Source of the DNA: Rhodococcus sp. OK519
GTDB lineage: Bacteria; Actinomycetota; Actinomycetes; Mycobacteriales; Mycobacteriaceae
Reading direction: 5' to 3'
Assembly: GCF_003051005.1 (NCBI RefSeq)
Contig: NZ_QAOW01000001.1
Span: 558,001 to 622,000 of the forward strand
Length of the DNA: 64,000 bases
The notes under the pieces are model-generated. The model made no database searches. It was not told where the DNA came from and saw only the letters and a program-made list of their open reading frames with translations. The translations under genes and the position numbers were made by a program. Shown here piece after piece: positions 1 through 64,000 of the stretch (position 1 is its first letter; each line of letters starts with the position of its first letter).

Positions 1-846
1 GGCGATCACGGCGAGGGAGATCGCGCCGATCCGGGCGGGGGACAACCACTCTGCGCCGACTGCGGCCGACACCGCCGCCGCTGCTGCGGCGGCCAGGACC
101 GCAAGGCCGATGACGACCGACGTGAAGCGGCTGCGCGGCTTGCGTGGCACGTCCGCCGGCGGCTCCGGTGTGCGGGCGGGCTCGGGCAGGTCCCACGCGA
201 ACGGTGCGACGCCGAGTGGATCCCAGGCGGGGGGAGTGGGCTCCGTCCGTGCGTCGCCCGTGGCATCGAATTGCGGTGCGGGGGAGGATGGTTCGTACCG
301 GTCGGGCAGTCGGGTGTACGGGCTGTACGCAGGTGGCGGGTAGGCGCCGGCCTGTGCGGTCTGGAACGGCGTGACCGGGTAGTTCGGAACGGCCTGCGCG
401 ACGCTCGCCGGAAGAGCTGGAGGTACCGGCTGCCGCTGGTACAGCAGCCACAGCCCGCCGAGCATGAGGGCGAAGCTGAGCACCACGGAGCCGCCCATGC
501 CGAACCCGATGGGGCCGATAGTGCTGAGCGCGATCGCGAGCGCGACCACCAGCACCACGGTCTTGGTTCCGGACTGCGAGCTACGGCCGCGGCCGAGGAG
601 CGATTCGGCGGGCGATACCTGGTCGCCGGGCTTGCTGAGGAGCAGCCAACCGGCGATGTACAGGATGATGCCGGCGCCGCCGAAGATCGTGGACACGACG
701 AACGCGACCCGCACCAGGACGGGATCGACGCTGTAGCGCTGGCCGATGCCGGCCGCGACGCCGGCGATGTGCCCCTGCTGCGGCAGCCGGAGCGGACGGG
801 TGCGCCACAGGTCGTGAAGCTGGTCGGAGAAGCTCCCAGTGGTCAT
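1..846 (-). CDS. PspC-domain membrane protein (3' end outside window)
   Basis: An uninterrupted reading frame runs from ATG at 846 off the left edge, giving at least 282 residues. Residues about 15-70 form a PspC domain (GHIAGVAAGIGQRYSVDPVL followed by a hydrophobic helix ending in AGWLLL). Two further hydrophobic segments follow (around residues 95-135), then a Pro-rich linker and another membrane segment near the edge. PspC proteins sit in the membrane and take part in envelope-stress signalling. It is divergent from a kinase gene that carries its own PspC domain, so the two products plausibly act together. The product is incomplete here. Confidence 0.88.
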   Translation of the reverse strand, partial: MTTGSFSDQLHDLWRTRPLRLPQQGHIAGVAAGIGQRYSVDPVLVRVAFVVSTIFGGAGIILYIAGWLLLSKPGDQVSPAESLLGRGRSSQSGTKTVVLVVALAIALSTIGPIGFGMGGSVVLSFALMLGGLWLLYQRQPVPPALPASVAQAVPNYPVTPFQTAQAGAYPPPAYSPYTRLPDRYEPSSPAPQFDATGDARTEPTPPAWDPLGVAPFAWDLPEPARTPEPPADVPRKPRSRFTSVVIGLAVLAAAAAAAVSAAVGAEWLSPARIGAISLAVIA

Positions 847-959
847 GCATCCATCGTTGCGGTCGCGGCACTGTTCGCACATCGGGAACTACCCTGATCT
901 TTCCCTGAACCCGAGTCCCGGCCGGGCCCGGAGCCCCCGAATCTCAGGGTCGGCCCCTG

Positions 960-2321
960 ATGCCCGACGCGCGCGACCGTGCCAGGATCGAGACTGTGCA
1001 ACCTGTGGTCGACCCGAGCCCGGCCGTGAGCCCCGCGCCTGCGGTGGCTCCTGCCTCCGTGGACGAAGCTCTCCACCCGAAGCTGCAACGCCGGGTCGGG
1101 GGCCGCATCGTGGGGGGTGTCGCCGGCGGTATCGCCGATCATCTGGACGTCGACGTGTTCAAGGTGCGCATCGCGTTCACGCTGCTCGCGGCGCTGGCCG
1201 GTGCCGGCATCGTCACCTACGGGCTGCTCTGGATCTTCACTCCGCCCGGCACCGACACCGAGAGGCCGAGTGCCGCCGAGCGTCGGCGTGCCCTGGGCCT
1301 GGCGGTCATGGGGCTCGCGTTGAGCGCCGGTCTGGCCCTGATGATCAGCGGGACGGCGGCGTCGGTGATCACGCCGTTCGTCGTGGTGTCGGTGGGCGCC
1401 GCGCTGGTGTGGAGGGAGTTCGATACCGACGGCTCGCGGTCGGTGCTGGGGCTGCCTCGCCGGCCGACGGTACTCACGTGGGCGCGCGTCGTGGGCGGGG
1501 TGACGCTCATCGTGGCCGGTCTCGGCGTCGTGATCCTCGCGCAGGTCGACCTCGACGCGCTGCGGTCGTCGCTGCTGGCCGTCGTCGTCACGCTGATCGG
1601 TGCGGGCCTGCTGACGGTGCCGCTGTGGCTGCGGCTGTGGCGGGCGCTGGGGGAGGAACGAGCCGCCCGCATCCGCAACGACGAGCGCGAGGAGATCGCG
1701 TCGCACCTGCACGATTCGGTGCTGCAGACACTCGCGCTCATCCAGAAGCAGGCCGAGTCGCCGCAGGAGGTGACCCGGCTCGCGAGGGGGCAGGAACGCG
1801 AGTTGCGGCGGTGGCTGTTCGGTGGTGGAGAGACCGCGCACACCAGTCTGTCGGAGGCGCTGCAGACCATCGCGGGTGAGGTCGAGGATCACCACGGGGT
1901 GACGGTGCGGCCCGTGACGGTCGGCGACGTCGAACTCGAGACCGAGGGCGGTGACGGGACCGGGCTGTCGCGGGAGTGCTTCACGGCACTGCTCGGTGCG
2001 ACCCGGGAGTCGCTCGTCAACTCCGCCAAACACTCGGGGGTGTCGAGCATCGACCTGTACGCCGAGACCGAACGCGACCAGGTGAGCGTGTTCGTGCGGG
2101 ACCGCGGCGTCGGCTTCGATCCCGACTCTGTGCCCGAGGACCGGCAGGGTCTGGCCAAGTCGATTCGTGCGCGGGTCGAACGCCGGGGCGGCCGGGTGGA
2201 GGTCCGGTCCACGGTGGGCAAAGGCACCGAGGTGCGGATCCACATGCCGCGTCCGGTGTCGGGCGACGGTGACGACGGCCGTGCCGAGGACGCCGTGAGC
2301 GAGGCCGAACCCATGTCCTAG
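960..2321 (+). CDS. PspC-domain sensor histidine kinase (NarL/LuxR-type partner)
   Basis: The product is up to 453 residues. An N-terminal PspC domain (about 40-105, with VGGRIVGGVAGGIADHLDVD) is followed by several membrane helices (to about residue 225). A HisKA_3-type dimerisation/phosphoacceptor segment follows, ASHLHDSVLQTLALIQ, with the His at about 251, and then a C-terminal HATPase with N-box (NSAKHS) and G-box (RDRGVGFD). It should autophosphorylate and pass phosphate to the response regulator encoded 9 bases downstream. A GTG at 996 is a possible alternative start that would remove 12 residues. It is divergent from another PspC gene. Confidence 0.92.
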   Translation: MPDARDRARIETVQPVVDPSPAVSPAPAVAPASVDEALHPKLQRRVGGRIVGGVAGGIADHLDVDVFKVRIAFTLLAALAGAGIVTYGLLWIFTPPGTDTERPSAAERRRALGLAVMGLALSAGLALMISGTAASVITPFVVVSVGAALVWREFDTDGSRSVLGLPRRPTVLTWARVVGGVTLIVAGLGVVILAQVDLDALRSSLLAVVVTLIGAGLLTVPLWLRLWRALGEERAARIRNDEREEIASHLHDSVLQTLALIQKQAESPQEVTRLARGQERELRRWLFGGGETAHTSLSEALQTIAGEVEDHHGVTVRPVTVGDVELETEGGDGTGLSRECFTALLGATRESLVNSAKHSGVSSIDLYAETERDQVSVFVRDRGVGFDPDSVPEDRQGLAKSIRARVERRGGRVEVRSTVGKGTEVRIHMPRPVSGDGDDGRAEDAVSEAEPMS

Positions 2322-2330
2322 GGTGGGGCC

Positions 2331-3005
2331 GTGACGACCTCGGCATCGACCTCGCCCGCGCTCGACAAGTTCCGTGTCTTCCTCGTGGACGATCACGCGG
2401 TGTTCCGCGCCGGTGTGCGGGCCGAACTCGGCAGGGAGACCGACATGGAGGTCGTCGGGGAGGCCGGCGGCGTTGCCGAGGCGATCGCCGGTATCAACGC
2501 GCTGCGCCCGCAGGTGGTGCTGCTCGACGTGCACATGCCCGACGGTGGCGGTGTCGCGGTGCTGGGCGGAATCGAGTCCGGCCCGGTGTGCTTGGCGCTC
2601 AGCGTGTCCGATGCTGCGGAGGACGTCATCGCCGTGATCCGGGCAGGTGCACGCGGCTACGTCACGAAGACGATCTCGGGTGCGGAACTGGCCGACGGTG
2701 TTCGTCGGGTCGCCGGGGGCGACGCGGTGTTCAGTCCGCGTCTTGCGGGGTTCGTCCTGGACTCGTTCACGGGAAGGTCGAGCGCGCCCGAACCCCCGCT
2801 GGATCCGGAACTGGATTCGCTCACTCCGCGGGAACTCGAGGTGCTGCGTCTACTCGCCCGCGGCTACACCTACCGCGAGATCGCGGAGGAACTGGTGATC
2901 TCGGTGAAGACCGTCGAGACGCACGCGTCGAATGTGCTGCGAAAGACGCAGCAGTCCAACCGGAATGCGCTCACCCGCTGGGCGCACCGCCGCCGCATCG
3001 ACTGA
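2331..3005 (+). CDS. LuxR/NarL-family response regulator
   Basis: The product has 224 residues and a GTG start 9 bases after the kinase stop, so the two form a two-gene operon. The receiver domain covers about 14-130, with acidic pair DD20-21, phosphoacceptor Asp66 (VVLLDVHMPDG) and the conserved Lys in YVTKT. A GerE/LuxR helix-turn-helix lies at about 163-215 (LTPRELEVLRLLARGYTYRE...VKTVETHASNVLRK). It is a DNA-binding transcription factor activated by the adjacent PspC-kinase. Its targets are not visible, although the divergent PspC gene is an obvious candidate. Confidence 0.95.
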   Translation: MTTSASTSPALDKFRVFLVDDHAVFRAGVRAELGRETDMEVVGEAGGVAEAIAGINALRPQVVLLDVHMPDGGGVAVLGGIESGPVCLALSVSDAAEDVIAVIRAGARGYVTKTISGAELADGVRRVAGGDAVFSPRLAGFVLDSFTGRSSAPEPPLDPELDSLTPRELEVLRLLARGYTYREIAEELVISVKTVETHASNVLRKTQQSNRNALTRWAHRRRID

Positions 3006-3018
3006 CGGTCGGGGCGCG

Positions 3019-4257
3019 TCAGGCCAGCAGCGCGACGATGAGCACCACGACGAAGGCCAGCACGATGACGCCGAGCATGACGGCCATTGCCAGGGGTGCC
3101 GCCGCGACGATCCGACCGCGCAGATCCGTCGGGGCCTGCGGGCTGGTCAAACCTTCGGTCAACTGCCGCAGCCATGCCCGGCTCGTGGGCCGGGGAACCG
3201 ATGAGAGCGGTGTGTTCGACTGCACTGCAGGCAGTTCCGTGGCGGTCGTGACCCCGAGGCGTCGGCGCGGGAGGGGCGCGGGGGCGGAACGGTACGCCCA
3301 GTTCGGGATCGCGCCGCCGTCCGCCTTGATCGGCGCGCCGATCAGAGGCGCGGCGACGTCGGGTCCCATGTCGGCGTCGGAGCCCAGTGCGACGGTCGCG
3401 AGAGCGTCACGTGCCTGCGCCATCGTGGGGCGGCGGGCAGGGTCGGGTTCGAGCATGTGGAGGAGCGTGTCGGTGAGCGGCCCGCTGAGGCTCGGCCGGT
3501 AGATCTCGGCCTTCGCCACCCGGTGCAGCAGCGCGATCGGGTCGCTGTCGAGACCGAACGGAGGCTGCCCCTCGACCACGGTGTACAGCGTGGCGCCGAG
3601 GGAGAAGACGTCGCTGGCCTCGGTGGGGTCGTCGCCGCGGGCTACCTCGGGGGCGAAGTAGGCGGGCGTCCCGGTGATGACGCCGGGCTTGCCGCTGGGG
3701 GCGTCACCCTTCGCGCGCGCGATCCCGAAGTCGCTGATCTTGACGATGCCGAGTGCGTCGCCGCGATCGGCGACGAGGATGTTGCCGGGCTTGATGTCGC
3801 GGTGCAGGATGCCGGCGGCATGGGCATCGGTGAGCGCCGCGGCGATCTGCGCGCCGATCTGCGCCACCTGGAGCGGTGGCAGGGTGTCGACGAAACTCAT
3901 GGCCTCGGCGAGGCTGCGTGAGGGCAGGTACTCCATGACCAGCCAGGGCTCGTCGGACTCGACGGCCACGTCGTACATCGCGATCGCGTGCTCGTGGGAC
4001 AACTGCGCGGCATTCCGTCCCTCGCGTAGCGCTCGCTGCCGGACCTCGCGAGCCGCGGCGTCGTCCATGCCGGCGGTGGAGGTGACCTGTTTCACGGCGA
4101 CCTTGCGGTCGAGCAGGGTGTCGTGGGCGAGCCATACCGCGCCCATTCCGCCGCCGCCGAGTTTGGAACGCAGCCGGTACCTACCTGCCATCAGGTAGTC
4201 CGGTCCGACGACCGCCCGGCTTCGTCGGGGCTGTTCGGAGCGTTCCTGCTGAGTCAC
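3019..4257 (-). CDS. Tail-anchored eukaryotic-like serine/threonine protein kinase
   Basis: The product has 412 residues. The kinase domain (about 27-290) has the glycine loop GGGGMG, VAVK lysine, catalytic HRDIKPGN, DFG and APE (YFAPE) motifs, so all catalytic residues are present. A linker of about 80 residues rich in Pro and Ala leads to a single C-terminal membrane helix that ends at the last residue, leaving essentially no extracellular sensor domain. PASTA repeats are absent, unlike in PknB. It is convergent with the response-regulator gene. Substrates cannot be inferred from sequence. Confidence 0.93.
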   Translation of the reverse strand: MTQQERSEQPRRSRAVVGPDYLMAGRYRLRSKLGGGGMGAVWLAHDTLLDRKVAVKQVTSTAGMDDAAAREVRQRALREGRNAAQLSHEHAIAMYDVAVESDEPWLVMEYLPSRSLAEAMSFVDTLPPLQVAQIGAQIAAALTDAHAAGILHRDIKPGNILVADRGDALGIVKISDFGIARAKGDAPSGKPGVITGTPAYFAPEVARGDDPTEASDVFSLGATLYTVVEGQPPFGLDSDPIALLHRVAKAEIYRPSLSGPLTDTLLHMLEPDPARRPTMAQARDALATVALGSDADMGPDVAAPLIGAPIKADGGAIPNWAYRSAPAPLPRRRLGVTTATELPAVQSNTPLSSVPRPTSRAWLRQLTEGLTSPQAPTDLRGRIVAAAPLAMAVMLGVIVLAFVVVLIVALLA

Positions 4258-4328
4258 GTACTCGAGGTTAGTGGATCCGCGGGCCTTGTCTTGACGTCCT
4301 GGCGTGAGGGCGCTTTACTTGAAGGAAT

Positions 4329-4344
4329 TCGAAAACATGTTCGA
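4329..4344. promoter_or_regulatory. LexA (SOS) box upstream of imuA'-imuB
   Basis: TCGAAAACATGTTCGA matches the actinobacterial LexA consensus TCGAAC-N4-GTTCGA with one mismatch. It ends 77 bases before the imuA' start, in the only non-coding stretch upstream of the operon. A second, perfect copy precedes dnaE2 in this window. DNA-damage induction of the mutasome through LexA is established in mycobacteria. Confidence 0.9.
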
Positions 4345-4421
4345 ATATGAATCGAGTGCTCGCGTCTTCCCCGCGCGTGCCGAGAACCTGAAGAACCAGC
4401 GTGTGCACCCGGGGAGCATCC

Positions 4422-5201
4422 ATGACCGAACCAGCCCGACTGTCCGCGCCGCCACCGGACGAGTCCGCCCCGTTGGTGGGGCTGACGCGGCAGCAGCGCC
4501 TGGAGTATCTGCGCCGCCGGATCGCGGCGGTGCCGGCCCGTGGAGAGGTGTCGGACGGCCGCGGGCTGCTGGGCGAGGAGGGGGCGGACGGGATCCTGCC
4601 CGTGCCCGGGCCGTTGGCCGCGCTCCTGCCTCGAGGTGGGCTCACTCGTGGATCGGTGGTCTCGTTCTCCGGCGCGACGTCGCTGTTGCTGGGGCTGCTG
4701 GCCTCGGTGACATCGGACGGCGGGCATGCGGCCGTGATCGGGCACCCGCGACTCGGTCTGCTCGCGGCCACCGAGATGGGTGCCGAGTTGCGACGGATGG
4801 CGTTCGTTCCGAATCCGGGGCCGGATCCGGTGGAGGTCGCCGCGGTGCTGCTCGACGGCATGGACCTGGTGGTACTGGGGTTGGGTGGTGTCTCGGTGCC
4901 GCCGTCACGGGCGCGGGCCGTGGTGGCCCGGGCCCGGAGCAAGCAGTCCACGCTGGTCGTGACCGGCGGGGACTGGGGAGGCGCCGAGGTTCGATTGGAT
5001 GCGCGGGTGCGCGGCTACGACGGGGTCGGGTGCGGAGCCGACGCCGGGCACGGCAGATTGCGATCGGTCCGGTTGGCGGTGCGGGCCCAGGGCAGGTCGT
5101 TCCAGCCGCGGACCGCGTGCCTCGACGTGCGGTCTGCGCAGGGGCGTGTCGAGTGGGTGCCCGAGACGGTTGCGCTCGCGTCGGAAGCGGTCGCCCGGTG
5201 A
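4422..5201 (+). CDS. imuA': ImuA' mutasome accessory protein
   Basis: The product has 259 residues from ATG 4422, preceded by GGGGAG. An upstream in-frame GTG at 4401 has no good ribosome site. The protein is a small RecA/SulA-like fold (GPLAALLPRGGLTRGSVVSF, then hydrophobic strands and LVVLGLGG) without a canonical Walker A. ImuA' assembles with ImuB and the DnaE2 polymerase for error-prone translesion synthesis after DNA damage. The stop overlaps the imuB GTG start (GTGA), indicating translational coupling, and a LexA box lies upstream. Confidence 0.9.
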   Translation: MTEPARLSAPPPDESAPLVGLTRQQRLEYLRRRIAAVPARGEVSDGRGLLGEEGADGILPVPGPLAALLPRGGLTRGSVVSFSGATSLLLGLLASVTSDGGHAAVIGHPRLGLLAATEMGAELRRMAFVPNPGPDPVEVAAVLLDGMDLVVLGLGGVSVPPSRARAVVARARSKQSTLVVTGGDWGGAEVRLDARVRGYDGVGCGADAGHGRLRSVRLAVRAQGRSFQPRTACLDVRSAQGRVEWVPETVALASEAVAR

Positions 5202-6799
5202 GTTCGAGTGTGCCGAGTTCGAGTGTGCGGAGTTCGAGTGTGCCGAGTTCGCGTGTGCTGGCGGTGTGGTGCCCGGACTGGCCCGCTGTGGCAGCGGCCG
5301 CTGTCGCGGATCTGCCGGCCACCCGGCCGGTGGCGGTATTCCTGGCCAACAGGGTTGTCGCGTGTTCGGCACAGGCCCGGGCGGAAGGGGTGCGTCGTGG
5401 GCTGCGTCGCCGTGAGGCTCAGGCGAGATGTCCGGAACTTCATGTGGCGCAGTCGGACCCGGAGCGTGATGCCCGACTGTTCGAGTCCGTCGCGGCGGCC
5501 GTCGACGAGGCGGCCCCCGGTATCGAGGTGCTGCGCCCCGGGCTGCTGGTGCTGGCGGCGCGGGGCGCGATCCGCTACTTCGGCTCCGAGGAGGCCGCCG
5601 CCGAGCGACTCGTCGACGCGGTCGCGGCGGCGGGCGCCGAATGCCAGATCGGCATCGCCGACGAACTGTCCACCGCGGTGATCGCCGCACGGCACGCCGT
5701 GCTGGTGCCGGCCGAGGGTGGCGCCCGGTTCCTCGCGCCGCTGCCGATCGCCGAGATCGCGGCCGAGCCCAGTCTGTCGGCACCCGATCGCGCCGATCTG
5801 GTCGATCTGCTGCGCCGGCTCGGGCTGCGCACCGTCGGGGCCTTCGCCACGCTGTCCGCGGTGGATGTGGCCTCGCGGTTCGGCGCCGATGCCGTGCGTG
5901 CGCACCGGACCGCGCGCGCCGAGCCCGAGCGGCCGCCGTCGGCGCGGGTGCTGCCCCCGGATCTCGAGGTGGAACAGCAGTGCGATCCCCCGATCGACCG
6001 AGTCGACTCCGCAGCCTTCGCGGGGCGCGCGCTGGCCGAACGGTTGCACGTCAAGCTCGCGGCCGCGGCGGTGGCGTGTACGCGACTGCAGGTGTCGGCG
6101 AGCACGGGCAACGGTGAGCACCTGAGTCGGACGTGGCGGTGCGCCGAACCGTTGACCCCGGAGGGCACCGCAGACCGGGTCCGTTGGCAACTGGACGGTT
6201 GGCTCACCGGGCGCAGCGAGTCCCGTCCCACGGCCGGGATCACGGTACTGCGTCTGGAACCGGTGGAAGTGGTGGCTGCCGGCGCCCTGCAACTGGGATT
6301 GTGGGGCGGGGTCGGTGAGGAGGACGAGCGTGCGCGGCGGGCGCTGGTCCGGGTGCAGGGACTGCTCGGCGGCGAGTCGGTCCAGGTTGGCGTGCTCAGC
6401 GGCGGGCGTGGGCCGATGGATCGAATCACGTTGGTGCCGTTGGGTGACGAGTTGGTTCCCGCGGCCGATCCGTCGGCGCCGTGGCCCGGACGGCTGCCCG
6501 AACCGGCGCCGTCCACGGTGCTGCCGAACATTCCGACGGTGTCGCTCGAGGATCGTTCGGGCGGCCCGGTGGACGTGACCGATCGGGGCGAGTTCAGCGC
6601 CACACCCGCGCGGTTGCGCTGGGGGAGTCGAGACTGGGACGTGCAGGGCTGGGCGGGTCCGTGGTCGGTCGACGAGCGGTGGTGGGACGCCTCGGTGGGA
6701 CGGGCGGCGTCCCGCGCACAGGTGCTGCTCGCCGATTCGCGGGCGTTGCTTCTCGTCTGCGAGGGAGGAAGGTGGGGAGTGGAGGGCATCTACGAGTAG
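5198..6799 (+). CDS. imuB: ImuB, catalytically inactive Y-family polymerase homologue
   Basis: The product has 533 residues. The GTG start at 5198 overlaps the imuA' stop by four bases; longer extensions of this frame run through imuA' and are not real. The Y-family architecture is present, but the first acidic motif is replaced by AVWCPDWPAVA and the usual SIDE motif by APGIEVLRPG. This is as expected for ImuB, a scaffold that bridges the beta clamp and DnaE2 rather than a polymerase. The first 20 codons are made by a 15-base tandem repeat giving SSSVP-type repeats. It is the second gene of the LexA-controlled operon. Confidence 0.93.
   Translation: MSSSVPSSSVRSSSVPSSRVLAVWCPDWPAVAAAAVADLPATRPVAVFLANRVVACSAQARAEGVRRGLRRREAQARCPELHVAQSDPERDARLFESVAAAVDEAAPGIEVLRPGLLVLAARGAIRYFGSEEAAAERLVDAVAAAGAECQIGIADELSTAVIAARHAVLVPAEGGARFLAPLPIAEIAAEPSLSAPDRADLVDLLRRLGLRTVGAFATLSAVDVASRFGADAVRAHRTARAEPERPPSARVLPPDLEVEQQCDPPIDRVDSAAFAGRALAERLHVKLAAAAVACTRLQVSASTGNGEHLSRTWRCAEPLTPEGTADRVRWQLDGWLTGRSESRPTAGITVLRLEPVEVVAAGALQLGLWGGVGEEDERARRALVRVQGLLGGESVQVGVLSGGRGPMDRITLVPLGDELVPAADPSAPWPGRLPEPAPSTVLPNIPTVSLEDRSGGPVDVTDRGEFSATPARLRWGSRDWDVQGWAGPWSVDERWWDASVGRAASRAQVLLADSRALLLVCEGGRWGVEGIYE
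5200..5259 (+). repeat. 15-base tandem repeat at the imuB start
   Basis: There are four consecutive copies of a 15-base unit (GAGTTCGAGTGTGCC and close variants) at 5200-5214, 5215-5229, 5230-5244 and 5245-5259. The unit length is a multiple of three, so copy-number change would keep the imuB frame. It encodes a Ser/Val/Pro N-terminal tail not expected in the fold. Confidence 0.95.
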
Positions 6800-6818
6800 C
6801 CGCAACATCCTTTGCGCG

Positions 6819-6835
6819 ATACCCGTAGGGGGTAT
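6819..6835. promoter_or_regulatory. CsoR/CstR-type operator before copB
   Basis: ATACCCGTAGGGGGTAT is a near-palindrome of the ATACCC-n-GGGTAT type bound by DUF156 (CsoR-family) repressors. It lies just before the P-type ATPase start, and a -10-like TACGTT (6835-6840) overlaps its end. Similar sites at 23483, 25578 and 27928 precede genes of the sulfur block. Confidence 0.7.
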
Positions 6836-6842
6836 ACGTTCG

Positions 6843-9011
6843 ATGAGTATGAAGCCAGGTGAAGAAGCAGTCCATGGGCACCATGTGGCCGAGTCACCCG
6901 GAAATTCGGGTCACGAAGGACACTCGGGTCACGGCGAGCATTCGGGCCACGCAGGTCACGGTGATCATGCCGACCACGTCGGTCAGTTCCGGCGCCTGTT
7001 CTGGATCATGCTGATCCTCTCCGTCCCGGTGGTGGGCGCGAACATGATGTTCGCCGACCTTGTCGGATACGACCTTCCGGACAACCCTGCGGTGGAATGG
7101 ATTTCGCCACTGCTGGGCACGGTCATGTTCGTGTGGGGCGGACGGCCCTTCCTGACCGGAGCGGTCAGCGAGGTCCGTTCTCGTCAGCCCGGCATGATGC
7201 TGCTGATCGCGCTCGCGATCACTGTCGCGTTCGTGTCGTCGTGGGGTTCGAGTCTCGGCATCCTCGGTCACGATCTCGACTTCTGGTGGGAGTTGGCCCT
7301 CCTCATCGTGATCATGCTGCTCGGTCACTGGATCGAGATGCGGTCGCTGGGGCAGGCGTCGAGCGCGCTCGACTCGCTCGCCGCCCTACTGCCCGACGAG
7401 GCCGAACGCATCGGCGACGACGGCGCCGTCACCACCGTCTCGACGTCCGACCTGGCGGCCGGCGACATCGTCATGGTCCGCCCGGGCGGGCGCATCCCGG
7501 CGGACGGCCGGATCGTCGAGGGCGCCGGTGACCTGGACGAATCCATGATCACCGGCGAGTCGCGGACAGTGCGCCGGGAACTGGGCGACGCGGTCGTCGC
7601 GGGCACGGTGTCGACGGACTCGGCGCTGCGCGTCGAGATCACCGCGGTCGGCGACGACACCGCGCTGGCCGGCATTCAACGTCTGGTCGCCGAGGCGCAG
7701 AACTCGTCGTCGCGGGCGCAGGTCCTCGCCGACCGGGCCGCCGCGATGCTGTTCTGGTTCGCTCTGGGCGCCGCGGTGATCACGCTGCTGGTGTGGTCGA
7801 TCTTCGGCACACCGGACGAGGCGATCACCCGCACCATCACGGTCCTGGTCATCGCGTGTCCGCACGCGCTGGGCCTGGCGATTCCGCTGGTCGTGTCGAT
7901 TGCGACCGAGCGCGCCGCGCGGGCCGGGGTGCTCATCACCGATCGCCGGGCACTCGAGGCGATGCGCACCGTCGACGTCGTGCTGTTCGACAAGACCGGC
8001 ACCCTCACCAAGGGTGAACCGGCGCTGGTCGCGGTCGGTGCGGTCGGTGCGGTCGGTGCGGTCGGTGCGGTCGGTGAGGTCGGCGACGCCGAGGGGGCGG
8101 ACGAAGACGTGATCGCGCTCGCCGCCGCGGTGGAACGCGACAGCGAACATCCACTGGGACGCGCGATCGTCGCGGCCGCCGAGCACCGGGAACTGCGGAT
8201 CCCGCAGGCCACGGAGTTTCAGGCGCGCAACGGTGTCGGTGTCACCGCGACCGTCGACGGCGCGACGGTGAGCGTCGGCGGGCCGGGCATGCTCGACAGC
8301 CACGGCGCGTCCGCGCTGCCCGAGAGTGAGGAGTGGGCGGCCCAGGGATCGACGGTGCTGCACGTGCTGCGGGACGGGCGCGTGATCGGCGCGGTAGCGC
8401 TGGCCGACGAGATCCGACCCGAGTCGCGCGACGCGATCGAGGCGCTTCATGCCCGCGGGGTGAAGGTCGTGATGCTCACCGGAGATGCGCAGACCGTCGC
8501 GCGGGCGGTCGGCGACGATCTCGGCATCGATGACGTGATCGCCGGGGTGCTGCCGCAGGACAAGGGCGCCAAGGTCAAGGAACTGCAGGCCGCGGGACAT
8601 CGGGTCGCGATGGTGGGTGACGGCGTCAACGACGCGCCCGCGCTCGCGCAGGCCGACGTCGGGATCGCGATCGGCGCCGGCACCGACGTCGCGATCGCGT
8701 CGGCCGGGGTGGTTCTGGTCGGCGACGATCCCCGCGCGGTCGCATCGGTGATCGAGTTGTCGCATGCGACCTACCGGAAGATGGTGCAGAACCTGGCGTG
8801 GGCGGCGGGCTACAACGTGATCTCCGTGCCGCTCGCGGCCGGTGTCCTGGCCCCGGTCGGGTTCGTGCTGCCGATGGAAGTGGGCGCGATTCTGATGTCG
8901 GCGTCGACGGTGGTGGTCGCGGCCAACGCGCAGTTGCTGCGCAGACTGAACCTCGCGCCGCAAGACGTGACCCGAGCGGTTCCCGAACGAGAGCACGACT
9001 ACGCTCGATGA
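6843..9011 (+). CDS. copB: CopB-type (P1B-3) heavy-metal translocating P-type ATPase
   Basis: The product has 722 residues. A His/Gly-rich N-terminus (about residues 10-40: repeated SGH, HGEH, HGDH) replaces the CxxC metal-binding domains of CopA. The transport motif is CPH (C339-P340-H341), diagnostic of the CopB subgroup. The phosphorylation site DKTGT starts at D383, and TGES, TGDA and GDGVND motifs are present. It exports copper or silver at the plasma membrane. A 9-base repeat in the nucleotide-binding region encodes GAV repeats. ATG 6849 is an alternative start that would give a leaderless mRNA. The stop overlaps the next gene (ATGA). Confidence 0.94.
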   Translation: MSMKPGEEAVHGHHVAESPGNSGHEGHSGHGEHSGHAGHGDHADHVGQFRRLFWIMLILSVPVVGANMMFADLVGYDLPDNPAVEWISPLLGTVMFVWGGRPFLTGAVSEVRSRQPGMMLLIALAITVAFVSSWGSSLGILGHDLDFWWELALLIVIMLLGHWIEMRSLGQASSALDSLAALLPDEAERIGDDGAVTTVSTSDLAAGDIVMVRPGGRIPADGRIVEGAGDLDESMITGESRTVRRELGDAVVAGTVSTDSALRVEITAVGDDTALAGIQRLVAEAQNSSSRAQVLADRAAAMLFWFALGAAVITLLVWSIFGTPDEAITRTITVLVIACPHALGLAIPLVVSIATERAARAGVLITDRRALEAMRTVDVVLFDKTGTLTKGEPALVAVGAVGAVGAVGAVGEVGDAEGADEDVIALAAAVERDSEHPLGRAIVAAAEHRELRIPQATEFQARNGVGVTATVDGATVSVGGPGMLDSHGASALPESEEWAAQGSTVLHVLRDGRVIGAVALADEIRPESRDAIEALHARGVKVVMLTGDAQTVARAVGDDLGIDDVIAGVLPQDKGAKVKELQAAGHRVAMVGDGVNDAPALAQADVGIAIGAGTDVAIASAGVVLVGDDPRAVASVIELSHATYRKMVQNLAWAAGYNVISVPLAAGVLAPVGFVLPMEVGAILMSASTVVVAANAQLLRRLNLAPQDVTRAVPEREHDYAR
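8031..8084 (+). repeat. 9-base tandem repeat inside copB
   Basis: There are five identical copies of GCGGTCGGT from 8031 to 8075, followed by a degenerate sixth (to 8084). They encode a run of Gly-Ala-Val triplets about 15 residues after the DKTGT motif, at the start of the nucleotide-binding domain. The unit length preserves frame. Confidence 0.95.
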
Positions 9012-9775
9012 CCGTGCAGCTCACCGAGACGACGGTCACCCGCAGCGGTCACACGATTGCCTACCGCGACAGTGGCAGTTCATCTGGGGCACATCAGGTT
9101 CCGGTGATCCTGGTCCATGGGATGGGCGGCGACAGCCGCACGTGGGATCGGTTCGCACGGGCCGTCGCCGCGCAGGACCGGCGCGTGCTGGCGGTGGATC
9201 TGCGCGGTCACGGCCGCAGCGCACGTGCCGAGTCGTACCTGTTCGGTGAGTTCGGTGACGACATCCTGGGCCTGTGCGAGGACCTGGCCTTCGATCAGGT
9301 GGACCTGGTGGGGCACTCGCTCGGCGGGCACGCCGCCTCGCGGGTGGCGCAGCAGCGGCCGGATCTGGTGCGCCGCCTCGTGCTCGAGGAGGCGCCGCTG
9401 CCGCTGCGTCCGGGCGACCCGATCCCGAACTTCGGCGGACGCCTGCCGTCGCTCGTCGAACTGTGGCACGCGACCACCAGCATGCTGCGCAGCCCCCGGG
9501 CGGTGTGGGCGTTCGACAGGTCGATGACCGCGTCCGCGCTCACCCAGTTCCACGAGCCCGATCCGTCGTGGTGGGAACGACTTCCGAACATCGAGGCCAC
9601 GACGCTGATCCTGCGAGGCGGCCCCGCCGGCATGGTCGATCCGGTGCTGCTCGAGGCGGCCGTGGCCGCGATCCGCGACTGCGAGGTGCGGTCGTTCACG
9701 AGTGGGCACAGCATTCACCGCGACCGCTATCGGGACTTCGAGGCCGCGGTGTTGCCGTTCCTGAACGCGCGCTGA
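9008..9775 (+). CDS. Alpha/beta-fold hydrolase
   Basis: The product has 255 residues. ATG 9008 overlaps the copB stop, so the two are probably co-translated. Alpha/beta hydrolase motifs are the oxyanion loop HGMGGDSRTW (about 37-46), nucleophile elbow VGHSLGGH with Ser104, and a C-terminal His in GHSIHRDRYRDF. The substrate is unknown; the sequence resembles general esterase/C-C hydrolase members. Nothing in it suggests metal handling, so the link to copB may be only transcriptional. Confidence 0.9.
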   Translation: MTVQLTETTVTRSGHTIAYRDSGSSSGAHQVPVILVHGMGGDSRTWDRFARAVAAQDRRVLAVDLRGHGRSARAESYLFGEFGDDILGLCEDLAFDQVDLVGHSLGGHAASRVAQQRPDLVRRLVLEEAPLPLRPGDPIPNFGGRLPSLVELWHATTSMLRSPRAVWAFDRSMTASALTQFHEPDPSWWERLPNIEATTLILRGGPAGMVDPVLLEAAVAAIRDCEVRSFTSGHSIHRDRYRDFEAAVLPFLNAR

Positions 9776-9795
9776 CGTCGGTCCCGCGTGGCAGT

Positions 9796-10273
9796 ATGCG
9801 GGACATGGCATGTGCGCGTGCAGATCGGAAACTCATCGCGTGGTCCGCGGTCTTCGTGGTGTCACAGGTCAACATCCTGCGAGACGCAGACGGCGCCGTC
9901 GGCGCGGGCGTACACCGCCGTCCTCGACGGCATGGACGACGGCGAGATCGCGCGCTACCGGAGCCACTTCCATCCCGACTTCGTGCACCCGGCCATCTAC
10001 GCGACGGCCCTGCGGGTCGGGGTCCGGCGCCTCGACGAACTGTCGCCGCTGTCGCCGGCCACCAGGCGGGTACTGCTCGCCGCGCCCGTCGTGTCGGCGG
10101 CCGGCGACTACATCGAGAACGTCGCGGGCCTGTACCTGCTCGATCATCGTGACCGCATCGGCGACGGCGTCATCCGGGCGACCACCGCTGTCAGCACCAC
10201 CAAGTGGGTGCTCGGACTCGGCACGTTCGCATACCTCGCGCAGGGCTTCGTTCGGGCGTGGCGGGGGCGCTGA
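9796..10273 (+). pseudogene. Small membrane protein gene with apparent frameshift
   Basis: Two protein-like halves lie in different frames. From ATG 9796 or 9805 the first frame reads a plausible N-terminus with a membrane helix (LIAWSAVFVVSQVNI). The convincing downstream part (AYTAVLDGMDDGEIARYRSHF... ending in a helix WVLGLGTFAYLAQGFVRAW) is in the +1 frame. The switch falls around 9895-9915 and would be explained by one extra base. If no frameshift exists, translation could begin at ATG 9932 and give a 113-residue protein. I do not recognise the family. Confidence 0.5.
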
Positions 10274-10422
10274 CCAGGGCGCCCCGAGCGGAACAAGTGC
10301 TGCGCAAGCATTTCGAGTTCAGAATCGACGGCGGCCGATGAAACCTATTCTCACCGATGGGTTTTCTCGATCAGCAGGATACGTGCCGCGGGGCAGCGCC
10401 GGCTTCTCTACGTTCGATCGGT

Positions 10423-10953
10423 ATGAACGTTGAGCGTAGCGAGTGGTCCGATCGCCAGCAGATCCACGACGTCGTAATGCGGTACTGCCGCGGTATCGAT
10501 CGACTGGATTTCGACCTCGTCAGGTCGGCCTACCATCCGGACGGCGTCGACCATCACACCGGCTTCGAGGGCACCTTGGACGAGTACATCGCCTGGGTCG
10601 AGCCCAAGTTGCGGGCCCGGCGCGGCGGGACCATGCACATCCTCGGCAACCATCTGGTCGAACTGCTCGGCGATACCGCGATCAGCGAGACGTACGGGAC
10701 ATCGGTCCACTGGGGAGAACCCGCCGATGACGCCCGAGCGAACTTCACCAGCGGCGTGCGATTCATCGACCACATGGCGTGGCGGGACGGCCGGTGGGCG
10801 ATCGCCGAGCGGTGGGCCGCCCGGGAGTGGACCAGGTCGGACGCCGGCCGACTGATGCCCAAGGAGGGCGCGGGGCCGTCCGGGAGCAGGGACAGTGACG
10901 ATCCGCTGATTCGGCTCCAGCGGACGCTGCGCGCAACGGAGGCAGAGGCATGA
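10423..10953 (+). CDS. SnoaL-like / NTF2-fold nuclear-transport-factor-family protein
   Basis: The product has 176 residues. It begins at ATG 10423 (MNVERSEWSDRQQIHDVVMR), where the SnoaL_4 pattern starts; a longer extension to 10357 looks non-coding. Features are the helix 'IHDVVMRYCRGIDRLDFDLV', then SAYHPDG and the sheet region ending WRDGRWAIAERWAAREW. Such proteins act as dehydratases, isomerases or ring hydroxylase-like small-molecule enzymes. It overlaps the following F420-type oxidoreductase by four bases, which suggests one catabolic or biosynthetic pathway of unknown substrate. Confidence 0.85.
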   Translation: MNVERSEWSDRQQIHDVVMRYCRGIDRLDFDLVRSAYHPDGVDHHTGFEGTLDEYIAWVEPKLRARRGGTMHILGNHLVELLGDTAISETYGTSVHWGEPADDARANFTSGVRFIDHMAWRDGRWAIAERWAAREWTRSDAGRLMPKEGAGPSGSRDSDDPLIRLQRTLRATEAEA

Positions 10954-11822
10954 AGGTTGGAATCAGTTCGCCGATCGTGGCGCTGGCAGGCAAGCGTCCC
11001 GACTGGGAGGCCGCGGCGGGTACTGCCGAACTCGTCCGGGTGGCACAGGCAGCCGACCGACTCGGATTCGAGTACATGACGTGTGGGGACCACGTGGCCG
11101 TACCGCCGGGATTGCCACGCGGAGAACGCTTCTACGACCCACTCGCTACCTTCTCGTTCCTGGCGGGGCAGACGCGCCGACTCCGGTTTCTGCCGTACGT
11201 GCTGGTACTGCCCTTCTATCATCCGTTGGAGATCGCCAAGCGGTACGGGACGCTCGACCATCTCAGCGGCGGGCGACTGATCCTCGGGTTCGGGGTGGGG
11301 AATCTCAAGGAGGAGTTCGACATGCTCGGCGCCCCCTTCGAGGACCGTGGGCCGCGCGCCGACGACGCTCTCCGGGCGCTACGGGCGGCGCTGTCGGGGC
11401 GCATGGTGTCGTACCAGGGCCCGTACTACTCGTTTCAGGACATGGTGGTCGACCCGCACGCAGTGCAGCCTCGCGTGCCGATGTGGATCGGTGGACACAG
11501 TGAGCGCGCTCTGCGCCGCGCGGTCACCCTCGCCGACGGCTGGGCCCCGGCGCCGCAGGCGTTCCGCGGACCCAGCCCCGAGTTGATGCGGCAGATGCTC
11601 GACCGGCATGACCTGCCGGAGGGCTTCGACGTCGTCTTCTCCCCGGGTGAACGATTGGACCCCGTCAACGAGCCCGGTCAGGTGGCCGAGGTCATCGACA
11701 CGGCGGAGAAGGCGGGCGCCACCCGGATCAACCTGAACGTCCGGCACGAATCGCTCGCCCACTACCTGGAGCAGCTCGAGGCATTCGCGGACATTGCGGG
11801 ACTCGACCTCCAATCGGACTGA
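10950..11822 (+). CDS. LLM-class (F420-dependent) oxidoreductase
   Basis: The product has 290 residues. It is a luciferase-like TIM barrel (MKVGISSPIV..., LGFEYMTCGDHV, LPYVLVLPFYHPLEIAKRYGTLD, LSGGRLILGFGVG, WIGGHSERALRRAVTLADGW), a signature of F420-dependent members common in actinobacteria. Its ATG overlaps the stop of the SnoaL-like gene, so the two are co-translated. The cofactor is inferred from the subfamily pattern; an FMN-dependent member cannot be excluded. The substrate is unknown. Confidence 0.88.
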   Translation: MKVGISSPIVALAGKRPDWEAAAGTAELVRVAQAADRLGFEYMTCGDHVAVPPGLPRGERFYDPLATFSFLAGQTRRLRFLPYVLVLPFYHPLEIAKRYGTLDHLSGGRLILGFGVGNLKEEFDMLGAPFEDRGPRADDALRALRAALSGRMVSYQGPYYSFQDMVVDPHAVQPRVPMWIGGHSERALRRAVTLADGWAPAPQAFRGPSPELMRQMLDRHDLPEGFDVVFSPGERLDPVNEPGQVAEVIDTAEKAGATRINLNVRHESLAHYLEQLEAFADIAGLDLQSD

Positions 11823-11874
11823 GCGAACCCCGGCCGCCAGGTTCCGCAACCTGCCGCCGGTACACAATGACGGG

Positions 11875-12795
11875 GTGAGTGAATCGGTACCGCAGGCTGG
11901 CCCCACGACGTGTTCCGTGCTGTCCGCGGACGAACCACTGCCCGGGACTGCCGCGCAGGTCGCGGGCTGGGTGTGCATCGAGTACCCGGGCGCGTGGGGT
12001 CGCGACGTCCTCGACGGGACGGCGCTGGGCGCTGACCTGGCGGGTGTGCTGTCGGAACGAGCCGATGCCGCCGGTGTCCGGATCATGTTCATCCGCCGCC
12101 CGGGGCGCAGCGAGCAACTGGGCGGCACCCGGACGGTCCTGCTGGCCAACTCGCACCCCGACCACGCGTGGTGCGAGCGACTCGAGATCGGCGACGTCAC
12201 CGATCTGCTCGACGTCGATCTCACGAAGATCGCGGGCCCCGCACCGGGATTGGGGGAGCGCGTCGACGAACAGGTGGTGCTGGTGTGCGCGCACGGCAAG
12301 CGTGACCAGTGCTGCGCGGTCCTGGGCCGGCCCGTGGCAGCGGCGCTCGCGGACCAGTTCGGCGACGCCGTGTGGGAGTGCTCGCACACCGGCGGACATC
12401 GCTTCGCGCCGTCGATGATCCTGCTGCCCAGCGGCAACACCTACGGCCGGCTCACGCCCGCCGAGAGTGTGCTCGCAGTGCGCGCGGCGGCCGACGGCGA
12501 CGTCTATCTGCCGGGTCTGCGTGGACGCAGCATCTGGGGGCCGCGCGGACAGGTGGCGGAGGTGGCGGTCCGTCAGGTGACGACGGCCGGGACGAACGAG
12601 CTGACGGTGGACGAGCACGGTCCCGAACCCGTTGTCGCGCATCGGGACGGTCGACGGTGGCAGGTGTCGGTCGAGCAGCGCGAGCTGTCGGCGCGGCCCG
12701 CCAGTTGCGGCGCGGATCCCAAGTCCGTCCGTCCTGTCGTGGCCGTGAACGTGCGCGAACTCCCCGCCGAGGTTCCGGCGGGGAGTTCGATGTAG
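11875..12795 (+). CDS. Sucrase/ferredoxin-like (thioredoxin-fold 2Fe-2S) protein
   Basis: The product is 306 residues from GTG 11875 (VSESVPQAGPTTCSVLS), chosen because the conserved part starts with the Cys-containing N-terminus. Two cysteine motifs, VCAHGKRDQCCAVLGRP (about 140-156) and WECSHTGGHRFAPS (about 168-181), match the sucrase/ferredoxin-like (AIM32-related) family, which folds like thioredoxin-type 2Fe-2S ferredoxins. It probably has a redox or Fe-S role in the cytosol. It follows the LLM gene by 52 bases and is convergent with the FMO gene. Confidence 0.85.
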   Translation: MSESVPQAGPTTCSVLSADEPLPGTAAQVAGWVCIEYPGAWGRDVLDGTALGADLAGVLSERADAAGVRIMFIRRPGRSEQLGGTRTVLLANSHPDHAWCERLEIGDVTDLLDVDLTKIAGPAPGLGERVDEQVVLVCAHGKRDQCCAVLGRPVAAALADQFGDAVWECSHTGGHRFAPSMILLPSGNTYGRLTPAESVLAVRAAADGDVYLPGLRGRSIWGPRGQVAEVAVRQVTTAGTNELTVDEHGPEPVVAHRDGRRWQVSVEQRELSARPASCGADPKSVRPVVAVNVRELPAEVPAGSSM

Positions 12796-12802
12796 CTGTC
12801 CG

Positions 12803-14257
12803 TCAGCCCGATTCGGCTACGCGCGCCGCCGGCCGGGCATGCGGCGCCCCGATCGGGATCACCTTGCGCGGCGAGCGGGCGGGGGCCGGCGTTTCGATTC
12901 CGAAGTCGTTGTCGAGGAACGATTCCGCCGAATCGTCGAGGATATTCATCCACTCGTCGTGCAGCGGGGGTGCCACGGACCCGGTCAGCGTCGAAACGTA
13001 ACTGCAGTTCCGGTAGCCCATGATGTCGCTCTTCTTGTCCTTCTTCCACTGCTTGAAAAGCTCGCCCTGCTTCTCGACATGGAATTCGGGATAGTCGGTT
13101 CGATCCACCAGGTCGCGAATATAGGCCGCCTGGAAATCGATCTCCTCGGTAGCGGTCCGGAGTTTCTCCTCGCGGCTACGCCACTCGTCGATGTCGCGTT
13201 CACGGGTTTCCATGTCCGGCAATTCGATTCGGTTCAAAATGACGTCGCGCACGTACCAGGCCTGTGCGTCGAACATGTTGAACGTGAAGTACTGGTCTTG
13301 CATGCCGAGGAAGAACAACTGCGAATTCGCCTGTGAGACGACGCCTTTGTAGATGTCGCGCGGGTACAGGCGGTTGTTCGTGCGCAGGGCCAACTCGTCC
13401 GGCAGGAACGGGAAGTGGTGCTGGTATCCCGTGCACAGGACGATCGCATCCACCTCTCGGGTGCTGCCGTCCTGGAAGTGGACGGTGTTACCGCCGATCT
13501 CGGTGAGCAGCGGCACCTCGGAGAAGCCCTCGGGCCAGTCGTGTCCCAGCGGCGCCGACCGGTAGCTGAAGGTGACCTCGGCGGCACCGTACTTGAAGCA
13601 CTGCGTTCCGATGTCCTCGGCGGAGTAGCTGCTGCCGATGAGCAGAAGACGCTTGCCTGTGAATTCCCGCGCGTCGCGGAAGTCGTGCGCGTGCAACACG
13701 CGCCCCGGGAAGTCCTCGATGCCCTCGAAATGCGGCACGTTCGGCGTCGAGAAATGTCCCGTCGCAACAATCACGTGGTCGAACAGCTCGGTCTCGAGCG
13801 AGCCCGACCGATGGTCGGCGACGGTCACCGCGAACCGGCCTGGCCCGTCGTCCGACGGGATGTGCTCGACCCGCCGGACGGCGGTGTCGAAGCGGATGTA
13901 CTTGCGGACGTCGTCCTGGTCCACGCGGCCCAAGATGTAGTCGTGCAGCACGGCGCGGGGCGGATACGAAGGAATTGGTCGGCCGAAATGTTCCTCGAAA
14001 GAATAATCGGCGAATTCGAGGCATTCCTTCGGTCCGTTGGACCAGAGGAATCGGTACATGCTTCCGTGTACCGGTTCGCCGTGTTGATCGAGACCCGTGC
14101 GCCACGTGTAGTTCCACATGCCGCCGAGATCGCTCTGCTTTTCGTAACAAACAATTTCGGGCATCGACCCAAGACCTGATTTACGTGCCGACTCGAACGC
14201 CCTCAACTGCGCGAGGCCGCTCGGACCGGCTCCCAAAATCGCGATCCTTGGCGTCAA
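12803..14257 (-). CDS. tmm: Flavin-containing monooxygenase, trimethylamine-monooxygenase-like
   Basis: The product has 484 residues. TTG start at 14257 is supported by GGGAGAG seven bases upstream and by the immediate FAD motif [16 protein letters not shown]. Other motifs are the FMO-type [17 protein letters not shown] motif [12 protein letters not shown] and [16 protein letters not shown]. Long stretches ([55 protein letters not shown]) match my memory of bacterial Tmm, which oxidises trimethylamine to its N-oxide with NADPH and O2. No TMAO demethylase gene is nearby, so in vivo use is uncertain. Confidence 0.85.
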
Positions 14258-14332
14258 AGTTCTCTCCCTATTTTCGTCGATCCCTCTATCTTGCTTAGCA
14301 CAGCGAAAGAAGGTTTGGCCAACTCGAAGAGG

Positions 14333-14366
14333 CCCCCCGAATCGAAATTCTGTGCGATTCGTGGGG
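14333..14366 (-). terminator. Hairpin between the AcrA1-like gene and the FMO gene
   Basis: An imperfect inverted repeat (CGAATCG ... CGATTCG flanked by C/G runs) with about 11 pairs lies downstream of the double-SDR gene on the minus strand. No clear T-run follows, so function as an intrinsic terminator is uncertain. Confidence 0.4.
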
Positions 14367-14397
14367 CGAAATACCCGCGGTTACCAGTACAAACGCG

Positions 14398-16392
14398 TCA
14401 CCAGTGGGTGCCGGGGATCAGTCGGGTCAGACGGCGGGCGAACCGGGCCGCGGAAGCGGTCGGACCGGTCGGTTGTGGGGCGCGATCGGACGGCTGTGGC
14501 GGGAGTTCCGGTACCGGTCCGGCCTCCCCGCGCGCCGCCGGCGAGTCGGGGAACGCGTGATACATCTGCGACAGCGCACGGTCCTTGAGTCGCGGCGCGA
14601 AGATACCGCCGAATTCGGCGAGGGTGCCGACCGGAACGTCGATGCGCTTCGGCTTTTCGATCAGCGCTCGCACCACCATTGCGGCGGCCTTCTCGGCGCT
14701 CACGGCACGGCCCGCGTTGTACCGGCCGGTCGGTGCAATCATCGGCGTCTCCACCAGTGGCATGTGAATGGTCGTGAAGGTGATGCCGTCCGACAGCGTC
14801 TCGATCGCGGCGACGTCCGCGAAGGCATCGAGGGCGGCCTTGCTCGCCACGTATGCCGCGAAGCGCGGTGTCCGAGCCTGTACGCCCGCAGTGCTGATGT
14901 CGACGACGTGGCCGAAGCGGCGCTCACGCATGTGTGGAAGCAGTGCCAGCACCATGCGGACCGCTCCGAAGTAGTTGACGGCCATGGTGCGCTCGAAGTC
15001 GTGCAGGCGGTCGGTCGAGTGGTACAGGCCACGGCGGATCGAGCGGCCCGCGTTGTTGACCAGCATGTCGACGTGATCATGATCGGCCAGAATCGATTTG
15101 ACGGTGCGTTCGACGGCCTCGCTGTCGGTGATGTCGCACTGATAGGCGTGCGCGGATCCGCCGGCCTCGTGGATCTGTGACACCACGGCATCGAGTTCGT
15201 CGACACGGCGCGCGAGCAGCAGCACCGTCCCGCCCTTCGACGCGGTCGCGATCGCGGCCGCGCGTCCGATGCCGGAGGAGGCCCCGGTGATGACGACGTT
15301 CCGGTTCACCAGCGGTCCTGCAGGGTCGTTGCGGCGAGCGCGGTCGGGGTCGAGATTCTCGCGCCAGTACGACCACAGCTTCGCCGCGTACGACGGGAAG
15401 GGGGGCACTGAGATTCCGCTGTCCTGCAGGGCCTCTCGCGTTCGGTCGGTCGTGAACCGGGTCGGCAGGGTGAGATGGTCCAGGATGACCGGGGGGATGC
15501 CCATTCGGCGCAGGGCGACGTCGCGAACGCCGCGCACACGAGTGGGTGGTTCGACCAGAGGCCGGGCCAGGGCGCCGGGCAGGTCGGCGACCGGGGTGGG
15601 CGCGTGAGCGGCCTTCGCGAGCGCCGCGTAGATCGCGCGGACGGGCTGGGCGTCGGGGGAGACGAGATGAAACGTCCGCCCGTCGAGCCCGGGGCGCAGC
15701 ATCAACTCGACGATCGCGGCGGAAACGAAGTCCACCGGAACCACGTTGGTGTAGCCCAGTTTCGGGACCGCGACCGGCAGCGCGGACGGCAGTTTCGCGA
15801 GCGCGGCGAGGGCGGGGAACAGGTAGTAGGGGCCGTCGATCTTGTCCATCTCGCCGGTGACCGAACTCCCGACCACCGCCGCGGGGCGGTACACCCGCCA
15901 CGGCACGTCCGACGTCCGCACCAGGCGTTCGGCCTCGAACTTGGTGCGGTGGTACGGGGTCAAGAAGTGCTGACCCAGATCGAAGTCGTCCTCGGTGAAA
16001 CGGCCACGATGATCGCCGGCCACCGCGATCGACGAGACGTGGTGCAAGGTCGCGCCCACTCGGGCTGCGAGGTCGATCACCGCCCGGGTGCCGTCGATAT
16101 TGGTCGACGCCTGCTCCTCTCCGGCGGTGAGGTCGTAGATCGCGCCGAGGTGCAGGACATGCTCGGCCGCGGGCGGGGCGGCCTCGAGTCCCAGGCCGGG
16201 CTCGGTGAGGTCGCCGACGAGAGCGTGGACCCGGTCGCCGGAGTTCCAGGTTCGGGCCAGACGTTCGAGCTTCGACAGCGATCCGGGGCGCACCAGGACG
16301 TGGACCTGCGCGGACGGATCCCGCTCGAGTAGCCGTTCGATCGTGTGCCTGCCGAGGAACCCGGTGCCGCCCGTGACGATGTACGTGGCCAT
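14398..16392 (-). CDS. acrA1: Double SDR, AcrA1-like fatty acyl-CoA reductase
   Basis: The product has 664 residues and two fused nucleotide-binding modules. The N-terminal extended SDR begins YIVTGGTGFLGRHTIERLLE, with catalytic YHRTK around residue 145. A C-terminal classical SDR starts near 355 (NVVITGASSGIGRAAA) with NNAG and YVASK motifs. This layout matches the mycobacterial AcrA1-type proteins (Rv3391), proposed to reduce fatty acyl-CoA toward aldehyde/alcohol for wax or lipid synthesis. It stands alone between an MMPL transporter gene and the FMO. Its products and chain-length preference are not deducible. Confidence 0.87.
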   Translation of the reverse strand: MATYIVTGGTGFLGRHTIERLLERDPSAQVHVLVRPGSLSKLERLARTWNSGDRVHALVGDLTEPGLGLEAAPPAAEHVLHLGAIYDLTAGEEQASTNIDGTRAVIDLAARVGATLHHVSSIAVAGDHRGRFTEDDFDLGQHFLTPYHRTKFEAERLVRTSDVPWRVYRPAAVVGSSVTGEMDKIDGPYYLFPALAALAKLPSALPVAVPKLGYTNVVPVDFVSAAIVELMLRPGLDGRTFHLVSPDAQPVRAIYAALAKAAHAPTPVADLPGALARPLVEPPTRVRGVRDVALRRMGIPPVILDHLTLPTRFTTDRTREALQDSGISVPPFPSYAAKLWSYWRENLDPDRARRNDPAGPLVNRNVVITGASSGIGRAAAIATASKGGTVLLLARRVDELDAVVSQIHEAGGSAHAYQCDITDSEAVERTVKSILADHDHVDMLVNNAGRSIRRGLYHSTDRLHDFERTMAVNYFGAVRMVLALLPHMRERRFGHVVDISTAGVQARTPRFAAYVASKAALDAFADVAAIETLSDGITFTTIHMPLVETPMIAPTGRYNAGRAVSAEKAAAMVVRALIEKPKRIDVPVGTLAEFGGIFAPRLKDRALSQMYHAFPDSPAARGEAGPVPELPPQPSDRAPQPTGPTASAARFARRLTRLIPGTHW

Positions 16393-16443
16393 ACCCCGGA
16401 ACTTACTCCGAAGTAAGGAGCGTCACCAGGGGCGGACGAAATC

Positions 16444-18564
16444 TCAGTGTCCGAGGCCGACGCGTTCGTGCACGCGGCGCATCCACTTCGGTGCCCACCA
16501 GTTGGCCTCACCCATGAGTTTGACCACGGACGGCACCAGCAGCATCCGCACGACGGTGGCGTCGATGATGAGCGCGAGGATCATGCCCACGCCGAGGAAC
16601 CGCATGATCGACAACCCCGACACCGTGAACGCACCGGTCACTACGATCAGCAGCATCGCGGCGGCGGTGACGACCCGGCCGGTGCGTTCGGCGCCGATCC
16701 GTACGGCCTCCTCGGTGGTGGCGCCGGCGGCCCGGGCCTCCACCATGCGCGACATCAGGAACACCTCGTAGTCGGTGGACAGCCCGAACACGACCGCGAG
16801 GATGAGCACCACGAATGTCGCCTCGAGTGGTGCCGGTGTCACCCCGAGTAGTTCCGCGCCGTGGCCCTCCTGGAACACCCAGGTGAGGACGCCGAACGTC
16901 GCGGCGAGGCTCAGGCCGGCCATCGCCACCGCCTTGATCGGCAGCACCACCGACCCGAATGCGAGGAACATCAGCACCAGCGTGGAGCCCACCATGATCG
17001 CGATCATCGCGGGCAGCCACTTCACGATCGAGGCGTTGCCGTCGTCGACGGTTGCCCGGCCGCCGCCGACCAGCAGTTCGGTGCCCGATGGCGCATCGAT
17101 CGCCCGCAGCCCCTGCACGGCGTCCCCGGCCGCGGCGCCCTCGACGCCTTCCGCATAGAGCGCCTGGATCGCGGTGACGTCGTTCTCCGTCGCGAGCACG
17201 ACGGCCTGTGCGATCCCGTCCACCTGCTTCGCCGCCGCGACGACCTTGGACAGATCACCCGGCGAGGCCGGTGCGCCGTCGGGGCCGCGCAGCACCAGCG
17301 TCGCGCCCTCGCCGGTGGACGGGAACTCGGTGGCAAGGGTCTCGGTCGCGATGCGCGCCGAGTCGTCGACGGGCAGTGCGGTGTAGGTGATCTCGCCGAG
17401 CGTCGCCTTCGTCAGCGGCGCCGCGAGCACCAGCAGGCCGGCGGTGATGCCCACCGCGACGACTGCCGGACGGCGCATGACGCGCGTGACGACCCCGCCC
17501 CAGAATTGCCGGGCGCGTTCCTCTCCGCGCTGCGCCGCCCCCTTCCGCCACGACAGCGCGTCGATGCGGTGCCCGAGGATTGCCAGCAGCGCCGGCACGA
17601 CGGTCAGCGACAGCACGGCTGCGCCCGTCACGGCGGCGATCGCGCCGAAGCCGAGCGAGCGGATCACGGCCTGCGGGAACACGAGCATGCCCGCGAACGC
17701 GCACGCCAGCAGTAGACCCGAGAACAGCACGGTGCGCCCGGCGGTGAGCACGGTCCGGCGGGCCGCGTCGGCGGGTTCGGACCCGTTGGCGAGTTCCTCG
17801 CGGAAGCGGCTGACGATGAACAGGCCGTAGTCGATCGCGAGGCCCAAGCCGATCAGTGATGCGACGTTGAGGGCGAACGAACTGACCTCGGTGACCTCGG
17901 TGAGCAGACGCAGGATGCCGAGTGAACTGAGCACCGAGAGCAGGCCCACGAACACCGGGACCGAGGCCGCGACCAGGCCGCCGAAGACGAACACCAACAG
18001 CACCAGCGTGATCGGGATCGCGATCGCCTCGGCCCGGATGAGGTCGGCCTGCAGCCGATTGCTGAGTGAGACGCCGACCACGGACCCGCCCGCGAATTCG
18101 GATTCCACGCCGTCGATTTCGAGTTTCGGCAGCAGATCCGCGAAGTTGGCCACCGTCACGTGTGCGTCGGGTGAGAGCACGATGGACGCGGCCACCTTGG
18201 CGCCGTCGCTCGACAGCAGCAACTGTTTCGCCGGTGGAACCGCGGACCAGTACGAGGTCACCGACTGCGTCGGCACCTCGGCGCGGAATCGATCGAGCGT
18301 CTCGGTGACGGCCGGCTCCAGGTCGGCGAGCGTCTTGCCGGTCGGCACCGTGTAGATCGCGACGATGTCGGGGTCCTGCCGGCCGAAGGTGTCGTCGACG
18401 ATCCGCGACACCTCCGCCGACTCGCTGCCCGGGTCGGTGTACCCGCCAGAGCTGAGCTTGGAGAACACGCCGGCGCCCCACACTCCCGCGACGATCACGG
18501 CGATCAGAACCACCGCCACTACCCACCACTTGCGTGCAACGACGATCGAGGCCCAGCGTGTCAT
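16444..18564 (-). CDS. MMPL-family RND transporter
   Basis: The product has 706 residues. It is a typical MMPL layout: helix 1 near residues 12-35, a large periplasmic loop, a block of helices around 175-370 with the GLGLAIDYGLFIVSRFREEL signature, a second loop, and a second helix block containing VFGLSTDYEVFLMSRMVEAR. These transporters export lipids or small hydrophobic molecules using proton motive force. It follows the AcrA1-like gene's position upstream on the same strand (51 bases apart), so the two may be linked in lipid metabolism and export. The substrate is unknown. Confidence 0.92.
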   Translation of the reverse strand: MTRWASIVVARKWWVVAVVLIAVIVAGVWGAGVFSKLSSGGYTDPGSESAEVSRIVDDTFGRQDPDIVAIYTVPTGKTLADLEPAVTETLDRFRAEVPTQSVTSYWSAVPPAKQLLLSSDGAKVAASIVLSPDAHVTVANFADLLPKLEIDGVESEFAGGSVVGVSLSNRLQADLIRAEAIAIPITLVLLVFVFGGLVAASVPVFVGLLSVLSSLGILRLLTEVTEVSSFALNVASLIGLGLAIDYGLFIVSRFREELANGSEPADAARRTVLTAGRTVLFSGLLLACAFAGMLVFPQAVIRSLGFGAIAAVTGAAVLSLTVVPALLAILGHRIDALSWRKGAAQRGEERARQFWGGVVTRVMRRPAVVAVGITAGLLVLAAPLTKATLGEITYTALPVDDSARIATETLATEFPSTGEGATLVLRGPDGAPASPGDLSKVVAAAKQVDGIAQAVVLATENDVTAIQALYAEGVEGAAAGDAVQGLRAIDAPSGTELLVGGGRATVDDGNASIVKWLPAMIAIMVGSTLVLMFLAFGSVVLPIKAVAMAGLSLAATFGVLTWVFQEGHGAELLGVTPAPLEATFVVLILAVVFGLSTDYEVFLMSRMVEARAAGATTEEAVRIGAERTGRVVTAAAMLLIVVTGAFTVSGLSIMRFLGVGMILALIIDATVVRMLLVPSVVKLMGEANWWAPKWMRRVHERVGLGH

Positions 18565-18733
18565 TCCCGCGACTCTAGCGACATGTGCTGGCGGTCACTT
18601 CGATCCGGATCGGACCGAGGCGCCGGCACTCGGCCTGGCCGTCCATTCCGCGGGCGTCGCGGCAGGATCCCGTCGCACTGGTTGAAGAGTGGGCGCTGAG
18701 GCTCGATCTCGTGTTGCCGGCACCATCGTGCGC

Positions 18734-19333
18734 ATGGATGGTGACGTGCGGGTGTGCTTCGTCGGCGATTCTTTCGTTGCAGGGGTGGGTGATTCCGACT
18801 TCCTGGGCTGGGCGGGCAGGGTCGCGGCGGCAACATCGGGGGATGTGGCGCTGACGGTGTACAACCTCGGGGTGCGACGTCAGACGTCGAGCGAGATCCG
18901 CTCCCGCTGGCTCGCCGAGTGCGTTCAGCGACTCCCCGAGGAGAGCGATGGCCGGGTGGTGTTCTCGTTCGGCACCAACGACACGACCGTGGAACATGGT
19001 GCGCCGCGTGTCGATCCGGACGTGTCCGTGCAGAACCTCGTCGTGATGCTGCGGGAGTGCGCGGCGATCGGGTGGCCGGTGCTGGTCGTCGGGCCGCCGC
19101 CGATCGGTGACATCGAGCAGAACGCGCGCACGGCCGAGTTGTCGGCGCGGTTCGCCGACGTCTGCGCGTCGGTCGGCGTCGAGTATGTTCCGGTATTCGA
19201 CGCGCTGGCCGCCGACGCGGTCTGGATGCAGCAGGTGCGTGATGGAGACGGTGCCCACCCGGACCGCGGCGGGTATCGGGCGTTGGCTGCGCTGGTGCGG
19301 CCTGTGTGGGAGCGGTGGACACCGGCGCGCTGA
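18734..19333 (+). CDS. SGNH/GDSL-family hydrolase
   Basis: The product has 199 residues from ATG 18734; earlier in-frame codons give a non-typical N-terminus. Block I is VCFVGDSFVAGVG with the catalytic Ser, the block III motif is FSFGTNDTT, and the C-terminal block V is DGAHPDRGGY with Asp and His. All catalytic residues are present. No signal peptide is visible, so it is probably a cytosolic esterase, lipase or acetylhydrolase. It is divergent from the MMPL transporter. Confidence 0.9.
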   Translation: MDGDVRVCFVGDSFVAGVGDSDFLGWAGRVAAATSGDVALTVYNLGVRRQTSSEIRSRWLAECVQRLPEESDGRVVFSFGTNDTTVEHGAPRVDPDVSVQNLVVMLRECAAIGWPVLVVGPPPIGDIEQNARTAELSARFADVCASVGVEYVPVFDALAADAVWMQQVRDGDGAHPDRGGYRALAALVRPVWERWTPAR

Positions 19334-19349
19334 TACCTATGCTGGGCCG

Positions 19350-20045
19350 ATGACGCGGACGCCGAGCATCGCTTCGCCCGAGGTCGTGACGTACGACGGA
19401 CTGCCCGCGTCCGCCGGCGGTGCGCACTCGCTGCGCGCCAAGCGTCCCGACAAGGCGTTCGGGCATCTGCAGGGCTTCATGGGTGCCTGCATCGAACCGG
19501 TGTCGTCGCCGTCGTGGGTGTTCGAGATCGCTGCCGGGGGAGAGGCTGCCCCGACGGCGTCATTGGTGGGGCTCGCGTCCGAGCGCTTCGGCGGACCTCG
19601 CCATCGCTCTCGGACACACACGGAATGGAACGTTCGACCCGATGTGGTCAACGACGCGCTCGAGGTGCTCGCCGCCGCCGGACCCGACGCGGTCACGACG
19701 CACGGCCGTTCCCTCGCTGCGCTGACCTGCAGCACGCCGGTGCGTCTCGTCGACCCGGATGTGGGGGCGCCTTATCCCGACATCACTCCCGACGCCTTCG
19801 GATGTTTCGTGGTGGACGGGTATGGCCGGATTCTGGGCGACTCAGGGATCCGTGCCACCCTCGGCACCGCGGGATCCTCGCTGTCGCTGTGGCTGAACCT
19901 GCCCGCGGACGAACGGTTGGCCGCCGGCGCACGTCATCTGCAGGACAATCTCCCGTTCCGGCTGTCGGCCAAGCACTGGCGAGTCTGGCGCCCGACCCGA
20001 TCCGGCGACTCCTATCGCTCCACCAGGATTCCCTCACCCCTGTAG
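19350..20045 (+). CDS. Conserved-looking protein of unknown function
   Basis: The product has 231 residues starting at ATG 19350, 16 bases after the SGNH hydrolase stop, so the two are likely co-transcribed. It is soluble with no signal peptide or membrane segment. Noticeable segments are FVVDGYGRILGDSGIRATLG and LSLWLNLPADERLAAGARHL. I do not recognise a family or catalytic motif. Codon usage matches its neighbours, supporting a real gene. It ends 42 bases before the LexA box of dnaE2. Confidence 0.7.
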   Translation: MTRTPSIASPEVVTYDGLPASAGGAHSLRAKRPDKAFGHLQGFMGACIEPVSSPSWVFEIAAGGEAAPTASLVGLASERFGGPRHRSRTHTEWNVRPDVVNDALEVLAAAGPDAVTTHGRSLAALTCSTPVRLVDPDVGAPYPDITPDAFGCFVVDGYGRILGDSGIRATLGTAGSSLSLWLNLPADERLAAGARHLQDNLPFRLSAKHWRVWRPTRSGDSYRSTRIPSPL

Positions 20046-20086
20046 TCCCGGGTCCGCGTTGACCCCGCGCGGCGCACGTGCCAAAC

Positions 20087-20102
20087 TCGAACATGAGTTC
20101 GA
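20087..20102. promoter_or_regulatory. LexA (SOS) box upstream of dnaE2
   Basis: TCGAACATGAGTTCGA matches the actinobacterial LexA consensus TCGAAC-N4-GTTCGA exactly. It ends 69 bases before the dnaE2 ATG in a short non-coding gap. The same operator type precedes imuA'-imuB in this window, so the three mutasome genes should be co-induced by DNA damage. Confidence 0.95.
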
Positions 20103-20171
20103 AAGATGCGTCTTCCCCTCCGCATCTTCCCGTGCACGCAGGCCTGTGTCCTGCGGGAAGGTGACAGCTGA

Positions 20172-23100
20172 ATGGGTTGGGGAAACGGTCCGCCGACGTG
20201 GGCGGAGATGGAACGGGTGCTGTCGGGGCGGCCGCGCCACGAGTCGCAGTTCCCGGGCGACGGCAGCGACAGTCCGGCGTGGTCCCGCAAGCGCGGCGAG
20301 TATCGCGGTGAGACGTCGCGGCCAGTCGGCGCCACCGTGCCCTACGCCGAACTGCACACCCACTCCGCATTCAGCTTCCTCGACGGCGCCAGCCCGCCCG
20401 AGGAGCTCGTGGAGGAGGCGGTGCGCCTCGGCCTGGACGCCATCGCCCTCACTGACCACGACGGGATGTACGGCGTGGTCCGGTTCGCGGAGGCGGCCAA
20501 GGAACTGGGCATGCGGACGGTCTTCGGGGCCGAACTGTCCCTGGATGCCACCCCGCGCACCGGCACCCCCGACCCGGACGGCACGCACCTGCTGGTGCTG
20601 GCCCGCGGACAGGAGGGATACAGGCGGTTGTCGCGGCAGATCGCGGCCGCGCACCTGGCCGGCGGGGAGAAGGGCAAGCTCCGCTACGACTACGACGCGC
20701 TCACCGAGGCGGCCGGCGGACACTGGCAGATCCTCACCGGTTGCAGGAAGGGGCACGTGCGCAGCGCGCTCGCCGCGGGCGGACCCGACGCCGCGGAGAC
20801 AGCGCTGGCCGATCTCGTCGACCGGTTCGGCGTCGACCGGGTCACCGTCGAGCTCACCCACCGCGGACTGCCCGAGGACGACGAGGTCAACGCGCAGCTC
20901 GCGGAAATCGCGGCGCGACAGTCGCTTTCCGTGATCGCCTCCACTGCCGCGCACTTCGCGGGCCCGTCCCGGCGCCGGCTCGCGATGGCGATGGCCGCGG
21001 TGCGGGCCCGCCAGAGCCTCGACGAGGCCGCGGGCTGGCTCGCGCCCACCGGGGGCGCGCACCTGCGGTCCGGGGCCGAGATGGCGCGGCTGTTCGCGCG
21101 CTACCCCCGGGCCGTCGCGGGGGCTGCCGAGTTGGGGCTCGAGTGCGCGTTCGACCTGCGGCTCATCGCGCCGAAACTGCCGCCGTTCGACGTCCCGGAC
21201 GGGCACACCGAGGCGAGTTGGCTACGCGAGCTGACCATGCAGGGCGCACGGCGGCGCTACGGTCCGCCGTCGTCGGACCCGGCGGCGTACGCGCAGATCG
21301 AACACGAACTCGGGATCATCGAGCGGCTCACCTTCCCGGGCTACTTCCTCGTGGTCCACGACATCGTCTCGTTCTGCAGGGAGAACGACATCCTCTGTCA
21401 GGGAAGAGGGTCGGCCGCCAACTCGGCGGTCTGCTACGCGATCGGCATCACCAACGTCGACCCCGTGCGCAATCAGTTGCTGTTCGAGCGGTTTCTCTCA
21501 CCCGCGCGCGACGGTCCGCCCGACATCGACGTCGACATCGAATCCGACCGCCGCGAGGAGGCCATCCAGCACGTCTACGCCAAGTACGGTCGCGAGTACG
21601 CCGCGCAGGTCGCCAACGTCATCACCTACCGCGGCAAGTCGTCGGTGCGGGACATGGCGCGGGCGCTCGGCTTCTCGCAGGGACAGCAGGATGCGTGGAG
21701 CAAACAGGTCAGCCGCTGGAGCGGCGTCGGTCAGGAGACCGACACCGACATCCCGCCGGCGGTGCTGGAACTGGCCGCGCAGATCGAGGGCTTCCCCCGG
21801 CACCTCGGCATCCACTCCGGCGGCATGGTGATCTGCGACCGGCCCATCGCCGACGTGTGCCCGGTCGAGTGGGCGCGCATGGAGGATCGCAGCGTTCTGC
21901 AGTGGGACAAGGACGACTGCGCCGCAGTGGGATTGGTGAAGTTCGACCTGCTGGGCCTCGGCATGCTCTCGGCCCTGCACTACATGATCGACCTGGTCGC
22001 CGAGCACAAGGGACTCGAGGTGGACCTGGCGAGACTCGATCTGTCCGAGCAGGCGGTCTACGAGATGCTGCAGCGGGCAGACTCGGTGGGCGTGTTCCAG
22101 GTGGAGTCGCGCGCGCAGATGGCGACGCTGCCGCGGCTGAAGCCCCGCAACTTCTACGACCTCGTCGTCGAGGTCGCGCTCATCCGGCCCGGGCCGATCC
22201 AGGGCGGTTCGGTGCACCCCTACATCCGTCGCCGCAACGGCCGCGAACCCGTCGTCTACGACCATCCGTGCCTCGAGAAGGCGCTCAGTCGCACGCTGGG
22301 GGTGCCGCTGTTCCAGGAGCAACTCATGCAGATGGCGGTCGATGCCGCCGGATTCACCGCCGTGGAGGCCGACCAGTTGCGGCGCGCGATGGGCTCCAAG
22401 CGGTCGCCCGAGAAGATGGAGCGGCTGCGCGGACGACTCTACGACGGCATGCGGGAGTTGCACGGCATCACCGGCGACGTGGCCGACCGCATCTACGAGA
22501 AGCTGTACGCATTCGCGAACTTCGGTTTCCCCGAAAGTCATTCGCAGAGTTTCGCGTCGCTCGTCTTCTATTCGTCGTGGTTCAAACTGCATCATCCGGC
22601 GGCCTTCTGCGCGGGACTGCTGCGGGCCCAGCCGATGGGCTTCTATTCGCCGCAGTCGCTGGTCGCCGACGCCCGACGGCACGGCGTGCGGGTGCACGGG
22701 GCGGATGTGAACGCGAGCCTCGCGCACGCGACGCTGGAAGCGGGCGGCACCGAGGTCCGGTTGGGGCTGGGGGAGGTGCGCGGCATCGGCGCCCCGCTCG
22801 CCGAACGCATCGCCGCGGCCCGAGCGGAGGACGGGCAGTTCACGTCGATCCTGGACCTGACCGGACGGATCGAGTTGACCACCGCGCAGGTCGAATCCCT
22901 CGCGACCGCCGGTGCTCTCGGCTGTTTCGGTCACTCCCGGCGCGAGGCGTTGTGGGCGGCCGGCGCAGCGGCGGGGGAACGCCCGGACCGGCTGCCGGGG
23001 ATGGGGGCATCCACTCGGGCGCCCGCGCTGCCCGGCATGAGCGACCTCGAACTCGCTGCCGCCGACGTGTGGGCCACCGGGGTCTCGCCGGACAGCTATC

Positions 23101-23450
23101 CGACGGAGTTCCTGCGCCCGCAACTCGATGCGCTGGGAGTGCTCCCGGCGTCGCGACTGCTGGACGTCCCGGACGGGGACCGAGTGCTGGTCGGAGGAGC
23201 GGTGACGCACCGGCAGCGGCCGGCGACTGCGGCCGGGGTGACCTTCGTCAACCTCGAGGACGAAACCGGAATGGTCAACGTCGTGTGCTCGGTTGGACTG
23301 TGGGCGAAATATCGCAAGCTCGCGACCAGCGCACCGGCGCTGCTGGTGCGCGGGCGGGTGCAGAACGCGGAGGGTGCGGTGACGATCGTCGCGGACCATC
23401 TCCAGCTCATGGACCTGCGGATGTCGAGCAGATCGCGGGACTTCCGCTGA
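20172..23450 (+). CDS. dnaE2: DnaE2 error-prone DNA polymerase III alpha subunit
   Basis: The product has 1092 residues. An N-terminal PHP domain begins AELHTHSAFSFLDGASPPEE. Polymerase catalytic acids are in GPPDIDVDIESDRREEAI, the fingers and beta-binding region follow, and the C-terminal OB domain ends with the SRSRDFR tail typical of DnaE2. It is shorter than replicative DnaE1 (about 1180 residues). It performs mutagenic translesion synthesis together with ImuA' and ImuB. The start at ATG 20172 has GGAAGGTG upstream. LexA control is indicated by the perfect box. Confidence 0.96.
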   Translation: MGWGNGPPTWAEMERVLSGRPRHESQFPGDGSDSPAWSRKRGEYRGETSRPVGATVPYAELHTHSAFSFLDGASPPEELVEEAVRLGLDAIALTDHDGMYGVVRFAEAAKELGMRTVFGAELSLDATPRTGTPDPDGTHLLVLARGQEGYRRLSRQIAAAHLAGGEKGKLRYDYDALTEAAGGHWQILTGCRKGHVRSALAAGGPDAAETALADLVDRFGVDRVTVELTHRGLPEDDEVNAQLAEIAARQSLSVIASTAAHFAGPSRRRLAMAMAAVRARQSLDEAAGWLAPTGGAHLRSGAEMARLFARYPRAVAGAAELGLECAFDLRLIAPKLPPFDVPDGHTEASWLRELTMQGARRRYGPPSSDPAAYAQIEHELGIIERLTFPGYFLVVHDIVSFCRENDILCQGRGSAANSAVCYAIGITNVDPVRNQLLFERFLSPARDGPPDIDVDIESDRREEAIQHVYAKYGREYAAQVANVITYRGKSSVRDMARALGFSQGQQDAWSKQVSRWSGVGQETDTDIPPAVLELAAQIEGFPRHLGIHSGGMVICDRPIADVCPVEWARMEDRSVLQWDKDDCAAVGLVKFDLLGLGMLSALHYMIDLVAEHKGLEVDLARLDLSEQAVYEMLQRADSVGVFQVESRAQMATLPRLKPRNFYDLVVEVALIRPGPIQGGSVHPYIRRRNGREPVVYDHPCLEKALSRTLGVPLFQEQLMQMAVDAAGFTAVEADQLRRAMGSKRSPEKMERLRGRLYDGMRELHGITGDVADRIYEKLYAFANFGFPESHSQSFASLVFYSSWFKLHHPAAFCAGLLRAQPMGFYSPQSLVADARRHGVRVHGADVNASLAHATLEAGGTEVRLGLGEVRGIGAPLAERIAAARAEDGQFTSILDLTGRIELTTAQVESLATAGALGCFGHSRREALWAAGAAAGERPDRLPGMGASTRAPALPGMSDLELAAADVWATGVSPDSYPTEFLRPQLDALGVLPASRLLDVPDGDRVLVGGAVTHRQRPATAAGVTFVNLEDETGMVNVVCSVGLWAKYRKLATSAPALLVRGRVQNAEGAVTIVADHLQLMDLRMSSRSRDFR

Positions 23451-23482
23451 GAGCAGCCTCACAGCGCGAGGCGTCCGATCGG

Positions 23483-23498
23483 ATACCCCCTGGGGTAT
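23483..23498. promoter_or_regulatory. CsoR/CstR-type operator overlapping the promoter of the sulfur block
   Basis: ATACCCCCTGGGGTAT is a near-perfect palindrome 30 bases before the GTG of the flavoprotein gene. The -10-like TATAGT at 23496-23501 overlaps its right end, the expected position for a repressor site. A DUF156 repressor is encoded at 27969 behind a related site. Confidence 0.82.
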
Positions 23499-23527
23499 AG
23501 TTGATCGCAACATCGAGGAGGTAGATC

Positions 23528-25183
23528 GTGAAGGTTGTCATCGTCGGGGGTGTCGCCGGCGGAATGTCTGCGGCCACTCGCATGCGTCGGCTGGACGAGT
23601 CGGCGGAGATCGTCGTCTTCGAGCGCGGTGCGCACGTGTCGTTCGCGAACTGCGGCCTGCCGTACTACGCCGGTGGCGTCATCGAGGACCGTGACGAGCT
23701 ACTGCTGCAGACGCCGGAGAGTCTCGGCGCCCGCTTCCGTCTCGACGTCCGTGTTCGCAGCGAGGTCGTCGCGATCGACGCGGACGCCCGCACCGTCACG
23801 GTTCGCAACCTCGAATCGGGGGACACCTACGTCGAGAGCTACGACGAACTGGTCCTGAGCACCGGCGCCAGCCCCATCGTGCCGCCGTTGCCCGGCGTCG
23901 AACGCGCCCTGATCCTGCGTGATGTCGAGGACGTCGACCGGCTGGTGGCGCAGATCGAGTCAGCGCAGACGTCCGGGGCGCCCAGCGCTGTCATCGTCGG
24001 CGCCGGATTCATCGGCGTCGAACTGGCCGAGAACCTGCGTCACCGCAATCTCGACGTCACAGTCGTCGAGCTTGCCGATCAGGTGCTGGCCCCGCTCGAC
24101 CCGGAGATGGCGGCTCCCGTCGCCGATCGCATGCGCGAGAACGGGGTGCGCCTCGAACTCGGCACCCAGCTCACCTCGATCGGTGCGACCACCGCCGAAC
24201 TGGCGGATGGGCGCACCGTCCCCGCCGACGTCGTCGTCATGGCGATCGGCGTCCGGCCCGAGACCGCGCTCGCCACGATGGCCGGGCTGACGGTCGGGGA
24301 GCGAGGCGGCGTCGTGGTCGACGACCAGATGCGCACCTCCGTCCCGCACATCTTCGCGGTCGGCGACGCCGTCGAGAAGCGTGACGCGGTCGGCGGTGGC
24401 GTCGCGATGATCCCGCTCGCCAACCCGGCGAACCGGCAGGGTCGTCTCGTTGCCGACGTCATCGCCGGACGTCCGGTGCGTGCGACGGCGTCGTCGGGCA
24501 CCGCGGTCGTCGGGGTGTTCGGACTGATCGTCACGGCCACCGGCTGGAACGAGAAGCGACTGCGCGCCGCGGGCCGTCCCTACCGGGCGATTCACACGCA
24601 TCCGCAGTCGCACGCCGGGTACTACCCGGGCGCCCAGCAGATGGCGATCAAGCTGCTCGTCGATCCCGAGTCCGACGCCATCCTCGGCGCCCAGGCCGTC
24701 GGCGGCGAGGGCGTGGACAAGCGCATCGACATCATCGCCACAGCGATGGCCGGTGGGCTCACCGCGTCGGACCTGGCCGACCTCGAACTGGCGTACGCGC
24801 CGCAGTTCGGTTCGGCCAAGGATCCGGTGAACATGCTCGGCTACATCGCCGACAACCTGCGCACCGACTCCACCCGCACGGTCCAGTGGCACGAACTCGA
24901 TACCCTGGTCGCCGGTGGTGCGTCGCTCGTCGACGTCCGCACCGCCGACGAGTTCGCGGCCGGCGCCATCCCCGGCGCCGTGAACGTCCCGCTCGATGAG
25001 CTCAGGGATCGGGTCGGCGAACTGCCGGCCGGTGACCTGATCGTGCACTGCCAGGTGGGCCAGCGCGGCCACACTGCGGCACGCCTGCTCGGACAGTTGG
25101 GGCGCCCTGCGGCCAACCTCGACGGCGGCTACAAGACGTGGGATGCGGGTCTGCGCGCGAACGCGCCGGTCGGCGTCTCCTGA
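23528..25183 (+). CDS. CoA-disulfide reductase / rhodanese fusion (persulfide reductase type)
   Basis: The product has 551 residues. GTG start is preceded by GAGGAGG. The FAD motif is VVIVGGVAGGMSAATRMRRL, the single active Cys42 lies in FANCGLPYYAGG, and the NADH motif is VIVGAGFIGVELAENL. A dimerisation domain follows, then a C-terminal rhodanese domain (about 455-545) with catalytic loop HCQVGQRGH (Cys508). This is the CoADR-Rhd architecture, known to reduce CoA persulfide/disulfide and polysulfide with NAD(P)H. It is the first gene of the putative CstR-controlled block, followed by a stand-alone rhodanese 25 bases later. Confidence 0.93.
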   Translation: MKVVIVGGVAGGMSAATRMRRLDESAEIVVFERGAHVSFANCGLPYYAGGVIEDRDELLLQTPESLGARFRLDVRVRSEVVAIDADARTVTVRNLESGDTYVESYDELVLSTGASPIVPPLPGVERALILRDVEDVDRLVAQIESAQTSGAPSAVIVGAGFIGVELAENLRHRNLDVTVVELADQVLAPLDPEMAAPVADRMRENGVRLELGTQLTSIGATTAELADGRTVPADVVVMAIGVRPETALATMAGLTVGERGGVVVDDQMRTSVPHIFAVGDAVEKRDAVGGGVAMIPLANPANRQGRLVADVIAGRPVRATASSGTAVVGVFGLIVTATGWNEKRLRAAGRPYRAIHTHPQSHAGYYPGAQQMAIKLLVDPESDAILGAQAVGGEGVDKRIDIIATAMAGGLTASDLADLELAYAPQFGSAKDPVNMLGYIADNLRTDSTRTVQWHELDTLVAGGASLVDVRTADEFAAGAIPGAVNVPLDELRDRVGELPAGDLIVHCQVGQRGHTAARLLGQLGRPAANLDGGYKTWDAGLRANAPVGVS

Positions 25184-25208
25184 ACACAGAATCTCCGGAA
25201 GGAACCCC

Positions 25209-25517
25209 ATGCGCGAAATTGACGTGACCGAACTCGAAGCGGTGCTCGCCACCGGCGCCCCGCTCGTCGACGTCCGCGAGGCGGACGAGTTCGCCGAGGC
25301 GCGGGTGCCCGGCGCGGTCTCGATCCCGCTCAGCGAGTTCGTCGCTCGCGTCGACGAGGTTCCGGCCGACGGCACCGTGTACATGATCTGCGCGGCCGGT
25401 GGACGCAGCGCCCAGGCCGCGCAGTACCTCGAGGCCCGTGGCGTCGACGCCGTCAACGTCGCCGGCGGCACCATGGCCTGGCTGCAGTCCGGCCGCGCTG
25501 TCGAGTCCGGCAACTAG
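25209..25517 (+). CDS. Stand-alone rhodanese-like sulfurtransferase
   Basis: The product has 102 residues from ATG 25209, preceded by GGAAGGAA. It is a single rhodanese domain (LVDVREADEFAEARVPGAVS) with active-site loop MICAAGGRS and Cys61. It would carry sulfane sulfur as a Cys-persulfide. It follows the CoADR-rhodanese gene closely and ends before a strong terminator, making a two-gene operon. The extra rhodanese next to a fused one suggests sulfur hand-off. Confidence 0.92.
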   Translation: MREIDVTELEAVLATGAPLVDVREADEFAEARVPGAVSIPLSEFVARVDEVPADGTVYMICAAGGRSAQAAQYLEARGVDAVNVAGGTMAWLQSGRAVESGN

Positions 25518-25525
25518 CTCCACCC

Positions 25526-25566
25526 GAACCCGGTCGAAACCGAGTGGTTCTCGACCGGGTTCTCTT
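25526..25566 (+). terminator. Intrinsic terminator after the rhodanese gene
   Basis: A perfect 12-base stem (GAACCCGGTCGA with TCGACCGGGTTC) has a 13-base loop that itself contains AACC/GGTT pairing, followed by CTTTT. It ends nine bases after the rhodanese stop begins the gap and separates the operon from the MMPL gene. Confidence 0.88.
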
Positions 25567-25577
25567 TTCACTTCCAT

Positions 25578-25593
25578 ATACCCCCTCCCGTAT
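25578..25593. promoter_or_regulatory. Degenerate CsoR/CstR-type site before the MMPL gene
   Basis: ATACCCCCTCCCGTAT keeps the left half-site and the terminal GTAT of the operators at 23483 and 27928, but the right half reads CCC instead of GGG. It lies 117 bases before the transporter ATG, directly after the terminator. It is weaker than the other three sites. Confidence 0.5.
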
Positions 25594-25603
25594 TTCCCCT
25601 TCG

Positions 25604-25666
25604 CGCGTTCTGCGCACTTATCGCGCGAATCCCGCCCCGGAAACCGCGACAAGTGCGCAAAACGCG
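25604..25666. repeat. Extragenic palindromic repeat, copy 1
   Basis: Inverted arms of 22 bases (25604-25625 and 25645-25666, two mismatches) with core TGCGCACTTATCGCG pairing CGCGACAAGTGCGCA surround a 19-base spacer. A related palindrome with the same TTTTGCGCACTTG core occurs at 45623-45682. It lies between the rhodanese terminator and the MMPL gene. Confidence 0.85.
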
Positions 25667-25710
25667 GGGGAGTCGGACCAGAAGAAACACGACTACGAAA
25701 GGCATCTCCC

Positions 25711-28235
<2,525 letters not shown>

Positions 28236-28286
28236 GCGCCGGGCCGAACACCGGTAAACCGAACGGACAACCGTAAGGAGTCACTG

Positions 28287-28673
28287 ATGGAACTGGGAAT
28301 CTCGACGCGTCTGAACACCGAGTTCGACGACGCCATCGCCAAGACACGGGCCGCCTTGCAGGAGCAGGGTTTCGGTGTCCTCACCGAGATCGACATGCAG
28401 GCGACGCTGAAGGCGAAGATCGGCGCCGAGATGGAGCAGTACGTCATCCTCGGTGCCTGCAATCCCCAGCTCGCGCACCGCGCCGTCGGCGTCGACCGGC
28501 AGATCGGTCTGCTGCTGCCGTGCAATGTCGTCGTCCGCGCCGACGGTGACGGCGTCGTCGTCGAGGCCATGAACCCGGCGCTCATGGTCGAGGTGACCAA
28601 GGAGCCCGGGCTCGAGGCGGTCGCCGCCGAGGCGACTACCCGCCTCCAGGCCGCGATCGACGCCCTGTCCTGA
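28287..28673 (+). CDS. DUF302 protein
   Basis: The product has 128 residues from ATG 28287 with AAGGAG upstream, 51 bases after the repressor gene. The DUF302 signature is present: FDDAIAKTRAALQEQGFGVL, EIDMQATLKAK, YVILGACNPQLAHRAV, GLLLPCNVVV. Two cysteines sit in the conserved ACNP and LPCN motifs. No enzymatic role is established for the family, but DUF302 proteins recur beside sulfur-oxidation and CsoR-type genes. It is probably in the same operon as cstR. Confidence 0.93.
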   Translation: MELGISTRLNTEFDDAIAKTRAALQEQGFGVLTEIDMQATLKAKIGAEMEQYVILGACNPQLAHRAVGVDRQIGLLLPCNVVVRADGDGVVVEAMNPALMVEVTKEPGLEAVAAEATTRLQAAIDALS

Positions 28674-28699
28674 GATTCGCGGGTCCGATCGATTCCGGC

Positions 28700-29764
28700 T
28701 CAGGCCGGAGCAGGCAGCGCCCTGGTACGAACCCGGCGTGCGGTGTGCACCGCGACCACACACCAGGCGACTACCAGGGCGCACAGCAGTCCGGCCGACA
28801 GCAGACGCGGAATCTCGAAGTCGCCCGCGACACCGAATGCCCCCATCCCGACCGCGCAGGCGCCGACCGGGAAGGTGAAGCTCCACCAGCTCATGGTGAA
28901 CGTCAGCCCGCTGCGGAACGCGCGCACCGTGACGACACCGACCGCGGTGAGGGCGACGATCATGATCGTTCCCATGAACAGTCCGTAGCCCAGGCCGAAC
29001 ACGTGCAGGGTGTGCGCGACGCCGCCGCCGACGGCGTGCTGCGCCGCGGTGCCGAGCAGGTTCGCTGCCGCGACGGACTGACCCACGATGCCGAGCGGAA
29101 TCCACATCGTCGGCAGAGCCTGCAGCGGCGGCAGCCCGCTCTCGCTGATCTCCCGCGTGACCATCGCGACGATGAACAGCGCGAACACCAGTGCGAGCGT
29201 GAACAGCGCATAGCAGCCGGTCAGCATCGCGACCCGCGGCCAACCCTCGGGCAGATGGTTCACCAGCGCGGCACCGGTCGCGGCCGACACCATCGGCGGG
29301 ACCACCGGCATCAGCCAGGCAGGGGTCGGGTTGCCGCGATCGGCGACGGCACGCAGTCGCATCCCCATCACCGCTGCGGTCAGCAGGCCGGCGGCGGTGC
29401 CGATCGCCCACAGGGCTCCCGCGATCCCGAACGCGAGACTCGGTGCGATGACGGTCGAGCCCACCGCGGCGGTGCCGGCGCCGACGGTGAGCACCGCCAT
29501 CGGCAGCGCTCCGTAGAACGGGAACATCGTGACGCTGCGCGCGTACCCGCGGGCGTGCTCGGTGTGCCGGATCCAGTGGACGGCGAACGCGGCCACGAGC
29601 ACCGCGAGCAGGGCCACCGCGAGAATCCAGAACGTGAGCGCGATTCCGCGTCGCCCCGGCAGATTCACCGGAAGCGACGACGTGGCGACGGCGATGATGC
29701 CGGTACCCATCACGACGGCGAACCAGTTGGGTGTGAGGTGGGCGAGACGTGGAGCGGTAAGCAT
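28700..29764 (-). CDS. TDT/SLAC1-family transporter (TehA/Ssu1-like)
   Basis: The product has 354 residues from ATG 29764, with about ten membrane helices. The N-terminal LTPNWFAVVMGTGIIAVATS is the hallmark of the tellurite-resistance/dicarboxylate transporter family, which includes sulfite exporters (Ssu1), malate transporters and plant SLAC1 anion channels. Its position next to the persulfide block makes sulfite or another anion a reasonable guess, but the sequence does not fix the substrate. It is divergent from a LysR regulator, with a LysR-type site almost touching its start codon. A longer N-terminal extension into that regulator is unlikely. Confidence 0.88.
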   Translation of the reverse strand: MLTAPRLAHLTPNWFAVVMGTGIIAVATSSLPVNLPGRRGIALTFWILAVALLAVLVAAFAVHWIRHTEHARGYARSVTMFPFYGALPMAVLTVGAGTAAVGSTVIAPSLAFGIAGALWAIGTAAGLLTAAVMGMRLRAVADRGNPTPAWLMPVVPPMVSAATGAALVNHLPEGWPRVAMLTGCYALFTLALVFALFIVAMVTREISESGLPPLQALPTMWIPLGIVGQSVAAANLLGTAAQHAVGGGVAHTLHVFGLGYGLFMGTIMIVALTAVGVVTVRAFRSGLTFTMSWWSFTFPVGACAVGMGAFGVAGDFEIPRLLSAGLLCALVVAWCVVAVHTARRVRTRALPAPA

Positions 29765-29765
29765 G

Positions 29766-29782
29766 AATACAACTCTTGTATT
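29766..29782. promoter_or_regulatory. LysR-type operator between the transporter and its regulator
   Basis: AATACAACTCTTGTATT is a perfect 7-base inverted repeat with a 3-base centre and contains the LysR T-N11-A pattern (TACAACTCTTGTA). It starts two bases upstream of the transporter ATG and lies 74 bases before the divergent LysR gene. Confidence 0.7.
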
Positions 29783-29855
29783 TTTACGTCTTTCCCGGTA
29801 GGAGTCTTGGCCTGGATGGGGTACAAACACCGTTTGTGGGTCTAGCCTTGGTGGT

Positions 29856-30749
29856 ATGCCGCTTTCGAACCGCGTACCCGAACTCGCCGCGCTGGATGTG
29901 CTGGTCGCAGTGGGCAGGCTCGGCAGCATGGGGGCGGCGGGACGCGAGCACGGACTGAGTCAGCAGGCCGTCAGCGCTCGGGTGCGATCCGCCGAACGGC
30001 AGCTCGGGATCCGGGTGTTCGATCGCGGTGCGGGCGGTGTCCAGCCCACCTCCGAGGGGGCACTGATTCTGGAGTGGGCGTCGGCGATCCTCGACTCCGC
30101 CGAGGAACTGGCGTCCGGGGTGGCCGCCCTGCGCGGCGAGCGGGACGCCAATCTCACCGTGGCCGCGAGCATGACGATCGCCGAATACCTCGTTCCGGGC
30201 TGGACGGTCGCGATGCGCCGCAAACACCCCACCGTCGTCACATCGGTGCGACTGCTGAACTCCACCGACGTCGCCGCCCAGGTGCGGGCCGGTGAGGCCG
30301 ATCTCGGATTCGTCGAAGGGCCGGTCGCCCCGGACGGTCTCCGATCCGTCGAAGTCGCCCACGACGAACTGGTCGTGATCGTCCCGCCCGGGCACAAGTG
30401 GATCGCGCGGGCGCCCATCGACACCGGCGAACTCGCGGCGACGCCGCTGATCCAGCGGGAGCCCGGATCCGGCACCCGCACCACCCTCGAACATGCGGTG
30501 CCCGGCTGCGTGGAACCGCTGCTCGAGCTCACGTCGTGCACCGCGGTCAAGGCCGCCGTCGTCGCCGGAAACGCGCCGGCGGTCGTCTCGTCACTCGCGG
30601 TCGAGGCCGATCTGCACGACGGACGGCTGGCATCCGTTCAGGTCGACGGCCTGCACATGCCGCGACGACTCCTCGCGGTGTGGGACGGATCCCGCGGACT
30701 GCGCGGCGCCGCACGCGACTTCCTCGACATCGCGCGCGGCGGCTGCTGA
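29856..30749 (+). CDS. LysR-family transcriptional regulator
   Basis: The product has 297 residues. The N-terminal winged HTH (LAALDVLVAVGRLGSMGAAGREHGLSQQAVSARVRSAERQLG) is followed by an effector-binding domain (about 95-290). It is divergent from the TDT transporter and probably controls it through the palindrome beside the transporter start, a standard arrangement for LysR regulators. Homologous arrangements pair such regulators with sulfite or anion exporters. The ligand is unknown. Confidence 0.92.
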   Translation: MPLSNRVPELAALDVLVAVGRLGSMGAAGREHGLSQQAVSARVRSAERQLGIRVFDRGAGGVQPTSEGALILEWASAILDSAEELASGVAALRGERDANLTVAASMTIAEYLVPGWTVAMRRKHPTVVTSVRLLNSTDVAAQVRAGEADLGFVEGPVAPDGLRSVEVAHDELVVIVPPGHKWIARAPIDTGELAATPLIQREPGSGTRTTLEHAVPGCVEPLLELTSCTAVKAAVVAGNAPAVVSSLAVEADLHDGRLASVQVDGLHMPRRLLAVWDGSRGLRGAARDFLDIARGGC

Positions 30750-30774
30750 GACCTCCGGAAGGGCCGTCTACGCG

Positions 30775-31797
30775 TCAGATGCCCATCGAGCGCGCCAGAA
30801 GCGGCCACGACTGGTGCAGGTCTTCCTGCCAGTAGCCCCACGAGTGGGTGCCGGTGGGGTTGAAGTCGAAAGTCGCCGGGATGTTCAGCGTGCGAAGGCG
30901 ATTCGCGAGGTTCCGGGTGCACACGTTGGTGGCGGCCTCGATCAGGCCACCGACGACGACCTGACGGCCGAACGCGATCAGGTCGCCGTCGACGCCCGGT
31001 GCGCCCATGTGGTCGAACTGCCCCGGCAGGCCGGAACCGGAGGAGATGAACAACTCGGTGCCCCGCAGCTTCTCCGCGTTGCGCACCGGGTCGTTGGCGT
31101 GTCGCGCCGGGCTTCCGGGCGGGCCCCACATGTTCACGGGGTCGCCACCGGCCGTCGAGCTGACTACCAGGTCGACGAACGCCGATCCCATCGGCGTGCT
31201 CGTCTCGGCGCAGCCGCTGTACGACCCGACAGCCTTGTACAGGCCGGGGGCGGCGATCGCGAGGTTCAGGACGGAAGTCGCGGTCATCGAGATCGCGGCA
31301 ATCGAGTTGCTGCCGTTGCCGCCGAACTCGGCGTCGATGATCGGCGGGAGTTCGCGCGTGAGGAACGTCTGCCACTTGTTGCGTCCCAGAACCGGGTCGT
31401 CGCGCTCCCAGTCGGTGTAGTAGCTGGCGGTGCCCCCCATCGGCGTCACGACGTTGACCTGCTTGTCGGCGAAGAACTCGGTGACATCCGTGTTCGCCTG
31501 CCACGTCGCATTCGTCTCGCCGCCGCCCGCACCGTTGAGCAGGTAGAGCGTCGGACGCGGACGTGACGTGTCGGCAGGCAGCAGGATCCGGATCGGGACG
31601 ATGCGGTCCATCGACGCCGAATAGACCTGAGCGGTGACCGCCCGCGAACCGGAGTCGTCCACGCGGTCGACGTGCGACGCCGGCCGGGCGGACGCGACGG
31701 CGGTGTCGGTCACGAGGGGAGCGGTCAGCAATGCCGTCAGGGACAGTGCCACCGCGGCGCACGCCTTACGTGCGCGGCGAAGTGCTCCAGTTCGCAT
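30775..31797 (-). CDS. Secreted mycolyltransferase-like esterase (antigen 85 family)
   Basis: The product has 340 residues with a signal peptide (positive MRTGALRRARK, hydrophobic stretch to about residue 36). The esterase fold shows LYLLNGAGGG near 84-93 and Ser170 in AAISMTATS as nucleophile. GTHSWGYWQEDL near residue 320 supplies the catalytic His. These match the antigen 85 / mycolyltransferase group, which transfers mycolates to trehalose or arabinogalactan in the cell envelope. Supporting cysteines (GCAET, NVCTRN) may form a disulfide. It points to a mycolate-bearing host. Confidence 0.9.
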   Translation of the reverse strand: MRTGALRRARKACAAVALSLTALLTAPLVTDTAVASARPASHVDRVDDSGSRAVTAQVYSASMDRIVPIRILLPADTSRPRPTLYLLNGAGGGETNATWQANTDVTEFFADKQVNVVTPMGGTASYYTDWERDDPVLGRNKWQTFLTRELPPIIDAEFGGNGSNSIAAISMTATSVLNLAIAAPGLYKAVGSYSGCAETSTPMGSAFVDLVVSSTAGGDPVNMWGPPGSPARHANDPVRNAEKLRGTELFISSGSGLPGQFDHMGAPGVDGDLIAFGRQVVVGGLIEAATNVCTRNLANRLRTLNIPATFDFNPTGTHSWGYWQEDLHQSWPLLARSMGI

Positions 31798-31955
31798 GAA
31801 TGGTGGTCCTTCGAGGGTTCCGAGAGTCTGGACCCGACATACCCGAAACGCCCCGTAACATGCATTTCCCCTGATACATCCGGTTTTTCGAGGGCACTGT
31901 ATCGCGCGTCACTCGATGCGCCTGCACCGGATCTGGTCGAGCGTCCGAACAATCC

Positions 31956-32420
31956 TCAGATGCCGCCGGCGAAGCCGTGCTGACGCCACGCCTCGTACGT
32001 GACGACCGCGGCGGCATTCGACAGATTCAGAGACCGGCGACCCGGGACCATGGGGATCCGCACGTGCTCCGTGACGTGCGGATCCGCCAGCACCTCCGGC
32101 GACAGGCCGGTGGGCTCGGGGCCGAAGAGCAGGACGTCACCGGCCTGGTAGGCGACGTCCGCGTACGACGTCGATGCGTGTGCGGTGAACGCGAACACCC
32201 GATCGGGATTCAGCGCCGCCCACGCGGCCTCGAGATTCTCGTGCACCGTGACCGACGCGAGGTCGTGGTAGTCGAGACCCGCCCGCTTCAGCTTCGGTTC
32301 GGACAGGTCGAACCCGAGCGGGCCGACGAGATGCAGTTCGCAGCCAGTGCCCGCGACCATGCGGATCGCGTTTCCCGTGTTGGGTGGGATGCGGGGCTCG
32401 TGGAACATCACTCGGAACAC
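31956..32420 (-). CDS. trmL: tRNA (cytidine/uridine 34-2'-O)-methyltransferase TrmL (SpoU family)
   Basis: The product has 154 residues from GTG 32420 (VFRVMFHEPRIPPNTGNAIR), the length of E. coli TrmL. A longer frame to 32510 has no typical start. SPOUT trefoil-knot motifs are LLFGPEPTGLSPEVL, HVRIPMVPGRRSLNLSNA and AAVVTYEAWRQ. It methylates the wobble nucleotide of tRNA-Leu using S-adenosylmethionine. Its upstream end overlaps nothing but lies 79 bases from the divergent pentapeptide gene. In Mtb a spoU gene lies in the same neighbourhood. Confidence 0.92.
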   Translation of the reverse strand: MFRVMFHEPRIPPNTGNAIRMVAGTGCELHLVGPLGFDLSEPKLKRAGLDYHDLASVTVHENLEAAWAALNPDRVFAFTAHASTSYADVAYQAGDVLLFGPEPTGLSPEVLADPHVTEHVRIPMVPGRRSLNLSNAAAVVTYEAWRQHGFAGGI

Positions 32421-32499
32421 GACGTTCAGCTTGCCAGGCGTGCCCGGTGCATCGCCGAGCGGATCGCGGCAGTCGAAATTGTCGGTACACGGGGGCAGC

Positions 32500-33117
32500 A
32501 TGGGACCCATGACGGGAGAACTCGTGGAGATCGTGGGGGAGGACTTCTCCGACGTCCGCTTGTCGCGGGAGAAGTGGAGTCGGCGGCACTACACCGCGTG
32601 CTCGTTCCGGGACGCGGACCTTTCCGAGTTGACCACCGAGTACGCGGTCTTCACCGAATGTGACTTCACCGGTGCCGACCTCACCGACTCGCACCATCAC
32701 GGCAGCGCCTTCCGGTCGTGCATGTTCGCGCGGACCACGATGTGGCACAGCAGCTTCCGTGGCTGCAGCATGCTCGGCTCCGTCTTCGTCGACTGCCAAC
32801 TGCGGCCCCTCGTGGTCGAGGAGGTGGACTTCACGCTGGTATCGATGGGCGGTGCCGACCTGCGGGGGCTCGATCTCACGGACTGCCGGTTCCGTGAGGC
32901 CAATCTGGTGCAAGCGGATCTCCGGGGCGCCGTGCTGCGCTCGGTGAACTTGTCGGGGGCGCGGGTGGAGGGGATGCGCCTCGAGGGCGCGGATCTGCGT
33001 GGCGCGCATGTCGATCCCGGCCTGTGGACCGCCGCGAAGCTCGACAAGACCCAGGTGGAGCTGACTCAGGCGGTCGGGTATGCGGCCGCGCACGGGCTGG
33101 TCGTCGAACCGTGGTGA
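32500..33117 (+). CDS. Pentapeptide-repeat protein
   Basis: The product has 205 residues (ATG 32500 with GGGGG just upstream; ATG 32509 is an alternative). It is built of A(D/N)LXX-type units: CSFRDADLSELTTEYAVF, CDFTGADLTD, GADLRGLDLTDCRF, REANLVQADLRGAVL, VNLSGARVEG, EGADLRGA. These form a right-handed quadrilateral beta helix. Some family members mimic DNA and protect gyrase from fluoroquinolones (MfpA/Qnr), but nothing here identifies that function. It stands alone between trmL and the GNAT gene. Confidence 0.92.
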   Translation: MGPMTGELVEIVGEDFSDVRLSREKWSRRHYTACSFRDADLSELTTEYAVFTECDFTGADLTDSHHHGSAFRSCMFARTTMWHSSFRGCSMLGSVFVDCQLRPLVVEEVDFTLVSMGGADLRGLDLTDCRFREANLVQADLRGAVLRSVNLSGARVEGMRLEGADLRGAHVDPGLWTAAKLDKTQVELTQAVGYAAAHGLVVEPW

Positions 33118-33126
33118 GGCTGCCTG

Positions 33127-33633
33127 TCAGCGCACCAGATCACGAGCCAGCAGGTCCATCATCAGCCCGTCCCGCCACACCCCATCTGCATCTTTGGAGT
33201 ACTCGCGCATGACGCCCACCTCCTGGAATCCCACCTTGCGGTAGCACGCGATCGCCCTCGAATTCGCAGCTTCCGGGTCGATGACGATGCGGTGGAAGCC
33301 GAGGTTGTCCACCAGGTGAGTGCACAGCGTCCGGACCACCTCTGTCCCCAGCCCCCGCCCGTGCACGGCGTTGTCGAGGAACAGATCCACACCGGCATGC
33401 CGGAACTGGGGGTCCGGCTCCTGGTACCACTGCGCGAAACCGACGACGGAACCGTCGAGCAGCACTGCATAGGCGACGGTTCCGGGTTCGGGTGACGGCC
33501 AGTCGTCGGCCGGATCGTTCCACCATCGACGCACCGCGGGGGAACGGTGGATCTCGCGTAACCGTGGGTGATGAACTGTCCGGACCGGGGTCAACACGAC
33601 ACGTGGACCACGAAGATCCGGAGCCGATGACAT
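33127..33633 (-). CDS. GNAT-family N-acetyltransferase
   Basis: The product has 168 residues. GNAT motif A is the acetyl-CoA loop VHGRGLGTEVVRTL (about 90-103), preceded by strand AGVDLFLDN and followed by FHRIVIDPEAANSRAIACYRKVGFQEVG. Length and order resemble aminoglycoside 6'-N-acetyltransferase-like members, but general GNATs of this layout are common and I would not call resistance. It is convergent with the pentapeptide gene and divergent from folD by 22 bases. Confidence 0.88.
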   Translation of the reverse strand: MSSAPDLRGPRVVLTPVRTVHHPRLREIHRSPAVRRWWNDPADDWPSPEPGTVAYAVLLDGSVVGFAQWYQEPDPQFRHAGVDLFLDNAVHGRGLGTEVVRTLCTHLVDNLGFHRIVIDPEAANSRAIACYRKVGFQEVGVMREYSKDADGVWRDGLMMDLLARDLVR

Positions 33634-33655
33634 GCAGCGACCCTAGCCTGGAACA

Positions 33656-34525
33656 ATGGTCGCCGTGACTGCAACGATCCTGGATGGCAAAGCAACCCGC
33701 GACGAGATTTTCAAGGACCTCGAGGTCAGGGTGGCAGCCCTGAAGGAGAAGGGCATCACGCCCGGACTCGGGACGATTCTGGTGGGTGAGGATCCGGGCT
33801 CGGCCGCCTACGTCCGCGGCAAGCACAACGACTGCGCCAAGGTCGGCATCACCTCGATCCGCCGTGACCTGCCGGCCGACATCACCCAGGACGAGCTCGA
33901 GGCCACCATCGACGAGCTCAACGCCAACCCCGAGTGCACCGGCTACATCGTCCAGCTCCCGCTGCCCAAGCACCTCGACGAGAATGCCGCCCTCGAGCGC
34001 ATCGACCCGGAGAAGGACGCCGACGGCCTGCACCCGGTGAACCTCGGCCGACTGGTCCTCGGCAAGGAGGCGCCGCTGCCGTGCACCCCGCGCGGCATCG
34101 TGCACCTGCTGCGCCGCTACGAGGTTCCGATCGCCGGCGCCCACGTCGTCGTCGTCGGGCGCGGCGTCACCGTCGGGCGTCCTATCGGTCTGCTGCTCAC
34201 CCGCCGCACCGAGAACGCGACGGTCACGTTGTGCCACACCGGAACCCGTGACCTCGCCGCGCAGGTGCGTCAGGCCGACATCGTGATCGCCGCGGCCGGA
34301 GTGCCGGGCCTCATCACGGCCGACATGGTCAAGCCGGGCGCTGCCGTCCTCGATGTGGGTGTCAGTCGCACCGCCGACGGCCTGCGCGGTGACGTGGCCG
34401 ACGACGTCCGCGAGGTCGCCGGATTCATTTCCCCGAACCCCGGTGGCGTCGGACCGCTGACCCGCGCATTCCTGCTCAGCAACGTCGTGGAGCGGGCCGA
34501 GCTGCTCGCCGGACTGCCCGGCTAG
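33656..34525 (+). CDS. folD: FolD methylenetetrahydrofolate dehydrogenase/cyclohydrolase
   Basis: The product has 289 residues (GTG 33665 is an alternative start giving [16 protein letters not shown]). FolD motifs are [25 protein letters not shown] with catalytic Tyr/Lys, [25 protein letters not shown], and NADP-binding [17 protein letters not shown]. It interconverts methylene-, methenyl- and formyl-tetrahydrofolate in one-carbon metabolism. It is followed nine bases later by a DUF3017 membrane protein, as in mycobacteria. Confidence 0.97.
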
Positions 34526-34534
34526 GCAGCGTCC

Positions 34535-34810
34535 GTGACGCAGTTCGTGCGCAGGAACCTGCCGTTGGTCGTCGTCCTCATCGTGGTGGCGGCGGCCTTC
34601 GTGCTGGTGCTCGCCGATCGCTGGCGGCGTGGCGCCCTCGTCCTCGGGGGCGCCATGGTGCTCGCGGCTCTTCTGCGTGCTGTGTTGTCGCCCGACAAGG
34701 TCGGGCTGCTGGCCGTGCGCAGCAGGGGATTCGACGTGGGCGCGATGGCGCTCGTCGGCGCGACGATCATCGCGCTGGCAGTGTCGATCGACCCGCTGGG
34801 AACCGACTGA
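34535..34810 (+). CDS. DUF3017 small membrane protein
   Basis: The product has 91 residues from GTG 34535. Three hydrophobic helices (LPLVVVLIVVAAAFVLVLAD, ALVLGGAMVLAALLRAVL, ALVGATIIALAVSI) match DUF3017, which accompanies folD in actinobacteria. Its function is unknown. Its last codons are part of a 19-base tandem repeat that extends past the stop, so the C-terminus may vary between strains. Confidence 0.9.
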   Translation: MTQFVRRNLPLVVVLIVVAAAFVLVLADRWRRGALVLGGAMVLAALLRAVLSPDKVGLLAVRSRGFDVGAMALVGATIIALAVSIDPLGTD

Positions 34811-34860
34811 CCCGCTGGGAACCGACTGACTCGCTGGGAACCGACTCACCCGCTGGGAAC
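34790..34860 (+). repeat. 19-base tandem repeat across the DUF3017 stop
   Basis: Units of GACCCGCTGGGAACCGACT begin at 34790, 34809 and 34828 (one substitution), with a degenerate fourth from 34847. The first unit contains the last coding codons, and the rest fills the gap to the convergent metX end. The repeat unit is not a multiple of three, so copy changes inside the coding end would alter the C-terminus. Confidence 0.93.
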
Positions 34861-34886
34861 GGAGCGAGGCGTGCGGGTGCCCGCGC

Positions 34887-36032
34887 TCAGCCCCGGCGGG
34901 CCTCGCGCGCCAGTTCCATCGTCTCCTTCAGCAGTTCCGCCACGGCGTCCGCTTCGGTGAGGAAGCCGTCGTGGCCGTCCTTCGACGCGAGGACGCGCAA
35001 CCGGTCGCAACCGCGAAGCCCGTCTGCGAGTTCTTGCTGCTGTCGCAGCGGATAGAGCCGATCGGAGTCGACGCCGCCGACGATGGTCGGAACGTTCGTC
35101 GACGCCAGCGCTGCGGCGACACCGCCGCGACCGCGGCCCACATCGTGGCGGTTCATCGCCTCGGTGAGCAGCACGTAGGTGGCGGGGTCGAACCGGGAAA
35201 CCAGCTTGTCGGCTTGGTGTTCGAGGTAGCTCTGAACCGCGTAACGGCCGCCGGTCCAGGGGTTCTCGTCGGCCTGCGCGTCGTTGGCGAAGCGGGAATC
35301 CAGTTCGGACTCGGTGCGATACGTCAGGTGCGCGATCCGGCGGGCGAGGCCCAGCCCGGTACGCGGGATCCGACCGGTGCCGTAGTAGTCGCCGCCCTGC
35401 CAGTCCGGGTCGCTCCGGATCGCGGCGATCTGAGTGGTCTGCGTACCGATCTGGTCGGCGGTGGCGCGCGCGCCCACCGCGAGAATGAGAGCCGAGTCGA
35501 CTCGGTGGGGATGGCCGACGACCCACTCGAGGGTCCGCATGCCACCCATCGACCCACCGACGACCGACGAGAAACGCTCGATGCCGAGCACGTCGGCGAG
35601 CGCGACCTCTGCAGCCACCTGATCGCGGATGGAGATCTCGGGGAAACGTGAACCCCACACCGCGCCGTCGGCGGCAATGGAACCGGGGCCCGTCGTGCCA
35701 CGGCAGCCGCCGAGCACGTTGGTGGCGATGACGCACCACTCGTTCGTGTCGATCGGGGCGCCCGGGCCCACCATGCCGTTCCACCAGCCGGGGGAGGGAT
35801 GCTCGTCGTCCGACGGTCCCGTGACGTGGGAGTCGCCGGTGAGGGCGTGCTCGATGAGGATCACGTTGTCCCGGTCGGTGGCCGGCTCGCCCCACCGCTG
35901 GACCGCGATCGTGACGTCGGGCAGAACCACACCGCTCTCGAGCTCGAGCGAGCCGATGTGGACAAAACACAACTGCCCGTCCGGCGGGGGGAATCCCGCC
36001 GGACGGGTGTTGCGGACAGAGCTGACGGTCAA
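34887..36032 (-). CDS. metX: Homoserine O-acetyltransferase MetX
   Basis: The product has 381 residues, an alpha/beta-hydrolase-type acyltransferase. The nucleophile elbow [15 protein letters not shown] carries the catalytic Ser, followed by [13 protein letters not shown] and the C-terminal [13 protein letters not shown] with catalytic His. It transfers acetyl from acetyl-CoA to homoserine, the substrate of the neighbouring sulfhydrylase, in methionine biosynthesis. Its ATG overlaps the metY stop by four bases, so it is translated after metY in the SAM-IV-controlled operon. Confidence 0.96.
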
Positions 36033-37333
36033 GACGCCGCCGCAGCCGCGAATCCGGCATCGAGATCGGCGAGGATGTCGTCGATGCCCTCGATGCCGAC
36101 GGCGAGCCGGACCAGACCCGGGGTGACACCCGACGCGAGCTGCTCCGCGGGGGTGAGCTGCGAGTGGGTGGTCGAGGCCGGGTGGATCACCAGCGAGCGC
36201 ACGTCACCGATGTTGGCGACATGGCTGTGCAGGGAGAGCGCATTGACGAACTTCTTGCCCGCGTCGACGCCGCCGGCCAGTTCGAAGGCGACGATCGCGC
36301 CGGTGCCACGCGGGGCCAGCGTCTTACCGCGTTCGTGCCACGGCGACGACGGCAGGCCGGCGTACGAGACCGACGCGACCTCGGGACGCGCGTCGAGGTA
36401 CTCGGCGACGGCCTTCGCGTTCGCCACGTGCCGTTCCATGCGCAGGCTCAGCGTCTCGAGTCCCTGCGCGATGAGGAACGCGTTGAACGGCGAGACGGCC
36501 GCACCCAGATCGCGCAGCAACTGCACGCGGGCCTTGAGCGCGAACGCCGGTGCACCCAGATCGGCGTAGACGACGCCGTGGTAGCTGGGGTCCGCGGTGG
36601 TGAAGTTGGCGTGGCGACCCTGCGTCCAGTCGAAGTTGCCACTGTCGACGATCACGCCGGCGACCGCGGTGCCGTGGCCGCCGAGGTACTTGGTGGCCGA
36701 GTGGACGACGATGTCCGCGCCGTGCTCGAACGGACGGATCAGGTACGGCGTCGCGACGGTGTTGTCGACGATCAGCGGGATGCCGTTCTCGTGCGCGACC
36801 TTCGAGATGCCCGGGATGTCCAGGATGTCGTTGCGCGGGTTCGAGATCGACTCGCCGTAGAACGCCTTGGTGTTCGGTCGGATCGCGGCGCGCCACTGCG
36901 CGATGTCGTCCGGATCCTCGACGAACGAAACCTCGATGCCCAGCTTGCGCAGCGAGTAATGGAACAGGTTGTACGTGCCGCCGTACAGGCGCGGGCTCGA
37001 CACGATGTGGTCGCCGGCCTCGGCGAGGTTGAGGATCGCGAACGTCTCGGCGGCCTGGCCCGAGGCGAGCAGCAGGGCGGCGACGCCACCCTCGAGCGCC
37101 GCGATGCGCTGCTCGACGGCGTCCTGCGTCGGGTTCATGATGCGGGTGTAGATGTTGCCGGGCTCGGCCAGTCCGAACAGAGCCGCCGCGTGGTCGGTGC
37201 TGTCGAACGTGTACGACGTGGTCTGGTAGATCGGCAGCGCGCGCGCGTTGGTCGCGCCGTCGGGCAGCTGACCCGCGTGAATCTGCTTGGTCTCGAAGCT
37301 CCAGTCGGCCTTCGGGTCCGTGATTTCGGTCAT
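36029..37333 (-). CDS. metY: O-acetylhomoserine sulfhydrylase (PLP enzyme)
   Basis: The product has 434 residues. It is a Cys/Met metabolism PLP enzyme: [32 protein letters not shown] equivalent, [14 protein letters not shown] and the PLP lysine in [13 protein letters not shown]. It makes homocysteine from O-acetylhomoserine and sulfide. The ATG at 37333 has AGGAG upstream. Upstream lie a short Cys-containing leader ORF and a SAM-IV riboswitch, so expression should fall when S-adenosylmethionine is high. It is the first gene of the metY-metX operon. Confidence 0.96.
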
Positions 37334-37408
37334 GAGTCGTCTACTCCTGGTTCGGGAGATATTCGTCAGGTGAGGTGGCGCAGCGCCGTGCGCGCGCGTG
37401 GGGACCGG

Positions 37409-37429
37409 CTACTCGTGACAACTGCACAT
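37409..37429 (-). CDS. Putative six-residue Cys-containing leader peptide
   Basis: A tiny ORF (ATG 37429, stop TAG at 37411-37409) encodes Met-Cys-Ser-Cys-His-Glu. It has a textbook ribosome site, GGAGG, six bases before the ATG. It lies between the SAM-IV riboswitch and metY. Cys-rich leader ORFs that sense cysteine availability by attenuation are known in mycobacteria upstream of sulfur genes. Whether this one is translated and acts that way is an inference. Confidence 0.55.
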   Translation of the reverse strand: MCSCHE

Positions 37430-37462
37430 GATGAACCTCCGGTGGGGCATGGCCCGGTCAGT

Positions 37463-37482
37463 GGGTCCGTCCCAGCGGACCC
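37463..37482 (-). promoter_or_regulatory. Hairpin at the end of the SAM-IV riboswitch
   Basis: A 7-base perfect stem GGGTCCG / CGGACCC with a 6-base loop overlaps the 3' end of the aptamer (the GCGCGGGTC segment at 37486-37478). No T-run follows on the minus strand. It may be the expression-platform helix that competes with the aptamer. Confidence 0.55.
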
Positions 37483-37593
37483 GCGCTTGTCTCCCGGCTC
37501 GCGCCGGAAAACCTGGTCATCACCCGGGGCACCCCACCGCGGATGGAGGGTTGCCGGCCAGCGAGCCGGGGCTTGACGCTGACACTCATGACC
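37478..37593 (-). ncRNA. SAM-IV riboswitch
   Basis: On the minus strand the conserved core reads GGTCATGAGTGTCAGCGTCA (37593 downward), then AAGCCCCGGCTCGCTGGCCGGCAACCC in two parts, then GGGTGATGACC closing P1, and a further 3' hairpin ending GACAAGCGCGGGTC. This is an almost base-for-base match, from memory, to actinobacterial SAM-IV aptamers. It binds S-adenosylmethionine and precedes metY-metX, the expected target. A -10-like TAAGAT lies at 37608-37603, just upstream. Confidence 0.95.
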
Positions 37594-37608
37594 TGGCCGT
37601 GATCTTAG

Positions 37609-37896
37609 CGCCAGAATCGGGCACACGGGAAGGAGGGGGCGGAACTTTCAGCCCGGGGTGTGGGAAAACGTCCAAAGTTACCGGTAGGTAGGCATGTGGG
37701 CGCAGGGGGCGTGGTTGCGCTCCGAAGCAATAGCAGTACGCTCGTCATGTTTGGGTCGTCCCTGCCGAGGGGGATCCCGAACGTCTACGTTTGATAATTG
37801 AACCGTTGGCGGGTCCGCTCACAAAGTGGCCCGCGCACCCCCCCAGTACCCAGGGAACGGAACCAGGGACACTTCCTAGGAGGACGCGAAGCCCCC
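37609..37896 (+). other. Non-coding region upstream of icd
   Basis: No ORF longer than a few codons with a ribosome site appears here. It contains the start region for the divergent metY transcript and presumably the icd promoter; a TTGCGC...TAGCAG-like pair near 37717-37735 is possible but weak. An AGGAGGA ribosome site lies 12 bases before the icd ATG. Confidence 0.5.
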
Positions 37897-39114
37897 ATGT
37901 CCAAGATCAAGGTCGAAGGCAAGGTCGTCGAACTCGACGGCGACGAGATGACCCGCATCATCTGGCAGTTCATCAAAGACAAGCTGATCCATCCCTACCT
38001 GGATGTCGATCTCGAGTACTACGACCTGGGGATCGAGCATCGCGATGCCACCGACGACCAGGTCACCATCGACGCTGCAGAAGCGATCAAGAAGCACGGC
38101 GTGGGCGTCAAGTGCGCCACGATCACCCCGGACGAGGATCGGGTCGAGGAATTCGGCCTGAAGAAGATGTGGCGTTCGCCGAACGGCACCATCCGTAACA
38201 TCCTGGGTGGCACCATCTTCCGTGCGCCGATCCTGATCTCCAACGTCCCGCGTCTGGTCCCCGGTTGGACCAAGCCGGTGATCGTCGGACGTCACGCATT
38301 CGGTGACCAGTACCGCGCCACCGACTTCAAGGCTCCCGGCGCCGGCACCGTCACGATCACGTACACCCCGGACGACGGCTCCGAGCCGATCCAGCACGAG
38401 GTGTGCCGTCTGCCCGAGGACGGCGGCGTCGTCATGGGTATGTACAACTACAAGAAGTCCATCCAGGACTTCGCCCGCGCCTCGCTCGCGTACGGCCTGC
38501 AGCAGAACTACCCGGTGTACCTCTCCACGAAGAACACCATCCTCAAGGCCTACGACGGCATGTTCAAGGACGAGTTCCAGAACATCTACGAGGCCGAGTT
38601 CAAGGCCGAGTTCGACGCTGCGGGTCTGCACTACGAGCACCGCCTCATCGACGACATGGTCGCCTCCTCGCTCAAGTGGGAGGGTGGCTACGTCTGGGCC
38701 TGCAAGAACTACGACGGCGACGTCCAGTCCGACACCGTTGCGCAGGGCTACGGCTCGCTGGGTCTCATGACTTCCGTGCTGATGACGCCGGACGGACGCA
38801 CGGTCGAGGCGGAGGCCGCACACGGCACCGTCACGCGCCACTTCCGCCAGCACCAGCAGGGCAAGCCCACCTCGACGAACCCGATCGCGTCCATCTTCGC
38901 GTGGACCCGGGGTCTCGAGCACCGTGGCAAGCTGGACAACACCCCCGAGGTCATCGAGTTCGCGCAGCAGCTCGAGGATGTCGTCATCAAGACCGTCGAG
39001 AGCGGCCAGATGACCAAGGACCTCGCACTGTTGGTGGGCCCGGATCAGGCCTGGCAGACCACCGAGGAGTTCCTCGCGACCCTCGACGAGAACCTGCAGA
39101 AGGCGCGCGCGTAA
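37897..39114 (+). CDS. icd: NADP-dependent isocitrate dehydrogenase
   Basis: The product has 405 residues from ATG 37897 with AGGAGGA upstream; the open frame to 37798 lacks coding character. It is the eukaryote-like dimeric class ([80 protein letters not shown]). It oxidises isocitrate to 2-oxoglutarate with NADP in the TCA cycle. It ends in a strong intrinsic terminator and is divergent from the metY operon, as in Mtb (icd1). Confidence 0.97.
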
Positions 39115-39132
39115 TCGCGTAACCCTTCACCG

Positions 39133-39170
39133 AAACGGGACGTTCCCCTCGTGGGAACGTCCCGTTTTCA
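39133..39170 (+). terminator. Strong intrinsic terminator after icd
   Basis: A perfect 15-base stem (AAACGGGACGTTCCC with GGGAACGTCCCGTTT) and a 5-base loop are followed by a short T-run. It starts 18 bases after the icd stop. It is among the clearest terminators in the window. Confidence 0.95.
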
Positions 39171-39225
39171 TTTCATCGACAAGCTTTGCTCGTCAGCTGT
39201 TCCTCCGTTCGGAAGGTCTCGCTTC

Positions 39226-40425
39226 TTGACCATCTCGACGACCGCGCCTGCGCCCTCGAGCACAATCCAGTCGCCTGCCGGACGTCGTCGCGCGATGCTC
39301 GCGCTCGCGATGGGCGGGTTCGGCATCGGCACCACCGAATTCGTCGCGATGGGTCTGCTGCCGCAGATCGCCGGCGGCCTGGGGATCGCGGAGCCCACCG
39401 CCGGACATGTCATCACCGCGTACGCACTGGGCGTCGTCGTCGGTGCCCCGCTGATCGCGGCGCTCACGGCGCGGGCCCCGCGCAAGACGTTGCTCATCGC
39501 GCTGATGGTCGCGTTCACGGTGGGCAACGCCGCGACGATCGTCGCCCCGAGCTACAGCGGGCTGCTGGTCGCGCGGTTCGTTGCGGGACTGCCACACGGC
39601 GCGTACTTCGGTGTCGCGTCCCTGGTTGCGGCGCATCTCGCGGGACCCGGGCACCGCGCGAAGGCCGTCGCGATGGTCATGAGCGGCCTCGCCGTCGCCA
39701 ACGTCGTCGGCGTGCCCGCGGCCACCTGGATCGGGCAGGGCCTCGGCTGGCGCAGCGCGTTCGCGGTGGTCGCCGTCATCGGCGCGGTCACTGTCGCGGC
39801 CATCGCCGCGTGGGTCCCGCCGCTGCACGACGTGCGCACCACCGACCCGAGAACCGAACTCGCCGCGCTCCGGCGTGGGCAGGTGTGGCTCACGCTCGTC
39901 GTCGCGACGGTCGGGTTCGGCGGCATGTTCGCCGTCTACACCTATGTGGGCTGGACCATGACCGACGTCGCCGGGCTCCCGGTGTCGCTGGTACCGCTCG
40001 CGCTCATGGTCTACGGACTCGGCATGGTCGCCGGCAACGTGTTCGGCGGGCGTCTCGCGGACCGGGCACTCACCGGGGGACTGTTCGCGATGCTCGGCGC
40101 CCTCGTCGTCCTTCTCGCGCTCTTCGCGGTGGCCGCGCGCAATCCGTACACCGCGATGATCGTGCTGTTCCTCGTCGCCGCGGCCGGGTCGGCGCTCGTG
40201 CCGGGCCTGCAGACGCGTCTGATGGACGTCGCCGCCGACGCGCAGACCCTCGCGGCCGCGCTCAACCACTCCGCGCTCAACATCGCCAATGCGTTCGGGG
40301 CGTGGATCGGTGGCGTCGTGATCGCCGCCGGTCTCGGCTACACGGCGCCCGCGCTCGTGGGGTCGGCGCTGGCCCTGTCCGGCATCGCGGTGCTCGCCGT
40401 CGCGGTGATGACGTCGCGTCGGTGA
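39226..40425 (+). CDS. MFS transporter
   Basis: The product has 399 residues from TTG 39226, preceded by GGAAGG nine bases away. ATG at 39295 (MLALAMGGFGIGTTEF) is a possible shorter start. It has twelve membrane helices and motif GTTEFVAMGLLPQIAGGLGI, typical of the arabinose-efflux/purine-efflux DHA1-type group. It is preceded by the icd terminator and followed 20 bases later by xth. The substrate is unknown. Confidence 0.9.
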   Translation: MTISTTAPAPSSTIQSPAGRRRAMLALAMGGFGIGTTEFVAMGLLPQIAGGLGIAEPTAGHVITAYALGVVVGAPLIAALTARAPRKTLLIALMVAFTVGNAATIVAPSYSGLLVARFVAGLPHGAYFGVASLVAAHLAGPGHRAKAVAMVMSGLAVANVVGVPAATWIGQGLGWRSAFAVVAVIGAVTVAAIAAWVPPLHDVRTTDPRTELAALRRGQVWLTLVVATVGFGGMFAVYTYVGWTMTDVAGLPVSLVPLALMVYGLGMVAGNVFGGRLADRALTGGLFAMLGALVVLLALFAVAARNPYTAMIVLFLVAAAGSALVPGLQTRLMDVAADAQTLAAALNHSALNIANAFGAWIGGVVIAAGLGYTAPALVGSALALSGIAVLAVAVMTSRR

Positions 40426-40445
40426 CGTCCGATACGGTTCTTCGC

Positions 40446-41248
40446 GTGCCGCACATCATCACCACCGTCAACGTCAACGGCGTCCGCGCCGCCGCCCGCA
40501 AGGGTCTGCTCGACTGGCTCACCGGTTCGCAGGCCGACGTCGTGTGCCTGCAGGAGACACGGGCGTCGGACAAGCAACTACACGAGACGTTGGCGCCCGC
40601 CCTCGATGCGGGCTGGCACGTGGCCTCCGCGGAGCCGTCCGCGAAGGGTCGCAACGGCGTCGCGGTGCTGTCGCGGCGCCCGGCCGACGCCGTGCGCATC
40701 GGCTTCGGTGACGACGAGTTCGCCGACGCCGGACGCTACATCGAGGCCGACTTCGACGCACTCACCGTCGGCAGTCTGTACCTGCCCACCGGTGAGGCCG
40801 AGACCCCCAAGCAGGAGCAGAAGGAACGCTTCATGGCGTCGTTCGCGGCGCACCTGACGCGCAGCGGCGAGGCCGCGGCGTCCGCCGGACGCGAGGTACT
40901 GGTGTGCGGCGACTGGAACATCGCCCACACCGAGCGCGATATCAAGAACTGGAAGGGCAACGTCAAGAAGTCGGGCTTCCTGCCGGGCGAGCGCGCGTGG
41001 GTCGACGCCCTGCTCACCGACGGTGCCTGGGTCGACGTCGTCCGCACGCTCCACCCCGACGTCGACGGCCCGTACTCGTGGTGGTCGTACCGCGGCAAGG
41101 CGTTCGACACCGACGCCGGGTGGCGCATCGACTACCACCTGACCACGCCGGGTCTCGCGGAGCGCGTGAAGGAGGCCCGCGTCGAGCGGGCCGCCACCTA
41201 CGCCGAGCGCTGGTCGGACCACGCGCCGGTGACGGTGCAGTTCCGCTG

Positions 41249-41249
<1 letters not shown>
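40446..41249 (+). CDS. xth: Exodeoxyribonuclease III (AP endonuclease)
   Basis: The product has 267 residues from GTG 40446 (VPHIITTVNVNGVRAAARKG). The EEP fold is clear: Glu in VVCLQETRAS, GDWNIAHTERDIKNWKGN, and the catalytic SDHAPV at the C-terminus. It cleaves abasic sites and trims 3' ends in base excision repair. Its stop shares a base with the start of the next gene, so the RNase and barstar genes may be co-translated. Confidence 0.95.
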
Positions 41250-43199
<1,950 letters not shown>

Positions 43200-43206
43200 T
43201 CCGTAC

Positions 43207-44232
43207 ATGGCCGACGGTGCGCCAAGCTTTCTCGACAAGCAGCGAGCGGCGCGTCCGTGGCTGGATCACCTCTTCCGGGCGGGCGGGCGCTACCAACAGC
43301 AGAAGGGCGACTACTACGCCGCCGGGATCACCTACTTCACGATCCTCGCGATCGTGCCGATCCTGATGGTCGCGTTCGCCGTCGCGGGTTTTGCGCTCGC
43401 CGGAAATCCCGAGTGGGTCACCGAGATCCAGGACCAGGTCAGCAAGAACATGCCGAGTGGGCTCGGTGAGACGGTCAACAACCTCATCGATTCGGCAATC
43501 TCGGCGCGCACCAGCGTCGGAGTTCTCGGCCTCCTCGGTGCCGCGTATGCTGGCATCGGCTGGATCACCAACCTGCGGGACGCGTTGACGGCGATGTGGG
43601 AACACACCCACGAGGCCGGGAATTTCATCGTCACCAAGCTCAAGGATTTCGGGGCGCTCCTCGGCCTGGGTGTGGCGATGGTCGTGACGTTCGGGCTGTC
43701 GGCACTGAGCAACGGCCCGGTCGCTCGACAGGTCGTCGAATGGCTCGGTGCGGAGCACGTGACCGGCGTGGGCGTGGTGCTGAGAATCGCGTCGTTGGTG
43801 ATCAGCCTGCTCGCGACGTGGGCACTGCTGTCCTGGGTGATCGCGCGGATGCCTCGCGAACCGGTGACGTTGCGCAGTGCCGGGCGCGCGGCGTTCGCCG
43901 CTGCGATCGTCTTCGAGATCTTCCGCCAGGTGGGCGCGATCTACCTCGAGGCCGTGAGCCAGGGGCCGGCGGGCGCGGCCTTCGGGCCGATCATCGGTCT
44001 GCTCGTGTTCGCCAACCTGACCGCGCGGCTCATCCTGTTCGCCACCGCCTGGGCGGCCACAGCGCGCGAGAATCTCGCGAGCGCCTTCGTGCCGCCACCG
44101 GACGCCGCGGTCATCCGGCCTCGGGTGCAGGTTCGTGACGGCGTCTCCGCGAAGGAGGCGCTGGCGCTCACGGGTGCGGGGGCCCTCGCCGCGATCGGGC
44201 TGGCCGGGCTGTGGCGTCGTAAGGGCGACTGA
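43207..44232 (+). CDS. YihY/virulence factor BrkB family membrane protein
   Basis: The product has 341 residues with about six membrane helices. Family features: YYAAGITYFTILAIVPILMVAFAV near residues 38-61 and AARENLASAF toward the C-terminus. The ATG at 43207 lies seven bases after trpS, in an operon. YihY proteins were once called RNase BN by error; their actual role is unclear, perhaps envelope lipid or transport related. It is convergent with dacB. Confidence 0.93.
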   Translation: MADGAPSFLDKQRAARPWLDHLFRAGGRYQQQKGDYYAAGITYFTILAIVPILMVAFAVAGFALAGNPEWVTEIQDQVSKNMPSGLGETVNNLIDSAISARTSVGVLGLLGAAYAGIGWITNLRDALTAMWEHTHEAGNFIVTKLKDFGALLGLGVAMVVTFGLSALSNGPVARQVVEWLGAEHVTGVGVVLRIASLVISLLATWALLSWVIARMPREPVTLRSAGRAAFAAAIVFEIFRQVGAIYLEAVSQGPAGAAFGPIIGLLVFANLTARLILFATAWAATARENLASAFVPPPDAAVIRPRVQVRDGVSAKEALALTGAGALAAIGLAGLWRRKGD

Positions 44233-44255
44233 CTGCGCTCGCCGACAGTCCGAGC

Positions 44256-45593
44256 TCAGCGACGTCGACGGCGGATGAGGACTCCCGCCCAGCCCAGCAG
44301 ACCCACGACGACACCCGATCCGACGATGCCCACCGCGACGCGTCCGGCAATCTCCGTGTTGGGCAGGTCGGAACCGGACGCCAGATCCATCCCGCCGGGG
44401 CCGTGGGTGTCCGGCCCCGCTACCTGCACGACGGGCTCGTCCGATTCGGATCCCGGGTCGACGAGCACGCCCACGGACGTGGCGGGATCGAGCGCCCAGC
44501 CGTAGTCGAGTAGACGCGCAACCTGCTCCCACGGCCGGATCGGCAGGACGTCCGCCGCCGTCAACGTGACCGCGAGGCGTCGGCCGTCCCGTTCGGCACC
44601 GCCGACGAATGTCTGGCGGGCGTCGTCGGTGTACCCGGTCTTGCCGCCCAACGCGTCCGGATAGTTCGCGAGCAACTGGTTGTCGTTGTAGATCGGGTAC
44701 GGCTCGACCGGCTTGTCGTCGGGCTTCGTCGGGTCGGCAGGATGTCCGGGGTACATCACCGTGTCCGTGGTGATCAACTGTGCGAACGTCGGATTCTGCA
44801 TGGCGGCCCGGAAGAACAGCGCGAGGTCGTAAGGCGACGTCGACATGCCCGGGCCGTCGAGACCGGAGACCGACGCCGTCCGAGTGTCCAATGCGCCCAG
44901 GGACGCGGCTTTCGCGTTCATCTTGTCCACCGTGGCCTGCTCGCCGCCGAGTTGCTGTGCGAGGGCCTGAGCGGTGTCGTTGCCCGAGCGCATGACCAGG
45001 CCCTGCATCAGTTGGAGGTTGGTATACGTGCCGCCGGCGCCGAGGCCCACCGAACTACCTTCCATGGAAGCTGCCTCGGCGTCCGCGACGATCGTCGTGT
45101 TCAGGTCGAGTTCGTCGAGCGCGACGAGTGAGAGCAGCACCTTGATGGTGCTGGCCGGCCGGTAGCGGCCGTGCGGGTCCTTCGCGGCGAGGACGTGCCC
45201 GGTGTCGAGATCGGCCAGGACCCACCCGGTCGCCGAGATCTCGGCGGGCAGGGGCGGGGTGCCGGGAGCGGTGACGATGCCGCAGTTGCCGAGGGCCTCG
45301 CCGCCGACCGGTTCGTCCGGCACCGGTACGGGGGCCGGCGCCGTCTCACCAGGGCGGGGCACCTCCGACAGATCGATCGCGGGCGGTGGCGACACGCGGT
45401 GCGGGCAACTGTCCGTGTTGGGGGTGCTGAACGGGGGAGTGGTCGTGGGTGTGACGCCCAGATCCGCTGCCAGCGGTGGCTGCGCGGCAACGGGTAGCGC
45501 AGCCGCGGGAGCGACCCCCGCACCGAACGCGAGTGCGGAGGCTGTGGCGGTCAGGAGGATTCGCCGCCGTGCGGACTTCGGGTGAGCAGCCAT
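44256..45593 (-). CDS. dacB: D-alanyl-D-alanine carboxypeptidase (S11 peptidase)
   Basis: The product has 445 residues. Signal peptide: MAAHPKSARRRILLTATASA then hydrophobic, with an AxA site near 34. The S11 motifs are SxxK at Ser148-Lys151 (ASTIKVLLS), SGN in VMRSGNDTAQ and KTG near 320 (GGKTGYTDDA). A C-terminal membrane helix and RRRRR tail anchor it on the outside of the membrane. It trims peptidoglycan stem peptides. A long Pro-rich segment (about 50-115) separates signal and enzyme. The equivalent Mtb gene is dacB1. Confidence 0.95.
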   Translation of the reverse strand: MAAHPKSARRRILLTATASALAFGAGVAPAAALPVAAQPPLAADLGVTPTTTPPFSTPNTDSCPHRVSPPPAIDLSEVPRPGETAPAPVPVPDEPVGGEALGNCGIVTAPGTPPLPAEISATGWVLADLDTGHVLAAKDPHGRYRPASTIKVLLSLVALDELDLNTTIVADAEAASMEGSSVGLGAGGTYTNLQLMQGLVMRSGNDTAQALAQQLGGEQATVDKMNAKAASLGALDTRTASVSGLDGPGMSTSPYDLALFFRAAMQNPTFAQLITTDTVMYPGHPADPTKPDDKPVEPYPIYNDNQLLANYPDALGGKTGYTDDARQTFVGGAERDGRRLAVTLTAADVLPIRPWEQVARLLDYGWALDPATSVGVLVDPGSESDEPVVQVAGPDTHGPGGMDLASGSDLPNTEIAGRVAVGIVGSGVVVGLLGWAGVLIRRRRR

Positions 45594-45622
45594 AACGACA
45601 TTCCAGGGTAGGCCCTGAAACG

Positions 45623-45682
45623 CATTTTGCGCACTTGCCGCTGTCCCGAACGGGTCGGGAACAGCGACAAGTGCGCAAAACG
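45623..45682. repeat. Extragenic palindromic repeat, copy 2
   Basis: Arms of about 26 bases (TTTTGCGCACTTG core on one side, CAAGTGCGCAAAA on the other) enclose the loop ACGGGT. It resembles copy 1 at 25604. It lies between sdhB (3' end) and dacB (5' end), so it may act as an sdh terminator on the minus strand. Confidence 0.85.
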
Positions 45683-45708
45683 GGGTCGTGCGTCAGCCTA
45701 CGAAGGCA

Positions 45709-46485
45709 TCACTTGCGGGCGAACAGCAGCGCGCGCTTGACTTCCTGGATCGCCTTCGTCACCTGGATGCCACGGGGGCACGCGTCGGTGCAGTTGAAGG
45801 TCGTGCGGCAGCGCCACACGCCGTCCTTGTCGTTCAGGATGTCGAGACGCTCGGAAGCGGCCTCGTCACGGCTGTCGAAGATGAAGCGGTGTGCGTTCAC
45901 GATCGCGGCCGGGCCGAAGTAGCTGCCGTCGCTCCAGTACACGGGGCACGACGTGGTGCAGCACGCGCACAGGATGCACTTGGTGGTGTCGTCGAACCGG
46001 GCGCGGTCAGCCTGCGACTGGATCCGCTCGCGGGTCGGCTCGTTGCCCGTGGTGATGAGGAACGGCTTCACGGCGCGGAACGCGTCGAAGAAGGGCTCCA
46101 TGTTGACCAGCAGATCCTTCTCGACCGGCAAACCCTTGATGGGCTCGATGGTGATCGTGATCGGGCGGCCGTCCTTGGGCAGCATGTCGCGCATCAGGAC
46201 CTTGCAGGCCAGACGGTTGACGCCGTTGATCCGCATCGCGTCCGAACCACACACGCCGTGCGCGCAGGACCGACGGAACGTCAGCGTGCCGTCCAGGTAG
46301 CCCTTCACGTACAGCATCAGGTTCAGCAGACGGTCGGTCGGCAGGGTGGGAACCTGGAAGCTCTCCCAGCGCTGGCCCTCGCCGTCCTCCGGGTTGAACC
46401 GGGCGATCTTGAGGGTGACCATGACCGCGCCCTCAGGAACGGGCGGCAGCGCGGGTGCTTCCTTGTCCATGACAGGTGCGGACAT
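45709..46485 (-). CDS. sdhB: Succinate dehydrogenase iron-sulfur subunit
   Basis: The product has 258 residues. Cys motifs for three Fe-S clusters are CAHGVCGSDAM (2Fe-2S, with the flanking CRR-type region), CILCACCTTSCPVYW (4Fe-4S) and CTDACPRGI (3Fe-4S). It passes electrons from SdhA to the membrane quinone. The ATG at 46485 overlaps the sdhA stop. The order C-D-A-B is read on the minus strand. A palindromic repeat lies downstream. Confidence 0.97.
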   Translation of the reverse strand: MSAPVMDKEAPALPPVPEGAVMVTLKIARFNPEDGEGQRWESFQVPTLPTDRLLNLMLYVKGYLDGTLTFRRSCAHGVCGSDAMRINGVNRLACKVLMRDMLPKDGRPITITIEPIKGLPVEKDLLVNMEPFFDAFRAVKPFLITTGNEPTRERIQSQADRARFDDTTKCILCACCTTSCPVYWSDGSYFGPAAIVNAHRFIFDSRDEAASERLDILNDKDGVWRCRTTFNCTDACPRGIQVTKAIQEVKRALLFARK

Positions 46486-48236
46486 CAGTACTTACGCTCC
46501 ATCGGCTCGTAGCGGGTCTGGACAACCGGCTTGTAGTCCAGACGGATCGGCGAGATGAGGTCCGATCCCTCCTTGTACGCCATCGTGTGCTGCATGTACT
46601 CGGCATCGTTGCGATCCGGGTAGTCCTCGCGGGCGTGGCCGCCGCGCGATTCCTTGCGGTTGAGCGCACCGACGACCGTGACCTCGGCCATCTCGAGCAG
46701 GAAGCCCAGCTCGACGGCCTCGAGCAGGTCGCTGTTGTAGCGCTTGCCCTTGTCCTGGACCGTGATGTGGTTGTAGCGCTCCTTGAGCGCGAGGATGTCC
46801 TTCAGCGCCTGGGACAGGGTCGCCTCGGTGCGGAACACCGACGCGTTGTTGTCCATCGACTGCTGCAGCTCGGTGCGGATATCCGCGACGCGCTCGTGGC
46901 CGTGGTCGGACAGGATGACCTCGAGCCACTTCTCGACCTTCTCGGCCGGGTTCTCGGGCAGCTCGACGAAGTCGGACTTCTCGGCGTGCTCCGCGGCGGC
47001 GATGCCGGCGCGACGACCGAAGACATTGATGTCGAGCAGCGAGTTGGTGCCGAGGCGGTTGGCGCCGTGCACCGAGACGCACGCGCACTCGCCGGCGGCG
47101 TACAGGCCGGGGACGTGGTCCTCGTTGTTGCGCAGCACCTCACCGTTGATCTTGGTGGGAATGCCGCCCATCACGTAGTGGCACGTCGGGTACACCGGAA
47201 CGAGCTCGGTGACCGGGTCGACGCCCAGGTAGGTGCGCGCGAACTCGGTGATGTCGGGGAGCTTCTCCTCGAGCACGTCCTCGCCGAGGTGCGTGACGTC
47301 GATGTAGACGTAGTCCTTGTTCGGACCTGCACCGCGACCTTCGAGCACCTCGAGCACCATCGAGCGGGCGACGATGTCACGCGGCGCGAGGTCCTTGATG
47401 GTGGGGGCGTAGCGCTCCATGAAGCGTTCGCCGTCGGCGTTGCGGAGGATGCCGCCCTCGCCTCGCACAGCCTCGGAGATGAGGATGCCGAGCCCGGCGA
47501 GACCTGTCGGATGGAACTGGTGGAATTCCATGTCCTCGAGCGGCAGGCCCTTGCGGAAGATGATGCCCATGCCGTCACCGGTGAGGGTGTGCGCGTTGGA
47601 CGTCGTCTTGTACATCCGGCCCGAGCCGCCCGTGGCGAAGACGATCGACTTCGCGTGGAAGACGTGGATCTCGCCGGTCGACAGCTCGTAGGCGATGACA
47701 CCGGTGGCGACGGGGCCCTCGGGGGTCTCGGTCAGCGCGATGTCGAGCGCGTAGAACTCGTTGAAGAACTCGACGTCGTGCTTGACGCAGTTCTGGTAGA
47801 GCGTCTGCAGAATCATGTGGCCGGTGCGGTCGGCGGCGTAGCACGCGCGGCGGACCGGGGCCTTACCGTGATCGCGAGTGTGACCACCGAAACGGCGCTG
47901 GTCGATCTTGCCCTCGGGGGTGCGGTTGAAGGGGAGACCCATCTTCTCCAGGTCCAGCACCGCATCGATGGCTTCCTTGGCCATGATCTCGACCGCGTCC
48001 TGGTCGGCGAGGTAGTCGCCGCCCTTGACGGTGTCGAAGGTGTGCCACTCCCAGTTGTCTTCCTCGACGTTGGCCAGCGCGGCGCACATGCCGCCCTGAG
48101 CAGCGCCGGTGTGGCTGCGAGTGGGGTACAGCTTGGTCAGGACCGCGGTGCGGGCGCGGGGGCCGGACTCGATGGCTGCGCGCATGCCAGCGCCACCGGC
48201 GCCGACGATGACGACGTCATAACGATGTTCCTGCAT
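46485..48236 (-). CDS. sdhA: Succinate dehydrogenase flavoprotein subunit
   Basis: The product has 583 residues. FAD Rossmann motif VVIVGAGGAGMRAAIESG, the covalent-FAD histidine region SHTGAAQGGMCAAL, substrate-binding HQFHPTGLAGLGILISEAVR, and EGRGAGPNKDYVYIDVTHLG. It oxidises succinate to fumarate in the TCA cycle and respiratory complex II. It overlaps sdhB by one base and follows sdhD by 15 bases. Confidence 0.97.
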   Translation of the reverse strand: MQEHRYDVVIVGAGGAGMRAAIESGPRARTAVLTKLYPTRSHTGAAQGGMCAALANVEEDNWEWHTFDTVKGGDYLADQDAVEIMAKEAIDAVLDLEKMGLPFNRTPEGKIDQRRFGGHTRDHGKAPVRRACYAADRTGHMILQTLYQNCVKHDVEFFNEFYALDIALTETPEGPVATGVIAYELSTGEIHVFHAKSIVFATGGSGRMYKTTSNAHTLTGDGMGIIFRKGLPLEDMEFHQFHPTGLAGLGILISEAVRGEGGILRNADGERFMERYAPTIKDLAPRDIVARSMVLEVLEGRGAGPNKDYVYIDVTHLGEDVLEEKLPDITEFARTYLGVDPVTELVPVYPTCHYVMGGIPTKINGEVLRNNEDHVPGLYAAGECACVSVHGANRLGTNSLLDINVFGRRAGIAAAEHAEKSDFVELPENPAEKVEKWLEVILSDHGHERVADIRTELQQSMDNNASVFRTEATLSQALKDILALKERYNHITVQDKGKRYNSDLLEAVELGFLLEMAEVTVVGALNRKESRGGHAREDYPDRNDAEYMQHTMAYKEGSDLISPIRLDYKPVVQTRYEPMERKY

Positions 48237-48251
48237 GAAGTCTCTGCTCCC

Positions 48252-48695
48252 CTAGCTCGCCGAGATGTTGGGGTCGAAGGTGAAGATGACGTAGGTACCC
48301 AGGCCCATGATCAGGATCATCGACACGACCAGGATCGTGTTGAGCCAGAACCGGGTGGAGTCCTTACGCGAGTAGTCCGCGATGACCGTGCGCAGGCCGT
48401 TACCGCCGTGCAGCTGGGCGAGCCAGAGCATGGTGAGGTCCCACATCTGCCAGAACGGGCTGGACCAGCGACCCGCGACGAACGCGAAGTTGATGCGGTG
48501 CACGCCGTCGTCGAGCATCAGCATGATGAACAGGTGACCCAGGACCAGGACGATGAGCGCCAGGCCCGAGAAACGCATGAACAGCCACGCGTAGAGCTCG
48601 AAGTTGTTCTTCGCCGCCTTGCGCGGCGAGCGGGGGTTGTCCAGGCTGGCGGGGCGATCGAACGCCTTGCCGAGCGACTTGGCTTCTGTCGTCAT
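48252..48695 (-). CDS. sdhD: Succinate dehydrogenase membrane anchor SdhD
   Basis: The product has 147 residues from ATG 48695 (MTTEAKSLGKAFDRP). Three helices follow: FELYAWLFMRFSGLALIVLV, FWQMWDLTMLWLAQ and FWLNTILVVSMILIMGLGTY. A His (LVLGHLFIM) could ligate haem b. It anchors the catalytic subunits and carries the quinone site with SdhC. It starts one base after the sdhC stop. Confidence 0.93.
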   Translation of the reverse strand: MTTEAKSLGKAFDRPASLDNPRSPRKAAKNNFELYAWLFMRFSGLALIVLVLGHLFIMLMLDDGVHRINFAFVAGRWSSPFWQMWDLTMLWLAQLHGGNGLRTVIADYSRKDSTRFWLNTILVVSMILIMGLGTYVIFTFDPNISAS

Positions 48696-48696
48696 G

Positions 48697-49101
48697 TCAG
48701 TGCCCCGCAAACATGTTGTAGAAGATGCGACCGGCGCCCGGGATCATGACCACGAACCAGATCGCAATGATCACCCAGAGCATGACGCGCTGGTACTGCG
48801 GGCCCTTCGACCAGAAGTCCACGAGCATGACGCGCACGCCGTTGAGTGCGTGGTACAGCACCATGGCGACGAGTGCGAGCTCCATGAGGCCGACAAGGGG
48901 GTTCTTGTAGGTCTCGATGACTCGGTCGTACGTGTCCGGGTTGACGCGCACGAGCGCGGTGTCCAGGACGTGGACGAAAAGGAAGAAGAATGTCGCTACG
49001 CCCGTGATCCGGTGCAGAACCCAGGACCACATGCCGGGGTCGCCCCGGTAAAGCGACCGGGTGCGCTCCTTCGCGGGAGCGGCTTCTGTCGTGCTGCTCA
49101 T
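48697..49101 (-). CDS. sdhC: Succinate dehydrogenase cytochrome b subunit SdhC
   Basis: The product has 134 residues from ATG 49101 (MSSTTEAAPAKERTRSLYRG); a longer frame reaching 49218 lacks a ribosome site. It carries three helices with the family motif SWVLHRITGVATFFFLFVHVLDTALV, whose His residues are haem ligand candidates, and YHALNGVRVMLVDF. It is the first gene of sdhCDAB. The promoter region carries a candidate IdeR/DtxR box about 170 bases upstream. Confidence 0.95.
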   Translation of the reverse strand: MSSTTEAAPAKERTRSLYRGDPGMWSWVLHRITGVATFFFLFVHVLDTALVRVNPDTYDRVIETYKNPLVGLMELALVAMVLYHALNGVRVMLVDFWSKGPQYQRVMLWVIIAIWFVVMIPGAGRIFYNMFAGH

Positions 49102-49692
49102 CGAGTGCTGTGCCTCCAACGTCTTTGGTGGGCGCGTCGAGCCTGCACAACTTTTCGGGTATCCCGCAGCTCGGGCTCGACGAGAACCTAAACCGACTTC
49201 TGTGAACTCTAAACCCAACGGAAACCGGGAACTAATTCCCTTCGCGGTTCGTACGGCATCGAAAATGGTTGTTAGGTTTGCCTTCCCATATCGGTTCCGG
49301 CGACGTCAGGCGATTATCTGCATGCATTCAGTAACCGGGTCCGGGTGGGGATCAAGGGCCCTGGATTGTCGGAAGTTGTTGCGCGACAATGCTGATGGGT
49401 CGGAGTGGGGCCGTGAAGTCGTCGGTCGGGGGGCCGGTGTCCAGTGGACGCGCCGCTGGTCGGGAGGCCTTCTTCCTACAGATGCAATGTGGAAAATGTC
49501 TCACACGGTCTGTGATGCGGCTTCGGATGTCTACTCACCGGTAACATCATTTGGCGTGGTTACGGCCGTCATCTCCTGTGGCAGGAGTGGTCGGGAACCG
49601 TGCGCCGGCGCTCGTCGGCCCGACATTCCGCGTTCCGCCACCGGGCATGTCGATGTCACCCGATCGACAGGCGTCGCGGCTACCGTCTAGCC
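49102..49692. other. 590-base non-coding gap between sdhCDAB and add
   Basis: No convincing ORF is present; the short frames here lack ribosome sites and coding bias. AT-richer stretches (about 49190-49290 and 49490-49560) probably hold the divergent sdh and add promoters. A candidate IdeR/DtxR box is at 49272-49290. No tRNA or obvious structured RNA was recognised. Confidence 0.6.
49272..49290. promoter_or_regulatory. Candidate IdeR/DtxR iron box upstream of sdhCDAB
   Basis: TTAGGTTTGCCTTCCCATA matches 16 of 19 positions of the consensus TWAGGTWAGSCTWACCTWA. It lies about 170 bases upstream of sdhC in the non-coding gap. SdhCDAB is rich in iron, so iron control is plausible, but the right half-site is poor. 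Confidence 0.45.
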
Positions 49693-50781
49693 ATGACAGC
49701 GCCGTTGGATCTGGACTATCTCCGCCGCGCGCCGAAGGCGCTGCTGCACGATCATCTCGATGGCGGTCTGCGGCCCGCCACCGTCGCGGAACTGGCCGAA
49801 GAATGTGGCTACACCGAATTGCCGGCCGACACACCCGACGAACTCGCCGCCTGGTTCCGGGAAGCCGCCGACAGCGGCTCGCTGGAGCGCTATCTCGAAA
49901 CCTTCGCGCACACGGTCGCGGTGATGCAGACACCGTCCGGTCTGCGTCGAGTGGCACGTGAGTGCGCCGAGGATCTGGCCGCCGACGGCGTCGTCTATGC
50001 CGAGGTGCGTTTCGCGCCCGAGCAGCACCTCGAGGGCGGGCTGAGCCTCGACGAGGTCGTCGAGCACGTCCTCGAAGGATTCCGTGAGGGTGAGCAGACT
50101 GCCCGCGCGGCCGGGCACGACATCCGGATCGGCTGTCTGCTCACTGCGATGCGGCACGCGGCCCGCTCGCGGGAGATCGCCGAACTGACGGTCCGGTTCC
50201 GTGACCGTGGCGTCGTCGGATTCGACATCGCCGGCGCGGAGGCGGGATACCCGCCGAGCCGGCACCTCGACGCATTCGAGTACATGCGCACGTGCAACGC
50301 ACACTTCACGATCCACGCGGGCGAGGCGTTCGGGCTGCCGTCGATCCACGAGGCCATCGCATTCTGCGGAACCGACCGGTTGGGGCACGGGGTCCGCATC
50401 ACCGACGACATCACCGTCGGCCCCGACGGCGAGGTCACACTCGGCCAGCTCGCGAACTATGTGCGCGACAAGCGGATTCCACTCGAGTTGTGCCCCAGTT
50501 CGAATGTGCAGACCGGGGCGGTCGCAAATCTCGAGGAGCACCCGTTCGACCTGCTGGCGAGGTTGCGGTTCCGGGTCACGGTCAACACCGACAACCGTCT
50601 GATGAGCGGCACCACGATGAGTCGCGAGATGCTCGCGCTCGTGAACACGTTCGGATACGGCTGGAGCGATCTGGAACGGTTCACGATCAACGCGATGAAA
50701 TCTGCGTTCATCCCGTTCGATCAGCGACTGGCGCTGATCGACGACGTCATCAAGCCCGGTTATGCAGTGCTGATCGGCTGA
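49693..50781 (+). CDS. add: Adenosine deaminase
   Basis: The product has 362 residues from ATG 49693. Amidohydrolase TIM-barrel motifs: [15 protein letters not shown] (metal His-x-Asp-His-type), [29 protein letters not shown] with catalytic Glu, RLGHGVRI, and [10 protein letters not shown] followed by [11 protein letters not shown] with metal Asp. It converts adenosine to inosine in purine salvage. Its neighbours include upp, deoD and pmmB, all nucleoside-related, though not in one operon. Confidence 0.95.
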
Positions 50782-50811
50782 GAGTTGACCGGCTGAGCCC
50801 CCGGTGGGGGG

Positions 50812-52047
50812 CTACTCGGGACGCAGGCGCGTCTCGAACTCGTTCTCGAGCGCGCGCCACGACTCCGCCTCGGCCTGGAACGGCGGGCTCGGCATCATGC
50901 GTCCGGGGTCGGGTTCGAGGATGTACGAGACGTACCAGCCCAGCGGCGTCGACGCGGCCAGCGCGGCATCGGTGGCGTCGTCCTTGGCGAAGTCCGCGGC
51001 GTCGGTGAACAACTCGACGGCCAACTCGAGCTGGTCGGCGTCGACGGCGTCAGGTCCGTCCGCGAGATCGTCGGCCAGTCCGGGAAGGACATAGACGTTC
51101 TGGTCGGTTACCTGGATGTCGAGCGAGCCGTCGACCGCCGCGTTCTGGACCTGGTCGTACGTGCTGACCTGTGCCAGGGCGTGATCGTGGTTGTCGGCGA
51201 GGTAGCGGGCCATCGCCCGCTCGGATGCGAACACCGAGATCTTGCCGCCGCGGCCGAGGAACACGGCCCGGTCGTCGAGGTAGCAGCGCAGCGAGTAGTA
51301 GGTGGTCTCGGAGGTGATGATCTGGATCGGGTCGATACCGACCTCGGTCCAGAAGGTCTCCTCTTCCTCTGTCTCGGCGGCCTCGGTGTCGTATTCGTCG
51401 AGGTCCTCGTCCGCCTCGGCGTCGTCGTCCGCGTCGACGACGTTCTCCTCTGCCGCGAGCACCTCGGCCTCGGCGACCGACAGGGACTCCGCGTCGACAG
51501 CGGGGGTGGAGACGATCGCGTCGACGGAGTCGATCACCGCGTCCCAATCCTTGGCGACCGCGGTCCCGATGCGGTCCCACAGCTCCTCGCCCTCACGGCC
51601 GACGAACACGTCCGTCCCACCGCGCAGGTAGTTCAACTCGGGGTGGTTCTCGAAGAACTTCACGACGGGCTGGAGGTCGCAGACCTCGCCGAGGTTGCGC
51701 ACCATGTCGAGGGTGTTGTGGAGCTCGGCAACGACGAGGGCCTCCGGATCGCCGGCCGCCAGTTCTGGGACACCGACGAGGTCGAACGCGTGCGCGTCGT
51801 CCGGCTCGAGTTCCGGCGCCGCGAGCCGGGAGACGGTCGCCCACGCCGGGTGATCGACGAGGTCGTTGTTGCCGTTCGTCCGGATGAACGCCGCGAGTTC
51901 GGCGACCGTCGGGAAGCCGAAGAGATCCTCCTCGTGACCGAGGAAGGCCTCCCACTCGTCGTCGCCCTCACGCCAGCTCGGGGCCCAGAGTGTGACGAGG
52001 TCGCCTCGGGTGAGCCCGAGTTCGATCGGGACGATGTCTCCAGCCAT
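50812..52047 (-). CDS. Conserved acidic protein of unknown function (Rv3311-like)
   Basis: The product has 411 residues from ATG 52047 (MAGDIVPIELGLTRGDLVTL); the open frame beyond this is not coding. A central very acidic low-complexity stretch (about 205-245, repeated Asp/Glu/Ala) separates two folded halves. The second half begins FWTEVGIDPIQIITSETTYY and the C-terminus ends PFQAEAESWRALENEFETRL. I recognise it only as the conserved actinobacterial protein seen beside add (Rv3311). It has no enzyme motifs, signal peptide or membrane segments. Confidence 0.85.
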   Translation of the reverse strand: MAGDIVPIELGLTRGDLVTLWAPSWREGDDEWEAFLGHEEDLFGFPTVAELAAFIRTNGNNDLVDHPAWATVSRLAAPELEPDDAHAFDLVGVPELAAGDPEALVVAELHNTLDMVRNLGEVCDLQPVVKFFENHPELNYLRGGTDVFVGREGEELWDRIGTAVAKDWDAVIDSVDAIVSTPAVDAESLSVAEAEVLAAEENVVDADDDAEADEDLDEYDTEAAETEEEETFWTEVGIDPIQIITSETTYYSLRCYLDDRAVFLGRGGKISVFASERAMARYLADNHDHALAQVSTYDQVQNAAVDGSLDIQVTDQNVYVLPGLADDLADGPDAVDADQLELAVELFTDAADFAKDDATDAALAASTPLGWYVSYILEPDPGRMMPSPPFQAEAESWRALENEFETRLRPE

Positions 52048-52094
52048 GGCCGGAAGCCTAGCCAGCCGAGGCGCAAAGATATAGCTGGACGCCG

Positions 52095-52400
52095 TCACCG
52101 CGTCGCGAGCGTGTCGAAGAGGCCGGACGTGATCCGGTTTCGCTCCTCGGCCGCTGCGGCTGCAGCGAGGTGCGCAGTGCGGGTGATCGTTCGCGCCAGG
52201 GCTGCCGAGTCGACGCCGAGCAGGGAGTCGCTGAGCCACAGCCCGGTCGGGCTGCCGTTGCCGTCGACCTCGACCCTCACGTGCCCGTCGTCGCTCACGA
52301 CTTCCGCCCGAAGGGACTCCAGCGCCGACAGGGCGCCGTCGAGAACATCCAGTCGTGCTGTCGCCTGGTCCACCAGTGCGTCCATTTCTCGCCCGCTCAT
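52095..52400 (-). CDS. YbaB/EbfC-like protein, distal gene of the T7SS-associated module
   Basis: The product has 101 residues from ATG 52400 (MSGREMDALVDQATARLDVL), which overlaps the upstream gene's stop. Helix, three-strand sheet (VVSDDGHVRVEVDGNGSPTG) and C-terminal helix match the YbaB fold, whose relatives (for example EspL) occur beside ESX loci. A role as nucleoid protein or secretion accessory is inferred from neighbours. Confidence 0.75.
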   Translation of the reverse strand: MSGREMDALVDQATARLDVLDGALSALESLRAEVVSDDGHVRVEVDGNGSPTGLWLSDSLLGVDSAALARTITRTAHLAAAAAAEERNRITSGLFDTLATR

Positions 52401-52744
52401 GCCGGTCGCATCCAAGTGGTCGGGGCCGGCTGACTCTCGTCCTCGGTGTGCTCCATCGCGGCGACCTGTGCCCGGGTGGGCAGGCCGAGCCGATCGAGCA
52501 CCCCGGCGGGGACGCCGTCGCGAGCGAGCTGCTCGCGACGCCGGGTCCCGGCCTCGCGGCCCGCCTCGCCGCACAGACGCAGGATTTCCGCCGCGAGACG
52601 TTCACCGCCGTAGCGCAGTTCGCGGCGGTCGATCCGGATGTCGAGCGGCAGCCCGGTCTCGGTCGCGCTGACCGCAACGGTGTGTGCGCGGTTGACGGCG
52701 GTCGCCGAGCAGGACGCGGGCGGTGGGAAGGGTTCGGTGGTCAT
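52397..52744 (-). CDS. YbaB-like small protein of the T7SS-associated module
   Basis: The product has 115 residues. The pattern AVSATETGLPLDIRIDRREL followed by a Glu/Arg-rich helix resembles the YbaB/EbfC fold but with a proline-rich N-terminus. It lies 24 bases downstream of the NlpC/P60 gene and overlaps the next YbaB-like gene. It may be a chaperone or accessory for the secreted peptidase. The family assignment is tentative. Confidence 0.65.
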   Translation of the reverse strand: MTTEPFPPPASCSATAVNRAHTVAVSATETGLPLDIRIDRRELRYGGERLAAEILRLCGEAGREAGTRRREQLARDGVPAGVLDRLGLPTRAQVAAMEHTEDESQPAPTTWMRPA

Positions 52745-52768
52745 GTCTCTCCGATGATTCGACGACGA

Positions 52769-53860
52769 CTATTCGGTGGGGCGGAAGAAGCCGTGGAAGC
52801 CCATGCCGCTGTTGGCGGTTCGGATCGCGCTGACCGAGACGGGGTCGCCCGCCTCGACCATCTGCCCGTTGCCGATCACCATCGCGACGTGGCCGTCCCA
52901 CACCGCGAGGTCGCCCGGCATGAGGTTGTCCTGGTCGACGGGGATGCCCACGCTCTGTTCCTGCGCCAGGCGGGGCAACTCGACTCCGGCCTCGCCGTAC
53001 GCCCACTGGGTCAGACCGCTGCAGTCCAGGCCCTGCCCGGGCGTCGTGCCGCCCCACTGGTAGGGCACGCCCTGCTGGGTGAGGGCGTTGCGCACGGCGC
53101 CGGCGGCTTCCTCGTTGGGGGCGACCGTGGTGCTGCCGTCGGGCAGCACGATCTCGACGCCGCTGCCGCCGAACCGGGGATCGTACGAACTCGAGCCGCC
53201 GGCACTTCCGGTCTCGGTGGAGGTCACGGCCGAGCCGGAACCGTATGAGGCGGACTCGTCGCCGATCGACGACTCGAACGATCCGAACGACGACCCCGCG
53301 GGGGATCCCGTGAACGCCGACAGCACTCGACCCGCGACGTCGACCTGCGATGCGGCGGGCGCCGGGTCGGGCGCCGTGAGTGCCACGATCTTCGCGGTAT
53401 GTACGGCCAGTTCTCCGCGGACCCGCTCGACGACGGCCAGCGCACGACCCAGGTGTTCGATCGCGGCCCCGATCAGCATCATCTGCCCCGCAGGTGTCGC
53501 CAGCGCGGGCAGCGCGGATGACGCGAGCGAGAGAAAGGACTGCAGGATCGCCGCGAGTTCGGCGTTGCCGGCCCGCACGCATTCGGACGCAGCCTCGACC
53601 ACTCCGGCGATCTCCCGGCCGCGATCGGACAGGTGCACCGACGCGGACTGGGTCGCCTCGGCCTTGCTCACCGCGGCGTCGGCCGCGGCGCCGGTCCAGA
53701 CGCCGCCGAGTTCGCTGATTCCGATCCGGCCGAGCGCGTGGACGGCGTCGATGGCATCGGACGCCGCCCTCAGGGAGGCCGCGGGAGACCCGCCCGGCAG
53801 GGCTCCCGAGCCGAACGCGGCGAGGAGGTCGACGACGGGCCGCGCGAGCACATCGATCAC
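52769..53860 (-). CDS. NlpC/P60 peptidase with helical type VII secretion-like N-terminus
   Basis: The product has 363 residues. The N-terminal helical region (about 1-160) contains WTG at 55-57 as in WXG-type proteins, followed by a Ser/Gly-rich linker (about 180-230). The C-terminal NlpC/P60 domain has nucleophile Cys280 ([13 protein letters not shown]) and His324 ([10 protein letters not shown]). It would cleave peptidoglycan stem peptides once exported. No Sec signal is visible, fitting type VII export. Its start overlaps the stop of the EspC-like gene. Confidence 0.9.
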
Positions 53861-54177
53861 GACAGCCCACTGACGGCGGCGGTGAGCGTGTCCGCGTTGC
53901 CGGCATCGGTCGTGTCGTATGCCGCGGCGGTGTTCGCGGCGGCCTCACTCATCCCCGACCAGGCGGAGGCGAGGTGCCCCAATTCGGTGACGTGCGCCGA
54001 CTGCGCCGTCGCGAACGCGGCCACGAATGTGCCCCCGATCAGCCCGAACGCTGGTCCGAGCAGTACCGGGCCGGCGGCCGCGGCGCCTGCTCCCGCGGTC
54101 TCGACCCGCGCGGCCAGAGTGGCCGCTGTGGCGCCGAACGCCGCGATACCTGCAGTGTGTGCCGAGAACTCACCCAT
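53857..54177 (-). CDS. EspC-like type VII secretion-associated protein
   Basis: The product has 106 residues. It is Ala-rich and helical with a W-x-G turn (Trp73-Ser-Gly75) followed by the secretion motif YxxxD (Tyr87 to Asp91) near the C-terminus. This is the pattern of ESX-exported proteins such as EspC, which have W-x-G and YxxxD/E in one hairpin. It is the first gene of a four-gene overlapping set with the NlpC/P60 peptidase and two YbaB-like proteins. No ESX core genes are nearby, so a remote ESX machine is assumed. Confidence 0.8.
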
Positions 54178-54288
54178 ACGGTTTCCCCCCGTCGAAAAGA
54201 ATTCCGTCGAAGGGTTGGACGCGGGGAGGAGCCGTTCGGTTCCCTGCGAGTTCAGGGAGGCGCGAGCGGCGCACTATCCTGTGAAATC

Positions 54289-54912
54289 ATGGAAACGCGC
54301 GTGGTCGACCATCCTCTTGCAGCTGCCCTCCTGACGACGATGAGAGACGAACGCAGCGACAGCCCGACGTTCCGCTCCGCCCTGCGTGAGCTGACCCAGA
54401 TGTTGATCTACGAGGCCATCCGCGATGCCCCGGTCGAGGCGTTCGATGTGAAGACGCCGGTCGCGGTGACGACGGGTTACCGCCTGGCGCATCCGCCGCT
54501 GTTGGTGCCGGTCCTGCGTGCGGGTCTCGGCATGGTCGATCAGGCCAGCCTGTCCATCCCGCAGTCCAGGGTCGGGTTCGTCGGCATGGCCCGCGACGAG
54601 GAAACACACCAGCCGGTGCCGTACCTCGAGTCGCTGCCCGCCGACCTGTCGGGCATCCCGGTCTATGTGCTCGATCCGATGCTCGCCACCGGTGGCTCGA
54701 TGGTCCACACGATCGAGCTGCTCGTCGCGCGTGGCGCCGCGGACATCACTGCGGTGTGCGTGGTCGCGGCGCCGGAGGGCGTGGACGCCCTCGCGAACTC
54801 GGGTCACCCTGTGCGCCTGGTCACCGCGACCGTCGACGAGGGCCTCGACGAGAACGCCTTCATCGTGCCGGGCCTCGGCGACGCCGGCGACCGCCAGTTC
54901 GGTCCGCGCTAG
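54289..54912 (+). CDS. upp: Uracil phosphoribosyltransferase
   Basis: The product has 207 residues from ATG 54289. Type I PRTase: the PRPP-binding motif [20 protein letters not shown] and uracil-binding C-terminus ([14 protein letters not shown]). [14 protein letters not shown] is the conserved middle motif. It makes UMP from uracil and PRPP. It is divergent from the T7SS module by 111 bases and convergent with the PepSY lipoprotein (four-base overlap of ends). Confidence 0.97.
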
Positions 54913-55565
54913 CGCGTCGTGTTCTGCAGGACGCGGCCGGTGACCGCGTCGACGTCCACCGCGCGCTGCGCGCCGGAGGCGTCGATCACGTCGGCCTCCC
55001 ACACGTAGGTGCCGCCCTTCTCCACGACGAACCGCAGGTCGGTGATGCGGCCGCCCGGGACCTCGGTGAGCACGACGCCGGTGGCGGCGGTGTAATCGAG
55101 CTTCGCTTCCTCGGCACCCGGGTTCGGTTCTCCGGTTGCCGAGGGGCCCGCGATCACACGGTCACCGTCGGGGGAAACACCGACCTGGATTGCGACGCCG
55201 TCGGAATTGACGAGGTCGACCACCCAACTGCCGTCACTGTTCTCCTCGATGGAGACCAGCGAGCTGCCGGGGACCGCCGCAATCGCGGTCCGGCCGGCGT
55301 GCTCGAAGATCTTCGCGCTCCAACCGGGCGCCAGGGAGGGTGCCGACTGCGCGGATGACGCCGCCGGTGCGGACGATGCGTCGGCGTTCGCGGAAGCCGC
55401 TGCCGCAGAAGCTTTCGCGGAGGTGCTCGTCGCCGTAGCGCTGGTGGACGTGGTCGTCGTGCTGCTTGCGTCGTCGCTGCTGCAGCCTGCCAGGGCCACC
55501 ACTGCGACGCCGATCACGGCCGCCGCCCCCACCTTCGTCGCCACACTGTCGCGGAAAACGCTCAT
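54909..55565 (-). CDS. PepSY-domain lipoprotein (first of a tandem pair)
   Basis: The product has 218 residues from ATG 55565. Lipobox VALAGC at about 26-31 gives a lipid-anchored exported protein. A Ser/Thr/Ala-rich linker (about 32-75) leads to two PepSY-like repeats ([20 protein letters not shown] and [20 protein letters not shown]...[26 protein letters not shown]). PepSY domains often inhibit or bind extracytoplasmic proteases. A paralogue lies directly upstream, so the two arose by duplication. The C-terminal codons overlap the upp end. Confidence 0.88.
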
Positions 55566-55623
55566 ATCGCCGAAACCCCTCAAATCGCCAGACTGATGTC
55601 AGACGTTTGTACCAGAGTTCGAC

Positions 55624-56259
55624 TCAGCGTCCGCTCGTGTTCGCCAGGACCTGTCCGGTGGCAGCGTCGATGGTGACTTCGTGCTTCGTGCCGGCGCCGT
55701 CGATCACGTCGGCCTCCCAGACGGTGGTGCCGTTGTCGTTGTCGAGGTTGAGTTCGGTGATGGATCCGCCCTGGACCGCGGTGAGGACGGCGGCCGCGGC
55801 AGCGGTGTAGTCGAGGGTCGCGGCCTGTACGCGGTCGCGGTGTTTCGCCCGATCGCTCTCGTCCTCGTTGTCGATCCGCGGTGCCCCGATGACGGTGGCG
55901 CCGTCGGCGGAGACGTCGACGTGGTGCTCGACGCCGTCGGACGTGACGACCTGTGCCTCCCACGTCTGATCGTGCTCGGATTCGATCGATATGAGGACGC
56001 TGCCCGGCACCGCCGCGACTGCGGTGGCTCCCGCTCGCTCGAGCGCCTGCGTGCTCGGGGCAGCGCTGCCCGAGCCACTGCTGTTCGGCACACTGCTGTT
56101 CGGCACACTGCTGCCGGCAACGCTGGTGGTCGTGTTCGTGGTGGTGTCGTGTGAACTGTCGTCGTCGTTGCCGCAGCCGGCGAGCGCGACGAGTGCGGCG
56201 CCCGCGAGTGCGAACGCTGTCGTCCTGGTTCTCGATGCGGAACCGTTCCGGATAGCCAT
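55624..56259 (-). CDS. PepSY-domain lipoprotein (second of a tandem pair)
   Basis: The product has 211 residues from ATG 56259 (MAIRNGSASRTRTTAFALAG). Lipobox LVALAGC, a Ser/Thr linker with two copies of VPNSS, then two PepSY repeats. The conserved end [20 protein letters not shown] aligns with its neighbour's [20 protein letters not shown]. It is a separate gene 58 bases upstream of the paralogue. Role as in the pair. Confidence 0.88.
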   Translation of the reverse strand: MAIRNGSASRTRTTAFALAGAALVALAGCGNDDDSSHDTTTNTTTSVAGSSVPNSSVPNSSGSGSAAPSTQALERAGATAVAAVPGSVLISIESEHDQTWEAQVVTSDGVEHHVDVSADGATVIGAPRIDNEDESDRAKHRDRVQAATLDYTAAAAAVLTAVQGGSITELNLDNDNGTTVWEADVIDGAGTKHEVTIDAATGQVLANTSGR

Positions 56260-56306
56260 CCTGTTTCTCCGTTCCGTAGTCGCCTTCGGGTGGGAGTTCT
56301 CGACCT

Positions 56307-57803
56307 TCAGGATGTGCCGGGTCGATCGCCTGCCGCAAGTCGGGTTCGGACCACGTCGACGCGGGCCCGCGCGACGGCCCGTGCCGACGCGAGTTCCGTC
56401 GCCGACGGCACCGGTTCGATCACCTCGAAGTAGGCCTTGAGCTTCGGTTCGGTGCCCGACGGCCGGACCGTGATGTGGAGCCCGGGTCCGGAGAGGGTCA
56501 CGGCATCGGTCCGAAGAGGTCCCGGGGCGGCGAGATCGGTTGCCTCGACGTCGATTCCGGCGATGGCGGTCGGCGGGTGGGCACGCAGACAGTCCATCAC
56601 ACGACCGATCTCGTCGAGGTTCTCGAAACGGCGCGACACCTGACCGGTGACGTGGAGACCGAACTCGACTGCGAGGGCGTCGAGCACGTCGAGCACGGTG
56701 CGTCCGTCCGCCGCGAGGTCGGCGACGAGGTCGGCGATCAGCACCGCCGCCGAGATGCCGTCCTTGTCCCGCACGACGTCCGGGTCCACGCAGTGCCCGA
56801 CCGCCTCCTCGTACGCGTAGACCAGGCCGTCCCCGGCGCGGACCAGCCACTTGAACCCGGTGAGGGTTCGGGTGGAGCGGAGACCGCGGGCGTCGGCGAT
56901 CTTCCCGAGCAGCGTCGACGACACGATCGTGGTGGCGACGAGCGCGTCCCCGGTCGCGTGCGCGAGGATCCGGTCACCGAGGAGGGCGCCCGTCTCGTCG
57001 CCCGTGAGCATCCGCCAGCCGTCGGGGCCGGGAATTCCGACGGCGCAGCGGTCGGCGTCGGGGTCGAGCGCGATTGCGACGTCGGCACTCACCTCGGCGG
57101 CCAGCGCCAGCAGGGCGTCGGTGGCGCCGGGTTCTTCCGGATTGGGGAAGGCGACGGTGGGGAAGTCGGGGTCCGGCGTGAACTGGGACGCGACGACGTG
57201 GACGTCGGTGAATCCGGCCGCTGCGAGCGCGGCGACGGCGGTCGCGCCGCCCACTCCGTGCAGTGGTGTCAGCGCGATCCGGACGTCGCGCCGATTGCCG
57301 AACGGCAGCGTCGCGACGCGGGCGAGGTACTCGTCGACGAGCGTGTCGTCAGCCGGGGCGATCGCGGCGCGCCGAATCTGCGCCACCCGGTCGGTCGCGT
57401 CCTCGATTTCTCGGTCGGCCGGCGCGGCCAGCGGAGTCCCGCCGTGCACGTACACCTTGTAGCCGTTGTCGGCGGGCGGATTGTGCGACGCGGTGATCTG
57501 GACGCCGGCGACCGCGCCGAGTCGGCGCACCGCGAACGCGACGAGGGGAGTGGGCAGCGGGCGCGGCAGCAGCACGACCTCGAAGCCCTCGGCGGCGAGC
57601 ACTTCGGCCGCGGCGACCGCGAACTCCTCCGACCCGTGGCGGGCGTCGCGGCCGACGACCACGACACCACCGGCGAGACACCGATCGCGCAGCCACTGCG
57701 CGAGACCCGCTGTCGTGCGTTCGACGACGCCCACGTTGATGTACCCGGGTCCGTCCCCCACCGGGGCGCGCAGGCCGGCGGTGCCGAAGCGGAGAGCGGT
57801 CAC
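56307..57803 (-). CDS. pmmB: Phosphomannomutase/phosphoglucomutase
   Basis: The product has 498 residues from GTG 57803, which overlaps the deoD stop by four bases. The alpha-D-phosphohexomutase Ser106 is in [15 protein letters not shown], metal loop DPDADRCAV, sugar motif [11 protein letters not shown] and phosphate motif [14 protein letters not shown]. It interconverts hexose 1- and 6-phosphates or deoxyribose/ribose phosphates. Coupling to a purine nucleoside phosphorylase suggests phosphopentomutase activity, which fits ribose 1-phosphate recycling. Confidence 0.93.
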
Positions 57804-58585
57804 AGGCGGGCCAGCAGTTCTCGGAGCAGTTCGCCCATGCGCGTCGCCGAGGCCTGACCGGCGGCCAGCACCTCGGCGTGGTCGAGAGGTTCGCCGGTGA
57901 TGCCGGCGGCGAGGTTGGTGACCAGGGAGACCCCGAGGACCTCGGCGCCCAGTGCCCGCGCCGCGATGGTCTCGTGGACGGTCGACATGCCGACGAGGTC
58001 GGCGCCGATCGTGCGCAGCATGCGGATCTCCGCGGGTGTCTCGTAGTGCGGGCCGGGCAGTCCCGCGTACACGCCCTCGGTCAGCGACGGATCGATCTCG
58101 CGAACCAGCGCGCGCAGGCGCGGACTGTAGGCGTCGACGAGGTCGACGAACTGTGCGCCCACGAGCGGGGATCGCGCGGTGAGATTGAGGTGATCGCTGA
58201 TCAGGACGGGTTGCCCGACGCCCATACCCACGCGGATCCCGCCCGCCGCATTGGTGAGGATGACGGTTTCGGCTCCTGCCGCAATGGCGGTGCGCACCGG
58301 GTGCACTACACGGGCGAGGTCGTGGCCCTCGTAGGCGTGCGCGCGGCCCAGTAGGACCAGGACCGGTGTCGCGCCGACGCGCACGGACAGCACGGTTCCG
58401 GCGTGGCCGGACGCGGACGGTGTGGCGAACCCGGGCAGGTCGGCCATCGGGACGGTCGTCGTGGGTTCGCCGAGCGCGTCGGCGGCGGCCTGCCAACCCG
58501 ATCCGAGGACGACGGCGGCGTGGTGCTTCGCTATCCCGGTGCGGTCGGCGAGGACGTCCGCGGCCTGCTGCTCGAGTGTGCCCAT
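57800..58585 (-). CDS. deoD: Purine nucleoside phosphorylase (trimeric class)
   Basis: The product has 261 residues from ATG 58585 ([16 protein letters not shown]). Motifs: [16 protein letters not shown] phosphate loop, [29 protein letters not shown], and [20 protein letters not shown] with substrate-binding Glu, plus [14 protein letters not shown]. It cleaves inosine and guanosine with phosphate, producing ribose 1-phosphate for the coupled pmmB product. Confidence 0.95.
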
Positions 58586-58639
58586 GAAGGGACACAGTAG
58601 TGGCGGCACGCGATATTACTCGCGGGTAGTATCGCGCCC

Positions 58640-59338
58640 ATGCCATACCTGAATCGCCAAGGCGACGTCTTCGTCCTGTACCTCGGCAACGAAGGGGAGA
58701 CGGACAACGAGAACCGATTCCACCCCGACTGGATCGACGCCACGCACGCGTTGCTGGACGAGGTGGAGGCGCACGAGGGGCCCGCCGCCCTGGTCACGAC
58801 AGCGACCGGCAAGTTCTACACCAACGGCCTCGACACCGACTGGATCTTCGGCAACCTGGACAAGCTGCCGGGATACCTGGATCGTGTGCACACGATCTTC
58901 TCGCGACTGCTGACCTTCCCGATGGCGACCATTGCGGCGGTACAGGGACACGCATTCGGAGCCGGCGCAATGCTCGCCGTCTCGCAGGATTTCCGGGTCA
59001 TGCGCAGCGACCGTGGCTACTACTGCCTGCCCGAGGTCAACCTGAGCATGCCGTTCACGGTGGGTATGTCAGCACTGCTGACCTCTCGCCTGGTGCGGCA
59101 GACGGCGGTCGAGGCGATGACGACGGGACGACGCTACGGCGGCGCGGACGCGCTCGCGGCAGGAATCGTCGACGACGCGGTCGAGGGCGATCTGGTGCTC
59201 GACGCCGCTGTGGCCCGGGCATCGGCCCTCGTCTCGACGCGCGGAGCGAACCTCTCCGGCATCAAGCGGGGAATCCACCGCGACGTGCTCGAGGCGCTCG
59301 ACACGAAGACCGACGAGAGCAACTTCAAGTTCGGTTGA
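58640..59338 (+). CDS. Enoyl-CoA hydratase/isomerase-family protein
   Basis: The product has 232 residues. The crotonase fold shows oxyanion-hole GHAFGAGAMLAVSQDFRVM and catalytic Glu in YCLPEVNLSMPF. The arrangement with a single Glu and the FYTNGLDTDW entry resembles delta-3,delta-2-enoyl-CoA isomerases (ECI3-like). It is divergent from deoD by 54 bases and followed by the M20 pair. The substrate is unknown. Confidence 0.9.
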   Translation: MPYLNRQGDVFVLYLGNEGETDNENRFHPDWIDATHALLDEVEAHEGPAALVTTATGKFYTNGLDTDWIFGNLDKLPGYLDRVHTIFSRLLTFPMATIAAVQGHAFGAGAMLAVSQDFRVMRSDRGYYCLPEVNLSMPFTVGMSALLTSRLVRQTAVEAMTTGRRYGGADALAAGIVDDAVEGDLVLDAAVARASALVSTRGANLSGIKRGIHRDVLEALDTKTDESNFKFG

Positions 59339-59374
59339 CGGGCCGGATCCGGCGGAAATGAGAGACTGGGACCT

Positions 59375-60562
59375 GTGAGATCAGGATCCCCGTCGGCCGC
59401 CCTGTCCGCCTCGGTGTCGGACACCGTACTGGCGGCGCGATCCGACCTGGTCGGGTTGTCCCATTCCCTCCACGCCGAACCCGAACTCGCCTTCGAAGAG
59501 CATCGCAGCGCCGCCAAGGTCGCCGAGGTGTTGCGAGACTGCGGCTTCGAGGTGCGCACGGGCATCGCGAACTTACCCACCGCGTTCGATGCGACCTTCG
59601 GCAGCGGTGAACTGGTGGTCGGGATCCTCGCCGAGTACGACGCGTTGCCCGAGATCGGTCATGCTTGCGGGCACAACATCATTGCGGCGTCCGCAGTGGG
59701 AGCGGGCCTCGCGCTGGCACCGCTCGCGGACGCGCTCGGGATCACCGTCCGGGTCATCGGGACACCTGCCGAAGAGACCGGCGGTGGCAAAGTGCTGATG
59801 CTCGAGCGCGGCGTGTTCGACGACGTGGCGGCGGCACTGATGGTGCACCCCGGCCCCTTCGACATCGTGGGGGCGACGTCGCTCGCACTTGCCGACCTCG
59901 CGATCACCTTCACTGGACGCGAGGCGCATGCTTCGGCCGCACCGGAATTCGGACGCAACGCCGCCGACGCCATCACCGTCGCACAGGTGGGGCTCGCGCT
60001 GCTCCGCCAGCACCTCGTGCCGGGTCAGCAGTTGCACGGCATCGTCAGCGACGGCGGTGCCGCGCCCAACATCGTGCCGGCACACGCCGAGATGCTGTAC
60101 TACCTGCGCGCACGGACCGCAGAGTCCCTGGGTGAACTGACCACTCGCGCCGAGGCGTGCTTCGCGGCCGGGGCTCTCGCGACCGGGTGCACGCACCAGA
60201 TCCGCACCGTCTCTCCGCCGTACACCGAGTTGCGGCCCGACTCCTGGCTGTCCGGCGCGTACCGCGACGAGATCGTCGATCTCGGCCGCACCCCGTTGCC
60301 CACGGAACTGGAAGCCTCTCGTCCGCTGGGCAGTACGGACATGGGCAACGTCACGCACGTGCTTCCGGGGATCCATCCGGTCGTCGGGCTCGATTCCGGT
60401 GGTGCGGTGACGCATCAGCCGGAGTTCGCCGCGGCCTGTATCACCGAGTCGGCCGACCGTGCAGTACTCGACGGTGCGATCGCTCTGGCACGCACGACGG
60501 TTCGCGCCGCGCTCGACGACGATCAGCGGGCTCGGTTGATCGAGGGGGTGGAACGCCGGTGA
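59375..60562 (+). CDS. amiB1: M20-family amidohydrolase (AmiB1-like)
   Basis: The product has 395 residues from GTG 59375. It is an M20 metallopeptidase: YDALPEIGHACGHNIIAA (metal Cys/His region), PAEETGGGKVLMLERG and LMVHPGPFDIVGATSLA. A dimerisation lid follows. It would cleave N-acyl amino acids or p-aminobenzoyl-glutamate-type amides. Its stop overlaps the next M20 gene's start, so the two are co-translated and probably act on the same or related substrate. Confidence 0.92.
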   Translation: MRSGSPSAALSASVSDTVLAARSDLVGLSHSLHAEPELAFEEHRSAAKVAEVLRDCGFEVRTGIANLPTAFDATFGSGELVVGILAEYDALPEIGHACGHNIIAASAVGAGLALAPLADALGITVRVIGTPAEETGGGKVLMLERGVFDDVAAALMVHPGPFDIVGATSLALADLAITFTGREAHASAAPEFGRNAADAITVAQVGLALLRQHLVPGQQLHGIVSDGGAAPNIVPAHAEMLYYLRARTAESLGELTTRAEACFAAGALATGCTHQIRTVSPPYTELRPDSWLSGAYRDEIVDLGRTPLPTELEASRPLGSTDMGNVTHVLPGIHPVVGLDSGGAVTHQPEFAAACITESADRAVLDGAIALARTTVRAALDDDQRARLIEGVERR

Positions 60563-61710
60563 ACGACGACATCGAGAAGTGGCTCGCCGCACACACGATG
60601 GATCTGTCGCGGTGGCGTCGGCATTTCCACGCCAACCCGGAGTTGGCCCGGCAGGAGTTCGCGACCACCACGTTCGTCGCCCGCCAACTGTCGGCGGCCG
60701 GCATGTCCCCGCTGCTGCTGCCCGGCGGCACGGGCGTCATCTGTGACGTCGGGCCGGGCGGGATGCGGATCGGTCTGCGCGGCGACATGGATGCGTTGCC
60801 GATCCAGGAGGCGACGGGCGCGCCCTACTCGTCGACGGTGCCCGGCGTGGCGCACGCGTGCGGGCACGACGCGCACACCGCCATCCTGCTCGGGACCGCG
60901 CTGGCGTTGAACTCGTTGCCGCAGTTGCCGATCGGTGTGCGGTTCATCTTCCAGCCAGCCGAGGAAGTCATGCCGGGCGGTGCGATCGACGTCGTGGCGG
61001 CCGGCGGGATGCAGGGCGTTTCGCGGATTTTCGCGCTGCACTGCGACCCGCGACTGGAGGCGGGCAAGGTGGGGGTGCGGGTCGGCGCGATCACATCGGC
61101 GGCCGACACCGTCGAACTCGTCCTCGACTCGCCGGGCGGTCATACATCGCGTCCGCATCTGACAACCGATCTGGTGTACGCGATCGGCACCGTCATCACC
61201 GGGCTTCCCGGCATGCTGAGCCGTCGCATCGACCCGCGCAGCGGCACCGTGATGGTGTGGGGCGCGGTGAGTGCGGGGCAGGCGCCCAACGCGATCCCAC
61301 GCAGCGGCGTCCTCACCGGAACGGTCCGCACCGGCGACCACGACACGTGGGCGCTGCTCGAGCCGACCGTCCGGGAGATCGTGCACGGACTGCTCGCGCC
61401 CACCGGCGTGCGCTACGAACTCAACTACCGCCGAGGTGTGCCCCCGGTCGTCAACGACGAGATCTCGGCACGGATGTTCGAGGACGCGGTGCGGGCGATC
61501 GGGCCGGACGCGCTGGCCGACACCCCGCAATCAGGCGGCGGCGAGGACTTCTCCTGGTATCTCGAGGAGGCGCCGGGTGCGATGGCCCGGCTCGGGGTGT
61601 GGTCCGGGCACGGCCCGCAATTGGACATCCACCAGCCGACGTTCGACCTGGACGAGCGCGCACTGGTCACGGGCGTCCAGGTATTGACGAATCTGGTGCT
61701 GCAGTCCTGA
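60559..61710 (+). CDS. amiA1: M20-family amidohydrolase (AmiA1-like)
   Basis: The product has 383 residues from GTG 60559. M20 motifs: GDMDALPIQEATG, HACGHDAHTAILLGTAL, and PAEEVMPGGAIDVVAAG. The C-terminal GGGEDFSWYLEEAPGA holds a metal-binding Glu. It is only about half-similar to the upstream gene, so they are paralogues with different specificity. It lies in the order amiB1-amiA1 as in mycobacteria. Confidence 0.92.
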   Translation: MNDDIEKWLAAHTMDLSRWRRHFHANPELARQEFATTTFVARQLSAAGMSPLLLPGGTGVICDVGPGGMRIGLRGDMDALPIQEATGAPYSSTVPGVAHACGHDAHTAILLGTALALNSLPQLPIGVRFIFQPAEEVMPGGAIDVVAAGGMQGVSRIFALHCDPRLEAGKVGVRVGAITSAADTVELVLDSPGGHTSRPHLTTDLVYAIGTVITGLPGMLSRRIDPRSGTVMVWGAVSAGQAPNAIPRSGVLTGTVRTGDHDTWALLEPTVREIVHGLLAPTGVRYELNYRRGVPPVVNDEISARMFEDAVRAIGPDALADTPQSGGGEDFSWYLEEAPGAMARLGVWSGHGPQLDIHQPTFDLDERALVTGVQVLTNLVLQS

Positions 61711-61717
61711 GCGCCGG

Positions 61718-62188
61718 CTACGTCGTGCCGGGGCCCACGTTGCGGCTGTTGCGGGTGCGCAGGTTCCGGACGTAGTCGGACGGGGCACCCGCGATCTCCG
61801 CGGCCTCGGCCATCACACCGAGATAGCGGGCGGACGGCAGACCGCCCTCGTAGGCGTCCAGCACGTACAGCCAGGCCAGGACGGCGCCGTCGGCGGTGTC
61901 GACGCGGAGCCGAATCTTGCGGTGGATGCCCAGCTCGGAGCCCTCCCAGCGGTCCAGCCGCTCCGCGTCCTCGGTGGGCACGTCGTAGAGGACGACGAAC
62001 ACTGCGGCGTCCGGATCGTCCTGATCCTCGACGACGGTCGCGAGCGCGCCTTCCCAACCGATGTCGCCGCCGCTGAACGTCAACCGCCAGCCCCGGAGCC
62101 ACCCGGTGCCTGCCATCGGCGAATGCGGGCAGCGTTCGAGCATTTGTTCCGGGTGCATGTTGGACCCGTAGGCGGCATAGATCGGCAC
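61718..62188 (-). CDS. Gamma-glutamylcyclotransferase-like protein
   Basis: The product has 156 residues from GTG 62188. The AIG2/GGCT-like fold starts with YAAYGSNMHPEQM, the diagnostic YGSN loop, and has the catalytic Glu in DRWEGSELGIHRK. It would cyclise gamma-glutamyl peptides to 5-oxoproline. It is convergent with amiA1 and divergent from lpdA. A long upstream frame on this strand is antisense to lpdA and is rejected. Confidence 0.88.
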   Translation of the reverse strand: MPIYAAYGSNMHPEQMLERCPHSPMAGTGWLRGWRLTFSGGDIGWEGALATVVEDQDDPDAAVFVVLYDVPTEDAERLDRWEGSELGIHRKIRLRVDTADGAVLAWLYVLDAYEGGLPSARYLGVMAEAAEIAGAPSDYVRNLRTRNSRNVGPGTT

Positions 62189-62377
62189 GGCGGCAAGCCT
62201 AATCCGTCTGCTCGGAACTCGGGAAGCGGGAGAACCGTCCGGCGCAGGATCCGCCGTGTCCGGCGCTCGGCCGGGCCCCTGTAGGGCCCCATTGCCTGCG
62301 TGTTCCCGGTCACTGGAATAGCGTTGTACGCGGGCCTGGCTGGAGATCCTGGCCATCTCGGCAAGCTTGGAGGACGA

Positions 62378-63784
62378 ATGACCCGGATCGTGATCGTCGG
62401 TGGCGGACCTGCCGGATACGAGGCGGCACTGGTGGCAGCCCAGCACGGCGCCTCGGTGTCCTTGATCGATTCGGACGGCATCGGCGGCGCATGTGTGCTG
62501 TTCGACTGTGTGCCCTCGAAGACTTTCATCGCGTCGACCGGCATCCGCACCGACATGCGCCGCGCCACCGACCTCGGCATTTCCCTCGATCCTGCGAGCG
62601 CGACGATCTCGCTCCCGCAGATCAACTCCCGCGTCAAGAATCTCGCGCAGGTCCAGTCCTCCGACATCCGCGCCCGCCTCCAGAGCGTCGGCGTGCAGTT
62701 GCTCTCCGGCAAGGCCGAGCTGATCGACCGCCAGATCGGCATGGCCGCGCACCAGGTCCGTGCGACGCTCAGCACCGGTGAGGAGAAGGTTCTCGACGCC
62801 GACGTCGTCCTGATCGCGACCGGTGCCAGTCCGCGCGTGCTGCCCGGTGCCGTGCCGGACGGCGAGCGAATCCTCACGTGGCGCCACCTGTACGACCTCG
62901 ACGAGTTGCCGTCGCACCTGGTGGTCGTCGGCTCCGGTGTCACGGGTGCCGAGTTCGTGTCCGCGTACACCGAGATGGGCGTCAAGGTCACGCTCGTGTC
63001 GAGCCGCGACCGCGTCATGCCGCACGAGGACGCCGACGCCGCGCTGGTTCTCGAGGACGTTCTGAGCGAGCGGGGTGTGACGCTCGTCAAGCACGCACGG
63101 GCCGACGCCGTCGAGCGGACGGAGGACGGCGGGGTCGTCGTCAAGCTGTCGGACGGTCGCACCGTGCACGGCAGCCACGCGCTCATGGCGGTCGGTTCCA
63201 CCCCCAACACCGACGGTCTCGGACTCGAGAAGGTCGGCATCGAACTCGACAACGGTGGCTATCTGCGGGTCGACCGCGTCTCGCGGACCACGGTGTCGGG
63301 TGTCTACGCCGCCGGTGACTGCACCGGCCTGCTGCCGCTCGCGTCGGTCGCCGCGATGCAGGGCCGCATCGCGATGTACCACGCGCTCGGCGAGGGCGTG
63401 AGCCCGATCAAGCTCAAGACGGTGGCCTCGGCCGTCTTCACGCGTCCCGAGATCGCCAACGTCGGCGTGAGCCAGGCGGCCATCGACAACGGCGAGGTCC
63501 CCGCTCGCACCGTCATGCTGCCGCTCAACACCAACCCGCGCGCCAAGATGTCCGGCCTGCGCCGCGGCTTCGTGAAGATCTTCTGCCGTCCGGCCACCGG
63601 TGTCGTCATCGGCGGCGTCGTGGTCGCGGCGAGCGCGTCGGAGCTGATCCTGCCCATCGCGATCGCGGTCCAGAACAACCTCACCGTGAACGACCTGGCG
63701 CAGACCTTCTCGGTGTACCCGTCGCTGTCGGGCTCGATCACCGAGGCGTCGCGTCAGCTGATGCGCCACGACGACCTGGACTGA
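62378..63784 (+). CDS. lpdA: LpdA-like flavoprotein disulfide reductase / quinone reductase
   Basis: The product has 468 residues from ATG 62378 with GGAGGA upstream. FAD motif IVIVGGGPAGYEAALVAAQ; redox motif GGACVLFDCVPSKTF with Cys39 and Cys44 at the canonical spacing; NAD motif VVVGSGVTGAEFVSAYTE. The C-terminus has YPSLSGSITEASRQLM, lacking the His-Glu base of true lipoamide dehydrogenases. This fits Mtb LpdA, an NAD(P)H quinone reductase. Both cysteines are present here, unlike my memory of Mtb LpdA. Confidence 0.93.
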   Translation: MTRIVIVGGGPAGYEAALVAAQHGASVSLIDSDGIGGACVLFDCVPSKTFIASTGIRTDMRRATDLGISLDPASATISLPQINSRVKNLAQVQSSDIRARLQSVGVQLLSGKAELIDRQIGMAAHQVRATLSTGEEKVLDADVVLIATGASPRVLPGAVPDGERILTWRHLYDLDELPSHLVVVGSGVTGAEFVSAYTEMGVKVTLVSSRDRVMPHEDADAALVLEDVLSERGVTLVKHARADAVERTEDGGVVVKLSDGRTVHGSHALMAVGSTPNTDGLGLEKVGIELDNGGYLRVDRVSRTTVSGVYAAGDCTGLLPLASVAAMQGRIAMYHALGEGVSPIKLKTVASAVFTRPEIANVGVSQAAIDNGEVPARTVMLPLNTNPRAKMSGLRRGFVKIFCRPATGVVIGGVVVAASASELILPIAIAVQNNLTVNDLAQTFSVYPSLSGSITEASRQLMRHDDLD

Positions 63785-63842
63785 TCCGGTTCGATCCTGA
63801 CATCTGAGACGCAATTTCCATATGGTGGACCGACTGTGAAAT

Positions 63843-63878
63843 GATGCGAGGGGCCGAGAACCATCGGCCCCTCGCATC
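63843..63878 (+). terminator. Perfect hairpin after lpdA
   Basis: A 15-base perfect stem (GATGCGAGGGGCCGA with TCGGCCCCTCGCATC) and a 6-base loop lie 59 bases after the lpdA stop. No T-run follows, so it may terminate by an actinobacterial I-shaped mechanism or stabilise the mRNA end. Confidence 0.7.
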
Positions 63879-63978
63879 GCTCTCCGCCCCGTCGACCCGG
63901 GACGATCTGGGTGTTCCTGCCTTCGTCCTCACGCTGTCGCCCAGCGACGGCGCACCCGTCGACCGCGGAGTTGATTCC

Positions 63979-64000
63979 ATGGCGTTCGATACGTCCCCCT
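63979..64000 (+). CDS. Possible start of a gene running off the right edge
   Basis: ATG 63979 follows GCGGAG by eight bases and opens MAFDTSP before the window ends. The same frame is open back to ATG 63844, inside the hairpin, so the true start and identity are unknown. Confidence 0.3.

Follow-up and report, generated by a model that had tools for sequence, protein, structure and literature searches.

A predicted CstR-type persulfide regulon that appears to include an MMPL transporter in Rhodococcus sp. OK519

Locus organization

The window is a 64,000 nucleotide stretch of the genome of Rhodococcus sp. OK519, a soil bacterium. A CoADR-rhodanese gene (23528-25183, Pfam Pyr_redox_2 and Rhodanese), a single-domain rhodanese gene encoding Cys61 (25209-25517, PF00581), an MMPL transporter gene (25711-27876, 721 aa, PF03176), a CsoR-family repressor gene (27969-28235, 88 aa, PF02583) and a DUF302 gene (28287-28673, PF03625) follow one another on the + strand. 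The DUF302 gene begins 52 bp 3′ of the repressor gene and is probably co-transcribed with it. A TDT/SLAC1 transporter gene (28700-29764, − strand, PF03595) lies divergent from a LysR regulator gene identified by domain search (29856-30749, + strand). A preliminary description had placed the CoADR-rhodanese, rhodanese, MMPL, CsoR/CstR repressor, DUF302 and TDT/SLAC1 genes side by side, and this gene set was confirmed by domain searches.

A strong hairpin with a U-rich tail (25526-25562, + strand, −28 kcal/mol, z −4.9) lies 3′ of the rhodanese gene and is probably an intrinsic terminator. It was absent from the output of a consensus promoter/terminator scan, and no sigma-70-type promoter was found by the same scan. 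An inverted pair of REP-like repeats (25604-25666), recognized from a genome-wide motif count, lies between operator O2 and the MMPL gene. The repeat has 96 copies across the genome at ≤3 mismatches and is outside the regulon mechanism.

Predicted operators

Operators were scored as the 16 bp form ATACC-N6-GGTAT with a threshold of ≤1 mismatch. Three sites were found in the window (shuffle mean 0.13, with 0 of 100 shuffles reaching three): O1, ATACCCCCTGGGGTAT, at 23483-23498 with 0 mismatches, −45 from the CoADR-rhodanese start; O2, ATACCCCCTCCCGTAT, at 25578-25593 with 1 mismatch, −133 from the MMPL gene; and O3, ATACCCCTGCGGGTAA, at 27928-27943 with 1 mismatch, −41 from the repressor gene. 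Sites had been proposed before the flavoprotein, repressor and MMPL genes, and these positions stand; the literal form given for them, ATACCC-N-GGGTAT with a single N, has 0 matches at ≤2 mismatches. The count of four sites was revised to three. ATACCC-N4-GGGTAT at ≤3 mismatches gave 13 matches against 7.2 expected, and further low-grade matches near the block, at 28157 and 29842, look like chance and were rejected as a fourth operator.

Eleven other Prescottella loci carry the exact O1 sequence at −45. A twelfth has it at −28, counted from a start inferred in a frameshifted assembly. O2 is an asymmetric site with a CGTAT half. Its position holds ATACCCCCACCCGTAT in 10 of the 11 other Prescottella loci that have the MMPL gene, and the asymmetric form ATACCCCC-N-CCCGTAT occurs in 20 of 80 named MMPL loci; one of the 12 MMPL loci of the genus (L042) has no MMPL site. 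The repressor gene is preceded at −41 to −47 by a site (≤1 mismatch) in 15/15 loci, namely the window, 13 others and one paralogue.

Across the whole genome, the form was found at ≤1 mismatch in 31 places, 3 of them within the 5-kb block, against 6 for a reversed-pattern control. Exact sites number three: O1, a site before a rhodanese-DUF2892 pair and a site before a 52-aa Cys-rich protein with no Pfam match, the last two lying outside the block. All three thus precede sulfur-related or Cys-rich genes of the regulon set. The 14 Prescottella genomes hold 51 exact sites (reversed control, 2), of which 14 neighbor CoADR genes, 13 rhodanese-DUF2892 or DUF2892 genes and 14 the Cys-rich protein. The rest neighbor an MMPL-CstR paralogue pair (2) or an SQR-like gene (1), or have no assigned neighbor (7). 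Five loci with ATACCG or ATACCA sites (L079, L082, L090, L093 and L100) were compared with the query proteins of this analysis only.

No site at ≤1 mismatch precedes the TDT/SLAC1 gene, which is divergent from its own LysR gene. The transporter had been counted in the regulon and was rejected as a CstR target because it lacks an operator site; the LysR protein is more likely its regulator, judging from the gene arrangement. The nearest NCBIfam models to this LysR, selenium-metabolism LysR and YeiE, both score far below cut-off. A palindrome in the TDT-LysR gap of the window, ATACAA-N3-TTGTAT, is absent from 14 loci (L033-L046), so no claim was built on it.

Repressor and sulfur enzymes

The repressor matches PF02583 with 80.4 bits (cut-off 22.8). 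Its 88 aa contain no His and just two Cys, Cys35 and Cys64, whose spacing is the same as in solved CsoR-family chains. Both cysteines and Gly60 are kept in the orthologues among the matches listed; Gly60 presumably stands where copper CsoR has its His ligand. The FrmR formaldehyde sensor class was rejected (29.9 bits against a curated cut-off of 133), as was the copper CsoR class, whose Cys-His-Cys Cu(I) site is missing here. The copper operator form was likewise rejected. The sites of this repressor have N6 spacing, whereas three copper-type sites of the pattern TACCC-N3-GGGGGTA in this genome have N7 spacing and all precede copper genes. A copper CsoR is also present in the genome.

Among 40 selected loci with an orthologous repressor, 15 have dioxygenase-rhodanese nearby, 13 TauE and 31 DUF302. 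The block had been read as a candidate persulfide regulon, and a persulfide-type rather than copper-type repressor is upheld because the protein has two Cys without His, because its operators are spaced N6 rather than N7 and because dioxygenase-rhodanese and TauE lie near its orthologues. It is very probably a CstR-type sensor of reactive sulfur. Sulfurtransferases, persulfide enzymes and an exporter are among its predicted targets.

C42 and C508 are the only cysteines of the CoADR-rhodanese. By sequence and domain content the protein is a homologue and domain fusion of the CoAPR type, not certified by TIGR03385 (456.1 bits, below the cut-off of 578.8). A full-length dioxygenase-rhodanese was not found in this genome, where the best matches are single domains.

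The MMPL transporter and its linkage to the repressor

Only one of the six MMPL genes in the genome has an operator site. The repressor gene is near MMPL in 75 of 80 named relatives, a linkage that is inflated because these are the best-matching records to a query alignment built from MMPL copies beside CstR. A site (≤1 mismatch) lies ≤450 bp upstream of MMPL in 76 of 79, one of the 80 loci being left out since its upstream sequence was too short. Within 250 bp upstream of the 79 relatives, an exact site was found in 53 and a site with ≤1 mismatch in 72; the corresponding counts were 0.0 and 0.1 for shuffles, and 1 and 2 among 309 windows drawn at random from these loci. Exact sites precede MMPL in Nocardia and Gordonia records. 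A DUF302 match was found in 71 of the 80 named loci.

Seen from the repressor, MMPL is present in 21 of the 40 chosen loci and 19 have no full MMPL, including locus L147, scored as lacking it with a 42-residue piece only. In a class-wide search seeded with the window protein alone, a partner gene lies within ∼1.5 kb in 27 of 29 MMPL loci, some at only 31-39% identity; 13/29 have a CstR-like gene, and in 10/29 the MMPL start has an N6 site close by. Beyond the family of the window, MMPL relatives are also present in families f19, f21 and f29; 16 of the 17 MMPL loci in f29 have no N6 site. A 6-kb cluster of R. erythropolis (L285) holds, in order, dioxygenase-rhodanese, Cys-rich protein, MMPL, CstR, DUF2892, DUF302 and TauE genes, with no SQR match in the cluster.

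The MMPL protein is assigned to the regulon because the repressor is nearby in 75/80 and a site upstream in 76/79 relatives. This agrees with its proposed membership, to which O2, the 21 of 40 repressor loci and the operators before MMPL relatives in many genera all point. Repressor, predicted operators and MMPL are conserved across genera, and the CstR-type repressor appears to control the pump. No paper that connects CstR or persulfide with an MMPL pump was found among the matches listed from the open-licence literature, in keeping with the view that an MMPL in a persulfide regulon is undescribed. The parts consulted of an R. qingshengii proteomics study (PMC8557817) and an M. abscessus transcriptomics study (PMC6839843) held no usable expression evidence.

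The protein matches PF03176 with 236 bits, and its Asp-Tyr pairs D265-Y266 and D612-Y613 are invariant across MMPL alignments. An AlphaFold2 model compared by Foldseek gave a TM-score of 0.84 to MmpL3 at 24-25% identity, with matches 1-33 all MmpL3/4/5 or entries from that family. A PDB profile search matched the MmpL3 profile, with MmpL3 and MmpL4/5 the nearest structures. On the predicted model, the protein has an MmpL3-like fold, and its core length is like that of mycobacterial MmpL3 and MmpL4/5. It is not an MmpL3 trehalose monomycolate exporter, because it scores 209.5 bits against an NCBIfam cut-off of 1400.

Comparison with known systems

In known CstR regulons, an exporter of small anions accompanies the persulfide enzymes. 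The individual systems are compared here from excerpts of the cited papers. The CstR regulon of Staphylococcus aureus (tauE, cstA, cstB, sqr) has a two-Cys repressor, sulfurtransferase targets and an exporter, all as here (PMC5480029), which bears out the parallel drawn earlier; its exporter is TauE, whereas the present block has an MMPL pump and the genome yielded no full-length dioxygenase-rhodanese. Streptomyces coelicolor ScCsoR recognizes ATACCn6GGTAT and needs both Cys for its sulfane-sulfur response (PMC7533328). That circuit (pdo, tauE, rhod) shares the actinobacterial two-Cys sensor and the 16-bp operator form, and C/G-rich N6 sites of this published type likewise precede sulfur genes here; unlike here, the ScCsoR targets in the excerpt are dioxygenase-TauE and rhodanese, without MMPL (PMC7533328).

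In Enterococcus faecalis, CstR derepresses CoAPR, a CoADR-rhodanese that uses C42 and C508 (PMC9405070). The type of first target and the catalytic Cys numbers are the same here, whereas MMPL, DUF302 and a Cys-rich protein are all unmentioned in the excerpt of that paper. Arthrobacter plasmid SUL modules cluster a CsoR regulator, two rhodaneses, a sulfur dioxygenase, TauE, DUF302 and a small protein (PMC6305408); their further transporter is of the major facilitator type, and the MMPL seen in that source lies in an unrelated module. In R. erythropolis MI2, an organic disulfide induces an SQR and dioxygenase-rhodanese cluster (PMC5157978), for which control by CstR is only a possibility.

Discussion

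The block at 23483-28673 is interpreted, with a probability of about 0.72, as the core of a CstR-type persulfide regulon with derepression and MMPL export of a sulfur-derived product. In unstressed cells the repressor would block the regulon promoters. Persulfides or polysulfides would modify Cys35/Cys64, the repressor would leave the DNA and the genes would be expressed. CoADR-rhodanese and the rhodaneses would then move and reduce sulfane sulfur, while DUF2892 (the YgaP membrane domain) and DUF302 may bind it or pass it on at the membrane. The proton-driven MMPL would move a lipophilic sulfur-derived product from the inner membrane, candidate cargoes being elemental sulfur, long polysulfides or a persulfidated lipid or thiol. 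It would act beside or instead of TauE, the sulfite exporter of other CstR regulons. The substrate may be a lipophilic sulfane-sulfur product. A stronger version is put forward tentatively: MMPL would be dedicated to exporting zero-valent or sulfane sulfur supplied by rhodanese and DUF2892/DUF302, and would form, with the new 52-aa Cys-rich protein, a persulfide-defence module widespread in Actinomycetes.

Since lipids and siderophores are the cargoes for which MMPL exporters are best known, the pump could have a bulk lipid role. It might be expressed within the same regulon and export an envelope lipid, restoring a persulfide-damaged or remodelled envelope with no part in sulfur handling. This is a serious but doubtful alternative. 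The structures nearest to the pump are those of MmpL3, which exports lipid, and MmpL4/5, which export siderophores, and the best 80 MMPL records come mostly from mycolic-acid genera, going by their titles; relatives are, however, also found in f19, f21, f29, Prauserella and an Aeromicrobium MAG, the last two of which presumably lack mycolates, and the partner genes searched for and found at the loci are sulfur genes.

The signal could instead be another thiol-reactive stress, such as hypochlorous or hypothiocyanous acid, nitroxyl or organic disulfides, rather than sulfide-derived persulfide. We consider this unlikely: the target genes handle sulfane sulfur, and although nitroxyl also induces S. 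aureus CstR targets, it itself perturbs cellular persulfides (PMC5480029).

A bystander role for MMPL, with a chance or decayed site at 25578 and a regulon limited to CoADR-rhodanese, rhodanese, repressor and DUF302, is very improbable. The asymmetry of O2 and the loss of MMPL from this cluster in genome G008 would fit such a reading, but the asymmetric form is kept in the sister and named loci, exact sites precede MMPL in other genera, and G008 has exact sites at an MMPL-CstR-DUF2892 locus apart from this cluster. A copper-responsive CsoR governing a copper or metal stress operon is still harder to credit, since the shared Pfam family, the similarity of CsoR operators and the copper CsoR in the genome are set against a repressor without His, N6 operators and orthologues that adjoin dioxygenase-rhodanese and TauE.

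For the regulon reading with MMPL as a member, the pairing of MMPL with CstR in many related bacteria suggests expulsion from the cell of a fat-soluble product derived from sulfur. The one-base difference in operator spacing, N6 against N7, that divides sulfur from copper regulation in one genome offers a testable specificity rule. One operator also unites the poorly understood DUF302, a lone YgaP-type membrane domain and the small Cys-rich protein, and their functions therefore become directly testable. If true, the MMPL-CstR link would open a first physiological approach to an orphan MMPL clade, and if MMPL is a conserved member, part of the sulfane-sulfur load would be hydrophobic and would exit through the membrane.

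Gene block and operator sites

The window occupies C1:558001-622000 (C1, a contig) of a 5.28 Mb genome. The forward-strand order is O1 (23483-23498), CoADR-rhodanese (23528-25183), rhodanese (25209-25517), a hairpin, O2 (25578-25593), the MMPL pump gene (25711-27876), O3 (27928-27943), a CstR-type CsoR-family repressor gene (27969-28235) and DUF302 (28287-28673), followed by TDT/SLAC1 (28700-29764, minus strand) and LysR (29856-30749, plus strand). The window was scanned with ATACC-N6-GGTAT (N6, six bases between half-sites). Candidate operator O1 matched with 0 mismatches and O2 and O3 with 1 each, against a shuffle expectation of 0.13 sites. The scan confirmed the sites of the preliminary description but counted three rather than four. 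Predicted operators lie at -45 for the CoADR gene and -41 for the repressor gene.

The hairpin 3' of the rhodanese gene is strong and carries a U-rich tail; MMPL therefore probably needs its own promoter. Between O2 and MMPL, the length by which the window exceeds the more closely spaced sister loci holds a REP-like inverted repeat pair (25604-25666). This palindromic repeat, with a consensus near CGCGAYAAGTGCGCAAAACGCG, has 96 genome matches at up to 3 mismatches, and pairs are often 41 bp apart.

Repressor type and spacing of sites

Cys35 and Cys64 are the sole Cys or His residues of the 88-residue repressor. The genome encodes one further CsoR-family member, whose gene, as read from the sequence, adjoins copZ-like and P-type ATPase genes; these neighbours were inspected in the window's own genome only. 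TACC-N7-GGTA precedes this second repressor gene in 14/14 Prescottella genomes. TACCC-N3-GGGGGTA, narrower than all N7 variants and so no census of N7 sites, was found at three places in the genome, each upstream of copper genes: at csoR, at 6820-6834 in the window (TACCCGTAGGGGGTA, N7; 8 bp upstream of a His-rich P-type ATPase ORF, 6843-9011) and at C2:319172 (contig C2), shortly upstream of a 69-aa copZ-like ORF. N7 spacing thus accompanies copper genes, and N6 spacing accompanies sulfur genes. The cysteine pair and the N6 sites beside sulfur genes support the proposed persulfide-type regulon.

Predicted operators before MMPL in Prescottella

A one-mismatch O2-like site precedes MMPL in 11/12 Prescottella loci, the window counted. 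No MMPL operator was found in locus L042, from an assembly with frameshifts. Several cluster genes are frameshifted in L042 / L169 (a Prescottella defluvii record), possibly through sequencing error. Five sister loci have the operator at -40 to -44 and one has it at -80; in the window, as in four other Prescottella loci, it lies further out, at -129 to -148. In genome G008 the cluster no longer contains MMPL; a second locus encodes an MMPL (78%), a CstR paralogue (79%) and DUF2892, with exact sites before MMPL and CstR. Of the six MMPL genes in the window's genome, the copy at 25711-27876 alone is preceded by a site. The second MMPL of the window (16444-18564, minus strand), without an upstream site, is closer to MmpL3 (624 bits, cut-off 1400).

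Linkage in wider taxa

The repressor was detected at E <= 1e-15 in 243/301 genomes of the family. A chosen sample of 40 repressor loci from 37 genomes of the family contained DUF302 in 31, MMPL in 21, dioxygenase in 15 and TauE in 13. MMPL was present with both dioxygenase and TauE absent in 17; 11 had dioxygenase and no MMPL, whether or not TauE was present; 4 had all three, 7 had none of the three and 1 had CoADR alone.

The query alignment that retrieved eighty named MMPL loci (Rhodococcus, Nocardia, Gordonia, Williamsia and others) was built from MMPLs linked to the repressor, so the linkage counts are biased upwards: CstR was nearby in 75, DUF302 in 71, DUF2892 in 43 and a Cys-rich protein in 23. 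A site lay <=450 bp upstream of MMPL in 76/79 named loci and was exact in 59. Within 250 bp (n=79), 53 were exact and 72 had <=1 mismatch; the corresponding counts were 0.0 and 0.1 in shuffled sequence, and 1 and 2 among 309 random windows. L173, whose record bears the title Kitasatospora arboriphila, is identical in gene offsets and sites to L181 from Williamsia muralis; the L173 record may contain foreign DNA or a recent transfer.

With the window MMPL protein alone as query, a class-wide search gave a relative at E <= 1e-150 in 36/394 genomes. At least one partner gene lay within ~1.5 kb in 27/29 further class-wide loci, some matches being weak; of the 29 loci, 13 carried a gene resembling CstR, and in 10 an N6 site stood close to the start of MMPL. 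Family f29 retained partner genes, with a site in 1/17 loci only.

By sequence, the most telling locus for MMPL membership is a 6 kb, one-strand cluster of R. erythropolis NBRC 15567: dioxygenase-rhodanese, Cys-rich protein, MMPL, CstR, DUF2892, DUF302 and TauE. Exact sites lie upstream of the first gene (dioxygenase-rhodanese) and of CstR; two further one-mismatch matches are chance-like. The recurrence of sites before MMPL in congeners and named relatives supports the suggested inclusion of the pump, and the window block is best read as a persulfide-type regulon including MMPL. Membership of TDT, also proposed, was not supported. TDT/SLAC1 is divergent from LysR (28700-30749), whose nearest models, below cut-off, are a selenium-metabolism LysR and YeiE; the pair is possibly a separate sulfite-export unit.

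Proposed regulon members outside the block

ATACC-N6-GGTAT occurs at 31 places genome-wide at <=1 mismatch, 3 of them exact. Outside the block, exact sites lie upstream of a rhodanese-DUF2892 pair (locus L063) and of a 52-aa Cys-rich ORF (locus L062). DUF2892 (PF11127) corresponds to the membrane domain of YgaP. The Cys-rich protein gave no Pfam match at E up to 1. It begins MCYPVTC, has the same operator type upstream and is often beside MMPL, as is DUF2892; the two are represented at L062 5772-5927 (minus strand), at L063 6428-6685 and in many relatives.

Across 14 Prescottella genomes 51 exact sites were found, versus 2 with a reversed-pattern control. The 44/51 assigned sites precede CoADR (14), rhodanese-DUF2892 or DUF2892 (13) and the Cys-rich protein (14), with 2 in the G008 MMPL-CstR locus and 1 before a sulfide:quinone oxidoreductase-like gene. 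In structure comparison the last gene's product matches sulfide:quinone oxidoreductases best, and with the SQR_III model it reaches 202 of 525 bits. It lies in L110 of the Prescottella-group genome G013; no such gene was seen under the exact operators of the window's genome.

Pump type

The AlphaFold2 model of MMPL (mean pLDDT 81.6) matched MmpL3 with a TM-score of 0.84 at 24-25% identity, followed by MmpL4/5. Asp-Tyr pairs D265-Y266 and D612-Y613 were invariant in two MMPL alignments; in MmpL3, pairs of this kind act as the proton relay. Given the MmpL3-like model and these invariant pairs, MMPL very probably works as an active, proton-driven pump whose substrate is lipophilic or amphiphilic; a lipophilic sulfane-sulfur product is the proposed substrate.

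Proposed mechanism

Both Cys residues are required in ScCsoR, the Streptomyces coelicolor sulfane-sulfur sensor (PMC7533328); tauE, cstA, cstB and sqr are under CstR control in S. aureus (PMC5480029); and the E. faecalis CoADR-rhodanese CoAPR, with catalytic cysteines numbered 42 and 508, is derepressed by CstR (PMC9405070). The window CoADR-rhodanese likewise has C42 and C508. By analogy with ScCsoR, persulfide stress would modify Cys35/Cys64, and the modified repressor would be released from O1-O3 and from sites elsewhere in the genome. Reductase, rhodaneses, DUF2892, DUF302, the Cys-rich protein and the pump would then be produced, and the pump would remove the hydrophobic share of the sulfane-sulfur load.
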